Shown piece by piece: positions 1-52,338 of a DNA stretch of 52,338 bases. The notes under the pieces are model-generated. The model did not search any database. It was not told the DNA's origin and saw nothing but the letters and a program-made list of their open reading frames with translations. Position 1 is the first letter of the stretch; every line of letters begins with the position of its first letter. The DNA lies in the NCBI GenBank assembly GCA_919901915.1, contig CAKKQB010000003.1, positions 7,530-59,867 of the forward strand, in the 5' to 3' direction. The translations under genes and the position numbers were made by a program. The stretch comes from Omnitrophica bacterium GWA2_41_15 (GTDB taxonomy: Bacteria > Omnitrophota > Gorgyraeia > Gygaellales > Profunditerraquicolaceae).

Positions 1-153
1 CGAATGCTTTAGTCGATGATCCAGGGTTTTCTCGTCATGGATTCCCGCCTTCGCGAGAATGACACAGCTATGAAGTTTTTATCATCCCCGAATGCTTTAG
101 TCGATGATCCAGGGTTTTCTCGTCATGGATTCCCGCCTTCGCGGGAATGACAC
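1..153. repeat. Direct repeat pair of a ~65-bp dispersed element
   Basis: Positions 1-65 and 89-153 are the same 65-bp sequence with one base different (gcgagaat versus gcgggaat). Each copy ends in a small hairpin (ATTCCCGCCTTCGCGGGAAT in the second copy). This lies just downstream of the tmRNA 3' end on the minus strand. The second hairpin could help end or protect the tmRNA transcript, but there is no T-run to call it a terminator. Confidence 0.85.
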
Positions 154-197
154 AAACATCACATTAATCACCGTACTATTTGGTGGAGGTGGCCGGA

Positions 198-851
198 CAC
201 GTGTTCTACCTGTTACCAGGTAGCGTGGACTATCTCTTCATCCCGACAATCTGTCAGGAGCCTAGCGTATTATAGAAGGCATAATTTACCGTTGGTTCAA
301 TTTTCTAATTTCAGCAACAAGCTCATACTTTTTTGCTAGCATTTCAGGAGTATACCTTCCTGTTCGAGGCGTAACTGCTTTATACTTAGTAGTAATTAAT
401 TCTGCTTGTTGCTTTTTAATAATTAGATATTGTTTTATTTCATTGAGAAAGCGTATAGCCCTATCCTGTCTCACATTTAAAACATAAGAATCGTTATGGT
501 GGGGTAATCGTTTTTTCTTAGCACATATATTACCTCCAACTAAGAATTTAATCCACTTTAAAAGCTCCAAATTATTGTTAGCAATACCCACAAATGGAAT
601 AGGCGTCTCATTTTTATGGTGCTTCATAAGTGTTACTGTCCCCTCGCCATCTACGATTCCTGCTAAATACGCTTTCGCAACTTCTTCCAACGGTTCACCT
701 CCTATCCCCTTAATTAAGGAAGTCTCTGCAGGGCTTGCACCCCTCAGGATTACCCTCGACTTCCTGTCTGACGGCAGGCAGGTACGTTTGGGCTTCCCTG
801 ATTAAGCTAGATTTTTCACTAAGAGTTACCTCTTAGCGCGACTCATTTTGA
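198..851 (-). mobile_element. Group I intron in the T-loop of tmRNA, with internal homing endonuclease gene
   Basis: The 5' exon ends ...TTCGAT at 852 and the intron begins TCAAAATGAGTCG. CGAT|TC pairs with GAGTCG to form P1, with the exon-terminal U facing a G, the group I hallmark. Core segments are recognisable: a Q-like AATCAGGGAAGCCC (about 789-802), an R-like GCAGAGACTTCC (about 719-730) and an S-like AAGAGATAGTCC (227-238). GACT in R pairs with AGTC in S (P7). Near the 3' end CTACCTG-GTAA-CAGGTAG forms a P9-like hairpin with a GNRA loop. The intron ends in G at 198. Joining at this point restores a seven-base T-loop (TTCGATT) closed by GCCGG/CCGGC. The endonuclease gene lies between R and S, probably in the P8 loop. 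Confidence 0.9.
286..690 (-). CDS. LAGLIDADG homing endonuclease of the tmRNA intron
   Basis: The 134-residue protein has one LAGLIDADG motif near the N-terminus (YLAGIVDGEGTV, residues 8-19), so it would act as a homodimer like I-CreI. Members of this family cut the intron-free allele and so copy the intron into it; the expected target is the uninterrupted ssrA T-loop. The start is TTG at 690, chosen because AGGAGGTG lies directly upstream at good spacing. The frame is intact and both acidic positions of the motif (D and E in GIVDGEG) are present, so the enzyme may be active. It may also help splicing, as some relatives do. Confidence 0.9.
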   Translation of the reverse strand: MEEVAKAYLAGIVDGEGTVTLMKHHKNETPIPFVGIANNNLELLKWIKFLVGGNICAKKKRLPHHNDSYVLNVRQDRAIRFLNEIKQYLIIKKQQAELITTKYKAVTPRTGRYTPEMLAKKYELVAEIRKLNQR

Positions 852-1064
852 ATCGAACCGGCGTCCCTAAATAATCGCGTAGAAGTCGCTACATGCTTAG
901 ATTATCTTTTACGCTTAATCCTGATAACTCCGATAAACAAGATTTATCAAGACGCAGCCTTTTAAGGTTTCACCCAGAATCCAAAGGCTAATTTTTTCTG
1001 AGTCAGCCTAAATTAGCGCTCAATTCCAACCCTTAGGCAGATTAGATTGAGGCTTATCCCTTAA

Positions 1065-1172
1065 TTAAGGAATAAGACTTGGCATTATGGCAGGAACAAC
1101 AGGCATTGGCGTAAAAAATCGGCCAACGATACTGTTTGCGCTTGCCATTAAACGATCACTCTCGTTTTTTGC
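1065..1172 (-). other. tmRNA tag-peptide reading frame
   Basis: After PK1 the sequence AAATATAAAC precedes a GCA codon (1172-1170), the usual alanine resume codon. The frame runs 35 codons, starting AKNESDRLMA and ending VVPAIMPSLIP, to a TAA at 1067-1065. That stop lies in the helix-5 hairpin loop, its usual place. Known tags are mostly 8-20 residues and usually end in ALAA-like hydrophobic residues, so this one is unusually long and ends atypically. An in-frame alternative resume codon further down (GCA AAC) would give 24 residues. Confidence 0.65.
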
Positions 1173-1297
1173 GTTTATATTTTGCTAGGATTGTTAACGC
1201 GGCCATCCTCGCTTCCGCGGCATGCTACTTTTACCCGGCTTATCTAAGTCGAGCCCTTTTCACCCCCATTTTTTTACCGTTAAAAATAACAAAATTA

Positions 1298-1750
1298 TCA
1301 TCTTCTGTTCTTTAATATTCTTCTCGTCTCCATTTCCTGTTCGCGATGTTTTATCGTTTCTCTTTTGTCGTAAAGTTTTTTACCTTTACAAAGAGCGATT
1401 TCTAACTTCGCGAAACCTCGCTCGTTAAAGTATGCCTTTAACGGAACTAGTGTCCAGCCTCGCTGCGTTAATTTGCCAGACAATCTTTTTATCTGATTTT
1501 TGTGTAAGAGCAATTTACGCGGCCTGGTCGGCTCAACATTCAAGTAGCTGGCTTGAGTATATGGGCTTATATGGGTATTATGTAAAATAACCTGCCCCTC
1601 TTCCAACAAGGCAAAGCTATCATCCAAATTTACCTTTCCCTCACGTAAAGATTTTACTTCACTCCCCTTCAATTCTATACCACATTCAAGAGATTCCAGA
1701 ACTGTGTAATCTCTATAGGCCTTACGGTTAGTAGTAATAATTTTACTCAT
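1298..1750 (-). CDS. smpB: SsrA-binding protein SmpB
   Basis: SmpB binds the tRNA-like part of tmRNA and brings it to stalled ribosomes. At 150 residues it is the normal family length. Typical stretches are present: GIELKGSEVKSLREGKVNL, HISPYTQAS, the lysine-rich RPRKLLLHKNQIKRL, and a basic C-terminal tail (KKLYDKRETIKHREQEMETR) that enters the mRNA channel. The ATG at 1750 overlaps the TAA of the transporter upstream (TAATG), so the two are translationally coupled. tmRNA begins 30 bp past its stop codon, so protein and RNA partner are adjacent. Confidence 0.97.
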   Translation of the reverse strand: MSKIITTNRKAYRDYTVLESLECGIELKGSEVKSLREGKVNLDDSFALLEEGQVILHNTHISPYTQASYLNVEPTRPRKLLLHKNQIKRLSGKLTQRGWTLVPLKAYFNERGFAKLEIALCKGKKLYDKRETIKHREQEMETRRILKNRR

Positions 1751-2703
1751 TATATCACAACCAACGTTAAATATAAACTCAAAAATAATGGGAGCGTAAC
1801 TAAACTTACGATATGGCCGATAAATATCCCCTGGCTGATTAAAAAATCTTCTTTTTTGTAATGCTGTGTAATTACCGATAGCGATGTTGCCGAAGGCACA
1901 GCTAATTGCATAAGAATCAATAAACCGACTAATGACGGTATTTTAAATCTTAAAATAATCAAGAAACCCAAAAGAGGCATAATTATTAACTTCGCCAAAA
2001 CCATGCAACACATTGCCTTTTTATCAACCTGCTTTAAACGGATAAGCGCGAGACTCCCGCCCACCACAAACATAGCCAACACAATAGTGCAATCGCCTAT
2101 CAAGCGCAAAGGCTTTAAAATTACATCCGGAATAAACTTATTTAGCCCTAAAAATATAATCCCTAAACTTAATAAAATAGCGATTACCGGCGGGTTAAAT
2201 AATGCGCTTAACTCAAACTTTTTGTTTTCATGAAAAGAAAGAATATATACCCCCAGTGACCAGATAATTAGATTAAACCCCAGTAAAAATAAAAACAAAT
2301 AGATAAGCATTGGTTCAGATTTATCTTTGGGAAACATCGCTGTTATTAAAGCTAACGGCAAATAACCGGCATTTTGGAAAGTAACTAAGCTTAAAAATTG
2401 CGCCTTTTGATACTGGCCATGAATAAACCTTACAAAAAGCCCCCCCAACAATAAACCAAAAATAGTTATAGTTATGCTTAAAATAGGAAAAAGCCACCAA
2501 TTCGGGTACAAATTAAACCTAAAATCTTTAAGCAGTTGGCAGAATATCAAAGCCGGCAAAGTAACCCCGACAATGAGCCGGCTTAAAGCGCTTAAACCCT
2601 CTTGCCCTAGAATCTCTTTTTTTATTAAAAAATAACCTACGGCTCCCATTAAAAAAGCCTGCACCATCGCTAATCCCGTAATCTTAAAAGACTCAAAAAA
2701 CAT
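1750..2703 (-). CDS. AEC-family (auxin efflux carrier-like) membrane transporter
   Basis: This 317-residue protein is almost entirely hydrophobic, with about ten membrane segments in two halves, the AEC family plan. The N-terminal stretch AFLMGAVGYFLIKKEIL and the following LSRLIVGVTLPALIF are typical of the family, as is the second-half glycine-rich segment GGSLALIRL. Family members move small organic anions; the substrate cannot be told from sequence. It is coupled to smpB by a one-base stop/start overlap, which probably reflects transcript sharing rather than function. Confidence 0.85.
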   Translation of the reverse strand: MFFESFKITGLAMVQAFLMGAVGYFLIKKEILGQEGLSALSRLIVGVTLPALIFCQLLKDFRFNLYPNWWLFPILSITITIFGLLLGGLFVRFIHGQYQKAQFLSLVTFQNAGYLPLALITAMFPKDKSEPMLIYLFLFLLGFNLIIWSLGVYILSFHENKKFELSALFNPPVIAILLSLGIIFLGLNKFIPDVILKPLRLIGDCTIVLAMFVVGGSLALIRLKQVDKKAMCCMVLAKLIIMPLLGFLIILRFKIPSLVGLLILMQLAVPSATSLSVITQHYKKEDFLISQGIFIGHIVSLVTLPLFLSLYLTLVVI

Positions 2704-2734
2704 TACTCCTCCCCTATTCGTTCGAGATATTAAT

Positions 2735-2905
2735 AGTGAAAACCAGTAGTCACCCCGGCGAAAGCCGGGGTCCAGTAACTTTTGTTCGACTGGATTCCGG
2801 TTTTCACCGGAATGACAGGTCTACGTTTCTGGATTCCGGCTGCAGTTTACCCCGATGCAAACCGGGACCAGAATGACGACTTTAAACTATTTTGGACAGT
2901 CCCCT
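2735..2905. repeat. Composite hairpin element (GGGGACTGT family)
   Basis: The 294-bp gap between the AEC transporter and the hydrogenase operon is filled with dispersed repeats. They include the hairpins CCCCGGCGAAAGCCGGGG (about 2753-2770) and ATTCCGGTTTTCACCGGAAT (about 2795-2814). On the minus strand the element begins GGGGACTGTCCAAAATAG, followed closely by GTCGTCATTC, matching the left end of the element at 33303. No gene is seen here. Confidence 0.7.
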
Positions 2906-2997
2906 TAATATAATACTACCAAAAACACTGACATTTAGCAAACAATTTTCTTAAGTGGGCGTGAAAAAAAGAAATAACTAAGGTATATGCCATAAAA

Positions 2998-4179
2998 CTA
3001 CAGGCCTAAATCTGTGGGGGCTCTGCCTAGGGAATGTAGTAATTTTAAAAGAGAAGGAATTCGTTCCTCCGTTTTTTCATTAACGCCTATTCGCTGGGGA
3101 TAAATCTCATAGAACTGACGATATTTTTCCGGAGTAACGTTAACCATTAAAGAATTAGCGCCAGCCATCAACCCAAGCCTTAAAGCATTCTTTTCGCCTA
3201 ACGATTCCAAAGCCGTGGTCGCCAAAATTTTTGCCTCCGGATACTTAATGCGCGCTTGGGCAATGGTATTTAAAACCACGTCCATTCGCGGCTTAGGCGC
3301 TTTGGCTAACGGCGTATTGGGATGAGGAATAAAAGGCCCGAAAGAAAACATCTCTACTCCTAATGAATCAGTAACCTTTAAATCCTCAACAATATCCTGT
3401 TCTGTCTGGCCGGGCAAGCCGATTAAAAAACCACTCATTATTAAATAGCCTATATTTTTTAATTTTTTAATTAAATCCATGCGTTCTGCTAATTTATGAC
3501 CGGGCCGCATTTTCTCATAAATAGAAGAATTACTGCTTTCAAAACGCAAAAGCACCCCGCGGCAGCCTGCCTGATAAAGCTTCTCATAAACCTGTATCTC
3601 CCGCTCTCCAATGCTCAAGATAATTAAACAAGGAAATTTTTCCTGAATTTCTTTTACTATAGCCAACAACTGCTCAAGGGTATACCAGGAGGCTTCTCCT
3701 GATTGTAAAACCAAGGCTTTAAATCCCAGGGTTTTTACCGCGTATTCCACGGAACGCGTTATTTCTTCAGGCGCCATTCTATAACGAAAAACGCTGGTGT
3801 TGCTTTTTCTTATGCCGCAATAAAGGCAATCGCATTGGCAATAATTAGAAAATTCTATAATCCCATGAACACAGCAGGAATTACCGTGATATTTATGCCT
3901 GACACTATTTGCTTTCTGATAAAGGGTCTTGGTTTCTTTTTGAACAAGTTCGCGGTCAACCTCTTGAAGCCTAAAAAATAATTCTTTCCAAGTTTCTAGT
4001 ATGGATAAGGCTTCGGAAAGAGAAATTTTTTGGATAATAAAACCGCCTTGGGCATAAACATATTCGCCCACGCTCAAAGCAAAAAAATCATTGCGAACCT
4101 TTTTTTTCTCGCCAAAATATTCAATAATGGCAGTATTACCTTGCGCTTCTAAAACTTTTCCGGGGATAGCGTAGCACAT
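2998..4179 (-). CDS. hydE: HypC-HydE fusion: hydrogenase chaperone domain plus radical SAM maturase
   Basis: The protein has 393 residues. Residues 1-75 form a complete HypC/HybG domain: MCYAIPGKV with the metal-carrying Cys2, then GGFIIQKI and the EAL helix. In known systems HypC carries the Fe(CN)2CO unit to the [NiFe] large subunit. From about residue 85 it is HydE, the radical SAM partner of HydG: FSNYCQCDCLYCGIRKSN (cluster cysteines C114, C118, C121), LQSGE, MSGFLIGLPGQT and GPFIPHPNTPLA. HydE alone is about 350 residues, so the excess equals the HypC domain. The start ATG overlaps the TAA of hydG (TAATG). The His of the HydE RHET motif is replaced (LLRFESSN). PylB or biotin synthase are less likely given these motifs. 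The fusion is not one I know. Confidence 0.9.
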   Translation of the reverse strand: MCYAIPGKVLEAQGNTAIIEYFGEKKKVRNDFFALSVGEYVYAQGGFIIQKISLSEALSILETWKELFFRLQEVDRELVQKETKTLYQKANSVRHKYHGNSCCVHGIIEFSNYCQCDCLYCGIRKSNTSVFRYRMAPEEITRSVEYAVKTLGFKALVLQSGEASWYTLEQLLAIVKEIQEKFPCLIILSIGEREIQVYEKLYQAGCRGVLLRFESSNSSIYEKMRPGHKLAERMDLIKKLKNIGYLIMSGFLIGLPGQTEQDIVEDLKVTDSLGVEMFSFGPFIPHPNTPLAKAPKPRMDVVLNTIAQARIKYPEAKILATTALESLGEKNALRLGLMAGANSLMVNVTPEKYRQFYEIYPQRIGVNEKTEERIPSLLKLLHSLGRAPTDLGL

Positions 4180-5552
4180 TAGAAATATAAGTCTCTTTTA
4201 CCGTTACTAATTTCACCTAAACGCTTTTGTGTCTCCTGACGCAACGGAAGGTCTTCTATTTTTTTTAAATAAAACTCTAAACAAGCTTTACCCTGTTCAC
4301 GCAAATCGTTACTAGAAAAATCTTCCAGATACTCGGCAAAGGTAAGTATAGCATTTACCCGGCAGAATTTATGAATTTCTCCGTGTTTAGAAAATTCCAT
4401 AAATTTGCCCCCTGTCCGGTCTCGGCGATAACAGGCAGTACAAAAACTGGGCAGAAAACCATCGGAAAGCGCGGTCTTGACCACTTCTTCTAATCGCCGG
4501 TTATCATGAATTTTAAACTGCGGCTGAGAATCTTTGCTTCCATAACCGCCGATAGTCACGCAAGAAGCGGCAGATGCCTGAGAAACACCAATTTGAAAAG
4601 CTTTTTTTCTTATTTGAGGATTCTCGCGGGTAGAAATAATTATCCCCGTATAAGGAACCACTATCCTTAAAATAGCGATGAGCTTCAAAAAATCATCATC
4701 ACTTACCGGATATTGTGATTTAAAAGTTACTGAAGGAGCATTCTGAAAACGCGGCACAGAAATAGTATGCGGCCCAACCTTGTAAACTTTGTCTAAATAT
4801 TGCGCGTGGCTAATCAAGGCCAATACTTCAAAGCGCCAATCATACAAACCAAAAAGCACGCCTATTCCCAAGTCATCTAAACCCGCGGCAAAAGCGCGCG
4901 AATGGGCAGTAATTTGTCTTTCATAATCCGCCTTTGGGCCGCGATGCAAACGAGCGTATGTCGGGCGATGATATGTTTCCTGAAAAAGCTGATAAGTGCC
5001 AATATTCGCTTTTTTTAATTTACGGTAATCACTAACAGAAGTAGCGGCAATATTCACGTTTATTCTGCGAATACTACCTTTGTCTGTCTTTACGGAATAA
5101 ATTTTTTTTATCGCCCTTACCACATAATCAATATCATTATGCTGAGGGTCTTCTCCGCACTCAAGGAGAATTCTCTTATGGCCCATATTTATCAGAATCG
5201 CGGTCTGCTCTCCTATCTCTTTCAAAGTTAATCTCTTACGCCGTAACTGCTTGTTAGCGAGATGAAAATTGCAATATTCACAATCATTAACGCAATAATC
5301 TGAAAGATATAACGGAGCAAAAAAAACTAACCTTTCTCCGTAAATTTCATTTTTCACCCATCCCGCGGCGGCAAATAATTTTTTTTTAAGCTCCGGCTGA
5401 TTAAAATTAACCAACGACCCCGCATCCTTTAATTCTAAACCTTTCTTTTCCCTGGCTTTCTTAAGAATCTTTAGGATAGTCCGCGAAGAAGGATTTTTTG
5501 TCTCGGCTAAAATATCCCTTATTTTTCTTTCGTCAATTATCTTTTCTTTCAT
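4179..5552 (-). CDS. hydG: HydG, tyrosine lyase of H-cluster assembly
   Basis: HydG splits tyrosine to make CO and cyanide on iron; the known use is the [FeFe] hydrogenase H-cluster. The 457 residues match the family length (about 470). The radical SAM motif CVNDCEYC (C87, C91, C94) follows FAPLYLSDY, as in HydG. The C-terminal auxiliary-cluster motif, specific to HydG and absent from ThiH, is present as CTAC and then Cys after exactly 22 residues (C371, C374, C397), within FCTACYRRDRTGGKFM. It lies downstream of a [NiFe] hydrogenase and its protease and is coupled to hydE. No HydF or [FeFe] catalytic subunit is in the window. Confidence 0.95.
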   Translation of the reverse strand: MKEKIIDERKIRDILAETKNPSSRTILKILKKAREKKGLELKDAGSLVNFNQPELKKKLFAAAGWVKNEIYGERLVFFAPLYLSDYCVNDCEYCNFHLANKQLRRKRLTLKEIGEQTAILINMGHKRILLECGEDPQHNDIDYVVRAIKKIYSVKTDKGSIRRINVNIAATSVSDYRKLKKANIGTYQLFQETYHRPTYARLHRGPKADYERQITAHSRAFAAGLDDLGIGVLFGLYDWRFEVLALISHAQYLDKVYKVGPHTISVPRFQNAPSVTFKSQYPVSDDDFLKLIAILRIVVPYTGIIISTRENPQIRKKAFQIGVSQASAASCVTIGGYGSKDSQPQFKIHDNRRLEEVVKTALSDGFLPSFCTACYRRDRTGGKFMEFSKHGEIHKFCRVNAILTFAEYLEDFSSNDLREQGKACLEFYLKKIEDLPLRQETQKRLGEISNGKRDLYF

Positions 5553-5568
5553 ATTTGCGTAAATATCT

Positions 5569-5679
5569 GGGCGAGCAAGCTCGCCCCTACGCGAGTCGTT
5601 ACGTAATCCCCGTAAATCATCGCGTAATAGTCACCGTAAATCATCGCGTAAATATCTGGGCGGGCAAGCCCGCCCCTAC
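5569..5679. repeat. Pair of CCCCTAC-tailed hairpins with an internal direct repeat
   Basis: GGGCGAGCAAGCTCGCCCCTAC (5569-5590) and GGGCGGGCAAGCCCGCCCCTAC (5658-5679) are two stem-loops with different stems and the same tail. Between them CCGTAAATCATCGCGTAA occurs twice. They fill the 144-bp gap between the protease gene and hydG, so they would be carried in the operon mRNA and might set the relative level of the downstream maturases. Confidence 0.8.
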
Positions 5680-5696
5680 GGGAACCATTACATAAA

Positions 5697-6329
5697 TTAA
5701 TATTCCGGTAATTTCTTAATAAACGCGCTAATTTTTTTTACGATGAGAGCCTTATTATTTTGCAATTTCTTGCTTAAACCTTCACCGTAAGAGATATCTT
5801 TAATCTGTATCCCGGCTATGTATATTTTTGTTTTAAGTTCAAATTTTTTCGAAAGCTCAAATATGTCTTTTAAATTAAGTTCGTGGGTAGAGCTGATAAA
5901 ACCCTTTAAGTCATATTTAATACTATTTAAATCAAATATCTTAAGTTCCCCAACGTTTAACCCTGCCTCTATCCCGTCAATAAGCAGAACTGTATCAAAG
6001 TCCCGCATCTTGAGAATCAAATCAAAACTTGCTATCCCGAAATTAAAATACTCTACAGTGCCTTTTTTTGTATCATTCAGACTGTGTCGCAACTCTACTT
6101 TTGTGTCATTGCGATACTTCCGAAGGAAGCCGTGGCAATCTTTCTCCGACGGGACACATTCTTTTTTCTGGTTTTGGCTATAAGAAACTAGACCACTGCC
6201 TTGCGGCTTGCGGGATAACTTCCTGCTGTCAGGACAAAGATTAAGGAGAGATTCCAGAATGTTTACACCTATTCCGTCATCTCTCCTTAGAGTATTACCA
6301 ATTCCAATTACCGCTATTTTTTTTTGCAC
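5697..6329 (-). CDS. [NiFe] hydrogenase maturation protease (peptidase M52), with in-frame repeat insertion
   Basis: M52 proteases remove the C-terminal tail of the large subunit after nickel is inserted. The family motif GIGNTLRRDDGIG is at residues 9-21, with the first nickel-binding acid in DDG. The second acid (D in VLLIDGIEAG) and the histidine (STHELNL) are also present. The family is usually 150-160 residues; this has 210 because residues 32-91 are repeat-derived. The start is a GTG at 6329 overlapping hydA by 16 bases. Its likely substrate is the HydA encoded just upstream, which ends DPCISCATH plus a 15-residue tail. Confidence 0.88.
   Translation of the reverse strand: MQKKIAVIGIGNTLRRDDGIGVNILESLLNLCPDSRKLSRKPQGSGLVSYSQNQKKECVPSEKDCHGFLRKYRNDTKVELRHSLNDTKKGTVEYFNFGIASFDLILKMRDFDTVLLIDGIEAGLNVGELKIFDLNSIKYDLKGFISSTHELNLKDIFELSKKFELKTKIYIAGIQIKDISYGEGLSKKLQNNKALIVKKISAFIKKLPEY
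6057..6236. repeat. Repeat-derived 180-bp in-frame insertion in the protease gene
   Basis: This segment encodes about 60 residues (32-91) with no counterpart in M52 proteases, falling between the first and second metal-ligand motifs. It contains sequence typical of dispersed genome repeats, such as the palindromic CTTCCGAAGGAAG and the GTGTCATTGCGA edge. The insertion length is divisible by three and contains no stop in the frame used. Confidence 0.7.
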
Positions 6330-7690
6330 TTCAATCCATTAACAAACTTTACGTCCAATAAATGCGTAGCGCAGGATATACACGGATCATAAGACCTTGC
6401 CAACATCTCTAAAGCAAGGGTTATTTCTTCCTCTGTTTTTTTACCCAGCAGCTCCGGAACAATTTTGCGCATATCTTCTTCTAAATTACCCAGATTCTGG
6501 TTCGTGGGTATTACGCAATTTGCATAGTTAATAAAACCTTTATCATCTATAGTATACTCATGGAATAAAGAGCCTCTGGGAACTTCCACGCAACTTATGC
6601 CTGTGTTGGGTTTATATTTAATCTTGCCAATTTCGCTTCTTTTTGGCCAAGATGACACAACCACCTTCTCCTCATTAAGGCCATCTTTTAAAATCTTTTC
6701 CATTATCTTGATGGACTCCTCGAGGCAATGGACCCACTCTACAAGCTGACAGGCAGTGTTAAGATATGGATTGTGACAGGGCGACTTTAAACCTAATTCT
6801 TTCGCTACATGCTTGGCTTTTTTATTGAGTTTTTCGTAATTATTATTAAATCTTGAAAGCGCGCCCACGGCATAAGGCTTGCCATTTATAGTCGCGAATT
6901 TAGCCATGGAGTGATCTACTATATTTTCAGTTAAAAGTTTTTTATAGTTGCTTACTTTTTGTCTCTCCGCGCCATTTACAGTTAATTCTCCGTCATACAT
7001 CGCGTACTCTTCGTCGCTCTCAAGTGATAAATACTGGGTTGGCCTTTGAAACTCCGGAAACTTAAGAGTCTTAATGATCTCCACTGTCGCGTCGCCATCC
7101 TCGCGCGATTGGAGCATTAATTTGTATAATTTTTCCAGCCCGTCCCTGGAAGGCAATTGCGTAAGCCCGCCTATTACATAACTTATAGGATGAATATGGC
7201 GGCCCGCTAAAACCTCACCACCATAATCACTCATTCTCTTCATCCTTAAGGCCATCTCAATAATCGGTTTATGGGTCTTTATAAGAGGCATAATACTTTT
7301 CACGCCTAAAAGATCAGGGGCTACCAGAATATAAATATGAAGAATATGGCTATCCAACTGCTCCATATAAAGCAAGAGCTTACGCAGCATAACAACCTCA
7401 TCAGACGGTTTTATACCTAAAGCGTCTTCGCCCGCTTTAATGCTGGCTAAACTATGGCCGCAAGCGCATATACCGCAAATCCTGCTGGTTATATGCTGCG
7501 CTTCCCAAATAGGCCTGCCAACAAGCATAGACTCAAAGAAACGCGGAGATTCAATAACCTGAAATTCACACTTAGTAAGCACTCCATTTTGAACATCAAC
7601 CACTATATTACCATGGCCTTCAACCCTGGTTAAATAATGGACATCTACCTTAACATCCTTAGAATATATTTTACTTGAGTTCTTTGTCAT
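6314..7690 (-). CDS. hydA: [NiFe] hydrogenase large (catalytic) subunit, group 3b type
   Basis: This subunit carries the Ni-Fe active site. It has the N-terminal RVEGHGNI, the L1 motif RICGICACGHS (C72, C75) and the C-terminal L2 motif DPCISCATH (C437, C440), so all four metal cysteines are present. A 15-residue tail after the histidine is expected to be cleaved by the M52 protease encoded next. The ATG at 7690 is preferred because GGGGG lies about six bases before it; an ATG at 7711 in the same frame lacks such a site. It overlaps the hydD end by 20 bases. With the beta, gamma and delta subunits upstream it forms a sulfhydrogenase-like, NAD(P)-linked cytoplasmic enzyme. Confidence 0.95.
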   Translation of the reverse strand: MTKNSSKIYSKDVKVDVHYLTRVEGHGNIVVDVQNGVLTKCEFQVIESPRFFESMLVGRPIWEAQHITSRICGICACGHSLASIKAGEDALGIKPSDEVVMLRKLLLYMEQLDSHILHIYILVAPDLLGVKSIMPLIKTHKPIIEMALRMKRMSDYGGEVLAGRHIHPISYVIGGLTQLPSRDGLEKLYKLMLQSREDGDATVEIIKTLKFPEFQRPTQYLSLESDEEYAMYDGELTVNGAERQKVSNYKKLLTENIVDHSMAKFATINGKPYAVGALSRFNNNYEKLNKKAKHVAKELGLKSPCHNPYLNTACQLVEWVHCLEESIKIMEKILKDGLNEEKVVVSSWPKRSEIGKIKYKPNTGISCVEVPRGSLFHEYTIDDKGFINYANCVIPTNQNLGNLEEDMRKIVPELLGKKTEEEITLALEMLARSYDPCISCATHLLDVKFVNGLKCKKK

Positions 7691-8435
7691 ACTTTTCCCC
7701 CATTGAATCATTGTACAAAGTAAACCGTTGTAGTATCTCTTCTACCGTAAGCCCGTATTTTAATAGGATGTCCTTTGCCGCGTTCACCGCGGGATTTTCT
7801 AAAAGCCCCCTGCAGCCGTAACACTTATTCCCATTATTAACGCACCATGAGTTACAACCTGCCTTAGTAAGCGCCCCTAAACACTCCTGATCTTTTTCAT
7901 ACAGGCAGACATTCTCGTTCATCTTGCACTCCGCGCAAACCGCGTAATTCGGAACAACATAAGGCTTACCCATTAAAACACACTTGATGACATTTACTAC
8001 TTCAGAAAGGTGCACCGGGCAGCCGTTAATAAAATAATCCACATTAACTACTTTATGAACCGGCATCGCGTTAATAGTGTTTACAATGCCTGCCTTTTCA
8101 CCATAAACCCTTTGCTTAGCTGTCTCAAGAGGCGCGCGATTTTTAATTCCATTTACGCCTCCAGTAGTAGCGCAGGCTCCCATGGCAATTAAAATTTTTG
8201 CTTTCTCTCTAATCTTTTTTATGCGCTTGACGTCATTATCAGTTGAGATAGAACCCTCTACAACAGCTACATCATAATCTTCGCTATCCTCGGATATTAC
8301 CTCACGGAATTTAACTATATCTACCAGCTGGGTTAACTCAACAAGCGTCATACCCATATTAGCGAATTGAAGCTGACAGCCTTCACAATCCGTAAAATCA
8401 AAAAAAGCTAATTTTGGCTTAGATTGTTTTTTCAT
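7671..8435 (-). CDS. hydD: [NiFe] hydrogenase small (delta) subunit
   Basis: The small subunit relays electrons from the Ni-Fe site. The proximal cluster motifs are DCEGCQLQ, GACATTGG and NGCPVH. The C-terminal part has further cysteines (CAECKMNENVC, then CNSWCVNNGNKCYGCRG), fitting extra [4Fe-4S] clusters. No twin-arginine signal is present, so it is cytoplasmic as in group 3 enzymes. The ATG at 8435 is chosen because GGAGG lies 11 bases ahead; the upstream TTG at 8453 overlaps that ribosome site. It lies 45 bp after the gamma subunit gene. Confidence 0.93.
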   Translation of the reverse strand: MKKQSKPKLAFFDFTDCEGCQLQFANMGMTLVELTQLVDIVKFREVISEDSEDYDVAVVEGSISTDNDVKRIKKIREKAKILIAMGACATTGGVNGIKNRAPLETAKQRVYGEKAGIVNTINAMPVHKVVNVDYFINGCPVHLSEVVNVIKCVLMGKPYVVPNYAVCAECKMNENVCLYEKDQECLGALTKAGCNSWCVNNGNKCYGCRGLLENPAVNAAKDILLKYGLTVEEILQRFTLYNDSMGEKYDKELK

Positions 8436-8480
8436 CCCAATAAATACCTCCAATTAATCCCGCCTTAAAAATTAATATAC

Positions 8481-9344
8481 CTAACGAGACTCGTGACACT
8501 CTCCTTTAAAATTTTTTAAATCCGCGCAGGTAAACACCGGCCCTGATTGGCAAGCATATATTCCCTCAATCTGACAATGGCCGCATTTTCCTAAGCCGCA
8601 ACGCATCCTTCTTTCCAGAGAAACAATGATTTGATGATCTGGAATTTCTTTTTTTAAAAGCTCCGCTATTACAAATCTATACATTATAGGAGGGCCGACC
8701 ACAACCGCGTATGTCCTGCTGGGATTAATATCTACACCCGGAATCAAGGTCGTAATAAGCCCCACATTACCCTGCCATTCAGGCTCTGCCTTATCTACCG
8801 TACAATTCACATTAACTTCAGCTCTCTTCAACCAATCTTTTATTTCTTCTTTAAATAAAAGCTCTCTGGGCGTTTTACAGCCAACGAGCAAATGAACATT
8901 GCCAAAATCATTCCGGTTATACATAATGTATCTTATTAAAGATCGAAGCGGCACTATCCCTAACCCGCCGGCAACGATGAGTAAATCATAACCAAACATA
9001 TTATCTATGGGAAAACCTTTTCCAAACGGGCCGCGTATACCCAGGACATCTCCTTTTTCCATCTGATGCAATTTATTAGTAAAAATACCAGCATTTCTCA
9101 CCGTAAGGTCAAAAAACCCCTTGTCTGTGGGAGAAGAACAGATAGATATCGGCGCTTCGGCAAAACCAAATATTGAAACCATTACAAATTGACCCGGCTC
9201 ATGCGCAAGATTAATCTTTCCTTCGAGCTCAATACGAAAAAACTTCTCTTTCTCGGTAAGCATATAAGCCTGAATTAACTTTGCCTTCATCGGCTTATAA
9301 GGAGAAGTTTTCATCTTTTCTAAAAGTATCTCCCTATCAATCAT
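8481..9344 (-). CDS. Sulfhydrogenase-type gamma subunit (FAD/NAD(P)-binding)
   Basis: This 287-residue protein belongs to the ferredoxin-NADP reductase/dihydroorotate dehydrogenase electron-transfer family. An N-terminal FAD-binding barrel (EPGQFVMVSIFG, then APISICSSP) is followed by an NAD(P)-binding domain (LLIVAGGLGIVPLRSLI). A C-terminal [2Fe-2S] motif follows (RMRCGLGKCGHCQ, then a fourth Cys before SGPVF). In Pyrococcus this subunit is also called HydG, unrelated to the radical SAM HydG encoded downstream. It links H2 oxidation or production to pyridine nucleotides. It overlaps hydB by four bases (ATGA). Confidence 0.93.
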   Translation of the reverse strand: MIDREILLEKMKTSPYKPMKAKLIQAYMLTEKEKFFRIELEGKINLAHEPGQFVMVSIFGFAEAPISICSSPTDKGFFDLTVRNAGIFTNKLHQMEKGDVLGIRGPFGKGFPIDNMFGYDLLIVAGGLGIVPLRSLIRYIMYNRNDFGNVHLLVGCKTPRELLFKEEIKDWLKRAEVNVNCTVDKAEPEWQGNVGLITTLIPGVDINPSRTYAVVVGPPIMYRFVIAELLKKEIPDHQIIVSLERRMRCGLGKCGHCQIEGIYACQSGPVFTCADLKNFKGECHESR

Positions 9345-10387
9345 TTTGATGCTCCTTCTGCCTCTTCTTTAAGAAGAGCGTTTAAAGTTTCAACAAGTTT
9401 TATCTTGGCCATGCACGACCTGGTGCACCGGCCGCAGCCAGTGCAAAAATACCTGTTAAATTTATCAACTGAATACTTAAATTTTCTATAATACCTGTGC
9501 CGCTGCCTTGCGTCAGAGCCTTTACGAAAATCTTCTCCGCCTGCCACCTTAGCAAAGTCATCCATCTGGCATGAATTCCATATGCGGTATCTCATTCCCT
9601 CGTTAAGAGACAAGTCTACCTCATCTACAGTATCAAAACAGTAACAGGTAGGACATACCGCGGTACAATTACCGCAAGCTAAACAACGTTTACCAACATC
9701 CTTCCAGATAGCTGAATTAAAATGCTTATCAAACGCTTCATAAACCTTAGACAAAGAAGAACTAAATTCTTCTTTAAATACTTTTTTCTTAGCTTCTCTT
9801 ACGCGCTCAAGGCTAATCATATCTTTTTCAGAAGCCTCTTTAATATAATCTAAATTGACAACCAACTTTTCACCCTTCTCTGAATTTATATGCAATATAA
9901 ATTTCTCTCCGATATCAATCATCATCAAATCATAACCGCCGCGGGGAACATGATTGCCCATTGAAGCGCAATTCGCGTGCTCATCGCAATATTGAAGGCA
10001 TTCAACGCCTATAATAGTCATCTTATCTTTTCTATTTAAATAATTCGGGTCTTCCGGGCTCTCTCTAAATATCACGTCCATGCATTGGATACCAGCAATA
10101 TCACAGGTATGCACGGCGAAAAGAATAAATTCTTCAAATTCATTTATCGCCCGAGATGTCTTAAAGGGGTTGATATTAAATTTCAATAATTTTTCTTTTT
10201 GGGGAAAATAATATTTCTTGGGAGGCAAAATGGTAGGAATATAATTTAGGCAAATTTCACTCACATCTTTAATTGGCCTAAAAACAAAAAGGCCCTCTTT
10301 TTTCTTTGGCGCGTAAAACTTTGCTTTTTCCATTAAACGCTTAAACCATAGGTTTAAGTCTTCTTTTTTTATAACCGCGTATTTCAC
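9341..10387 (-). CDS. hydB: Sulfhydrogenase-type beta subunit (iron-sulfur electron transfer)
   Basis: The 348-residue protein has two C-terminal ferredoxin-like cluster motifs, KRCLACGNCTAVCPTCYCFD and FCTGCGRCTRSCMAK. The N-terminal region (FILFAVHTCDIAGIQCMD) resembles HydB of sulfhydrogenase and AsrA of anaerobic sulfite reductase. It passes electrons between the gamma flavoprotein and the small subunit. The start is a GTG at 10387 with GGAGG upstream. AsrA is the alternative name, but the hydrogenase subunits alongside settle it. Confidence 0.92.
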   Translation of the reverse strand: MKYAVIKKEDLNLWFKRLMEKAKFYAPKKKEGLFVFRPIKDVSEICLNYIPTILPPKKYYFPQKEKLLKFNINPFKTSRAINEFEEFILFAVHTCDIAGIQCMDVIFRESPEDPNYLNRKDKMTIIGVECLQYCDEHANCASMGNHVPRGGYDLMMIDIGEKFILHINSEKGEKLVVNLDYIKEASEKDMISLERVREAKKKVFKEEFSSSLSKVYEAFDKHFNSAIWKDVGKRCLACGNCTAVCPTCYCFDTVDEVDLSLNEGMRYRIWNSCQMDDFAKVAGGEDFRKGSDARQRHRYYRKFKYSVDKFNRYFCTGCGRCTRSCMAKIKLVETLNALLKEEAEGASK

Positions 10388-10401
10388 TCTTAACCTCCAT
10401 C

Positions 10402-10644
10402 CTATACAAAATCCAATTTCGTGATTTCTAATTCAGGACCGAAAGGCGTTTTTTTAATTTCTATCTCTAAAGACTCTCGCTTCGTGCCAACTACCTCGTT
10501 TCTAAAATGTTCCCTGAAATGCTCTTCGCTTATACCGCCTAATTCTGAAAGCGAGATATAAATTTTTATTAATTTTTTAGCGGATAACTTTTCTTCTTTT
10601 TCAAGATATCGAAACAAATTCTTTAAAAGATAACTCTCATGCAT
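10402..10644 (-). CDS. HypA-like nickel chaperone lacking the zinc domain
   Basis: HypA delivers nickel to [NiFe] enzymes. This 80-residue protein begins MHES, and the family's Met1-His2-Glu3 nickel site is kept. The LIKIYISLSELGGISEEHF stretch matches the HypA beta strand and helix. After ESLEIEIKKTP, where the two CxxC pairs of the zinc loop should follow, it goes directly to PELEITKLDFV, which resembles the last HypA strand. There is no cysteine in the protein. HypA is usually about 115 residues. It is the first gene of the hydrogenase operon, 14 bp before hydB. An unrelated small protein is possible but the match is good at both ends. Confidence 0.75.
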   Translation of the reverse strand: MHESYLLKNLFRYLEKEEKLSAKKLIKIYISLSELGGISEEHFREHFRNEVVGTKRESLEIEIKKTPFGPELEITKLDFV

Positions 10645-10682
10645 AGCTTAAACCCGAAAAACGCATTAAAATTTTGAATATT

Positions 10683-10710
10683 ATAATACCATATCTCTCT
10701 TGAGAGTCAA
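10683..10710 (-). promoter_or_regulatory. Probable sigma-70 promoter of the hydrogenase operon
   Basis: On the minus strand TTGACT (10710-10705) and TATTAT (10688-10683) are separated by 16 bp, about 40 bp ahead of the hypA-like start. An overlapping TATAAT is also present. Between the boxes lies the short inverted repeat CTCTC-AA-GAGAG (10695-10706), placed where a repressor would block polymerase. Confidence 0.6.
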
Positions 10711-10773
10711 GAAAAATATAAAAAAATCAGAATCCGGAGCAAAATCGGAGAAGAAGAAGACGTAAAGAAGCCT

Positions 10774-10823
10774 GTCTTTTAGGATCAAGAAAGTAATTCT
10801 ATACTTTCCTAATCCTAAAAGAG
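10774..10823. repeat. Long inverted repeat between DUF2934 gene and hydrogenase operon
   Basis: Two 22-base arms (GTCTTTTAGGATCAAGAAAG and on; its partner CTTTCCTAATCCTAAAAG) match at about 19 of 22 positions around a short AT-rich loop. It lies downstream of the DUF2934 gene and upstream of the hydrogenase promoter. It could end the upstream transcript or act as an mRNA 3' stabiliser, but no clear T-run follows. Confidence 0.65.
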
Positions 10824-10860
10824 CAAAAAAATAAGGCCTCGTAAATCCCTAACTTGGCCT

Positions 10861-11052
10861 TTACTTGTATTTTGCGCAAATTTGTTTTTCTGCCTCTAGC
10901 CAAATCGCCAAATCCTGGCCAACAGGCTTTCCTTTCCCCTCCCACACAGAAGAAGCCTTTTCCCTGATCATCTGTTGTATCTTAGCATCATCAACCTTTG
11001 GAAGGCTCCGGCTGGGTGCGGTTGTAGTTTTAGAAATTTTGTCAAATGCCAT
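10861..11052 (-). CDS. DUF2934-like small protein
   Basis: A 63-residue soluble protein with the family pattern IREKASSVWEGKGKPVGQDLAIWLEAEKQI, which matches DUF2934 (residues around WE-GxP-GxDLxxWLxAE). The function of this family is unknown. The ATG at 11052 is preferred because GGGGGG lies seven bases upstream; a GTG at 11061 would overlap that site. It may be cotranscribed with mscL, 32 bp upstream. Confidence 0.75.
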   Translation of the reverse strand: MAFDKISKTTTAPSRSLPKVDDAKIQQMIREKASSVWEGKGKPVGQDLAIWLEAEKQICAKYK

Positions 11053-11084
11053 CTTACTCACCCCCCTTCACTCAATAGATACAA

Positions 11085-11429
11085 TTATTCCTTAACCCGT
11101 TCAGAAGATTCAATAAATTTATCTTCTTCTTTTAAAATAAACTTTATCAATAGAAAAATAACCATACTGACTATAAAAAAATCAAGCATTGAAGCAATCA
11201 CAATCCCTATATTAAAATGCACCTGGCCTAAATTTATAGTTATATGCTGCCACTTGGTACCGCAAAAGAATAGTTCCAGTATGGGCATTACTAAACCTTC
11301 AATAATACTATTTATAAATTTCGCGAAAACCTGCCCAATAAGTATACCGATCGCCACACCCAATATGCTTTGCGATTTAATAAACCTTAGGAAATCATCG
11401 CGCAATTTATTTTTTATTCTTTTATCCAT
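11085..11429 (-). CDS. mscL: MscL-family large-conductance mechanosensitive channel
   Basis: A 114-residue protein with two membrane segments. The first, SILGVAIGILIGQVFAKFINSIIEGLVMPIL, follows the MscL pattern of an N-terminal helix with small residues lining the pore. The second is FNIGIVIASMLDFFIVSMVIFLLIKF. A short charged C-terminal tail follows. MscL opens under membrane tension to release solutes. It is shorter than the usual 130-150 residues because the periplasmic loop and tail are short. GGAG lies nine bases before the ATG. Confidence 0.85.
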   Translation of the reverse strand: MDKRIKNKLRDDFLRFIKSQSILGVAIGILIGQVFAKFINSIIEGLVMPILELFFCGTKWQHITINLGQVHFNIGIVIASMLDFFIVSMVIFLLIKFILKEEDKFIESSERVKE

Positions 11430-11500
11430 CTCTACTTCTCCGCGCCCTTCCTTGCCGTCTCGGAATTATTCCCTTATTTCTCAATATTCGGATATATGAA

Positions 11501-11528
11501 ATTGTATCAAAACTTCCCGCAATGTCAA
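11501..11528 (-). promoter_or_regulatory. Probable sigma-70 promoter for mscL
   Basis: On the minus strand TTGACA (11528-11523) and TACAAT (11506-11501) are 16 bp apart, about 70 bp ahead of the mscL start. It is back-to-back with the tRNA promoter on the other strand. Confidence 0.6.
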
Positions 11529-11550
11529 GCCATTTTCTCGATTAATTAAA

Positions 11551-11579
11551 TTGACAGAATTAAAAAGGTAGTTTATACT
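11551..11579 (+). promoter_or_regulatory. Sigma-70 promoter of tRNA-Leu
   Basis: A consensus TTGACA (11551-11556) and TATACT (11574-11579) are separated by exactly 17 bp, with the tRNA beginning 29 bp past the -10 box. It is one of the clearest promoters in the window. Confidence 0.8.
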
Positions 11580-11607
11580 TAAACTTGAAATTTATATAAA
11601 GAATTTC

Positions 11608-11688
11608 GCGGAAGTGGCGGAATGGCAGACGCGCTAGCTTCAGGAGCTAGTGGGGCAACCCCTGAGGGTTCAACTCCCTCCTTCCGCA
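11608..11688 (+). tRNA. tRNA-Leu (anticodon CAG)
   Basis: A complete cloverleaf: acceptor GCGGAAG/CTTCCGC with discriminator A, anticodon stem CTAGC/GCTAG around TTCAGGA (anticodon CAG), and T arm GAGGG-TTCAACT-CCCTC. The long variable arm (TGGGGCAACCCCTGA) is expected of tRNA-Leu. CCA is not encoded. A strong terminator-like hairpin lies about 290 bp further on. Confidence 0.95.
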
Positions 11689-11780
11689 TTTGTTTTTATT
11701 CTCCCCTTCGGTAAACCCACCATAAATCATTTCTTTAGCACACGATTTGGCACCATTTTTATGAAGTCGTAAAAATTTTT

Positions 11781-11945
11781 GGTCATTCGTGTTTAAGGTT
11801 AAGGAATATCTTTAACTCAGGGTGGGCAAGCCCACCCCTACGCGGAGATTCATAGGGACTACGTAACGACCCGTAGGGGCGAGCTTGCTCGCCCAGATAC
11901 TTATCAAATTGGATCTATATTTATTACCTTAAACACGAATAACCC
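11781..11945. mobile_element. MITE-like element, copy A
   Basis: A 165-bp element with terminal inverted repeats (GGTCATTCGTGTTTAAGGT at the left; its complement at the right). It holds two internal CCCCTAC-tailed hairpins and no coding capacity. It is the reverse complement of 43352-43517 with a single base difference. AAAATTTT flanks both ends, possibly the target preference. Confidence 0.85.
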
Positions 11946-11970
11946 AAAATTTTCTTTAGTTGGGCGACAA

Positions 11971-12008
11971 AAAAAAGCGCCCCATTTATTTTGGGGGCGC
12001 TTTTTTTT
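11971..12008. terminator. Bidirectional rho-independent terminator
   Basis: GCGCCCC (from 11977) pairs with GGGGGCGC (to 12000) around an AT loop. A run of eight T follows on the plus strand and a run of A (T on the minus strand) precedes it. It can end transcripts from the tRNA side and from the other direction. Confidence 0.85.
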
Positions 12009-12515
12009 GTTGTATGCGTATTGGTTTTAGATCCCTCGGCTCCCTTCGGTCGCTCGGGATGACAAGGGGGTGGAAGTATCGGTCGCTCGGGAAAAATGGT
12101 GTCAGAACTCCCTATCCCTAGGAAAAATGGTGTCAGAACTCCCTATCCCTATATCACAAAAAGGGTTATGATTAAATTCCTTTATCACAAAAGTGGTTAC
12201 GATTAAATTCTCTTCGGAATTCCGGGGGAATTCCGGGGACACATTACTTAATTATCCTTTCTTTTTTTGGCAGGGTTTTTGTTTATGCAATATTCTACCG
12301 ATTAATCTTTCAATTGTCTCAATAAATTTAATATCTATCAAGCCAATTTAAAAATGTCCTTTTAGAATTGTGCAATTCACAATGTCGCAAATAAAATTCA
12401 CAAAATAAAATTCTGTTATACGGGCGGTTCACGAACCGCCCCTACGACGAAACGTAAATCATGGGGTTATTTGTATAAATGACATCTGTGGGGGGGCGGC
12501 CTAACACCGTTTATT
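12009..12515. repeat. Gene-free repeat-rich stretch
   Basis: About 500 bp with no supported gene. It contains a 31-bp tandem duplication (12090-12151, core GGTGTCAGAACTCCCTATCC) and then two copies of a roughly 30-bp unit (TATCACAAAA...GGTTA.GATTAAATTC, 12152-12213). An AATTCCGGGGGAATTCCGGGG hairpin near 12220 leads into a GGGGACACATTAC motif resembling REP edges, and the hairpin GGGCGGTTCACGAACCGCCC with a CTAC tail follows at 12422-12445. The TGGTGTCAG motif recurs near 28523. Confidence 0.7.
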
Positions 12516-13838
12516 TTAAAATAAGCTAACAAACCGTTCCTTAAACTCATAAATACGCCGGTCAAATATAATGTCGCTGTGGGCCACTGGACGCTTGAGT
12601 ATTATACCATCAAAACAAGTGCACCTGCTAAGCGCGACATATAATTGTCCATGAGTAAATGCGCCGTGCCCAAGGTCAATTATTACCTTGTCAAACGTCT
12701 GCCCCTGACTTTTATGAATGGTTATAGCCCAGGCCAGTTTTATGGGATATTGCGCGAAGCTACCCACAACCGTGTCTTCTATCTTATCTTCAGGCTCATT
12801 GTAACTATACTCAATCTTCTGCCACTTAACAACAGGAACGTCAAACATACATCCGTTAATATCCACGACTATCGAATCTTTCGATAAAGCGACGACTTTT
12901 GCAAGCGTACCGTTAACCCATTGTTTACCAGGATCGTTTTTTATCAATATTACCTGCGCGCCTTTTTTAAGTTTCAAGGATGCGTCGGTAGGATATGCCG
13001 ATTCTTCGAACTTCCCTGTTGCCGTGGCCTCATACGTAACCTCTTTACCAGGAAGCCTTGATAAGCGGTCCTGATTTATTGTGTTTGCCAGGCTATTAGT
13101 TGTTGTCAGGATCACCGTCGAATCTTTTTTAGAAACCGTTATATCTTTTTGGACCATCTTGTTTAATGCATCCAGGTCCTCTTTAGTATGCTCTTTACTC
13201 CTAACCCTGTTTAAAAGGCCCATGAACGAACTATCTTTTTGTCTATATACAATCGACAACTCAATGGGCCTGATATTACAATCATTAAACACTTTAGCGC
13301 TAAAAAAATAAGGGCTTGAATATCGCTCTTCCAGTAACTCCTTTGCTTCATTTTCAACTACAGGGGATAGCTGAAAAAGATCTCCAAAAAATACCATTTG
13401 GGCCCCGCCAAACGGCGTCTTCATCCTATCGCGGTTAAGACGTAACGCATAATCGATCCCATCCATAAGGTCTGACCGAACCATCGATACCTCGTCTATT
13501 ATTACCATGTCGAGATTCTCGATCAGGCTCTTGTCTCTAAGGCGCTTTATGGCATCCTTTTGAATGATCTTTGGAGGTAACCTAAAGAAGGAATGGATAG
13601 TCTGGCCGCCTACATTGATGGCCGCGACACCTGTCGGGGCTAACACGATTATCTTTTTACCCGTATTGGCCTTAAAATATTTTAAAAGAGTCGATTTGCC
13701 GGTACCAGCCTTACCTGTAATAAAAAGACATTCCTTGGTATGCTCCATCAGATCAAATGCTGACTTAAATTCATCATTTATATCAAGATGTGCCGGAAGA
13801 TAATCCTTTGTTATTGTTTGATCGGCATAAAATTTCAT
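12516..13838 (-). CDS. Pif1-like superfamily 1B DNA helicase
   Basis: The 440-residue protein has the helicase motifs in order: Walker A GKAGTGKST (about 42-50), motif Ia APTGVAAINVGGQTIHSFF, Walker B IDEVSM, motif III GDLFQLSPV, IELSIVYRQ, and the C-terminal AITIHKSQGQTFDKVIIDL with VALSRC. These are the Pif1/RecD-like set for 5'-to-3' unwinding of DNA. It lacks large N-terminal additions, so it is a minimal form. It stands alone between repeat-rich gaps with no obvious partner. Confidence 0.88.
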   Translation of the reverse strand: MKFYADQTITKDYLPAHLDINDEFKSAFDLMEHTKECLFITGKAGTGKSTLLKYFKANTGKKIIVLAPTGVAAINVGGQTIHSFFRLPPKIIQKDAIKRLRDKSLIENLDMVIIDEVSMVRSDLMDGIDYALRLNRDRMKTPFGGAQMVFFGDLFQLSPVVENEAKELLEERYSSPYFFSAKVFNDCNIRPIELSIVYRQKDSSFMGLLNRVRSKEHTKEDLDALNKMVQKDITVSKKDSTVILTTTNSLANTINQDRLSRLPGKEVTYEATATGKFEESAYPTDASLKLKKGAQVILIKNDPGKQWVNGTLAKVVALSKDSIVVDINGCMFDVPVVKWQKIEYSYNEPEDKIEDTVVGSFAQYPIKLAWAITIHKSQGQTFDKVIIDLGHGAFTHGQLYVALSRCTCFDGIILKRPVAHSDIIFDRRIYEFKERFVSLF

Positions 13839-13869
13839 AGCATTTCTTTATTTTTGATATTCCTTAATA

Positions 13870-13984
13870 TTCTTCAAGATTTCTCCCTTCGGTCGAAATG
13901 ACAGGTCTGTCGGAATGACGGGTTGATCGAAATGACAGGTTGAGGTGTTAAGCTCTGTCATTTCGAGGAGCGAAGCGACGAGAA
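13870..13984. repeat. Dispersed repeat reaching into the vanZ-like gene
   Basis: Sequence of the type GGTCGAAATGACAGG occurs several times, and the stretch TCATTTCGAGGAGCGAAGCG is a common dispersed repeat edge. Its right end supplies the last codons of the VanZ-like protein (tail RRFAPRNDRA). Confidence 0.7.
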
Positions 13985-14367
13985 ATCTTTACCACCTTAG
14001 ATTTCTTCTGATTTACCGCGAAGATCTTAAAGACAATACAAAAACCAAGAATACCAATAGCATCAATTAAGACATCTCGAATAGCGGCTGATCTGCCCGG
14101 AACGAACGACTGATGAAATTCATCGGCTATAGCATAGAAAAACGATGAGGTAGCCGGATAAATAAAAAGTCGAAAAATACCCATATTAAATGAACCCTTG
14201 AATGCCCTATATAAAAAGAAGGTAAGAATGAAATATTCAACGGTGTGAGCTATTTTCCTTAAAATGAAATCCTGTTTGAGACTTGTCTTTAAATCCGGAA
14301 TGCTTGAAAGGTAAAAAATAAAACCCGCCCAAATTATAACTGGAAACCATAATTTAAAAATCTTCAC
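13948..14367 (-). CDS. VanZ-family membrane protein
   Basis: A 139-residue protein with about four membrane segments and the VanZ signature: an early FYLSSIPDL, RKIAHTVEYFILTFFLYRA, and ADEFHQSFVPGRSAAIRDVLIDAIGILGF. VanZ relatives are linked to teicoplanin resistance or phosphotransbutyrylase-like annotations, but the general role is not known. The start is a GTG at 14367 with GGAGGGG upstream. The basic C-terminal tail is repeat-derived. Confidence 0.88.
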   Translation of the reverse strand: MKIFKLWFPVIIWAGFIFYLSSIPDLKTSLKQDFILRKIAHTVEYFILTFFLYRAFKGSFNMGIFRLFIYPATSSFFYAIADEFHQSFVPGRSAAIRDVLIDAIGILGFCIVFKIFAVNQKKSKVVKISRRFAPRNDRA

Positions 14368-14406
14368 TTCGCCCCTCCTGTCAATAAGGATTCCGCGTAA
14401 ATTTAT

Positions 14407-15774
14407 TCATTTTGACTTCTGTTCAATATTTATATAATCATCAAACTTCATCTTTTCACCCAGCTCCTGCTTCACTACCCTTACTCTATCCGGAACGCAA
14501 GGATGAGTTCTAAAATAAGAATGGGGCTTAATAGGCGCCCGGCGATTTATTTCCTGCAATTTTTCTAAGAACCTGATTACGCCATGCGGGTCATAACCAG
14601 CTAATTTTGTATACCGCGCGGCTAATTGATCCGCCAACAATTCATCTTCCCGCGAATAACCTAAGAGCAACTCTGAAAAGGCAGCATCCGCGGCGCTACC
14701 TACCTGGCCGCCGGAAGAAGTCAGGGCGGTTAGTATTCTAAATATAGTATACTCTTGCATAGCCTGAAGTTTCTTAATACTGTGCCGCGCCACGATGTGG
14801 CCGATTTCATGAGCTAAAACTCCGGCAAGCTCATTATCATCGCTAATTTTATCAATCAAGCCTTTATTCACATAAACAAACCCACCGGGCAAAGATACGG
14901 CATTTACATCTTTTTCATCTAATACCCTAAAGGTGTAATTTATTTCTTTTCTATCGCAAACGCTCACAAGTTTCTTGCCTATATCTTCTACGCGCTTCTG
15001 TATTAAAGGGTCCTGGACGAGTTTATATTCCTTTTCTACTGCCTTCGCGATAGACTTGCCCATTCGCACTTCGCTGTCAGTGGTATAATAATAAGCCTCT
15101 TCCTGTTTAGTCGCGATATTATATTCAGTAGAGCACCCAGTTAGATAGAAAACAGAGAACAGAGAACAGAGAACAGAGAGAGCAAAAATAAAAAGATTGA
15201 CATCGAGCTTCTTAAGCATAAGATACAACTTTCTCATCGGCAGTCCCACTACATTATAAAAACATCCTTCAATCCTTCTAACAAAAAAAGCGCCCCTTCC
15301 TTGTATATCAAAACTGCCCGCCTTATCTAAAGGAGACACCTTGGCAAAATAACTATCTATCTCATCATCCGTTAGCTCATCCATATAAACTTTGGTTTTC
15401 TCGTAATCCATTAAAACTTGACCTTGACCCTGACCTTTCTCTATTATCGCGATACCCGTATAAAGCCACTGCGGATTTCTTGATAATCTTTTAAGCATTC
15501 TCTTGGCGTCTTTGAGATCCTTAGGTTTACCGAAAATTTTATTGTCCTGCACGCAAATAGTATCCGCGGCAATAATAATACCACTCTTTATCCTTTTAGC
15601 AGATTCCTTTGCTTTGTCCAGGGCATTCCTTTTCACTAATTGCGCGAAAGACATTTTCTTCGCTGTCTTTCTTTCTTTGATCTTGCCGGAAACAACCCTA
15701 AACTTTAACCCAAAAATCTCAAGAAGCCTTTTCCTCGCCTTAGAATCAGAAGCTAGATAAATATTTTTAATCAT
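14407..15774 (-). CDS. Maf-like nucleotide pyrophosphatase joined in frame to an M48 lipoprotein peptidase
   Basis: Residues 1-190 form a full Maf protein (LASDSKARKRLLE, AADTICV, GKPKDLKDAKRMLKRLS, YNVVGLP), a nucleoside triphosphate pyrophosphatase family. Residues 186-214 read as a lipoprotein signal (MLKKLDVNLFIFALS, then LTGC, Cys214). Then comes an M48 metallopeptidase with HEIGH (VLAHEIGHIVARH) and the downstream glutamate in LLADQLAARY. A cytoplasmic enzyme in front of a lipoprotein signal is odd. The ATG at 15219, with GAGAAAG upstream, could be a separate start for the peptidase. The signal peptide is encoded by 7-bp tandem repeats, so the single frame may be a fusion that varies in length. 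Confidence 0.85.
   Translation of the reverse strand: MIKNIYLASDSKARKRLLEIFGLKFRVVSGKIKERKTAKKMSFAQLVKRNALDKAKESAKRIKSGIIIAADTICVQDNKIFGKPKDLKDAKRMLKRLSRNPQWLYTGIAIIEKGQGQGQVLMDYEKTKVYMDELTDDEIDSYFAKVSPLDKAGSFDIQGRGAFFVRRIEGCFYNVVGLPMRKLYLMLKKLDVNLFIFALSVLCSLFSVFYLTGCSTEYNIATKQEEAYYYTTDSEVRMGKSIAKAVEKEYKLVQDPLIQKRVEDIGKKLVSVCDRKEINYTFRVLDEKDVNAVSLPGGFVYVNKGLIDKISDDNELAGVLAHEIGHIVARHSIKKLQAMQEYTIFRILTALTSSGGQVGSAADAAFSELLLGYSREDELLADQLAARYTKLAGYDPHGVIRFLEKLQEINRRAPIKPHSYFRTHPCVPDRVRVVKQELGEKMKFDDYINIEQKSK
15151..15178. repeat. Four perfect AACAGAG heptamers inside the signal-peptide coding region
   Basis: Four exact copies of AACAGAG on the plus strand, coding for LSVLCSLFSVF on the minus strand. 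Seven is not a multiple of three, so gain or loss of one unit would break the Maf-M48 frame. Confidence 0.9.
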
Positions 15775-15790
15775 TTTTTTTGAACACAGC

Positions 15791-15850
15791 CTTATCCGTG
15801 TTTATCCGTGTTTATCCGTGTTTATCCGTGTTTATCCGTGTTTATCCGTG
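15791..15850. repeat. Six tandem copies of a 10-bp unit (TTTATCCGTG)
   Basis: One CTTATCCGTG and five TTTATCCGTG run in tandem. The right end supplies the stop and last codons (NTDKHG) of the BaiN-like protein. The same unit family occurs at 47036-47150 behind lysS. Confidence 0.92.
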
Positions 15851-17088
15851 TTTCCCGCGCTCTCCCCTGCTAAATAACCCGTGGAAAACGCTGCCTGCAA
15901 ATTAAACCCGCCTGTATCTGCGTCCACATCAATCATTTCACCGGCAAAATAAAGGCCGCTGACAATCCGGGATTCCATAGTGCGCGGGTTTATATCCTTC
16001 AAAGATATACCGCCGCGGGTAATAAAGGCCCCGTCAACCGGCCCAGATTTAATGATATCTAATTTTAGGGCCTTCAATAAAGAAACTATTCTTTCGCGTT
16101 CTTGCTTTGTAATCTGATTCACCTTTCTCACCGGATCGATATCCAATATCCCTGAAAAACAGTCAACCAGCCTTTCAGGAAGTAAATCTTTAAGCGTATT
16201 TTTAAATGATTTATTCGGAGTATCCGCGAATTCTCTTAAAAGCCTTGCGTCAAGCTGTTCTTTAGATAAGCCAGGCTTTAAATCTATCTCAACAGAAACG
16301 CCCTTTCCCTTACTTAGCCAATCTGCAACTCTCCCGCTTAAGGTTAAAACCAAAGGGCCGGAAATTCCGAAGCCCGTAAACAACAATTCTCCTATCTCGG
16401 AAATAATCTGCTGATTTCCCGCGCTAAATTTAAGACGAATATTCTTTAAAGTAATGCCCTGTAAAGTTTTAGAATAAGCCTGCTTCGTCTCAAGGGATAC
16501 AAGTCCGGGCCCTAAGGGCACAACACGATGGCCTAACTTTTTTACTATCTCTATTCCTTCTCCGGTAGAACCCGTAAAAGCGTAAGATACTCCGCCCGTA
16601 GCCAAAATGATCTTATCCGCGGGGATAAGGATGTCATCAGTAAGCATTAAACCTTTAACTATATTTTCCCGCGCGACAATCTCTTTTAGGCAGGCATTAT
16701 AAATTATTTTTACTTTATTCTTTTGTAATTCATTCTCTAAAATACTAAGAACGCTATTTGATTTATCGGTTACGGGAAACACGCGCTGCTGCCTTTCTAT
16801 TTTAAGTTCTAAACCTCTTTTTTCAAAAAAATCTATGAGGTCCTGATTAAAGAATTTCTTAAACGCATCCCTTAAAAACTCCCCATTTTTAGAAAATTTT
16901 TCAAGAAAGGAATCCAAATCGCAAAAATTGGTGAGATTACAGCGGCCCTTGCCGCTTAAAAGAAGTTTTCTACCTAAGGCAGGATTTTTTTCTATGAGGG
17001 TTACGTCTTTTTGAAATTGACTCGCCCTGATTGCCGCCATCATTCCGGCAGGACCACCGCCTACTACAAATATCTTTCTGATTTCCAC
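15832..17088 (-). CDS. BaiN/HI0933-family flavoprotein
   Basis: The 418-residue protein has an N-terminal FAD-binding fold (FVVGGGPAGMMAAIRASQ), the family stretch GRKLLLSGKGRCNLTN, ATGGVSYAFTGSTGEG, and the C-terminal YFAGEMIDVDADTGGFNLQAAFSTGYLAG. These are shared by YhiN and BaiN proteins, NAD(P)/FAD oxidoreductases of largely unsettled substrate. The start is a GTG at 17088. The last residues NTDKHG come from the 10-bp tandem array. It lies 15 bp after pyrE. Confidence 0.9.
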   Translation of the reverse strand: MEIRKIFVVGGGPAGMMAAIRASQFQKDVTLIEKNPALGRKLLLSGKGRCNLTNFCDLDSFLEKFSKNGEFLRDAFKKFFNQDLIDFFEKRGLELKIERQQRVFPVTDKSNSVLSILENELQKNKVKIIYNACLKEIVARENIVKGLMLTDDILIPADKIILATGGVSYAFTGSTGEGIEIVKKLGHRVVPLGPGLVSLETKQAYSKTLQGITLKNIRLKFSAGNQQIISEIGELLFTGFGISGPLVLTLSGRVADWLSKGKGVSVEIDLKPGLSKEQLDARLLREFADTPNKSFKNTLKDLLPERLVDCFSGILDIDPVRKVNQITKQERERIVSLLKALKLDIIKSGPVDGAFITRGGISLKDINPRTMESRIVSGLYFAGEMIDVDADTGGFNLQAAFSTGYLAGESAGNTDKHG

Positions 17089-17103
17089 TGCATTAAACCC
17101 GGG

Positions 17104-17832
17104 TTAAAGACCAAAATCATTTATGGTAAAAATAGATTCTAGTTTCAGTCCGGTCTTGGCTAAATTTTCTTCTGCGCCCTCAAGCCGGTCCACAATTACA
17201 ACGGCCTTTTCGACTTTCGCGCCGATTTTATCAAGCGCCTGTTTTGCCTCAATAAGCGCTTTACCCGTAGTAGCTACATCATCAACCAAAATCACCCGGG
17301 CATTCTCTTTTAATGCCGGGCCTTCAATCTGGCGTTGCATTCCGTGGGATTTTGCCTCTTTGCGCACAATAAAAGTTTTAATAGGAGCCCCTTTTATGTG
17401 ACTTAGCGCCGCCAAAGCACCCACAATTGGGTCAGCTCCCAATGTCGGTCCACCAACCGCGTCTACGCCTTCATCTTTTATTAATTCTAAAATAATACTA
17501 GCCGTAAGATACGCCCCTTCAGGCGTCAGGGTAATTATTCTGCCGTCAAGGTAATATTTACTTACCTTGCCGGAAGACAAAACAAATTCACCCCTCTTCA
17601 AGGCTTCCCTGTTTAAAAGATTGAATAGTTTTGCCTTTAACCCAAACTGTGCAATAGAAACGGCATTCGACGGCAGATAAGGGCGCAACTTCGTCAGAAA
17701 AAAGCGCTTGCATACTAAAAGTATGCGCGCACTTTTTTCTAACAAATCTGCACCCTTCTTTACCGTCTCGGTGCTCATTTCTATTGCACGGTTTGGGTTT
17801 AATTCTTTTACTTCTAATTTCTCTATATTCAT
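17104..17832 (-). CDS. pyrE: Orotate phosphoribosyltransferase with palindrome-encoded N-terminal segment
   Basis: PyrE makes orotidine monophosphate from orotate and PRPP in pyrimidine synthesis. The catalytic region is normal: RGEFVLSSGKVSKYYLDGR, GGPTLGADPIVGAL, RKEAKSHGMQRQIEG and the PRPP loop VILVDDVATTGKAL. About 60 residues precede the usual start (LFNLLNREALKRGEF), against 5-10 in typical PyrE, giving 242 instead of about 185. The ATG at 17832 follows GGGGGGG at good spacing and no better start occurs later, so the extension is probably translated. Most of it is encoded by the palindromic element at 17638-17803. Confidence 0.92.
   Translation of the reverse strand: MNIEKLEVKELNPNRAIEMSTETVKKGADLLEKSARILLVCKRFFLTKLRPYLPSNAVSIAQFGLKAKLFNLLNREALKRGEFVLSSGKVSKYYLDGRIITLTPEGAYLTASIILELIKDEGVDAVGGPTLGADPIVGALAALSHIKGAPIKTFIVRKEAKSHGMQRQIEGPALKENARVILVDDVATTGKALIEAKQALDKIGAKVEKAVVIVDRLEGAEENLAKTGLKLESIFTINDFGL
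17638..17803. repeat. ~166-bp imperfect palindrome inserted in frame in pyrE
   Basis: The left arm (from TTAACCCAAACTGTGCAATA) and the reverse complement of the right arm (TTAAACCCAAACCGTGCAAT) match along nearly the whole length, about 80 percent by eye. They meet at the centre GCATACT-aaa-AGTATGC near 17720. The frame of pyrE is open through it. Its size, palindromy and in-frame position resemble Rickettsia palindromic elements. Confidence 0.85.
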
Positions 17833-17919
17833 CGCAAATCCCCCCCCTCTTTTTTTTGCATTAAAACATGCTCACATATTAACACATTTCATCATTCTTC
17901 GCAATTTCATTTTAACTGT

Positions 17920-18029
17920 GGGCGGTTCGCGAACCGCCCCTACGGATATCTTTTACAACAATGGGATCTAACCCCGTTTACGCATACGCCAATCAAACCA
18001 TCCCACTGGACCCCGGCTTTCGCCGGGGT
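17920..18029. repeat. Hairpins between pyrE and comF
   Basis: GGGCGGTTCGCGAACCGCCC with a CTAC tail (17920-17943) and CCCCGGCTTTCGCCGGGG (about 18011-18028). They occupy the divergent gap upstream of both pyrE and comF. Confidence 0.8.
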
Positions 18030-18059
18030 GACAATTTCCAACAATTTTAACTCTGCTCA

Positions 18060-18088
18060 TTGACAAAAACTGTTTTCATTGTTATTAT
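18060..18088 (+). promoter_or_regulatory. Sigma-70 promoter of comF
   Basis: TTGACA (18060-18065) and TATTAT (18083-18088) are 17 bp apart, 38 bp ahead of the comF start codon. Confidence 0.72.
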
Positions 18089-18125
18089 AGTTTTTCCTGT
18101 TCAGTATTAACTATTATAATAAATT

Positions 18126-18896
18126 ATGTTGCGCCAATTTATAAGACAACAAGGCAATGGTTTGGCTTTCCACATAGCCAAAGCCATAAATGGGTTAATT
18201 AATACTGTGTATCCAAAGAAATGCCTTGCCTGCAAAGAAAAACTCAAAGTACCGGCACAGAATGAACCTATTTGCGCAAGATGCTTAGTAAAAATCAAAA
18301 AAAATATTCCTCCATTTTGTTCATCCTGCGGAAGGCATTTAAAAAAAACAAATCTTACTAAGAATATTTGCCCGCATTGCCTCGAGACTAAATTACATTT
18401 TGACCGTGCCTTTAGTCCATTTGCTTATGAGGGCGCGATTAAAAAGCTAATTCATGAATTTAAATATAGGGGAAAAAACTACCTCGGCCCATATTTAAGC
18501 GCGATGATGGTTGAGTTTATCAAAGAGTACGATTTACCTATAGACTATATAGACTTTATAATCCCTATCCCATTGCATAAAACTAAACTTCGTGAAAGAG
18601 AATTTAACCAGGCGCAAATTTTGGCTGAACTTATCGCGAAAGAATTCGGGAAAGATACGCTTATTGGCGCGCTTAAACGCCACCGCTACACCAAAACACA
18701 AACGGATTTAGAGATAGCTGAACGCTTAGAAAACGTCAAAGACAGTTTTTTGGTTACAAACCCTCAAACCGTAAAAGACAAAAACTTTCTTGTTATTGAC
18801 GATGTTTTGACCACGGGGGCAACTTCTTCTGAGGCCGCGGCCGCGTTAAAAGAGGCCGGGGCAAACATTGTACTTGTTTTGACTTTGGCTAATTAA
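18126..18896 (+). CDS. comF: ComF-family phosphoribosyltransferase-like protein
   Basis: The 256-residue protein starts with a double zinc ribbon (CLACKEKL, then CARCLVKIKKN, CSSCGRH, CPHCLE). It continues into a phosphoribosyltransferase fold (FIIPIPLHKTKLREREFNQAQILAE and the PRPP loop FLVIDDVLTTGATSSEAAAALKEAGA). ComF acts in DNA uptake in naturally competent bacteria, but the family is also widespread in non-competent ones. It has its own promoter and is divergent from pyrE. Confidence 0.92.
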   Translation: MLRQFIRQQGNGLAFHIAKAINGLINTVYPKKCLACKEKLKVPAQNEPICARCLVKIKKNIPPFCSSCGRHLKKTNLTKNICPHCLETKLHFDRAFSPFAYEGAIKKLIHEFKYRGKNYLGPYLSAMMVEFIKEYDLPIDYIDFIIPIPLHKTKLREREFNQAQILAELIAKEFGKDTLIGALKRHRYTKTQTDLEIAERLENVKDSFLVTNPQTVKDKNFLVIDDVLTTGATSSEAAAALKEAGANIVLVLTLAN

Positions 18897-18911
18897 TTAC
18901 CGCTGAAAAAC

Positions 18912-19009
18912 CCTCTCTAGAGGGCGGATTTATCCGAACACGAATGTAGGGGTCGGATTTATCCGACCCGCAAAGAGATAACGACGAGCGCGATAAATCG
19001 CGCCCCTAC
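18912..19009. repeat. Cluster of GGATTTATCC and CCCCTAC hairpins
   Basis: Three palindromes lie between comF and lptF: GGCGGATTTATCCGAAC near 18924, GTAGGGGTCGG-ATTTATCCGACCC (18946-18969), and GCGCGATAAATCGCGCCCCTAC (18988-19009). The second and third point towards each other. No gene is seen in this 131-bp gap. Confidence 0.8.
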
Positions 19010-19027
19010 AAAAACGGTTACACACGA

Positions 19028-20122
19028 ATGAGAATACTGCGAACATATTTCCTAAAAGAATTTATCGGGCCTTTATTCATAGCCTTTAGTGTGCTTACTT
19101 TTGTAATGATTTTGGGGAACCTTATTAAAATAACGGACCTTATAATTAATAAAGGCGTGGATATCGTAAGTGTTTTTAAATTATTCCTTTTTATGATGCC
19201 CGCCCTAATTAAATACACATTACCTATCGCCGTTCTTGGCGGAGTACTTTTATCTTTAGGCAGGCTCTCTAATGACAATGAAATCATAGCAATCAGGGCA
19301 AGCGGAATAAACCTTATCAACCTAACGCTTCCGCTTCTCATCGTAAGCTTAATATTAAGCTTAATCCTGGTCGTGTTTAATGACAGGGTTATACCATACG
19401 CGCATTATGCTTCAAGAAAAACCCTGATTGATATAGGGATAAAAAACCCTGCCGCCGTCCTTGAGCCGGGGATATTTATTAATTCTTTTGAAAAATATAC
19501 CTTGTTTATATACCAAATAGAGCAAAACAAACTCACCAACATACGTATCTACGAACCTCAAGGAGAAGGCAAGCCCACCCGCACTATTATTGCCAAAAGA
19601 GGCGAATTTGTCTGCCTCCCGGAAAAAACAGTAAAACTAAAACTCATTGACGGAACTTCTGATGAATCAGACCCTAATAACCCCGCCAATTTTTATAAAG
19701 TCAATTTTAAAAATTATTTTCTAACTCTCAATTTAAGCCAGGAACGAAACAGAAAAGAAATAGAAAAGAAACCAAAAGATATGACCATACAGGAGCTTAA
19801 TGCTAATATTTCCATTTTGAAGAAAAAGGGGATTAATCCCGTGCCTTTAATAACCGAAATACATGAAAAAATCGCTTTGGCTTTTTCTTGTTTTGTATTT
19901 ATATTATTAGGTATACCCATGGCAATAATCACTAAACGACGCGAAAAATCAATTAACTTTGGCATAGCATTTCTTATTGTCGGAGTATATTACCTTTTAC
20001 TTATTGGCTCAGAGGCCTTAAGCCTGCAAGGATATCTTAATCCCGAAATTGCCATGTGGATACCTAATATCATTTTAGGCACAAGCGGAGCAATCTTACT
20101 TTATAAGCTATGCGCATACTAG
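19028..20122 (+). CDS. lptF: LPS export permease LptF
   Basis: LptF is one of two permeases that, with LptB, pull lipopolysaccharide from the inner membrane towards the outer membrane. The 364-residue protein has three N-terminal membrane segments, a periplasmic beta-jellyroll region (about 110-250) and three C-terminal segments. Family stretches include the start MRILRTYFLKEFIGPLFIAF, LSNDNEIIAIRASGI and LGIPMAIITKRR. It overlaps lptG by 13 bases. Its presence indicates an outer membrane with LPS or a similar glycolipid. Confidence 0.92.
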   Translation: MRILRTYFLKEFIGPLFIAFSVLTFVMILGNLIKITDLIINKGVDIVSVFKLFLFMMPALIKYTLPIAVLGGVLLSLGRLSNDNEIIAIRASGINLINLTLPLLIVSLILSLILVVFNDRVIPYAHYASRKTLIDIGIKNPAAVLEPGIFINSFEKYTLFIYQIEQNKLTNIRIYEPQGEGKPTRTIIAKRGEFVCLPEKTVKLKLIDGTSDESDPNNPANFYKVNFKNYFLTLNLSQERNRKEIEKKPKDMTIQELNANISILKKKGINPVPLITEIHEKIALAFSCFVFILLGIPMAIITKRREKSINFGIAFLIVGVYYLLLIGSEALSLQGYLNPEIAMWIPNIILGTSGAILLYKLCAY

Positions 20123-21207
20123 ACCGTTATATATTAAAATCCTGCTTAAGCATTTTTTTTGGCTGTATTTTCCTATTCCTTTTTTTATACGTTATTGTTG
20201 ACGTGTTCAGCCACCTTGATGAAATACTAAAGCAACAAGCCAGCCTATATATCCTGATAAGGTATTACTTGTCTTACTTGCCTATAATTTTTGTCCAAGT
20301 CTCACCTATCGCGGGGCTCTTAAGCACGCTTTATACATTCGCGTCCCTAAACCACAATAACGAAATTATCGCGATGCGCTCATCAGGGCTAAGTATATTC
20401 CGTATTACAAAACCGGTAATAATATTTGGGGTGTTACTTAGTATCTGCGTATTTTGGGTAAATGATAAATTCGTTCCGCAATCTTTCGCGTTGACTCAAA
20501 AAATCAAAACTCAAATGGAGAAAGGCGAAAAAAAAGGAAAACAAAATCAGGAAATCATCGATAATTTATCCATGTACGGATTAAGAAACAGGCTTTACTA
20601 TGTAAATAAATTCTTCCTTGCCACAAATACCATGGAAGGCATTACCATTTTAGAGCATGATGAAAATCAGAATGTAATCAAAAAAATAGTGGCTTCTAAG
20701 GGGGTTTATAGTGATAAACTTTGGAAATTTTATCAGTCTATAACTTATAATTTTGATAAAAATAGCCTAATCATAAAAGAACCGCTTTATTTTCAAGAAG
20801 AGATAATGACTATCCCTGAAACGCCTCACGACTTCCTTGCTCAAAGACAGCGTTCAGATTATATGAATATAAGCCAATTAGATGAATATATATGGAAACT
20901 ATCCAAAAGCGGCGCTACCACGGCAATAAGAAACCTTAAGGTAGACCTTTACCAAAGATTTACATCACCTTTCACAAGCTTAATCATCATTATTCTGGGA
21001 ATACCTTTTTCATTGATAGTCAAAAAGCGCACTACAGGGCTTTCTTCGATAGGATTGTCAGTAATGGTAGGTTTTTTATATTATATATTTAATTCCATAA
21101 GCATAGCCATGGGAAAAGCAGGTATATTCGCCCCTCTCTTAGCAGTCTCTTTAAGCCACATAATTGTCCTCGGGCTCAGCATATACCTAATCAGAGACCT
21201 CTCTTAA
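20110..21207 (+). CDS. lptG: LPS export permease LptG
   Basis: The partner permease to LptF, 365 residues with the same plan: three membrane segments, a periplasmic domain, and three more segments. It starts MRILDRYILKSCLSIFF, and LNHNNEIIAMRSSGLSIFRI and LGIPFSLIVKKRTTGL are typical. The short coupling overlap with lptF suggests balanced synthesis of the heterodimer. LptB, LptC and LptA are not in the window. Confidence 0.92.
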   Translation: MRILDRYILKSCLSIFFGCIFLFLFLYVIVDVFSHLDEILKQQASLYILIRYYLSYLPIIFVQVSPIAGLLSTLYTFASLNHNNEIIAMRSSGLSIFRITKPVIIFGVLLSICVFWVNDKFVPQSFALTQKIKTQMEKGEKKGKQNQEIIDNLSMYGLRNRLYYVNKFFLATNTMEGITILEHDENQNVIKKIVASKGVYSDKLWKFYQSITYNFDKNSLIIKEPLYFQEEIMTIPETPHDFLAQRQRSDYMNISQLDEYIWKLSKSGATTAIRNLKVDLYQRFTSPFTSLIIIILGIPFSLIVKKRTTGLSSIGLSVMVGFLYYIFNSISIAMGKAGIFAPLLAVSLSHIIVLGLSIYLIRDLS

Positions 21208-21210
21208 ATG

Positions 21211-21247
21211 AAAAGTGACAGTCACAAAGAGCGTGACAGTCACTTTT
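21211..21247. terminator. Hairpin between convergent lptG and alr
   Basis: AAAAGTGACAGTCAC (21211-21225) and GTGACAGTCACTTTT (21233-21247) form a 15-base stem with one mismatch around a seven-base loop. A-rich and T-rich ends make it a plausible bidirectional terminator for the two converging genes. Confidence 0.75.
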
Positions 21248-21274
21248 CGAAATTTTAGCAAAAATCGAATCTTA

Positions 21275-22432
21275 TTATTGATACAAACGCGGGACACGGC
21301 TTCCTAAACCACAAACAATTTCATAAGAGATAGTTCCCGCGAGGCCGGCCAACTCTTCTACGCTGATTCTACTTTTTCCCTGAGAACCGATAAGCACGAC
21401 CTCATCGCCGGCCTTAACCGGCAAATTTCCTACATCAACCATTATCTGGTCCATGCAAATATTACCACATACTTTAAAATGCCTGCCCTTGATTAACACA
21501 GGAGCCTGATTAGATAGATTTCTCGGATACCCATCGCCATATCCAATAGGCAAAGTTACAATAATAGTTTTTTTCTTGGTAACATAGGTATGCCCATAAC
21601 TTACCCCAAAGCCAACGGGAACCTTTTTAACAAATATAATCCTGGTTTTTAAACTTAAGACGGGTTTAAGATTTATCTTTGTCATAAATGTAGGGACAGC
21701 ACATTGTGCTGTCCCTACATCGTATTTCGCGGGATAAAGCCCGTAAAGCGCAAGCCCCGGCCTGATCATATTAAAATGGCTATTTTTATAACCAATAATC
21801 CCCATGCTGTTAGCAGTGTGGCGCAAAGGAATATTTATCCCCTGACTTTTTAATCTCCGGATTAAACTGTCAAATAAATTTATCTGACGCAATGTAAAAC
21901 CCCTATCCTGTCCCGCGAAAGGAAAATGCGTAAAAACACCTTCTATGTTTATAAATTTTAGTTTATGAATCCTTTTTATAAATTCCTCTGAATCTTTATA
22001 TAAAACACCGATTCTTCCCATGCCTGTGTCAACTTTAATATGCGCGTTTATAGGAACGCCCAAAAGACGCGCTTTTCTATTTAAGGCAAACGCCAAATCT
22101 TCATCGCAAACAGCAGGCGTAAGATGATATTCAAATACCGGATGAATATATTTTTTAAGCAACAGCCCCATTATTAGAATAGGCTGTTTTAGGCCTGCTT
22201 GCCTTAAACTTATGCCCTCATCAACAGAAGCAACGCCAAAAAAATCAACTTTACAAAAGGCTAATTTTCTAGCCACCTTAATCAATCCATGCCCATAAGC
22301 ATCTGCTTTGACGCAAGCCATCACCTTAACACCAGGCGACACCAACTTTTTTATCTGTTGAAAATTATGGGCTAAATTACTTAGATTAATTTCCGCCCAC
22401 GTAGGCCTGTATCCAATATAATTTTTATTCAT
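21275..22432 (-). CDS. alr: Alanine racemase with in-frame palindromic insertion
   Basis: Alr makes D-alanine for peptidoglycan, with PLP. The PLP lysine motif is VKADAYGHG, and the C-terminal part has the catalytic tyrosine region (GVSYGHTYV) and GNICMDQIMVDVG. The ATG at 22432 (MNKNYIGYRPTWAEI) fits the family start; the 17 codons further upstream in frame are repeat-derived. A palindromic repeat (21690-21718) adds residues reading VGTAQCAVPT between the GLALYGLYP and LKPVLSLKTRI regions, a site that is only a short loop in relatives. Confidence 0.93.
   Translation of the reverse strand: MNKNYIGYRPTWAEINLSNLAHNFQQIKKLVSPGVKVMACVKADAYGHGLIKVARKLAFCKVDFFGVASVDEGISLRQAGLKQPILIMGLLLKKYIHPVFEYHLTPAVCDEDLAFALNRKARLLGVPINAHIKVDTGMGRIGVLYKDSEEFIKRIHKLKFINIEGVFTHFPFAGQDRGFTLRQINLFDSLIRRLKSQGINIPLRHTANSMGIIGYKNSHFNMIRPGLALYGLYPAKYDVGTAQCAVPTFMTKINLKPVLSLKTRIIFVKKVPVGFGVSYGHTYVTKKKTIIVTLPIGYGDGYPRNLSNQAPVLIKGRHFKVCGNICMDQIMVDVGNLPVKAGDEVVLIGSQGKSRISVEELAGLAGTISYEIVCGLGSRVPRLYQ
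21690..21718. repeat. Palindrome inside alr
   Basis: GTAGGGACAGCAC and GTGCTGTCCCTAC form a perfect 13-base stem around ATT. It belongs to the same hairpin style as the one near 39811-39836 (GAGACACAAAATTTTGTGTC). Confidence 0.85.
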
Positions 22433-22487
22433 ACGTATCTCGTGGCTCGTTAAAACGTAAAGTGTAAAGCGTGAAGCGTCCAACTAT

Positions 22488-22583
22488 ATCAGCTTTCAGC
22501 CTTCAGCTATCAGCTATCAGCAAAAGATTTTAAGCTAAAAGCTGACGGCTGAAAGCTGATAGCTAAAAACTGAAAGCTGAATT
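22488..22583. repeat. Heptamer array and inverted array (CAGCTAT / AGCTGAA family)
   Basis: Units CAGCTTT, CAGCCTT, CAGCTAT, CAGCTAT are followed by units AGCTGAC, GGCTGAA, AGCTGAT, AACTGAA, AGCTGAA. The two halves can pair. It fills the gap between tsaB and alr. Confidence 0.85.
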
Positions 22584-22592
22584 ATTCACGCT

Positions 22593-23267
22593 TCACGCAC
22601 GACAGATCTGGCATTCCTTCGGATAAAGATAAATCGGCTTAACACTAAAAGCGTCCATAAACTTTTTCCGCTTAATCCTGTCTAAAACCAGCTCTATCAT
22701 ATTATGAGCCTTAGGATACCAATAATCATTATCTAAAACTTTTACTCCTTTTATGTTTTGTAATATTTTATCTTTGTATAAGGCAACCGCATCTCCAAGT
22801 AAAACTGAATTTGACTTTACCTTTCTAAAAAAATCCTCTTCACTTAAAAGCGCGTATGGGCTTAATCTTAAGAGCCTATGATTTTTCCTTTTATAAACAG
22901 AGCAATGAATGAGATTTCTTTTCGCGTCAATAATAGGAACTATTAACGCGTTAGCGTCTTTTACGCCTGAAGCCAATATATCTAAAGTAGATATGCCTAT
23001 AATCGGCTTTTTTAACGCGTAACTCAAGGCCTTTATAGTAGCAATAACCACTCGCATCCCGGTAAAAGAACCCGGGCCTAACCCGCAGGCAAAATAATCA
23101 ATATCACTAATCTGTAATCCCGCTGCTTCTACTACCCTCTTAATCGTTACACTAATTAAAGACGAAAGCTTTCTGCCTGTTTCTAAGTTATACTCGTATA
23201 CCTTCGCGTTATTGTATATCCCAAGACATAAAGATTTTGTGCTTGCATCAATAAATAATATCTTCAC
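22593..23267 (-). CDS. tsaB: tRNA threonylcarbamoyladenosine biosynthesis protein TsaB
   Basis: TsaB helps TsaD make the t6A modification at position 37 of ANN-reading tRNAs. At 224 residues it has the normal length, with MKILFIDASTKSLCLGIY at the N-terminus, then LGPGSFTGMRVVIATIKALSYAL and GISTLDILA. TsaE is encoded just upstream; TsaD and TsaC are elsewhere. Its last residues (around CQICRA) run into repeat sequence. Confidence 0.93.
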   Translation of the reverse strand: MKILFIDASTKSLCLGIYNNAKVYEYNLETGRKLSSLISVTIKRVVEAAGLQISDIDYFACGLGPGSFTGMRVVIATIKALSYALKKPIIGISTLDILASGVKDANALIVPIIDAKRNLIHCSVYKRKNHRLLRLSPYALLSEEDFFRKVKSNSVLLGDAVALYKDKILQNIKGVKVLDNDYWYPKAHNMIELVLDRIKRKKFMDAFSVKPIYLYPKECQICRA

Positions 23268-23362
23268 CCCGCCCCTCCCCTCAGAATTTTACCCCGCCTA
23301 TCGGACGTGACAGGCATGTCTGTCCCCTACCAGGAATGACACAGTCATTTGACCCAGTCCCT

Positions 23363-23833
23363 TCAAGAAAAACGGAATTCACGAATTCCATCCAAAAGTA
23401 CCTTATAACGTTTGCCAACGCCAGAAATCTTAAGCAATCTTTCTGTTTCCGTCTTAAAAAACAATTCTATTTTGAGGAACTCTTTAGGCATCAGGCGCTC
23501 TAACCTGTCTGCCCATTCAGTTACCGTTATCCCATTACCATAAAAATAATCTTCATACCCTAAAGCAGCAATATCCGCCGTTGTCTTTAACCGGTAAAGA
23601 TCAAAATGATAAAGCGGCAAGCGCCCCTCTCTATGCTGACGAAGCAAAACAAAAGAAGGGCTGATAACCCCGCTGGTTTTAATTCCCAGTCCCCGGGCAA
23701 TACCTTTGGTTAAGACTGTTTTACCCGAACCAAATTCGCCAAATAAACAGACTATATCACCGGCCTTTAAATTTCTGGCTATTGCCATGCCTATTCTTAT
23801 TGTATCTTTACGGGATGAGGAAACTATTTTCAT
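23363..23833 (-). CDS. tsaE: tRNA threonylcarbamoyladenosine biosynthesis protein TsaE
   Basis: The ATPase of the t6A complex. In 156 residues it has Walker A GEFGSGKTVLTKGIARGL, SPSFVLL, YHFDLYRL and VTEWADRL, the family set. Its start is at 23833, directly after the thiL stop at 23834, so the pair is probably cotranscribed. About 95 bp of repeat separate it from tsaB. Confidence 0.94.
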   Translation of the reverse strand: MKIVSSSRKDTIRIGMAIARNLKAGDIVCLFGEFGSGKTVLTKGIARGLGIKTSGVISPSFVLLRQHREGRLPLYHFDLYRLKTTADIAALGYEDYFYGNGITVTEWADRLERLMPKEFLKIELFFKTETERLLKISGVGKRYKVLLDGIREFRFS

Positions 23834-24727
23834 CTAAAAATGCGTAAATCCTTTTATTTTAAGAGTTTTCTCTTTATTTTTTCTATCTATCAACCTTAAA
23901 CCTTGTTTTTTGGAAACGATTTCTCCAATTGGCTTAAAATTGCAGGGTTTTTTAAATAATTTTTGCGCCTCTCTTCGCGGCAAAGTAAAAAGAAGTTCGA
24001 AATCTTCGCCTCCATAAAGCGCATCGTCTAAATTACGGCTGTATTTACTTATAGGAATCAAGTTCTCATAAAGCGCTGCTCCCGCGTTACTTTTAGCTAA
24101 AATATGGCCTAAATCCTGGACAAGGCCATCAGAAATATCAATCATAGAATTAATCTTAAAATTTTTCACCAAAAATCTTGCCTCTTTTAAACGGGGGATA
24201 AATCTTAGATGTTTACCTAAAATAGAACCTCCCAATTCTCCGGTTACGCAAATTATATCGCCTATCTTCGCCCCGCTTCTTAAAACCAAATTCTTTTTTT
24301 CTACAATCCCCAGCATACTTACGTCAATAGTAATTTGCGGCGCCTGACTTACGTCTCCTCCGGTAATATTGACTTTAAACTTTTTCGCGATGCTCAACAT
24401 GCCCTTAAAAAGCCTATCCGCGTATTCAAGAGCAGTGCCTTTCGGCAGAGCCACTGATATCAGGCAATAACGCGGAAGGCCGCAACAAGAGGCTATATCG
24501 CTAATTGAAACTACCAATGATTTCCTACCCACTAAATACGCATCATCCTTATCAGTAAAATCCACTCCTTCTACCAGCATATCACAAGTAAAAAGCAGAT
24601 AATTATTCTTATCAAACTCTAGTACCGCGCAATCATCTCCTGAGCCGACAATAACGGATGAGTCAGTTTTTATCAACCTTCTAAACCTCTCAATCAACCC
24701 AAACTCGCCTATTTTATTTATTAACAT
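23834..24727 (-). CDS. thiL: Thiamine-monophosphate kinase
   Basis: ThiL phosphorylates thiamine monophosphate to the active diphosphate. In 297 residues it has the N-terminal GEFGLIERFRRL, SGDDCAVLEF, LLFTCDMLVEGVDF, NITGGDVSQAP, MIDISDGLVQDL and YGGEDFELLFTL, all typical. The tsaB-tsaE-thiL grouping is common in several phyla. Confidence 0.94.
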   Translation of the reverse strand: MLINKIGEFGLIERFRRLIKTDSSVIVGSGDDCAVLEFDKNNYLLFTCDMLVEGVDFTDKDDAYLVGRKSLVVSISDIASCCGLPRYCLISVALPKGTALEYADRLFKGMLSIAKKFKVNITGGDVSQAPQITIDVSMLGIVEKKNLVLRSGAKIGDIICVTGELGGSILGKHLRFIPRLKEARFLVKNFKINSMIDISDGLVQDLGHILAKSNAGAALYENLIPISKYSRNLDDALYGGEDFELLFTLPRREAQKLFKKPCNFKPIGEIVSKKQGLRLIDRKNKEKTLKIKGFTHF

Positions 24728-24756
24728 TTTCTGTTAACGGCCATTTATTTCTTTTT

Positions 24757-24813
24757 GGGCGAGCAAGCTCGCCCCTACTAAACCTACATTTATTACCTTA
24801 AACACGAAAGAAC
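24757..24813. repeat. Partial MITE-like or hairpin fragment
   Basis: GGGCGAGCAAGCTCGCCCCTAC (24757-24778) is followed by TTATTACCTTAAACACGAA, which is the right end of the MITE-like elements at 11781 and 43352. The rest of the element is missing. Beyond it the TCCGTG-type repeat runs to the stop of the next gene. Confidence 0.7.
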
Positions 24814-24873
24814 CATTCTCAGAGGTTTTATCCGTGTAAATCCGTATATTATATCCGTGGTTATCCGTGATTA

Positions 24874-26016
24874 TCAGAGGCCGAGCATCTTTGCTAATAA
24901 GCTTCTCTTTATTTTAATTGCCGATGCGGGGCATGCCTCCTGGCAGCAAAAACAGGCTATACATTTAGAATAATCAAAAATTATTCCGTCCTTTTTCATG
25001 CTTATAGCCTTGCCAGGGCAGGCATCAACGCAGGCGGCGCAACAAATACAATTATCGCGTTCAACGTAAGGATAATATTTTATCAATCTTTTGGCTAATT
25101 TTGCAACCGGCAAAGGAATCCTTTTTATTAAAGATGTTGCAGGAAGTATAAAAGGTTCGCCAATTATTTCTTCATTCTTCAACCCAAGAATTTCAATAAA
25201 ATCCAGGTTTGCCTGGCCTAAACCCCTTCTAGCCGCTTCCTTATTAGTCAATATATCAACAGGATTAAGGCCCATAATTAAAGCCAAAATACTATCCAAA
25301 GCCACGCAATCAACACCTGCAAACAGCAGATTCAAATTGCGTAATTTTCCACTGGTCGCCGGGCCATCTCCCTCCATAGCAACAATTCCATCAATAATTG
25401 TAAGAGAAGGACGCGCTTCTTCGTAAATATCAACCAGAATCTTCGAAAAATTCTCTATATCAAAATAATTCTTATGTAACTCTGTTTTATAAGTCCCGGG
25501 AACGAGCCCAAAAAGATTTTTTATTGCTCCGGTCAAAAGCGTGAAATCATGTGTTTTAAATTTAGGCAGATTTATAACATAATCGCAATCATCTAACCAT
25601 GTAGTTAACGGAAAATTTTTCCTCCAGCGCCTTTTTTCAAATTTAACTAAACTGCACCCCTCTTCTTCGCAGACTTTTCTCATACCAGAGAGCTCGTAAA
25701 CCTGATCTACATTTTCAACCTGATTTCCCCAGACACTCGGACCATCACCGAGAAATACACTACAACCAATCTCTTTTAAAATCTTGATCACGGAACGCGC
25801 CACTTCAGGATGGGTATCAATACCGAACTCTGGTTCCTTTGCCATCAACAGATTGGGCTTTAGCAATACGCGGCTTCGCGGTTTTATAAAATTAGTTATC
25901 CCGCCAATTAAGCCTATGACCTTTTTAGTTGCCTCATAAACTAAACCCCGCTCATAAGAATTACACCTTACGATTGAAACTTTGGAAATATTGGTCATTT
26001 TGGAAATATTGGTCAC
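24874..26016 (-). CDS. DUF362 protein with C-terminal 2[4Fe-4S] ferredoxin
   Basis: The 380-residue protein has a DUF362 domain (LLKPNLLMAKEPEFGIDTHPEVARSV, LPKFKTHDFTLLTGAIKNLFGLVPG, GLNPVDILTNKEAARRGLG). A ferredoxin domain with two clusters follows (CICCAACVDACPGKAI and CIACFCCQEACPASAI). The electron partner and substrate are unknown. The start is uncertain: an 18-bp tandem duplication encodes MTNISK twice, beginning at a GTG (26016) or an ATG (25998), neither with a clear ribosome site. Confidence 0.88.
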   Translation of the reverse strand: MTNISKMTNISKVSIVRCNSYERGLVYEATKKVIGLIGGITNFIKPRSRVLLKPNLLMAKEPEFGIDTHPEVARSVIKILKEIGCSVFLGDGPSVWGNQVENVDQVYELSGMRKVCEEEGCSLVKFEKRRWRKNFPLTTWLDDCDYVINLPKFKTHDFTLLTGAIKNLFGLVPGTYKTELHKNYFDIENFSKILVDIYEEARPSLTIIDGIVAMEGDGPATSGKLRNLNLLFAGVDCVALDSILALIMGLNPVDILTNKEAARRGLGQANLDFIEILGLKNEEIIGEPFILPATSLIKRIPLPVAKLAKRLIKYYPYVERDNCICCAACVDACPGKAISMKKDGIIFDYSKCIACFCCQEACPASAIKIKRSLLAKMLGL

Positions 26017-26060
26017 TTTAAGTTAGTTAACACTGAAAAACCCTGTTTTTTATCTAATTT

Positions 26061-26125
26061 GTAGGGGCTTGATTTATCAAGCCCGTCGATATCTATTTTT
26101 CGGGTCGGATAAATCCGACCCCTAC
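26061..26125. repeat. Two CCCCTAC-type hairpins facing each other
   Basis: GTAGGGGCTTGATTTATCAA (from 26061, stem closing with GCCC) and GGGTCGGATAAATCCGACCC with a CTAC tail (to 26125). The second supplies the C-terminal codons of tatD. Confidence 0.82.
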
Positions 26126-26902
26126 AGAGGATTTTTCGGTATTAACTAAGTTGAAAAAAGATTTGGCATTATCTGAAGTAACTTCGGATACTTCATCTAT
26201 ACTGATTTCTTTAATCCGGGAAATTTCTCTCGCCACATGTTTAACGTTGGCAGGCTCATTTCTCTTGCCGCGTAATCCTTCGGGAGACAAAAAAGGAGCA
26301 TCGGTCTCCAGCAAAAGCCTGTCTAAAGGAACGTCTCTGATCAGATTTCTTAAATTTTCCGCTTTTTTATACGTAATATTGCAAGTAAACGAAATAAAGA
26401 AACCAAGTGTTAAACATTCATCCAGAAAACCCTTATCTCCGGAAAAACAGTGCACCAGCGCCTTTACCGGCATTGCCTCTTTTAAAATTTTTAGGGTGTC
26501 TGCTTGCGCCTGACGGCTATGTATTACGAGAGGAAGATTTAATTCTTTTGCCAATTTAATCAGAGAAAGAAATAGAATTTTTTGATTTTCTTGTCTAGAG
26601 TAATTTCTGAAATAATCCAAACCTGTCTCGCCAATTGCTACAACCTTATCCTGTCTGCTTAAGCTAGAAAGCTCTAGTTCAGCGCCTTTATCAAAATTAT
26701 CTGCCTCATGAGGATGAATTCCAACCGCGGAAAAAATAAAATCATATTGTTTAGATAACTCTAGCGATCTCTTTGAACCATCTATGCTTGAACCAATATT
26801 TATAATATATTCTATACCCTCACTCCTCGCGCGAGCGATAACTTCATCCCGATCTTTATCAAATTCGGGAAAATCAAGATGACAATGGGTGTCTATTAAC
26901 AT
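26093..26902 (-). CDS. tatD: TatD-family metal-dependent hydrolase
   Basis: A 269-residue amidohydrolase-fold nuclease. Metal ligands are seen in IDTHCHLDF, IGETGLDYF, IHSR, HCFSG and LLLETDAPFL, followed by RGKRNEPANVKHVA. TatD proteins have 3'-5' DNase activity. The last ten or so residues (VGVGFIRPEK) are encoded by a hairpin repeat. It follows metG, as in Bacillota. Confidence 0.93.
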   Translation of the reverse strand: MLIDTHCHLDFPEFDKDRDEVIARARSEGIEYIINIGSSIDGSKRSLELSKQYDFIFSAVGIHPHEADNFDKGAELELSSLSRQDKVVAIGETGLDYFRNYSRQENQKILFLSLIKLAKELNLPLVIHSRQAQADTLKILKEAMPVKALVHCFSGDKGFLDECLTLGFFISFTCNITYKKAENLRNLIRDVPLDRLLLETDAPFLSPEGLRGKRNEPANVKHVAREISRIKEISIDEVSEVTSDNAKSFFNLVNTEKSSVGVGFIRPEK

Positions 26903-26911
26903 ATTAAATTA

Positions 26912-27005
26912 GCGTAGAGCGTAGAGCGTAGAGCGTAGAGCGTAGAGTTTTTTGTCTTTCCTATACGCTATCCGCTATACGCTATCCGCTATACGCTATA
27001 CGCTA
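26912..27005. repeat. Heptamer array (GCGTAGA) followed by inverted array (CTATACG/CTATCCG)
   Basis: About five GCGTAGA units, a T-rich spacer, then alternating TATACGC and TATCCGC units up to the stop of metG. It fills the gap between metG and tatD. The halves can pair imperfectly. Confidence 0.9.
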
Positions 27006-28502
27006 AACTATACGGGGAAATAATGGTTTACCTTTTTTGATTTTATCTTTGCCTAACTGCTCAATGATAGACTCGGATGTCTGCGGCATAAATGAATGAA
27101 TCTGAATAGCCACTTCTCTAATCGCGTCTACCAAAACCAAAATAAAACCTTTTAACTCATCGGTTTTATTCTCTTTAATCAAATTCCATGGCTTTGTATC
27201 TTCAATATATTTATTTGCCATATTTATAATTTCCCATACTTCCTTTAAGGCCGCGCTAAAATTGCAATCAGTAATAACCGACGGGCTAAGGCCTATCCCA
27301 TTTTTGTTTATTAAATTAATCTTTTCTTCAATCAATTCTGCTTGTTTACCTTTAACGAAGACACCTCTTTCAGGGATATTACCATCAAAATACTTCTCAA
27401 TCATAGTAAGCGTTCGATAAACTAAGTTTCCCAAATCATTTGCCAAATCACCATTAAATCTTTTAATAATGGATTCTTCCGAAAAACTGCCGTCTAAACC
27501 AAAAGGAACATCACGCAATAAAAAATATCTATAAGTCTCAACACCAAACTTATTAACCATATCTATGGGGTTAACCACATTCCCGCGCGACTTAGACATC
27601 TTGTCTTGCCCAATCATCCACCAACCGTGAGCAAATATAGTTTTAGGCAGCTCTAATCCTAAGGCATAAAGCATAATCGGCCAGTAAACCGCATGCTGTC
27701 TTAATATATCCTTGCCGATAAGATGCAAATCAGCAGGCCACCACTGTGATTCATATTTTCCTTTATCATCAAAACTTCCTACAGCGCTAATATAATTTAT
27801 CAAGGCATCAAACCAGACGTATGTTACATGGTCCGGACTAAAAGGCAGCGGTATCCCCCAGCCCATACGCTCCTTAGGACGGGAAATACAAAGGTCCTCT
27901 AATTTATTTAACTCTAAAAATCGCGCCATCTCCTCGTAACGGCTGGATGGCTTTATGAAGTCAGGATGAGCGCTGATATATTTCATTAACCAATCCTGAT
28001 GTTCTGACAATCTAAAAAAATAATTTGTTTCACTAATCTTTTCAAGCGACCTTGAGCAATCAGGGCAGGTTAAATCCTTTAGTTGAGTTTGCATCCAAAA
28101 TGTTTCACAAGGCGTACAGTACCAACCCTCATATTTTGCCGGATAAATTTGCCCTTTTTCAAACAATATCTCCAAGACTCTTTGAACAGTTTTTACATGC
28201 CTTTCTTCGGTAGTACGGATAAAATCATTATAAAAAATATTTAACGCCTTCCAGAGTTCCTTAAACTGAACAGCTGTCGCGTCTACAAATTCTTTCGGAT
28301 TTAAACCCTCTGCCTGCGCGGCCCTCTCTATTTTTTGGCCATGCTCATCTGTACCAGTCAAAAGCCAGACATTATCTTTCCCTATGGCTTGGCGCATATA
28401 ACGAGCAAGGCAATCAGCGGCAATAGTAGTATAGGAGTGTCCTATATGAGGAGAGGCGTTGACGTAATATAATGGGGTAGTGATATAAAATTTTTTAACC
28501 AT
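27003..28502 (-). CDS. metG: Methionyl-tRNA synthetase
   Basis: The 499-residue class I synthetase has HIGH (ASPHIGHSY, about 17-25) and KMSKS (KMSKSRGNVVNP). A CP insertion carries a zinc site (CTPCETF and CPDC), and an anticodon-binding C-terminal part ends near IEQLGKDKIKKGKPLFPRI. It lacks the tRNA-binding C-terminal domain found in longer forms. It lies upstream of tatD. Confidence 0.95.
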   Translation of the reverse strand: MVKKFYITTPLYYVNASPHIGHSYTTIAADCLARYMRQAIGKDNVWLLTGTDEHGQKIERAAQAEGLNPKEFVDATAVQFKELWKALNIFYNDFIRTTEERHVKTVQRVLEILFEKGQIYPAKYEGWYCTPCETFWMQTQLKDLTCPDCSRSLEKISETNYFFRLSEHQDWLMKYISAHPDFIKPSSRYEEMARFLELNKLEDLCISRPKERMGWGIPLPFSPDHVTYVWFDALINYISAVGSFDDKGKYESQWWPADLHLIGKDILRQHAVYWPIMLYALGLELPKTIFAHGWWMIGQDKMSKSRGNVVNPIDMVNKFGVETYRYFLLRDVPFGLDGSFSEESIIKRFNGDLANDLGNLVYRTLTMIEKYFDGNIPERGVFVKGKQAELIEEKINLINKNGIGLSPSVITDCNFSAALKEVWEIINMANKYIEDTKPWNLIKENKTDELKGFILVLVDAIREVAIQIHSFMPQTSESIIEQLGKDKIKKGKPLFPRIV

Positions 28503-28562
28503 AATCGATAAACAACGTAGAGCGTAAAAAATGGTGTCAGATTAAATAATAATTTATTATTT

Positions 28563-28643
28563 GGGCGGTTCACGAACCGCCCCTACAAATTCCTTATACG
28601 CTATCTTTTCTGTGCGTTTGGACGGTTCACGAACCGCCCCTAC
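28563..28643. repeat. Two CCCCTAC-tailed hairpins upstream of metG
   Basis: GGGCGGTTCACGAACCGCCC plus CTAC (28563-28586) and a copy starting GGACGGTTCACGAACCGCCC (28620-28643). The second copy has lost one stem pair. They lie between ricT and metG. Confidence 0.85.
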
Positions 28644-28645
28644 TA

Positions 28646-29440
28646 TTACTTGTAACTCACTTCTACATATGTTCCATTTTCTAATTCTATGGTAGCGATA
28701 CGCTTAAATACGTTTATGCTTATAACTTTTCCATTGCCCTGCTGCGCGTGAACGCGCTCACCCGGCCGCGGAAGCCCCTTAGACAAAGTTTTATAAGACT
28801 CATACTCAAAAGAAAGACAACACATTAATCTACCGCAGAGCCCTGACATCTTAGCTGGATTTAAAGATAAACCCTCTTCTTTTGCCATCTTGATAGTAAC
28901 TGGCTCAAAATCTTTTAAAAACTTCGCGCAACACAGTTCCCTGCCGCAAGGGCCAAATCCACCGCAAAACTTGGCCTCATCCCGCACGCCTATCTGCCTT
29001 AATTCAATCCTGGCCTTAAAAATCTTAGCCAGGTCTTTTACTAAGTCCCTAAAATCAACCCGCCCTTCGGCAGTAAAATAAAATACAATTTTACTGCGGT
29101 CAAACGAATACTCCGCGCGCACAAGTTTCATCTCTAACTTATGCTCCTTTATTCTTTTGACACAAACAAGAAATACATCTTTTGCCTTTATTTTATTTTC
29201 TTCTACCCGCTTTAAATCATCATCATTTGCCAATCGCATAATTTTCTTCGGTAATTCCTTATCCTTATAAGGAGCACCCTTGTCTATAGATTTTTGAGCG
29301 TCAGGAACAATCCGCCCGTAATCTAAACCGCGGTCATATTCAACAATAACTAAATCACCTTCTTTTAGAACTAGGTCAACGCCGCTAAAAGAAAATGTCT
29401 GCCCAAAATCTCTTAACCTTACAAAAATTAGATTTTCCAT
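28646..29440 (-). CDS. ricT: PSP1-domain protein RicT/YaaT
   Basis: The 264-residue protein has the PSP1 core with its cysteine set: CGGFGPCGRELCCAKFL and SGLCGRLMCCLSFEYE. In Bacillus, RicT forms an iron-sulfur complex with RicA and RicF that promotes mRNA processing by RNase Y. The other two proteins are not seen here. The start at 29440 is four bases from the holB stop. Confidence 0.92.
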   Translation of the reverse strand: MENLIFVRLRDFGQTFSFSGVDLVLKEGDLVIVEYDRGLDYGRIVPDAQKSIDKGAPYKDKELPKKIMRLANDDDLKRVEENKIKAKDVFLVCVKRIKEHKLEMKLVRAEYSFDRSKIVFYFTAEGRVDFRDLVKDLAKIFKARIELRQIGVRDEAKFCGGFGPCGRELCCAKFLKDFEPVTIKMAKEEGLSLNPAKMSGLCGRLMCCLSFEYESYKTLSKGLPRPGERVHAQQGNGKVISINVFKRIATIELENGTYVEVSYK

Positions 29441-29443
29441 ATT

Positions 29444-30406
29444 TTATCCACAGCCTTTCATCTGAACAGTTACATTATAAAATAATAACTTTAAATTTAT
29501 ATTTTGATCCAGGTACAATGATGAATTTGATATAACATTTAAAATCTCATTAAGTTCCGAAAAAGAAAAAAGATTCATTGATCTCAACAAATCGCTCTTA
29601 CGGTCAAAATTAATAAGCTCTCCCTGCGGCATTCCTGCTTTGATCATATATATATCCCTAAACCAACTGGCTAGCACATTCAGGTATCCATGCGCCTCTT
29701 CTTTGTCTTCTATCGCAAAGTTTTCTAAATCTGTCGGAGAAGGATAACAGGCCTTATCAATAATCGCGTTCTTTTTTTTTAAAATATCAGTATCTTTTAA
29801 TTTCAAAGCGAGCCCAAGTTTTCCTTCTGAAAAATAAGCCAAAAAATGCGCGGCATTGTCATCAAGCTGATAACTTTTTTTAAAAAATTCTTTTAATTCC
29901 TCTCTCTTAAAAACAGAAAATTTCAATATTTTACAACGCGAAATTATAGTTTTAAAAAGCAATGCTGGCTTATCACTAACCAATATGATCAGATTATCCT
30001 TAAGCGGCTCCTCTAGTATCTTTAAAAAAGCGTTAGAAGACTCGCCATTAAGCCTATGCGCGTTATCAATAATAAAAACTTTCTTTTTACCTTCATAAGG
30101 TTTAAAGCTAATATCTTTTTTGAGCTGCCGGATATAATCTATTTTTATTTCTGAATTTTGGTATTCAAGGATATGCACATCGGGATGACTGTTATTATTT
30201 ATCTTCTTACAAGATACGCACCTATCACAGGCATCAAAGTTATTTTCCACGCAATTTATTGCCTTAGCTGCTTCTTTTGCCGCTAATTTCTTACCTACGC
30301 CTTCAGACCCGGTAAAAAGCCAGCTACCTTGCAAAGTACCCTGTTGAAGATACCCTTTAAGCAAATTTAAAGATTTATCCTGGCCTCTTATATCCTGGAA
30401 TGACAT
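29444..30406 (-). CDS. holB: DNA polymerase III delta' subunit
   Basis: A clamp-loader subunit. The 320 residues include a P-loop-like GSEGVGKKLAAKEAAKAI, a zinc module (CDRCVSCKKI), DVHILEY, KKVFIIDNAHRL, SSNAFLKILEEP and ISRCKIL, the set used by delta' and tau subunits. The KILEEP and SRC motifs with the small length indicate delta'. It lies between tmk and ricT, as in Bacillota. Confidence 0.9.
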   Translation of the reverse strand: MSFQDIRGQDKSLNLLKGYLQQGTLQGSWLFTGSEGVGKKLAAKEAAKAINCVENNFDACDRCVSCKKINNNSHPDVHILEYQNSEIKIDYIRQLKKDISFKPYEGKKKVFIIDNAHRLNGESSNAFLKILEEPLKDNLIILVSDKPALLFKTIISRCKILKFSVFKREELKEFFKKSYQLDDNAAHFLAYFSEGKLGLALKLKDTDILKKKNAIIDKACYPSPTDLENFAIEDKEEAHGYLNVLASWFRDIYMIKAGMPQGELINFDRKSDLLRSMNLFSFSELNEILNVISNSSLYLDQNINLKLLFYNVTVQMKGCG

Positions 30407-30424
30407 ATTAAAAAACGTAAAGCT

Positions 30425-30470
30425 ATGATAGCTATCAGCTATCAGCTATCAGCTGACGACTGACAACTGA
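30425..30470. repeat. Heptamer array (AGCTATC) at the tmk 3' end
   Basis: AGCTATC units change into AGCTGAC, GACTGAC and AACTGAA. The array encodes the last residues of Tmk (around SRQLIADS) and includes its stop. Confidence 0.88.
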
Positions 30471-31091
30471 AATACACTTTCCGGGTTTAATAAAATCTAT
30501 TACTATTTTTCTTATTTTTTCCTGTGTTACAGCCTTATCCTCAGCTACCTTTACAATCTTTATTCTTTCAGGCTCTAAGGTAGCCAAATTAAGATAACCC
30601 TTCCTTACGCGAACGTGATACGCGTAAGGCCTTTTTTCAATGCGATCCTGCGAATCCTTACGATACCCTAACCCTTTTTTAACAGAGAGATCTAACAGTA
30701 ACGTCAAATCTGGCTTTATTCCATCACAAACAAACTTTCCTAAGATCTTAATAAAATCTACGTCCATACCCAGCCCAAAACCCTGATAAGCAACAGTAGA
30801 ATCAAAAAACCTGTCACAAATAACAATCTTTCCTTTGGAAAGCGCGGGCTTAATAACCTCATTCACCACCTGGCTACGGCTGGCCATATAAAGAAGCATC
30901 TCACAGCTAGGCGCGATTAAATTTTTTGGGTCTAGAAGGATTTCTCTTATCTTTTCGCTTATTACTGTTGTACCCGGCTCGCGAAGATACACAACGCTAT
31001 AACCATTATTCTTTAAATATTGACAAAGTTTCCTAGATTGCGTGCTCTTACCACAGCCTTCAGAACCTTCAAATGTAATGAATTTGCCTTT
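30435..31091 (-). CDS. tmk: Thymidylate kinase
   Basis: Tmk phosphorylates dTMP. P-loop FEGSEGCGKSTQSRKL, LREPGTT, CDRFFDSTVAYQGFG and the LID region RIEKRPY are present. The TTG at 31091 is preferred: AAAGGA lies about nine bases upstream and the protein then starts MKGKFITFEG, as in relatives. An ATG 48 bases earlier gives an extra, non-conserved segment. The C-terminal tail is heptamer-derived, so the original end was probably near KIVIDFIKPG. Confidence 0.93.
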   Translation of the reverse strand, partial: KGKFITFEGSEGCGKSTQSRKLCQYLKNNGYSVVYLREPGTTVISEKIREILLDPKNLIAPSCEMLLYMASRSQVVNEVIKPALSKGKIVICDRFFDSTVAYQGFGLGMDVDFIKILGKFVCDGIKPDLTLLLDLSVKKGLGYRKDSQDRIEKRPYAYHVRVRKGYLNLATLEPERIKIVKVAEDKAVTQEKIRKIVIDFIKPGKCISVVSRQLIADS

Positions 31092-31145
31092 CAAAGCGCT
31101 ATTCCTTTCTAAATTTTGCCCCCACCCCTTAAAAATCAAACTGTG

Positions 31146-32540
31146 TCACATTTTTCTTCGCCATGCAGAACCTTCTTTTGTATCTTCTAACATGATGCCT
31201 TTTTCTTCCAATTCCTTTCTTATCTTATCGGCCAATATGAAATCTTTATCATTACGCGCTTTATTTCTTTCTAGAATCTTCTCGTTAACAAACTCATCGT
31301 TGACTTCCACAGTTTTATTCTCTATCTTTAGCGAAATGCCGAGAATACCTAATAATTCTTTTATCAAAACATTCGCGTTGTAAATAAAATCTAGATCATC
31401 TATATTTTTATTCGTTATATTCACTAACTCAAATATCGCGGCTAATCCTTGCGGCGTATTAAAATCGTCATCCATCGCCTCAATAAACTTATTTCGAGCC
31501 TCTTTTATCTCTCTAAATTCTTGTCCCTGATTGCTATTTAAGGGCTTCTTTCTTCCTATCTTATCCGCCAAAATTAAAATTCTTCCCAAGGCCTGCTTTG
31601 TTTCCCTTATCTTCTCTTCGCTATAATCTATCGGATGAGAATAATGCGCGGATAAAAAGAAAAATTTTAACAAATCCGCGCTTTGATATCTTCCCATAAA
31701 ATCCTTAATAGTTATAAAATTTCCCAATGACTTTGCCATCTTCTGCCCGTTAATAGTAACCAAGCCGTGATGTATCCAATATTTCGCGAAAGGTTTTTCC
31801 GTTAAAGCCTCTGCCTGCGCAATCTCATTTTCATGGTGAGGAAAAATCAAATCCCTTCCGCCGGCATGTATATCAATGGTTTCAGTTTTTAAAAATTTTA
31901 AAGACATAACGGAACATTCTATATGCCATCCGGGTCTGCCTTTTCCCCAAGGACTATCCCAGCACGGCTCATTAAGCTCTGATTTTTTCCAAAGCGCGAA
32001 ATCTAAAGGATTCCTCTTGGCCTCCGATGGCTCAATTCTCACACCCGTTTCCATTTGGCATATATTTTGCCCGGACAATTTACCGTAAGCAGAAAACTTT
32101 CTCACATCAAAATAAACATCTCCTCCTGCCTCATAAGCAAATCCTCTAACGATCAGGGCCTCTATACACCTAACCATATCTGAAATATTTTCCGTCGCGC
32201 GCGGCTCAAAATCCGCCTTTTCAATATCTAAGGCGCGCAAATCCTCATAATAACCGCGTATATATTTTTCAGTTAACTCTTTCCAGTCAATTTTAAGCTC
32301 ATTCGCGCGATTGATGATCTTATCATCTATATCCGTAATATTACGCACGAAATTAACACTATATCCGCGAAACTTTAAATATTTTCTGATTACATCAAAA
32401 ATGTAAAGGCTCCTGGCATGGCCAATATGGCTTTCATCATAAACCGTAATCCCACAAGTATAGATTTTAACCTTTGGGGGCATTAAAGGTAAAAATTCTT
32501 CTTTTTTACGGGTAAGGGAGTTGTAGATGTAAATAGACAT
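31146..32540 (-). CDS. cysS: Cysteinyl-tRNA synthetase
   Basis: The 464-residue class I enzyme has the zinc-binding cysteine near KIYTCGITVY, DESHIGHARSLY (HIGH-like), FPHHENEIAQAEAL and KMAKS-type KMAKSLGNFITI. Its neighbour cysE makes the cysteine precursor O-acetylserine, a pairing kept from Bacillota-like gene order. Confidence 0.95.
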   Translation of the reverse strand: MSIYIYNSLTRKKEEFLPLMPPKVKIYTCGITVYDESHIGHARSLYIFDVIRKYLKFRGYSVNFVRNITDIDDKIINRANELKIDWKELTEKYIRGYYEDLRALDIEKADFEPRATENISDMVRCIEALIVRGFAYEAGGDVYFDVRKFSAYGKLSGQNICQMETGVRIEPSEAKRNPLDFALWKKSELNEPCWDSPWGKGRPGWHIECSVMSLKFLKTETIDIHAGGRDLIFPHHENEIAQAEALTEKPFAKYWIHHGLVTINGQKMAKSLGNFITIKDFMGRYQSADLLKFFFLSAHYSHPIDYSEEKIRETKQALGRILILADKIGRKKPLNSNQGQEFREIKEARNKFIEAMDDDFNTPQGLAAIFELVNITNKNIDDLDFIYNANVLIKELLGILGISLKIENKTVEVNDEFVNEKILERNKARNDKDFILADKIRKELEEKGIMLEDTKEGSAWRRKM

Positions 32541-32546
32541 TTAAGG

Positions 32547-32600
32547 TTGTAAGTTGTAAGTTGTCAGTCGTAAACTTACAATTTACGACTTACGACTGAC
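32547..32600. repeat. Heptamer array (GTAAGTT) and inverted array (GACTTAC)
   Basis: GTAAGTT, GTAAGTT, GTCAGTC units are followed by the complementary GACTTAC, GACTGAC. It spans the cysE-cysS junction and supplies the last residues of CysE (GQS). Confidence 0.88.
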
Positions 32601-33279
32601 CCGAGTTTTCTAATTTCTCAATTCTTTTTTCTAGCTCTTCAATATTCTGCATTATCGGATCAATTATGTGAACGTGGTCAAGACTGACATCAATTTTCTT
32701 GCCATCCTGTTTTGTAATTCTACCTGGCACGCCTACAACCGTAGAATTCGGCGGCACATCCTTAATCACCACGGCGTTGGCGCCAATATAAGAATTATCA
32801 CCTACGACTATATCGCCCAAAACCTTTGCGCCACCGCCAATAACCACATTATTTCCAATTGTCGGATGACGCTTACCTTTTACTAAACCAGTGCCGCCCA
32901 AGGTAACGCCTTGATACAAAAGCACATCATCGCCAATAATCGTGGTCTCTCCAATCACCACTCCCATTCCGTGGTCAATAAAAAATCTTTTTCCGATTCG
33001 CGCTCCGGGATGCGTTTCAATACCGGTAATATGCCTTGAAAGCTGACTTATAAAACGCGCTAAAAAGAAAAGACGCCTCTTATAAAAAAAATGGGCAATA
33101 CGATGATTGATTAAGGCATGCAGCCCCTGATAAAGCAAAAGCACTTCCAAGAAACTCTTTGCCGCGGGGTCTCTATCTTGAACAGTTTTGATATCTTCCG
33201 CGAAAACTATAGCAATGATGACTAATTTTAAAATCGCCAAAACAAAAAGAAAAAACAATATTTTTAAACAAAGTATCAT
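32590..33279 (-). CDS. cysE: Serine O-acetyltransferase
   Basis: The 229-residue protein has an N-terminal helical region (residues 1-30 hydrophobic, possibly membrane-associated) and a left-handed beta-helix with hexapeptide repeats ([74 protein letters not shown]). The catalytic histidines are in IDHGMG and HPTIG. It makes O-acetylserine for cysteine. The last residues come from a heptamer array. Confidence 0.93.
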
Positions 33280-33302
33280 TTTACCTTTCTTGTAATTCTA
33301 TA

Positions 33303-33477
33303 ATTGGGACTGTTACAAAATAGCTCAAAGTCGTCATTCCGGCGAAAGGTCGAGCCCAGTTGAGCTCTGACACTTCCTCAGGCAATTCTGCCCTCGGTCG
33401 CCGGAATCCAGGTTAATAATATTTCCTGGATTCCGGATTAAAACATTCCGGAATGACGATTTTTCTTAATTACGACA
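33303..33477. repeat. Composite element of the GGGACTGT family
   Basis: It starts GGGACTGTTACAAAATAG with GTCGTCATTCCGG shortly after. The right end, read on the minus strand, starts GGCTGTGTCGTAATT and also reaches CGTCATTCCGG, so the ends are degenerate inverted repeats. The interior holds CCGGAATCC hairpins. No gene is seen in this gap between cysE and ispF. Confidence 0.65.
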
Positions 33478-33514
33478 CAGCCTGAATAACACAATGCGAA
33501 TTGCGACATAGCCC

Positions 33515-33991
33515 CTAATTAGATATTATCACCACGGCATAACAGGCAATCGCTTCCTTCGCGCCGATCTCGCCTAAACCTTCATTGGTTTTTGCTTTTA
33601 CGTTCACGCAATCTTCTCTTATGTTCAAAACTTGAGCAATACTTGTTTGCATTTGTTTTTTAAAAGAAGTTAAATGCGGCTCTTGAGCAATTATAACCGT
33701 ATCTATATTGTTAACCGCAAAACCTTTTTTCCTCACCTTATCCGCGACTATCTTTAATAATTCCGCGCTGGAAATATCTCGGTATTTGGGATCGGTGTCA
33801 GGAAAAAGCTCGCCGATATCGCCTTCTGAGGCCGCGCCCAGCAATGCATCGCATATCGCGTGCAGAAGCGCATCACCATCAGAATGGCCTAATAATCCTT
33901 TTACGTAAGGAACATGGACACCGCCCAAAAATAATTTACGGCCCTCAGTTAAACGATGGATATCGTAACCAATACCGATTCTACATATCAT
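33515..33991 (-). CDS. ispF: 2-C-methyl-D-erythritol 2,4-cyclodiphosphate synthase
   Basis: IspF forms the cyclic diphosphate in the non-mevalonate isoprenoid pathway. At 158 residues it has the standard length, with metal ligands in GIGYDIHRL and LLGHSDGDALLHAICDALLGAA, then DIGELFPDTDPKYRDI. IspD, the step two before it, is encoded just upstream. A heptamer array separates the two. Confidence 0.95.
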   Translation of the reverse strand: MICRIGIGYDIHRLTEGRKLFLGGVHVPYVKGLLGHSDGDALLHAICDALLGAASEGDIGELFPDTDPKYRDISSAELLKIVADKVRKKGFAVNNIDTVIIAQEPHLTSFKKQMQTSIAQVLNIREDCVNVKAKTNEGLGEIGAKEAIACYAVVIISN

Positions 33992-33997
33992 AAATTA

Positions 33998-34063
33998 TAT
34001 CTCGTGAAGCGTGAAGCGTATCTCGTGAAGCGTTTCACGTTTCACGCTTCACGCTTCACGAAC
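33998..34063. repeat. Heptamer array (CGTGAAG) and inverted array (CTTCACG)
   Basis: CGTGAAG units are interrupted by CGTATCT, then CGTTTCA, CGCTTCA units. The halves are complementary. It supplies the C-terminal VKREA and the stop of IspD. Confidence 0.9.
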
Positions 34064-34746
34064 GACAAAATTGCCTTTGCAATTATCAAATCCTCTTGCG
34101 TAGTAATCTTAATATTAGAATATGAACCCATAACTACTTTCACGGGAACGCCTAATTTCTCAACTAAAGAAGCATCGTCCGTAACTTCGGTATTTCCAAA
34201 TTTCTCATAAGCCTTTAAAATTAAATTCTTCCTGAATACCTGAGGTGTCTGTATCTCCCAAAGACTATCTCTATTCAATGCCTTCTTTTTACGCACAACG
34301 CACGACGCACGACGCACGACGCACTCTTTAATGGTATTCTTCACCGGCACCCCTAAAACTGAAGCCCCAAACTTCTTTGCTTCCTTTATCACCAGAGAAA
34401 TCGCGCTTTTATCAATAAGAGGCCTTGCGCCATCATGGATTAAAACTAAATCTGTGCGGCTATTGATTGCGCTTAAACCATTACGCACTGAATCCTGCCG
34501 CTTCCTTCCGCCCACAACTATCTTATTATTTTTTATTAAAGCGCATTTTCTTATTTCATCACAGATAGATTGTTTATTTTTAGCATTGATAACAACTATA
34601 ATATCTTTGATCAAAGGATGTCCATCTAGCGCCTTCAAAGAATAAGCAATAATCGGTACCGAATTTATTTTACTAAGTAATTTAGGGAGCTTTGAATTGA
34701 ATCTTCTGCCTACTCCAGCGGCAACAACTATCGCTGTTACATTCAT
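34042..34746 (-). CDS. ispD: 2-C-methyl-D-erythritol 4-phosphate cytidylyltransferase with heptamer insertion
   Basis: IspD transfers CMP onto methylerythritol phosphate. The 234-residue protein has the CTP-binding loop VVAAGVGRRFNSKLPKLL, GGRKRQDSVRNGL, VLIHDGARPLI, and LWEIQTPQVF. Between VPVKNTIK and RDSLWEI there is an arginine-rich segment (CVVRRASCVVRKKK) encoded by a heptamer array, where relatives have a short beta-hairpin. The frame is kept. The C-terminal tail is also repeat-derived. Confidence 0.93.
   Translation of the reverse strand: MNVTAIVVAAGVGRRFNSKLPKLLSKINSVPIIAYSLKALDGHPLIKDIIVVINAKNKQSICDEIRKCALIKNNKIVVGGRKRQDSVRNGLSAINSRTDLVLIHDGARPLIDKSAISLVIKEAKKFGASVLGVPVKNTIKECVVRRASCVVRKKKALNRDSLWEIQTPQVFRKNLILKAYEKFGNTEVTDDASLVEKLGVPVKVVMGSYSNIKITTQEDLIIAKAILSFVKREA
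34291..34325. repeat. Five ACGCACG-type heptamers inside ispD
   Basis: ACGCACA, three exact ACGCACG and ACGCACT in tandem, coding for VVRRASCVV. Five units (35 bp) keep the frame only together with flanking changes; three units equal seven codons. Confidence 0.9.
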
Positions 34747-34749
34747 TTA

Positions 34750-35730
34750 TTATTTTTCCAGCCTAGAGAATATCATTCTTCCTGCCTGAGTCTGAAGAAC
34801 AGAGGTAACCACAACTTTTACTTCTTGGGCAACGAGCCTGCGCGCGTCTTCAACTACAACCATTGTGCCATCTTCAAGATATCCTATCGCCTGATTATGC
34901 TCTTTACCTTCTTTAATTAACTTTATCCGCATCTGTTCCCCCGGCAAAACCATAGGTTTAATTACATTTGCCAGTTCGTTTATATTAAGTATCTTTACAC
35001 CCTGAATACCCGCGATGCGATTTAAATTATAATCCACGGTTAATATCTGGGCATTTAATAACTTTGCCATTTTTACCAACTTCGCGTCTACCTCAGGGAT
35101 ATCCGGAAAATCCTCTTCATGTATTGTTATATTCAATTTTAATTCTTTTTGAATTGTATGCAATACCTCTAAACCCACCCTTCCTCTTTGACGCTTTATT
35201 GAATCAGTTGAATCTGCTATTTGCTGTAATTCCTTCAATACAAACCTGGGAACAATTACCTTTCCCGGCAAAAACCCTGTCTTGATAATATCAATAATTC
35301 TCCCATCAATAATCACGCTAGTATCTACTAAGACTATTTCTTCCGTCTCATCCTGCCGGCGCAAGCGCACATAAGGAATAATAATATTAAACTCATCTTT
35401 TCCGCGCAAAGCCATAACCATACCGAGATAACAAAAAACTAATGTCAAGGTAACTCTTACCAAACTAAGGGTTTGCGGCTCGAGAAGCGAAAGGCTAAAC
35501 GCGTCGCCAACCAATTTTGACATAATCAAGCCCAGGATAAGGCCAAAAACTGTACTGGAAAGCCCGCTCACGGAAACCTTGCGTAATCCAGATTCCAGAA
35601 ATATCATTAAAAAAGCAAATACAGCGCCCAACAAAATACCCGCGAACCCAAAACTTTTAAATGCCATCGTCTGATGACCAACAATCATGCTACCTACCAC
35701 AAAAAGTATACGCACCAATAATAAGTTCAT
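34750..35730 (-). CDS. YacL-like PIN/TRAM membrane protein
   Basis: The 326-residue protein starts with four membrane segments (to about residue 110). A PIN nuclease-like domain follows ([18 protein letters not shown] with the first acidic residues, [20 protein letters not shown]), then a C-terminal TRAM domain ([26 protein letters not shown]). YacL relatives form a ribonuclease-like family. It sits between radA and ispD, the YacL position in Bacillota. Confidence 0.9.
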
Positions 35731-35796
35731 AATTACCTCCGTCGCATAATATATATTCTAATAGTTAAATTCGAAACAATGTTCAAATATTGGCAG

Positions 35797-35977
35797 AAAT
35801 AACCAATAACCAAGATACAAGATACAAACAATATTCAAATTCCAATCACCAATAACCAAACAAAAAAAGAGAATCTGTTTGGTTATTGTCCCGATGTTTT
35901 ATCGGGATCCCAATTTTGTCAGGAAAATTTGGTTATTGGTTATTATTTGGTTATTGTATCTTGTATCTTGGTTATTT
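35797..35977. repeat. Heptamer-type palindromic array (AAGATAC, CCAATAA / TTGGTTA, TTGTATC)
   Basis: Repeated AAGATAC and CAATAACC units are followed, about 60 bp later, by their inverted form (TTGGTTA, TTGTATC, TTGGTTA). The spacer includes a CCCGATGTTTTATCGGGAT hairpin. It fills the 255-bp gap between radA and the YacL-like gene. Confidence 0.85.
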
Positions 35978-35985
35978 TCATACTA

Positions 35986-37356
35986 CTACTTTCTTAATAC
36001 AACATCCAACGCTTCTTTTAACGTGGAAACCGGTATTAGCTCTATGCCGCATTTTTCAATTTTTAAATTTTTATAATTATTCCTTGGTAAAACGCAATGC
36101 TTAAACCCTAATTTCTCTGCCTCATTAACGCGCAGGGCTACCTGCGAAACACTCCTTATTTCTCCTGCCAAACCCACCTCTCCTATTACAACGGTATCAG
36201 AAATAATTAACTGGTCGCGAAAAGCCGAAGATATAGCGCTTGCCACAGCCAGATCCGCTCCTGGATCTTCTAATTTTAAACCGCCGGCAACATTGACAAA
36301 AATATCTTCCGCTTCAAGCGCAAGGCCCATCCTTTTCTCAAGCACCGCGACCAATAAACCCAGCCGATTATAATCAAACCCCTGAGCGCGCCTTAAGGCA
36401 TAGCCAAAACTAGACCTGCTTACCAACGACTGTATCTCTACTAATAATGGCCGCGTTCCCTCTATTATCGGAACAACCACTGAACCCGAAACGTCCTTTG
36501 GCCTTTCTGATAAAAATATCTCCGACGGATTTTTTACTTCCGAAAGGCCGCCCTGAGTCATTTCAAATACGCCAATCTCATTAGTTGAACCAAATCTATT
36601 TTTTACCGCGCGCAAAATCCTATATACGGAAAACTTATCTCCCTCAAAATAAAGAACAGTATCCACGATATGCTCTAATACACGCGGCCCGGCGATCGCT
36701 CCTTCTTTAGTTACATGGCCAATAAGAAAAACTGAAATCCCCTGTGTTTTAGCCAACTGCGTGAGTATGCACGCGCACTCTCTGACTTGGCTTACGCTGC
36801 CAGGAGAAGAGCTGATTGTCGGCTCAAAAATTACCTGTATTGAATCAATGATTACCACTTGAGGCTTAATCTTTTCCACAGACTCAAGTATTAAAGACAA
36901 ATCCGTCTGATTAACTATATATAAATTTTCCGATTCAATATTCTCTAAACGCCTTGCGCGTAATTTTGTTTGAGCCACGGACTCTTCGCCGCTTACATAA
37001 AGAATTACTTTGCCCTGCTTAGCTAATTGATTAGAAATTTGTAAAGATATCGTAGATTTTCCCACCCCGGGATCTCCGCCGATTAAGATTACTGAACCCG
37101 CGACTACCCCGGACCCCAACACCCTGTCTAACTCCAAAATATTTGTCTTAAAACGCTCCTCTTGCCCTGCCTCTACATCCTTTAACAACACCGGCTCTTC
37201 TTTATATAACGAAACTCTTTCTTTCGCCTTTAATGTAACCGCGGAGCGCTCCTCCTCAACAAAAGAATTCCAACTATTACAATCAGCGCACCTTCCTAAC
37301 CACCGAGGAGACTGACAACCGCAAGCCTGACAAGTAAATACTGTCTTAGTCTTCAT
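35986..37356 (-). CDS. radA: DNA repair protein RadA
   Basis: RadA (Sms) is a branch-migration helicase in homologous repair. In 456 residues it has an N-terminal zinc finger (CQACGCQSPRWLGRCADC), Walker A GGDPGVGKSTISLQI, the RadA-specific KNRFGSTNEIGVF and a C-terminal Lon-like domain (LALEAEDIFVNVAGGLKLEDPGADLAVASAI). The order clpC ... radA is found in Bacillota, but here three mla genes lie between. Confidence 0.95.
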   Translation of the reverse strand: MKTKTVFTCQACGCQSPRWLGRCADCNSWNSFVEEERSAVTLKAKERVSLYKEEPVLLKDVEAGQEERFKTNILELDRVLGSGVVAGSVILIGGDPGVGKSTISLQISNQLAKQGKVILYVSGEESVAQTKLRARRLENIESENLYIVNQTDLSLILESVEKIKPQVVIIDSIQVIFEPTISSSPGSVSQVRECACILTQLAKTQGISVFLIGHVTKEGAIAGPRVLEHIVDTVLYFEGDKFSVYRILRAVKNRFGSTNEIGVFEMTQGGLSEVKNPSEIFLSERPKDVSGSVVVPIIEGTRPLLVEIQSLVSRSSFGYALRRAQGFDYNRLGLLVAVLEKRMGLALEAEDIFVNVAGGLKLEDPGADLAVASAISSAFRDQLIISDTVVIGEVGLAGEIRSVSQVALRVNEAEKLGFKHCVLPRNNYKNLKIEKCGIELIPVSTLKEALDVVLRK

Positions 37357-37393
37357 ATTAAACTTATAACTTACGACTTATAACTTACGACTT
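37357..37393. repeat. Short heptamer array (ACTTATA/ACTTACG) at the radA-mlaD junction
   Basis: ACTTATA and ACTTACG alternate twice. It fills the 28-bp gap and provides the last codon and stop of mlaD. Confidence 0.8.
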
Positions 37394-38002
37394 CTTCTCC
37401 TTTGTCTTCCAAAGCAATTTCCAGGGGTTCCTTCTTATATCCGAAATAAGAGCGTCTAATTCATTATACACCTTATCATTAAAAAGAAGTTTGCCTACAG
37501 TGCCTTCTTCATTTTTCAACCTAATAATACTTTCATCAAGATTTGAAACAATACTTTTAGCCAAAACCATTACCTCATGTATAGGAATAGGGTCCTGACC
37601 TGCCAAGGCCTGATTCTCACACATAACTTTAGCATAATTCTTTCCCGGCATAATCTCAACGTACTTTTCGCCTAATAAACCCAGAGTGTTAATCCATATG
37701 GAAGAGTCATCCGGTATTTTAGCATCCCACCTAACCCTGCAAACTAAATCAACCTTATTTTTATTTTCTTCAGGGCTAAATTTAAGATTTATTTCCTTTA
37801 CATCACCCACATCTACGCCTGCCAACCGGACAGGAGCGCCAAGTTTAACGCCGTTTACAAAATTAAAGGTAAAATGAACACGGTAATTAAAATTCCATTT
37901 TTTATACCTCTCAATTGATAAAATAAAGATACTCAAGATCACTATCCCTATAAAAACAAAAACACCCAATTTTAATTCTAATTTTGACTGACTAGATGCC
38001 AT
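37385..38002 (-). CDS. mlaD: MlaD-family (MCE domain) lipid-binding protein
   Basis: The 205-residue protein has one N-terminal membrane anchor (LGVFVFIGIVILSIFILSI, about 12-30) and an MCE domain (YRVHFTFNFVNGVKLGAPVRLAGVDVGDVKEI, then LLGEKYVEIMPG). MlaD is the periplasmic lipid-binding ring of the Mla system that moves phospholipids between membranes. The partner ATPase and permease are encoded next upstream. Confidence 0.9.
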   Translation of the reverse strand: MASSQSKLELKLGVFVFIGIVILSIFILSIERYKKWNFNYRVHFTFNFVNGVKLGAPVRLAGVDVGDVKEINLKFSPEENKNKVDLVCRVRWDAKIPDDSSIWINTLGLLGEKYVEIMPGKNYAKVMCENQALAGQDPIPIHEVMVLAKSIVSNLDESIIRLKNEEGTVGKLLFNDKVYNELDALISDIRRNPWKLLWKTKEKKS

Positions 38003-38021
38003 TTATTTAACCCCCTTATCT

Positions 38022-38105
38022 CGTATTGCGTCGTGCGTCGTGCGTCGTGCGTATTGCGTCGTGCGCAATACGCAATACGCATCACGCGCCACGCACGACG
38101 CGCTA
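38022..38105. repeat. Heptamer array (TGCGTCG) and inverted array (TACGCAA/CACGCAC)
   Basis: TGCGTCG units with one TGCGTAT pass into TACGCAA, TACGCAT, CACGCAC, GACGCGC. It separates mlaD from mlaF and reaches the mlaF stop. Confidence 0.9.
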
Positions 38106-38855
38106 TGTCTCCGTTATCGGCCCCCGCGCTAAACCATTAATAAACTGATGCACAACAGGATCCCTTGTATTTTGAATGTCCATGGATGAGCCTTCGGCAA
38201 TAATTTTTCCCTGATACAACATAGCGATTTTATCCGCTACTTTATAAGCGCTCTTCATATCATGCGTAACCACAACTGAAGTAGTTTTTAATTTATTCTG
38301 AAGTTCCCTGATAAGCACATTTATACTATCCGCGGTAATAGGATCCACGCCTGTTGTTGGCTCATCATAAAGTATGATCTCCGGTTTTATGCATAATGCC
38401 CTCGCTAACGCCACGCGTTTTTTCATGCCGCCGCTTAATGCCGAAGGCATAAGCTCTGTAATACCACGCAGATCCACCAAAGCAAGCGACTCCTCCACTC
38501 TTTCTCTTAATTCCCTTTCACCTAAGCGCATATTTTCAGTAAGGCCAAACCCCACATTCTCACCCACAGTAAGAGAATCAAAAAGCGCCCCCCCTTGAAA
38601 AACCATGCCAATTTTCATACGCATAGTATTCAACTCTTTGGAGCTTAATTTACTGATGTCTTTGGCGTTGACAAAAACATGGCCATCATCAGGTTTTAAT
38701 ATACCTTCAATGTGTTTTAATAAAACGCTTTTACCGCATCCAGAACGCCCAATAATTACGCAGGTTTGCCCTTTTTCTATTTTAAGGTTTATACCATCTA
38801 GAACTTTATTAGCGCCGAATGTCTTCTTTAAATTTTTTATTTCTATCTCTGCCAT
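38103..38855 (-). CDS. mlaF: MlaF-type ABC transporter ATPase
   Basis: A 250-residue ABC ATPase with Walker A IGRSGCGKSVLLKHI, signature LSGGMKKRVALARAL, Walker B IILYDEPTTGVDP and switch VVTHD. The SGGM signature and the early GVDP are typical of Mla-type ATPases. It would power the MlaE permease encoded next upstream. Confidence 0.92.
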   Translation of the reverse strand: MAEIEIKNLKKTFGANKVLDGINLKIEKGQTCVIIGRSGCGKSVLLKHIEGILKPDDGHVFVNAKDISKLSSKELNTMRMKIGMVFQGGALFDSLTVGENVGFGLTENMRLGERELRERVEESLALVDLRGITELMPSALSGGMKKRVALARALCIKPEIILYDEPTTGVDPITADSINVLIRELQNKLKTTSVVVTHDMKSAYKVADKIAMLYQGKIIAEGSSMDIQNTRDPVVHQFINGLARGPITET

Positions 38856-38880
38856 AGTTCAAGTAATAACTTTATACATC

Positions 38881-39003
38881 AAGAGACTGTTGCAAAATGC
38901 CAAACTTTGCGTCATTCTGAGGCCGAAGACCGAAGAATCTCGACGCTGATAAGATCCTTCGCTTCGCTCAGGATGACGAAAAAAGGTATTTCGCAACGGT
39001 CCC
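38881..39003. mobile_element. MITE-like element with GAGACTGTTGC/GGGACCGTTGC ends
   Basis: The left end GAGACTGTTGCAAAATGCC and the right end (minus strand GGGACCGTTGCGAAATACC) are near-perfect inverted repeats about 120 bp apart. The interior includes CATTCTGAGGCCGAAGACCG, a common dispersed sequence. It lies between mlaF and mlaE, with no coding potential. Confidence 0.75.
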
Positions 39004-39004
39004 A

Positions 39005-39790
39005 TCAAGGAAAAACAAAATAGAACAGGGCGGTAAAAAAACAGTCCGCGGTAATAATTAAAATAAAAGAACCGACAACCGCGCGTGTAGTAGCGCGGCC
39101 TACCCCTTCCGCGCCTCCTTTCACATTAAACCCCTCGTAACAACTTACAATAGCAATAAGCATGCCAAAAAATACGGTTTTTAAAAGTCCTGTGAACAAA
39201 TCCTTATACAAAAGAGAATCAAAAGTAATCTGCATATACATCGTGCCTGATATTCCCAACTTATAAACACAGATAAGATACCCCCCCAATATACCGAGAA
39301 TATCCGCGTACAAGGTTAAAAGCGGAAGCATAAGGCTTAATACCAAAAGCCGCGGGACAACCAGGTATTTTACAGGGTTAGCGGCAAATACTTGAAGCGC
39401 GTCTATCTGTTCAGTAACCTGCATAGAGCCTATCTCCGCGGCAATCGCCGCCCCAACCCTGCCCGCGACTACCAGCGCAGTTATAACAGGACCTAATTCT
39501 CTTACTATAGAAAGCGCGACAATGCTGGCAATATACATTTCAGAACCTAAGCGCTGCATTTGATAAGCAGTTTGCAGGGCCATAATTATACCAATAAATA
39601 AAGCAAGCGCAGAAACTATCAGCAAGCTGTCTATGCCTGCTTTTTTAGCTTGCTCAAAAATGCGCCCCTTCTTAAAAGGCGGCACAAACATCCAGTAAAA
39701 AGCTTGCGCTACCAGATTAGCCAAACCGCCCACAAACTCAAAACCCTCCAATACCTTTCTGCCTAAAGACTCAAAGAAATTTTTAAACAT
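39005..39790 (-). CDS. mlaE: MlaE-type ABC transporter permease
   Basis: A 261-residue membrane protein with about five to six segments and the family stretch ELGPVITALVVAGRVGAAIAAEIGSMQVTEQIDAL. It starts at the ATG at 39790 (MFKNFFESLGRKV); ten further in-frame codons upstream lie in a GAGACACAAAATTTTGTGTC palindrome and are not conserved. With MlaF and MlaD it forms the phospholipid transporter core, so an outer membrane is likely. Confidence 0.92.
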   Translation of the reverse strand: MFKNFFESLGRKVLEGFEFVGGLANLVAQAFYWMFVPPFKKGRIFEQAKKAGIDSLLIVSALALFIGIIMALQTAYQMQRLGSEMYIASIVALSIVRELGPVITALVVAGRVGAAIAAEIGSMQVTEQIDALQVFAANPVKYLVVPRLLVLSLMLPLLTLYADILGILGGYLICVYKLGISGTMYMQITFDSLLYKDLFTGLLKTVFFGMLIAIVSCYEGFNVKGGAEGVGRATTRAVVGSFILIITADCFFTALFYFVFP

Positions 39791-39848
39791 AGTATTATTT
39801 CGTAATTCGTAGAGACACAAAATTTTGTGTCTCTACGTTGCGTAGAAA

Positions 39849-42275
39849 TCATTCAAAAATTAATTCATCCCCTTTACGCAGCACTTTTATAAATGAACCT
39901 TCTTTAAATCTTTTTGAAATTATCTCCTGCGCGAGAAAGTCTTCTAAAAATCTTTGTATAGTTCTCTTTAACGGCCGAGCTCCAAATACAGGGTCAAAAC
40001 CTTTTTCGACGAGAAAGTCTTTCGCCTCTTGCGTAACCTCTATGCTTATATGCTGTTCCTTAAGCCTCTCTATTAAATGGCCGATCTCGATACTAACAAT
40101 TTTTTGCAAATCATCCTTTACAAGCGGCCTAAAAACTATTGTATCATCAACACGGTTTAAAAACTCCGGCTTAAACGCGCGCTTTACTTCATCGAGCAGC
40201 TTTTCTTTCATCTCTTGATAAGTAACATCTTCCTTTTGCGCCTTAAATCCAAGGGAACCTGCCTTGCGGATCAATTCCGCGCCCACATTAGAAGTCATAA
40301 TAATTATGGTATTTCTAAAATAAACTTTTCTGCCAAAACTATCAGTAAGTCGGCCTTCCTCAAGCACTTGTAAAAGCAGATTAAATACATCCGGATGGGC
40401 CTTTTCAATTTCGTCTAACAATATTACCGAATAAGGCCTGCGCCTTATTTTTTCCGTAAGTTGCCCACCCTCTTCATAACCAACGTATCCCGGCGGAGCT
40501 CCGATTAAGCGGGAAACATTAAATTTTTCCATATATTCCGACATGTCTAATTGCAAAAGCGCGTCTTCATCTCCAAACATAAACTCCGCCAGGCTTCTGG
40601 CCAAAAGTGTTTTCCCTACACCGGTAGGGCCTAAAAATATAAATGAACCAATAGGCCTCTTGGGATCTTTTATGCCCGCGCGTGAGCGCCTAACTGCGTG
40701 AGCAATTACGCTTATTGCTTCATCCTGCCCAATCACGCGTTTATGCAGGCTCTCTTCAATTTTTAATAGTTTCTCGCTCTCTTTCTCTTCCAATCTAAGA
40801 ATCGGAACACCCGTCCACTGCGAAACAACCCTGGCAATATCATCCTCGCCAATCTCAGGCCGCATTTTATCTTTTTCCTGCGACCATTGACGGTTTAAAA
40901 GCTCTAACTCCTGACGCGCCTGTCTTTCCTGGTCTCTTAATAAAGCCGCCTTTTCAAAATCCTGGCTCTTTATAAACACCTCTTTATCTTTTTTTGTTAA
41001 CTCTATTTTTTCTTCTAATTGTTTTATTTCAGGCGGAACAATCAAAACCTTTAATCGGACGCGCGAACCTGTCTCATCAATCAAATCAATCGCTTTATCC
41101 GGCAGGAACCTTCCTGAAATATAACGATCGGATAATTTCGCGGCTGCTTCTAACGCGTCATCCTTAAAGATAACACGGTGATGTTCTTCATATTTACCAC
41201 GCAATCCTTTTAATATTTCAACGGTTTGCTCCACGTTCGGAGGCTCGACCATAATCGTCTGAAACCTGCGTTCCAAAGCCGCGTCTTTCTCGATATATTT
41301 TCTATATTCATCCATAGTTGTAGCGCCAATACATTGCATCTCTCCGCGCGAAAGAGCGGGCTTTAAAATATTAGAAGCATCGATAGCCCCCTCAGCAGCG
41401 CCAGCGCCTACTAATGTATGCAGCTCATCAATAAAAATAATCACATCCTGCGAACGTTTAATCTCTTCCATTACCGCTTTAATTCTTTCTTCAAATTGGC
41501 CGCGATATTTTGTACCGGCGACCATCAATGCCAAATCCAAAACTATAATACGTTTACCTCTTAAAGTTTCCGGAACATTTCCCGTTATGATTGCTTGAGC
41601 AAGGCCTTCAACTATAGCAGTTTTTCCTACTCCCGCCTCACCTAATAAAACCGGATTATTCTTAGTGCGCCTGCTTAATATCTGAATAACCCTTTCTATT
41701 TCTTGAACCCTGTTAATTACAGGATCAAGCTTATTGTCTTTGGCTAACTTTGTTAAATCACGGCCAAAAGCATCTAACGCGGGAGTTTTGCTTTTTGCCT
41801 GCTGGCTTGTTGCGCCAACCGGCGCGTCAGAAGGCAAAGCCGCGCCTAAAAGCTCCAACACTTCATTTCTTAAAGTATTTAAATCCAACCCTAAATTTAA
41901 TAAAACCTGGGAAGCAATCCCTTCACCTTCGCGAATAAGACCAAGCAAAATATGTTCTGTGCCAATATAGTTGTGCCCTAAGGAACGCGCTTCTTCCGCT
42001 GCCAACTCCAATGCTTTTTTTGCTTTGGGCGTAAAAGGTATATCTCCAATAATCTGAGTAGATGGCCCGGGTTGCACTAATTTTTCTACTTCAAGCCGGA
42101 TATTTTCCAAAGACACATCCATCTTCTGCAGCACCGCGGCAGCCACGCCTTCCCCCTCGCGAATAAGGCCTAAAAGCATATGTTCCGTCCCGATATAATC
42201 GTGATTAAAGCGCCTTGCCTCCTCTTTTGCCAAAATAATTATTTTCCTAGCCCTTTCAGTAAATCGATTAAACAT
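39849..42275 (-). CDS. clpC: ATP-dependent Clp protease ATPase ClpC
   Basis: The 808-residue protein has two N-terminal Clp repeats (1-145), AAA-1 with Walker A LLGEAGVGKTAIVEGL, a middle region with a UVR motif (KEVFIKSQDFEKAALLRDQE), and AAA-2 with Walker A LGPTGVGKTLLARSL, then LNRVDDTIVF. ClpC unfolds proteins for ClpP; in Bacillota it recognises arginine-phosphorylated clients made by McsB, encoded 13 bp upstream. No ClpP gene is in the window. Confidence 0.96.
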   Translation of the reverse strand: MFNRFTERARKIIILAKEEARRFNHDYIGTEHMLLGLIREGEGVAAAVLQKMDVSLENIRLEVEKLVQPGPSTQIIGDIPFTPKAKKALELAAEEARSLGHNYIGTEHILLGLIREGEGIASQVLLNLGLDLNTLRNEVLELLGAALPSDAPVGATSQQAKSKTPALDAFGRDLTKLAKDNKLDPVINRVQEIERVIQILSRRTKNNPVLLGEAGVGKTAIVEGLAQAIITGNVPETLRGKRIIVLDLALMVAGTKYRGQFEERIKAVMEEIKRSQDVIIFIDELHTLVGAGAAEGAIDASNILKPALSRGEMQCIGATTMDEYRKYIEKDAALERRFQTIMVEPPNVEQTVEILKGLRGKYEEHHRVIFKDDALEAAAKLSDRYISGRFLPDKAIDLIDETGSRVRLKVLIVPPEIKQLEEKIELTKKDKEVFIKSQDFEKAALLRDQERQARQELELLNRQWSQEKDKMRPEIGEDDIARVVSQWTGVPILRLEEKESEKLLKIEESLHKRVIGQDEAISVIAHAVRRSRAGIKDPKRPIGSFIFLGPTGVGKTLLARSLAEFMFGDEDALLQLDMSEYMEKFNVSRLIGAPPGYVGYEEGGQLTEKIRRRPYSVILLDEIEKAHPDVFNLLLQVLEEGRLTDSFGRKVYFRNTIIIMTSNVGAELIRKAGSLGFKAQKEDVTYQEMKEKLLDEVKRAFKPEFLNRVDDTIVFRPLVKDDLQKIVSIEIGHLIERLKEQHISIEVTQEAKDFLVEKGFDPVFGARPLKRTIQRFLEDFLAQEIISKRFKEGSFIKVLRKGDELIFE

Positions 42276-42288
42276 CTTATCATCCTCC

Positions 42289-43338
42289 TTATAAACTTAA
42301 CCTGCTCCTTATAATCTCTGCCCTTTTTATATCCCTCTCTTCAGATAAAAGTTTTTTCCTCTCTATTTTTTGCAGATGCGCCGGCTGAGTAACAATAAAT
42401 AACTCGTTAATAGTGCGGCGGTCTATATCTTTAAGCATTCCTATATCACAGCCAACTCTAACCATAGACAACAACTCTATTGTTTCCTGACTAGAAATAA
42501 TCCGCGCGGTTTTTAAGATCCCTAAACTCCGGTTAATCCTATCTTCTAAGGCCGGTCTGTTTCTGGAAAGCAGCGCTTCTCTTGCCTGATGCTCCTGTTC
42601 AATAATCTGCCTGATTAAACCATTGATATTATCAATATTTTCATCTTCACTAAGGCCAAGGGAAATTTGATTAGAAATTTGAAAAAAATTACCCGCCGCC
42701 TGCGTCCCTTCCCCATAAAGGCCACGAGTAGCAAAACTCAACTTTGCAACCGCGGCCAAAACGCGGTCAATTTGCCTGGTCATTACCAATGCCGGAAGAT
42801 GCAGCATTACTGAACCACGCATACCAGTGCCGGTATTGGTAGGACAAGCGGTTAGATATCCCCATTCAGGCAAAAACGCGAAACTTAGCTCAAGGGCGAG
42901 GCTGTCATCTATCCTGTTGATAATATTCCATGCCTCAAACAGATTAAATCCGGACTGCATCACCTGCATCCTGATGTGGTCCTCTTCATTAATCATTATA
43001 GAAATAATCTCTTCGTTATCAATCGCGATTGCCTTATGATTAGGCTTTTGAGCATGTTCCAAAGACATAAGGTGCCTTTCCACCAAAAACTGCTTGTCCA
43101 CACTATCCAAATCCGCTAATTTAAAAATAATTGTTTTTTTTGTGTAATCAGCTCTTAGAATAGCCTCTTGAATTATCTGCAAAGTACGTTCGCCCTGTTT
43201 TTTGCTTGCCCAATGCGGAAAAGCAACTTTATTTAAATTCCTGGCTAAACGTATGCGGCTAGAAATAACCACATCTGAATTTGGGCCTGTACCTTTTAGC
43301 CACTCACTTGAATGATTTAATAAGTCATCTAATTGCAT
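42289..43338 (-). CDS. mcsB: Protein arginine kinase McsB
   Basis: A 349-residue phosphagen-kinase-fold enzyme. VVISSRIRLARNLNKVAFPHW, the RHLMSLEHAQ region and the catalytic cysteine stretch LTACPTNTGTGMRGSVMLHLPAL are present, then ATRGLYGEGTQAAGNFFQISNQISLG. McsB phosphorylates arginine to mark proteins for ClpCP. It lies between mcsA and clpC, the arrangement known from Bacillota. CtsR, the usual regulator, is not found. Confidence 0.93.
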   Translation of the reverse strand: MQLDDLLNHSSEWLKGTGPNSDVVISSRIRLARNLNKVAFPHWASKKQGERTLQIIQEAILRADYTKKTIIFKLADLDSVDKQFLVERHLMSLEHAQKPNHKAIAIDNEEIISIMINEEDHIRMQVMQSGFNLFEAWNIINRIDDSLALELSFAFLPEWGYLTACPTNTGTGMRGSVMLHLPALVMTRQIDRVLAAVAKLSFATRGLYGEGTQAAGNFFQISNQISLGLSEDENIDNINGLIRQIIEQEHQAREALLSRNRPALEDRINRSLGILKTARIISSQETIELLSMVRVGCDIGMLKDIDRRTINELFIVTQPAHLQKIERKKLLSEERDIKRAEIIRSRLSL

Positions 43339-43351
43339 ATTTAAAATTTTA

Positions 43352-43517
43352 GGGTCATTCGTGTTTAAGGTAATAAATATAGATCCAATTTGATAAGTAT
43401 CTGGGCGAGCAAGCTCGCCCCTACGGGTCGTTACGTAGTCCCTATGAATCTCCGCGTAGGGGTGGGCTTGCCCACCCTGAGTTAAAGATATTCCTTAACC
43501 TTAAACACGAATGACCC
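43352..43517. mobile_element. MITE-like element, copy B
   Basis: The inverted counterpart of 11781-11945, differing at one base of about 165. Terminal inverted repeats GGGTCATTCGTGTTTAAGGT and its complement bound two internal CCCCTAC hairpins. It separates mcsA from mcsB, which are otherwise expected to be adjacent. Confidence 0.88.
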
Positions 43518-43535
43518 AAATTTTAACATTTAGCG

Positions 43536-43575
43536 TATAGCTTTGTCTATCCGCTATCCGCTCTACGCTATACGC
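43536..43575. repeat. Heptamer array (CTATCCG/CTATACG) at the mcsA 3' end
   Basis: CTATCCG, CTATCCG, CTCTACG, CTATACG in tandem. It provides the last residues and stop of McsA. Confidence 0.82.
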
Positions 43576-44072
43576 TCAATATTTTGTTTTTTCCTCTCTA
43601 TCTCCCTAATCCGGTCCCTGATTCGCGCCGCTTCTTCAAAATCCTCAACCTTAATTGCCGCCTGAAGCTTATCCCCCAAATCCTGCAATAGAGTTTTTTT
43701 CTTCAAGGCAACTCCCGTCTTACGCGGAACCTTACCAACATGCTGAGCTGAACCATGAATTCTTTTTAAAAGCAGAATAAGATACTTCTTAAACGCGATA
43801 TAACATTCACCGCAGCCAAGCCGACCTATCTTTTTAAAATTAGTATAGCTCAAACCGCAATTAGGACAGATAACAGAAACTGTTTCCTTCTCTTTAGCAA
43901 ACTTCTCAGTCTCCGCCATCCCTGCCAAAAGGTCACTTCCAAACTTATGTTCCATCTCCGCGTTTTTTTGACGCGCGCACTCTTCGCAAAGATGAAGCTC
44001 ATTCATCTGATTATCAATAATCTCTGTCAGATGCACGGTTGCCGAATTTTTACCGCAAATATCACATAACAT
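43563..44072 (-). CDS. mcsA: McsA, zinc-finger activator of the arginine kinase
   Basis: It has two zinc-binding CxxC pairs near the N-terminus (CDICGKNSATVHLTEI, LCEECAR), a second pair set (ICPNCGLSY and LGCGECYIAF) and a C-terminal UVR motif (LQAAIKVEDFEEAARIRDRIREIE). McsA activates McsB. The ATG at 44072 with GAGGG just upstream is the likely start; a TTG at 44087 lacks a site. The C-terminus RIA comes from repeat sequence. Confidence 0.9.
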   Translation of the reverse strand: MLCDICGKNSATVHLTEIIDNQMNELHLCEECARQKNAEMEHKFGSDLLAGMAETEKFAKEKETVSVICPNCGLSYTNFKKIGRLGCGECYIAFKKYLILLLKRIHGSAQHVGKVPRKTGVALKKKTLLQDLGDKLQAAIKVEDFEEAARIRDRIREIERKKQNIERIA

Positions 44073-44150
44073 TTTCCCTCGCTTCAATTAAATGACGTGA
44101 TTTCCACCTACGCGGTGAAGATATAATTTCAATATTTCTTCGCCTCTTCT

Positions 44151-45020
44151 TTAGTATTTTACTCCTTCTCTCCTTGTTAGTTCCTTAAACTTTTTCATTA
44201 TGCTCAAGGTCATCTTGCCAGGCTTTCCCGCGCCAATAACACGGCCATCCACGCATACAACAGGTATAATCTCAGCAGCGGTCCCTGTTAAAAAACACTC
44301 ATCAGATATATATACCTCATGACGCGTAAGCACATGCTCATGCGCAAAAATTTTATTTTTGCGGCTAATCTCTAAAACCGCGTCCCGCGTAATACCCCTT
44401 AAGGTGCCCATGCACTGAGGCGGCGTATAAAGATGATTCTTTTTTACAATAAATATATTGTCCCCCGTGCACTCCGCGACATAGCCTAAATGATCCAGCA
44501 TTATCGCCTCATCAAAACCCGCGTTTAGAGCTTCAATCTTCGCCAGAATATTATTCAAATAATTTAAAGATTTTATTTGCGGATTTAACGCTTCGGGCAC
44601 ATTCCTTACCGTGGGCACGGTAATAATCTTTAGGCCTTCCTTGTATAATTCCTTAGGATACAAAGCGATCTTATCGGCAATGATTATAATTGAAGAGCGG
44701 CCAAAGCATTTACGCGGATCAAGCCCCAAATCTCCCTCTCCACGTGTTACTATTAATCTAATGTAAGCATCATCTAATTTATTCTCCTTTAAGGTTTGGA
44801 TAACTACTTCGAGTAACTGCTCTTTAGTTAAGGAAATCTTAAGCATGATGCTTTTTGCTGATTCAAAAAGCCTCTCAATATGCTCTTTTAATTTAAAAAC
44901 CAAACGATTATAAACACGGATTCCCTCAAAAACACCATCACCATACAAAAGCCCGTGATCAAAAACAGAAATCTTAGCTTCGCTTTTTTCATAAAACTTA
45001 CCATTAATATAAACCTTCAT
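44151..45020 (-). CDS. ilvE: Branched-chain aminotransferase-like PLP enzyme (class IV)
   Basis: The 289-residue protein begins MKVYINGKFYEKSEAKISVFDHGLLYGDGVFEGIRVYN. The PLP lysine lies in NPQIKSLNYLNNILAK, with EATGDNIF-like AECTGDNIFIV and FLTGTAAEIIPV following. This fits IlvE, which makes or breaks valine, leucine and isoleucine. D-amino acid aminotransferase and aminodeoxychorismate lyase share the fold and cannot be fully excluded. Confidence 0.85.
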   Translation of the reverse strand: MKVYINGKFYEKSEAKISVFDHGLLYGDGVFEGIRVYNRLVFKLKEHIERLFESAKSIMLKISLTKEQLLEVVIQTLKENKLDDAYIRLIVTRGEGDLGLDPRKCFGRSSIIIIADKIALYPKELYKEGLKIITVPTVRNVPEALNPQIKSLNYLNNILAKIEALNAGFDEAIMLDHLGYVAECTGDNIFIVKKNHLYTPPQCMGTLRGITRDAVLEISRKNKIFAHEHVLTRHEVYISDECFLTGTAAEIIPVVCVDGRVIGAGKPGKMTLSIMKKFKELTRREGVKY

Positions 45021-45060
45021 CTTATTCTCCTTCTTAATTTCAAAACAGCTTATTTTGTCA

Positions 45061-45729
45061 TTAACCTAATAAACTCCCATCTTTCAAGTGAATCACGCGG
45101 TCAGCGTTTGCGGCAATATCTGAATCGTGCGTTACTAGAATCATTGTAACGCGCTCATTTGAATTCAACTCTTTAAGAAGGCTTAATATTTTTTTACCAT
45201 TTTCCGAATCTAAATTCCCTGTCGGCTCATCACAAAGTAAAACTTGTGGCTTATTAATCAAGGCGCGCGCTATAGCCAGGCGTTGCTGCTCTCCTCCGGA
45301 TAGCTGGCTCGGCAGATGGCGCATCCGGTTAGACAACCCCAACCTCTCCAAAAGAGCTTTCGCGTAATTACAAACTTTTTTTCTTTCCCACCATGATTTT
45401 AGAAGGCCGGGCAACAAAACATTTTCTAAAGCATTTAATTCCGGCAACAAATGGAAAAACTGAAAAACAAAACCTACTCTTAGATTCCTAAATTTTGCCC
45501 GCTCGCTTTCGCCCAGAGAATATAAATTCGCTCCGTCAAACAATACCTCGCCTGATGTGGGCTCGTCCAAGGCGCCTAAAATATGTAGCAGTGTAGACTT
45601 ACCCGCGCCTGATGGCCCCTGAATTGCCAAAAATTCCCCTTCCTCCACGCTCAAATTTATCCCTTTAAGCACATCCAAGACGCTTGATCTATCTCTATAG
45701 CTCTTACATACATTCTTGATTTCTAACAT
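45061..45729 (-). CDS. lolD: LolD-type ABC transporter ATPase
   Basis: A 222-residue ATPase with Walker A IQGPSGAGKSTLLHILGAL, signature LSGGEQQRLAIARAL and Walker B VLLCDEPTGNLD, the MacB/LolD class. LolD powers release of lipoproteins from the inner membrane. The ATG at 45729 (MLEIKNV) fits relatives; the 16 codons in frame before it are heptamer-derived (NLQLTTYNLPPN). Its permease LolC is encoded upstream. Confidence 0.92.
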   Translation of the reverse strand: MLEIKNVCKSYRDRSSVLDVLKGINLSVEEGEFLAIQGPSGAGKSTLLHILGALDEPTSGEVLFDGANLYSLGESERAKFRNLRVGFVFQFFHLLPELNALENVLLPGLLKSWWERKKVCNYAKALLERLGLSNRMRHLPSQLSGGEQQRLAIARALINKPQVLLCDEPTGNLDSENGKKILSLLKELNSNERVTMILVTHDSDIAANADRVIHLKDGSLLG

Positions 45730-45734
45730 ATTCG

Positions 45735-45815
45735 GTGGTAAGTTGTAAGTCGTAAGTTGTAAGTTTTTTCTTACCACTTACCACTTATGACTTATAACTT
45801 ATAACTTATAACTAT
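45735..45815. repeat. Heptamer array (GTAAGTT) and inverted array (CTTACCA, CTTATAA)
   Basis: Four GTAAGTT/GTAAGTC units, a T-run, then CTTACCA twice, CTTATGA and three CTTATAA. It spans the lolC-lolD junction. Confidence 0.92.
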
Positions 45816-45819
45816 ACCT

Positions 45820-47031
45820 CTATTCATGCCTGACTGCCTCAGCAGGATTTATGCGGCTGGCATAAAACGCGGGATAAATACTCGCCGCCAAACTTATCAG
45901 TAAAACACAACCGACAATTAAAAGAATATCATTAACATTGATATTTACAGGTATGCGGTCAAAGTAATAAATATCCTTAGGAATTAAACTTCGACCAATA
46001 AGCCGAGAGATAAAATCAATCACATTATTTAAAGAAAGGGAAAGCGCGATCCCGCCGATTAGGCCTAAAATAATTCCCGTAACTCCGATACTCAAACCCT
46101 GAAAAATAAATATCTCTAGAATGTTTCTCGTCTTAGCTCCTACAGACCTTAAAATACCAATATCCTTGATCCGGCTCATCACTGACATAATCATAGTGCT
46201 TACAATTCCGAATGCCGCCACAACCGTAGTCATAATAACCACAATAAACATTACTATTTTCTCTAATTTTAGAGCGTTTAAAAAATTCTTATTGGAGTCT
46301 ACCCAGGTAAGAATTTCGCAGGGAGTGATATCTTTGTTTTTCCAATACAAATCTTCTTTTATGGCATCCACACGATAGATATCGTCCACTTTTATCGCGA
46401 TACCCGTAACTAAATCAGGAAGCTTAAAGAAATCCTGAGAGCCTTTTATGCTTGTCATAATTAAAGTTGAATCGTAAAGATACATCCCGCTATTAAAAAG
46501 CCCTTTAATTAAAAAATCTGTTTTTGTTAATGTAACTGGGGAAATTAAACTGATTTTATCACCTAAACGCAGCCCTAAACGCAAAGCCAACTCTTCTCCC
46601 AGCACAACATCATTTCCTTCTAACTCTAAACTGCCCTGTTTTATATACTCTCTAAGGCTAGAGACTTGGGGCTGTAGTTTCGGGTCAATTCCGCGTAAAT
46701 CTAGACTAATAATCTGCGGGCCAATTTTCATAAACGCCTGGCCCGCGACAAAAGGAGAAGCGCCTAAAATATGGGGCTCTCTTCTTAACTTATCTATTAT
46801 CTTGTAAGGCTCTTTCTGTCCATTAGGAAATCGTAAAATCAGATGGGAGTTTGTTCCCATCATTTTACCTTCCAAATACTTATCAAAACCGGTCATAACC
46901 GCAATCACAACAATTAAAACCAAAACGCCGATAGCAATACCTATCATTGAGATTAACGCGGTTGCCGAAATTATCTTTTCTTTTTTGCCTGTCCTAAGAT
47001 AACGCTGACTTAACCATAATTCGCATAACAT
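45820..47031 (-). CDS. lolC: LolC/LolE-type lipoprotein-releasing permease
   Basis: The 403-residue protein has one N-terminal membrane segment (TALISMIGIAIGVLVLIVVIAVMTGFD), a periplasmic region (about 55-265) and three C-terminal segments, with RIKDIGILRSVGAKTRNILEIFIFQG typical of FtsX-like permeases. With LolD it feeds the outer-membrane lipoprotein route. A single LolC/E gene suggests a homodimeric (LolF-like) permease. Confidence 0.9.
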   Translation of the reverse strand: MLCELWLSQRYLRTGKKEKIISATALISMIGIAIGVLVLIVVIAVMTGFDKYLEGKMMGTNSHLILRFPNGQKEPYKIIDKLRREPHILGASPFVAGQAFMKIGPQIISLDLRGIDPKLQPQVSSLREYIKQGSLELEGNDVVLGEELALRLGLRLGDKISLISPVTLTKTDFLIKGLFNSGMYLYDSTLIMTSIKGSQDFFKLPDLVTGIAIKVDDIYRVDAIKEDLYWKNKDITPCEILTWVDSNKNFLNALKLEKIVMFIVVIMTTVVAAFGIVSTMIMSVMSRIKDIGILRSVGAKTRNILEIFIFQGLSIGVTGIILGLIGGIALSLSLNNVIDFISRLIGRSLIPKDIYYFDRIPVNINVNDILLIVGCVLLISLAASIYPAFYASRINPAEAVRHE

Positions 47032-47035
47032 ATTC

Positions 47036-47150
47036 TTTTAACACGGATTCACACGGATTTTTTTGAACACGGATGGACACGGATTTATCCGTGTCCATCC
47101 GTGTTTTTATCCGTGTTTATCCGTGTTTTTATCCGTGTTTTTATCCGTGC
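47036..47150. repeat. TCCGTG-type repeats between lolC and lysS
   Basis: ACACGGATT units and, in the other direction, TTATCCGTG units, with a palindrome ACACGGATGGACACGGATT against ATCCGTGTCCATCCGTGT. They encode the last dozen residues of LysS (NTDKNTDKHG). Confidence 0.88.
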
Positions 47151-48591
47151 CCTGCGGCCTTAACAACGGAAACAAAATTACATCCCTAATTGAAGGTTGA
47201 TTCGCGAATAACATTACCAGCCTGTCTATTCCAATACCCAAACCGCCGGCTGAAGGCATGCCATGCTCCAGGGCTAATATATAATCCTCATCAACTTCTT
47301 TTTTTTCGTCCGTGTTCAATTCCTTAATCTCCTCTTGAAAACGCCTTTTTTGCTCAATAGGATCATTTAACTCTGAATAAGCATTGCCTATCTCAAGCCC
47401 GGATACATATAATTCAAACCTTTCGGAGATTAGGGGATTTTCTTTTTTAGTTTTAGCTAAAGGACATAAACTTGTAAAATAATCCGTAACAAAAGTAGGA
47501 TTAATGATAGTATCCTGCCCTAAGAGATCCTCGATAAGCTTATTTATCTGCGAGCGGGTAAGTTGTTTTTTATCTTTAGCAAATCCTTCCTTTTGCAATT
47601 TCATTAACATAAGCGCTTCATCATCAGCAGGCTCGATATTAAATCTTTCTTTTACCATTTCCGCGAAAGAGCGCCTTGTCCAAGGCAAAGTTAAATCTAT
47701 ATTTTTTCCCTGATAAATAAAATTCACTCCCCCCAGCGCTTCCTTAGCCGCGAAAGTAATTAAATCCTGCGCCAAGTTCATCATATCTTCGTAATTCGCG
47801 TACGCCTGATAAACTTCAAGCATAGTAAATTCAGGATTATGCCGCGTAGATACTCCTTCATTGCGAAACGAACGGTTTACCTCATAAACCTTGTCTAACC
47901 CTCCAACCAAAAGCTGTTTAAGGTAAAGCTCCGGCGCGATCCTTAAAACTAAGTTCATGTCATATTCATTATGATATGTTTTAAAAGGCCTGCCTGCCGC
48001 TCCTCCGGCTACGGCGTGCATCATTGGTGTTTCCACTTCACAAAACCCCTTACCATCTAAAAAACCGCGTATTGCCTTAATAATACGGCCTCGCATTAGA
48101 AATACTTTTTTTACTTCTTCATTCGCGATTAAATCCAAATAGCGCTGCCGGTAACGCAATTCCACATCTTTTAAACCATGCCATTTTTCCGGTAACGGCC
48201 TTAAAGCCTTGGCCAATACAGTAAAATCCTCCACTTTTATTGAAAACTCGCCAGTATGGGTTTTAAAAAGTTCTCCTTTCGCGGATATAATATCTGCTAT
48301 ATCGATATCCTCAAAAGCGCTTATTTTCTCTTGGGTCAAATAATCCGCCTTAAAGTAAAGCTGTATCTTCCCTGTAGAATCCTTGATATCCAGAAAGCTA
48401 ACCTTACCGTGAGAACGCCTAGCCATAATTCTACCAGCAACAGTTGTGATTTTACCTTCCTGAAAGTTATTTAAAAGCTCGCCGATATCCTCACGTAAAA
48501 CGCCGGGAGAACTACCATAAGGAGACTCCCCCTTTGCTTTAAGCGACTCTAATTTTGCCTTTCTCTGCTGAACAATCTCATTAATTTCCAT
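47107..48591 (-). CDS. lysS: Lysyl-tRNA synthetase, class II
   Basis: The 494-residue protein has an N-terminal OB fold (about 55-150), class II motif 2 (FRNEGVSTRHNPEFTMLEVYQAYANYEDM) and motif 3 (GLGIGIDRLVMLFANQPSIRDVILFPLLRPQ). The natural end is at about LLRPQ; the following GTDKNTDKNTDKHG is encoded by repeats. lysS next to lolC-lolD is a common diderm order. Confidence 0.95.
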   Translation of the reverse strand: MEINEIVQQRKAKLESLKAKGESPYGSSPGVLREDIGELLNNFQEGKITTVAGRIMARRSHGKVSFLDIKDSTGKIQLYFKADYLTQEKISAFEDIDIADIISAKGELFKTHTGEFSIKVEDFTVLAKALRPLPEKWHGLKDVELRYRQRYLDLIANEEVKKVFLMRGRIIKAIRGFLDGKGFCEVETPMMHAVAGGAAGRPFKTYHNEYDMNLVLRIAPELYLKQLLVGGLDKVYEVNRSFRNEGVSTRHNPEFTMLEVYQAYANYEDMMNLAQDLITFAAKEALGGVNFIYQGKNIDLTLPWTRRSFAEMVKERFNIEPADDEALMLMKLQKEGFAKDKKQLTRSQINKLIEDLLGQDTIINPTFVTDYFTSLCPLAKTKKENPLISERFELYVSGLEIGNAYSELNDPIEQKRRFQEEIKELNTDEKKEVDEDYILALEHGMPSAGGLGIGIDRLVMLFANQPSIRDVILFPLLRPQGTDKNTDKNTDKHG

Positions 48592-48658
48592 AGTTTTATA
48601 ATTATATAGCGGAATTAAGGTTATGTCAAATACGTTATAGGGTTATAGCGTTATAGGG

Positions 48659-51175
48659 TTACGCTTCAGGCTCACGCGTAATACCCTTCGCCTTCATAAG
48701 CAATTCTTCATCATCTTTAGCATCATCAGGATAAACAGCTAAACCAAAATGTAGATTAGCCTCCTTACCTAACCATTTTTTAGCCAAAACATCTTCCACG
48801 GCCTGCTGCAACCTGACTTGCACTACTAATGCCCCTTCTCTAAGACAATCATTCAAAAACACCATAATCGCGCTTGCAGCTTTAACCACTAAATCATCTT
48901 TACGGCGTAAACAACTTTTAATCGCCCCTTCTATATCCTTTAAAAGCAGTTCCATCTCTTGGCTATTCTCTTTCTCGGTAGGCACAGGAAGAGCCACTGA
49001 AACAACAATCAAAGAAAACATGCTATTTTTCTTCCCTGCTTCTTCTATGCCTTTTTTAATATATCTTCTAAAAAGCGCTTCAGTATTATATTTAGGTAAG
49101 GTAAAACTAAACTTGCTGCCTTTACCGAATTGACTCTCCACCCAAATCTTTCCATAATGCAGCTCAACTAAAGCCTTGGCTATGGACAGGCCCAAACCAG
49201 TACCCTTTTCTCCAGCTCCGGGCACACGGCTAAACTGCTGAAACTTGCTAAACACCTTAGGCAAATCATCTCCTGAAATACCAATACCTGTATCAAGGAC
49301 ACTGCACTCTACTTCATCCTCTTTTTCCAAGGCAGAAACCTCTATGTAACCCTTACTAGTAAATTTCAAGGCATTAGCCGTAAGATTAGTAAAAATCTGA
49401 ATGAGTTTCTCCGCGTCAACACAAACATTTATCTGTTTTTCAGGAAGATTAACTTTTAATTCTAACCCCTTATTCATCGCGCGATTGGAAAAAGAAGAAA
49501 CAAGCCCGCTGATTAAATCATTAAGATTAACTGTATCTATTTTTAATTCTACCTTTCCTGCCTCAATCTTAGAAATATCTAAAAGACTATCTATGATATT
49601 CGCTAATCTGTCTATATTGCTTTTCGCAGTAACAAGAACTCGCTTTTGCTTTTCATCTATTATCCCTGTAATGCCGTCTAAAACCAGGCTCAAACCTTCC
49701 TTAGTAATAGAAAGCGGAGTTCTAAGTTCATGAGAGACAGTGGAAACAAACTCTGTCTTCATGCGGTCTACTTCTTTTTCCTTAGTAACATCTCTAAAAA
49801 TAGTAGCTATACCGATAATTTCGCCTCTTTCATTTCTCGCCGGCGCCATATCACAATGCAAGTACACAGGTTCATTCTGCACGGAAATTTCCAAGCTTTT
49901 AGAAACCAGACAATTATCATCTTTACACTTTTTTAGAATCCCCTGCAAGTTAAGCGCCTCAACCTTTTTTTTCCATATTTCAGTAGTAATTCGCTCTTCA
50001 AACCCCAAGCTCAACATCTGCCTGGCCCGCGGATTTACCACCACCACATCCTCAAGTTCATCAACCATTACCACGCCTTCAACCATACCCTCAACCATGC
50101 TCTCCATCTTTGACTTCTCCGCGATGATAGCTACCCGCAATCTTTCAATAGAATGAGAAGCCTGATTAGCAATAGTATGAAAAAGCCGCACATCATGTTC
50201 ATCAAAAGCATCCTTTTTACAACTTGATATATTGAGCATGCCAATAGTCTTACCGGCGACCGTAAAAGGGACATTAAAAAATGACCTAATCTCATCAAAC
50301 TGCCTTCCTTTTTTTGGCTTAACGTTAAAGTCAACAGGCATAAGGAAAATATTTAGATTTTTCTTGCGTATATCTTCCTTGCTAAAACCGGAAACAGAGG
50401 CAACAAGGATATCCTTTACTGTCTCCGTAAATTTAGCGCTTTGCGAATAAACAGGCCTTAGAGTAATATTAACGTTAGAAACCTCAAGTATCAACGAACC
50501 ACAGATATCATAATCCACCATCTTAAATAACGATTCCATAATCATCCGTAGCAGCAACCGATGATCTAAGATGTAGGAAATAGAATTAGAAACCTCATAG
50601 AGAATAGTTAACTCAGATAGGCGCTCCTGAACCTTCTTTTCCAAAGTTCGAGAAAGCTCTTGCAACTGATTCCTGGAATTTTCCAAATCCGCGATGAATT
50701 TCTTTATCTGGCGCATATCGCGCGTCACGCCAACAATACCTATGACTCGTCGTGCGTTGCGCATCGTGCGTGTTGCGTCTTCTACTGACGACTGACTCTC
50801 ATACATCACGCTCCCGGAAAAGCTGACCGGAATTTTTTCGCCGGACTTAGTCTTATAAACCATCTCAAAATTGTGTATAAAACCAGTCTTCATCAACGCT
50901 TCAGACCGCGTCATTTTAAATAAACTCTCCCCCACCTCTTCCTCTTCAAAAATAACGGTAATGGGTTTATCAATAAGCTCTTCTTCTTGATAGCCTAAAA
51001 AATCGGCTATAGCCTTGTTTATAGCTTTTATCTTAGCCTCCGCGTCAAATGCAATCAAGGTATCAATCATCGGCTTAATTACATGATCCGCGTAGTCTCT
51101 GGCTTGAGCTAACTCATGCTCCCTCTGCACTTTCTTTGAAAAAAAAGGAGAGTAAAAAAAATTAAACAAGTTCAT
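48659..51175 (-). CDS. Multidomain sensor histidine kinase (PAS-GAF-PAS-HisKA-HATPase)
   Basis: Start at ATG 51175 (MNLFNFFYSPFF); the earlier in-frame codons lie in a hairpin repeat. The order is: PAS (about 30-150), coiled coil (ENSRNQLQELSRTLEKKVQERL), GAF (about 200-350), second PAS (about 360-480), HisKA with SHELRTPLS phosphorylation site, and HATPase with NALKFTSKG, DTGIGI and GTGLGLSI. A C-terminal 130-residue tail resembles a degenerate GGDEF fold. The first PAS contains a heptamer-derived segment (around ESQSSVEDATRTMRN). No membrane segment is clear, so it is probably cytoplasmic. The cognate regulator is not in the window. Confidence 0.9.
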   Translation of the reverse strand: MNLFNFFYSPFFSKKVQREHELAQARDYADHVIKPMIDTLIAFDAEAKIKAINKAIADFLGYQEEELIDKPITVIFEEEEVGESLFKMTRSEALMKTGFIHNFEMVYKTKSGEKIPVSFSGSVMYESQSSVEDATRTMRNARRVIGIVGVTRDMRQIKKFIADLENSRNQLQELSRTLEKKVQERLSELTILYEVSNSISYILDHRLLLRMIMESLFKMVDYDICGSLILEVSNVNITLRPVYSQSAKFTETVKDILVASVSGFSKEDIRKKNLNIFLMPVDFNVKPKKGRQFDEIRSFFNVPFTVAGKTIGMLNISSCKKDAFDEHDVRLFHTIANQASHSIERLRVAIIAEKSKMESMVEGMVEGVVMVDELEDVVVVNPRARQMLSLGFEERITTEIWKKKVEALNLQGILKKCKDDNCLVSKSLEISVQNEPVYLHCDMAPARNERGEIIGIATIFRDVTKEKEVDRMKTEFVSTVSHELRTPLSITKEGLSLVLDGITGIIDEKQKRVLVTAKSNIDRLANIIDSLLDISKIEAGKVELKIDTVNLNDLISGLVSSFSNRAMNKGLELKVNLPEKQINVCVDAEKLIQIFTNLTANALKFTSKGYIEVSALEKEDEVECSVLDTGIGISGDDLPKVFSKFQQFSRVPGAGEKGTGLGLSIAKALVELHYGKIWVESQFGKGSKFSFTLPKYNTEALFRRYIKKGIEEAGKKNSMFSLIVVSVALPVPTEKENSQEMELLLKDIEGAIKSCLRRKDDLVVKAASAIMVFLNDCLREGALVVQVRLQQAVEDVLAKKWLGKEANLHFGLAVYPDDAKDDEELLMKAKGITREPEA
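50738..50800. repeat. Heptamer-derived in-frame insertion in the kinase PAS domain
   Basis: Two short arrays meet here: CGTCGTG/CGTTGCG/CATCGTG-type units and CGACTGA/CTACTGA-type units. They encode about 19 residues between SGSVMY and VIGIVGV, where a PAS domain normally has a short turn. Confidence 0.8.
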
Positions 51176-51195
51176 ATAATATCTCGCATGGCATG

Positions 51196-51250
51196 GGTTA
51201 GCCGGTAAACCGGCTAACCAGTTAGCCAACAAACCGGTAAACCGGCTAAC
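51196..51250. repeat. GGTTAGCCGGT palindromes between htpX and the kinase
   Basis: GTTAGCCGGTAAACCGGCTAAC is a perfect palindrome and is followed by GTTAGCC and a second GGTAAACCGGCTAAC copy. No gene is present. Confidence 0.85.
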
Positions 51251-51257
51251 TTTTTCA

Positions 51258-52220
51258 TTAACACTTGTATTCGGAAAGCTTCTTTATACGCTTGAGCATG
51301 TTAGGATGAGTGCTTAAAAGCTCCATCGCCTTATCCGCAAAACCTAAACGTATTTTTTTACCCCGTAGCTGTTCTAATTCTAACGCGTCAAGCGTGCCGC
51401 TCTTATCCAAATCAAGCTGGCTTAATTCCCTGATATCGCTTAAAGCTTTAGAAGGATCATTAACAAAAAAGGCCTTAATACCCTCCACCTCTTTTAATGA
51501 CTCCTTATCAATACGCGCTGAACCATACGCGAGTTTATATAAACTTGACGCCAAACTTGACGGCTTACTGCCTAGAAGCACAGCGCCCCTATCCGCGAAA
51601 TACTCTCTGATTCTAGAGGCGTAAAGCACAAGCAGGTTAGTCACAAAATAAAACAAAAACGCGGCCAAACCAATAAGGATGGTATTTCCTCCCCTCCCGT
51701 CACGGCGGCGGCCTGAAAATAAAAAACTCCAGGCAAGGCGATACATAATCATCGGAATTACCGATAAAAGCGTTATAGTTAAGACATCACGATTTTTAAG
51801 GTGGCTTAATTCATGCGCCAAAACCGCCTTTAACTCATCATCGTCAAGCAATTTTAAAATCCCTTCCGTAACACAAACCCTGCCATCTCTCATCCCCCTG
51901 CCAAAAGCAAAAGCATTGGGGAGATTAACCCTGGCTATACCTATTCTTGGCATCGGAATTTTTGCCCGCGTAGCCAGGCTCTCTACCATTTGATACAGTT
52001 GCGGATATTCTTCTTTCTTCACATATTTTACCTGCATAGTCCATTCTACGATCTTTGGCCCAATCATATACTGAATAAACATCATTACCAAAGACACAAT
52101 CAGATAAAAACCAAAACCCCCTACGCGCAAAAAAGTACTGCCAATCACTACAATCACCGCGTAAATAATCGCGAAAAGAATCGTTAACAATAACCACATC
52201 CTAAATTGTAAGGATAACAT
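51258..52220 (-). CDS. htpX: HtpX-family membrane metalloprotease with EF-hand-like loop
   Basis: The 320-residue M48 protease has two N-terminal membrane segments (to about residue 55), zinc motif AHELSH (136-140) with the downstream glutamate E206 in RIREYFADRGAVLL, and two more membrane segments (about 145-200). It degrades damaged membrane proteins. Residues 270-281 (DLDKSGTLDALE) are a perfect EF-hand loop with ligands D270, D272, S274, T276, D278 and E281, suggesting calcium control. AGGAGG lies before the ATG at 52220. Confidence 0.93.
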   Translation of the reverse strand: MLSLQFRMWLLLTILFAIIYAVIVVIGSTFLRVGGFGFYLIVSLVMMFIQYMIGPKIVEWTMQVKYVKKEEYPQLYQMVESLATRAKIPMPRIGIARVNLPNAFAFGRGMRDGRVCVTEGILKLLDDDELKAVLAHELSHLKNRDVLTITLLSVIPMIMYRLAWSFLFSGRRRDGRGGNTILIGLAAFLFYFVTNLLVLYASRIREYFADRGAVLLGSKPSSLASSLYKLAYGSARIDKESLKEVEGIKAFFVNDPSKALSDIRELSQLDLDKSGTLDALELEQLRGKKIRLGFADKAMELLSTHPNMLKRIKKLSEYKC

Positions 52221-52338
52221 TTTAATACCTCCTATTAATACTTTTGCCGCAAGGCTATGGTTCGGCTTCCTATAGCCGAAACCATAACCACATCCTAAAT
52301 TGTAAGGATAACATTTTAATACCTCCTATTAATACTTT
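52190..52338. repeat. 94-bp duplication of the htpX translation start
   Basis: 52190-52244 is repeated at 52284-52338 with an offset of 94 bp and the second copy runs off the window end, so more copies may follow. The unit contains the htpX ribosome site and start codons plus a TATGGTTCGGC/GCCGAAACCATA hairpin. Confidence 0.9.
52270..52314 (-). CDS. Short upstream reading frame copied from the htpX start
   Basis: The duplicated start region has AGGAGG and an ATG at 52314, opening a 14-codon frame MLSLQFRMWLWFRL ending at TAG. The first ten residues equal those of HtpX. It may be a translated leader peptide or just a by-product of the duplication. Confidence 0.45.
   Translation of the reverse strand: MLSLQFRMWLWFRL

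Follow-up and report, generated by a model that had tools for sequence, protein, structure and literature searches.

The sequence analysed here (the window) is a stretch of 52,338 nt from Omnitrophica bacterium GWA2_41_15 (contig CAKKQB010000003.1, positions 7,530-59,867). On its minus strand, positions 2998-4179 encode a protein of 393 aa that begins MCYAIPGKV and combines a HypC domain (residues 1-75) with a HydE radical SAM domain (residues 75-385), with linker helices extending over approximately residues 54-98. An earlier note on this DNA had read the gene as a fusion of HypC to HydE, and profile searches bear this out: Pfam HupF_HypC is matched over its complete length (profile 1-65 of 65) by residues 1-64 (4.2e-14), and the NCBIfam HydE profile TIGR03956 matches residues 75-385 with 267 bits, above its curated cut-off of 254.6. 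Pfam Radical_SAM (3.2e-19) covers residues 108-268, BATS is also detected (9e-5), and the NCBIfam hypC profile TIGR00074 scores 45.1 bits, slightly below its cut-off of 48. A sequence search of the PDB returned TmHydE (2e-71) and the HypC structure 2z1c (6e-11). In the whole-chain AlphaFold model both domains are predicted with confidence (pLDDT 90.9, pTM 0.91), and the top fold matches of this model are TmHydE structures, entries with bound complex B among them. The CX3CX2C motif of the HydE domain lies at C114/C118/C121, and Cys2 of the HypC domain is expected to be the iron-carrying cysteine. Elsewhere in the window, a 134-aa ORF (286-690, minus strand) resembles, by eye, a LAGLIDADG homing endonuclease and is putatively assigned as such.

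The gene for HydG (4179-5552, minus strand; 457 aa; 522 bits to TIGR03955) adjoins the fusion gene directly upstream, the stop and start codons overlapping in TAATG, and the pair closes a [NiFe] hydrogenase operon. The encoded protein retains the radical SAM motif CX3CX2C, the histidine of the dangler iron (GPHT) and, near its C-terminus, the auxiliary-cluster motif CTACYR...C. HydG is the operon partner of the fusion, and the suggestion in the earlier note that two maturation routes meet in this protein is sustained. Also on the minus strand are a [NiFe]-hydrogenase maturation protease of the HycI/HyaD type (5697-6329; PF01750, 5e-12; TIGR00072, 1e-24) and a [NiFe] hydrogenase large subunit (6314-7711) with RICGIC, DPCISCATH, the arginine of PRG, the threonine of IPT and a C-terminal extension. 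These are accompanied by a HydD/ShyD-like small subunit (7671-8453), a FAD/NAD(P)-binding subunit resembling sulfhydrogenase gamma/AsrB (8481-9344) and a HydB/ShyB-like iron-sulfur subunit (9341-10387), all three on the minus strand and assigned by Pfam and NCBIfam profiles. Both CxxC metal-ligand motifs and the four-subunit layout of sulfhydrogenases are present; as the NCBIfam equivalog cut-offs of the named sulfhydrogenases are not reached, the enzyme is designated group-3b-like by resemblance. A short HypA-like protein of 80 aa (10402-10644, minus strand) matches PF01155 below threshold (23.2 bits against a cut-off of 28.9); it keeps the N-terminal MHE of the nickel site and lacks the C-terminal zinc domain, and homologous short ORFs occupy the matching place in other fusion operons. 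The family-library scan covered the ORFs of this operon, and what is said below on the absence of other maturases comes from genome-wide searches. Elsewhere (G063, L045 4194-6026; likewise L119), a 610-aa ORF runs in frame from a [NiFe] large subunit into the maturation protease for that subunit, such that in G063 the C-terminal extension would be the protease itself.

A GTDB-wide scan with an alignment of 18 fusions as the query yielded 197 related loci, and nearly all of the best 80 encode full-length fusions. By the labels written in the records, the hosts of these 80 comprise Omnitrophota, Planctomycetota (including the anammox bacterium Scalindua), Lentisphaerota, Elusimicrobiota, WOR-3, Saganbacteria/WOR-1, Firestonebacteria, Desantisbacteria, Spirochaetota, Patescibacteria and DPANN archaea, together with one MAG each labelled Bdellovibrio and Gammaproteobacteria. 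Under a strict test for a start of the form MC..[IV]P, 77 of the 80 encode the fusion in one ORF, the other three deviating in the start codon only. The earlier note had allowed that the fusion might be a sequencing artefact; its recurrence as one ORF in other genomes speaks against this, and with approximately 100 genome records, single ORFs and small contig numbers (one or two contigs in G302 and G076), a fusion made by chance or by assembly is ruled out.

In 55 of the 80 loci, no more than 1.5 kb separates HydG from the fusion, and several of the others lie close to contig ends. The same pair also closes large operons for group-4-like membrane hydrogenases, where it stands immediately 3′ of the protease. 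In one genome (G076, L046 8651-11395), a single ORF of 915 aa constitutes a natural triple fusion, HypC-HydE-HydG, whose HydG part carries a CX5CX19C variant of the cluster motif that was reported earlier from clostridial acetogens (PMC9431212). Two genomes possess a second HydG paralogue with the motif CTAGYRC, away from the hydrogenase operon (L061 7823-9316 in G005; L062 7723-9228 in G067), within a gene cluster that both share. At two further loci (L113 and L133), an [FeFe] HydA-like gene and HydG come after a [NiFe] group 3b operon that includes HypC-HydE, a layout in which a single HydG may serve both hydrogenase types.

The genome from which the window derives is 96% complete, and searches of it returned no HypD, HypE, HypF or HydA, and no HydF above the cut-off. 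These searches, including those for HypE, HypF, HydF and HydA, were extended to 117 relatives ranging from the genus of the window up to its class; nearly all genomes compared are MAGs, and the HypD search was positive in control genomes. The fusion, either full-length or cut at contig ends, occurs in 21 of the 117 relatives. HypD is found above the cut-off in 59, HypE in 60 (the G062 copy as two pieces below the cut-off), a HypF-like protein in 56, HydF above the cut-off in 29 and [FeFe] HydA in 33, and a [NiFe] large subunit is encoded by 85, plus G100 with a copy cut by a contig end. The matches to HydF that turn up in every genome below the cut-off were dismissed as generic GTPases, those in 20 of the 21 fusion genomes being confined to the GTPase domain. 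A marginal HypD match in G082 (18.9 bits over 33 residues) is noise. In most of the HypD-bearing relatives, only the C-terminal half of HypF (approximately profile positions 381-740) lies in one open frame, and cyanide synthesis in these organisms may therefore also be unusual.

All 21 relatives with the fusion encode a [NiFe] hydrogenase, and HypD, HypE and HypF are each absent from all 21. HydA and above-cut-off HydF are missing from 20; the exception, G004, has HydA, HydF and a separate canonical HydE besides the fusion. Among the 86 [NiFe] genomes, 54 have HypD, 21 have the fusion, none has both and 11 have neither, a mutual exclusion with a Fisher p of 2e-12, uncorrected for kinship. The two types are interleaved across families, including the family of the window itself. 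HydG accompanies the fusion in 18 of the 21 relatives, and in G093 (96% complete, 10 contigs) the fusion and [NiFe] genes are present and no HydG was found at E<=1e-30. A gene beside the fusion in G180 and G339 was considered as a substitute for HydG and rejected, as it encodes an amino-acid permease.

Three of the 11 genomes with neither type carry HypE or HypF, which suggests that their HypD was probably lost in assembly. In another of this group (G059), a group-4-like operon ends in HydG, which lies at a contig edge; in G001, a congener of the window's organism, a hydrogenase is present and neither the fusion nor HypD was found; and G028 and G031, with [NiFe] genes and without HypD or the fusion, have canonical HydEFG only. 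In 80 further genome records with the fusion (34 from the phylum and 46 reached via the loci), HypD was again found in none. As the earlier note had anticipated, the fusion tracks with [NiFe] hydrogenases here as well: a large subunit (PF00374) is present in 74 of the 80, including all 26 with a known completeness of 90% or more, and six lack a PF00374 match. Since some genomes are repeated (L071 is G006; G447 is G253), the counts for the 21 and the 80 are not fully additive.

In a tree rooted at the midpoint only, the HydE domains of the fusions fall on one side of a branch with 100/100 support, opposite 13 HydE of the [FeFe] type. Residues C2, C102, C103 and H105 are invariant in 100 of 100 fusion rows, and the last three are specific to fusions, with the corresponding positions in [FeFe]-type HydE being mostly V/I, H and R (V51, H52 and R54 in TmHydE). 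Because the CC motif was one key of the GTDB scan, 18 loci from a search without this key were checked, and CC.H is present in all 18. Between fusion genomes and HypD genomes, large subunits of the same type mostly share 76-84% identity (approximately 80%), and their ligand and cyanide-pocket motifs are identical. Within these motifs, we take the arginine of PRG and the serine or threonine of P[ST] to correspond to residues of known enzymes that form hydrogen bonds with the two cyanides.

Taking together gene content, the fusion itself, its operon linkage, its co-occurrence with [NiFe] hydrogenases and exclusion of HypD, and sequence conservation, all of which are direct observations, we conclude that HydG and the HypC-HydE fusion very probably replace HypC, HypD, HypE and HypF in the maturation of [NiFe] hydrogenases; the chemical steps and the hand-over described here are inferred from these data. 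Against it stand as exceptions G093 (fusion without a HydG match), G001, G028 and G031, together with the six fusion records that lack a PF00374 match. Where HypD, HypE and HypF are missing and HydG and HypC-HydE occur, the most economical view is that the product of HydG would pass to HydE, then to the tethered HypC and finally to the [NiFe] large subunit. HydG would make an Fe(CO)x(CN)y synthon from tyrosine, SAM, iron and cysteine, and the HydE domain would receive it and remove or rearrange ligands by radical SAM chemistry, a step that probably uses C102, C103 and H105, which are missing in [FeFe]-type HydE. Cys2 in the HypC part of the same chain would then take up the iron unit, HypC would place it in the apo-large subunit, and HypA-assisted nickel insertion followed by the protease of the operon would complete the enzyme. 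This evidence fits the proposal of the earlier note that HydE acts on the product of HydG and hands it to the attached HypC. The further proposal of that note, that HypC then docks on HydA, is not supported in the [FeFe] sense: HydA and HydF are lacking from the window's own genome and from 20 of the 21 relatives with the fusion, and with a [NiFe] large subunit in the same operon, this subunit is the expected acceptor.

In [FeFe] maturation, tyrosine is the source of both CO and CN for HydG, which assembles them into Fe(CN)(CO)2(Cys); this complex goes directly to HydE (PMC12752695). As this known product is not Fe(CN)2(CO), a further step that changes the ligands has to be postulated; either a CO-for-CN exchange is carried out by the fusion-type HydE or the final site is unusual. 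The finished iron would probably be the usual Fe(CN)2(CO), given the close relationship of the hydrogenases to those found alongside HypCDEF in other genomes. We regard it as rather unlikely that, in a third route to the iron cofactor of hydrogenases, HydG and HydE chemistry is diverted to [NiFe] enzymes through the HypC fusion and the site keeps the HydG ligands, giving hydrogenases with Ni-Fe(CO)2(CN) or some otherwise altered centre. We know of no enzyme for the CO/CN swap, which counts for such a site, as does the composition of the HydG product of [FeFe] maturation, with two CO and one CN (PMC12752695); the retained cyanide-pocket residues and the approximately 80% identity to subunits from HypD genomes count against it. 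It is quite improbable that HydG provides only CO or only CN, with another enzyme giving the rest and HydE-HypC assembling the unit, HydE scaffolding it as HypD does. The genome with the fusion and no recognisable HydG (G093) would suit this arrangement, in that the fusion may use another ligand source, and HydG is able to give off CO and CN in free form according to work cited in PMC9431212. However, HydG occurs in 18 of the 21 relatives, usually adjacent and with both catalytic sites intact, both ligands derive from tyrosine by its action, and HypE and HypF are absent.

The possibility that the fusion serves an [FeFe] hydrogenase, with HypC an accessory domain that helps HydE and HydG to feed HydF and HydA, derives from the definition of both families as [FeFe] maturases (NCBIfam), from a HydA gene near a few fusion loci (L109, L113, L133) and from the presence of both in G004. 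We consider it extremely unlikely, given that 20 of the 21 fusion genomes have neither HydA nor HydF, that the operons are [NiFe] operons and that even in G004 the fusion is kept separate, its contig carrying a [NiFe] large subunit; for the window's genome it is refuted unless HydA lies within the missing ~4%. Co-occurrence is a correlation, and the genomes are mostly MAGs, so that HypD loss and fusion gain might be unrelated, with the hydrogenases unmatured or the fusion in some other role. The lack of any overlap across approximately 100 genomes and many phyla, together with the operon coupling and the intact genes for the hydrogenase, the protease and the HypA-like protein, leaves this explanation with hardly any probability.

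HypCD is normally the site at which the Fe(CN)2(CO) unit of [NiFe] enzymes is put together, HypEF supplying the cyanide, and HydG is known to serve [FeFe] enzymes, the CO and CN of [NiFe] enzymes coming from different machinery (PMC6802093). A route independent of HypD, HypE and HypF, if true, would overturn this division and show that two radical SAM proteins, with ligands derived from tyrosine, are enough to build [NiFe] hydrogenases. It would also explain hydrogenase activation in many uncultured bacteria and DPANN archaea, imply that such organisms escape genome surveys in which hyp genes serve as the marker, and supply a two-gene maturation system for biotechnology; the fusion would provide a direct way into the hand-over of the Fe(CO)(CN) unit to HypC. 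In keeping with the earlier note, which knew of no described example, searches of open-access literature (subscription papers and preprints being outside the scope) yielded neither a HypC-HydE fusion nor maturation of [NiFe] enzymes by HydG or HydE.

The proposed route belongs to neither known pathway, though every part of it has known homologues. With the HypCDEF pathway it shares the target enzyme, a HypC domain with Cys2, a HypA-like protein and a C-terminal protease, but HypD is absent from all fusion genomes tested, as are HypE and HypF from the 21 relatives, and two radical SAM enzymes stand in their place. With the HydEFG pathway it shares a HydG with all catalytic motifs and the fold and radical SAM site of HydE, whereas HydF and HydA are lacking (20 of 21) and HydE is fused to HypC, forms one clade and has C102/C103/H105 in place of V51/H52/R54 of TmHydE; delivery of a mononuclear unit to a [NiFe] protein, rather than of a 2Fe dimer, would be expected. 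The HypX route likewise offers another way to obtain CO for this [NiFe] cofactor, but HypX acts together with HypC and HypD (PMC6802093), whereas here the whole set appears to be replaced.
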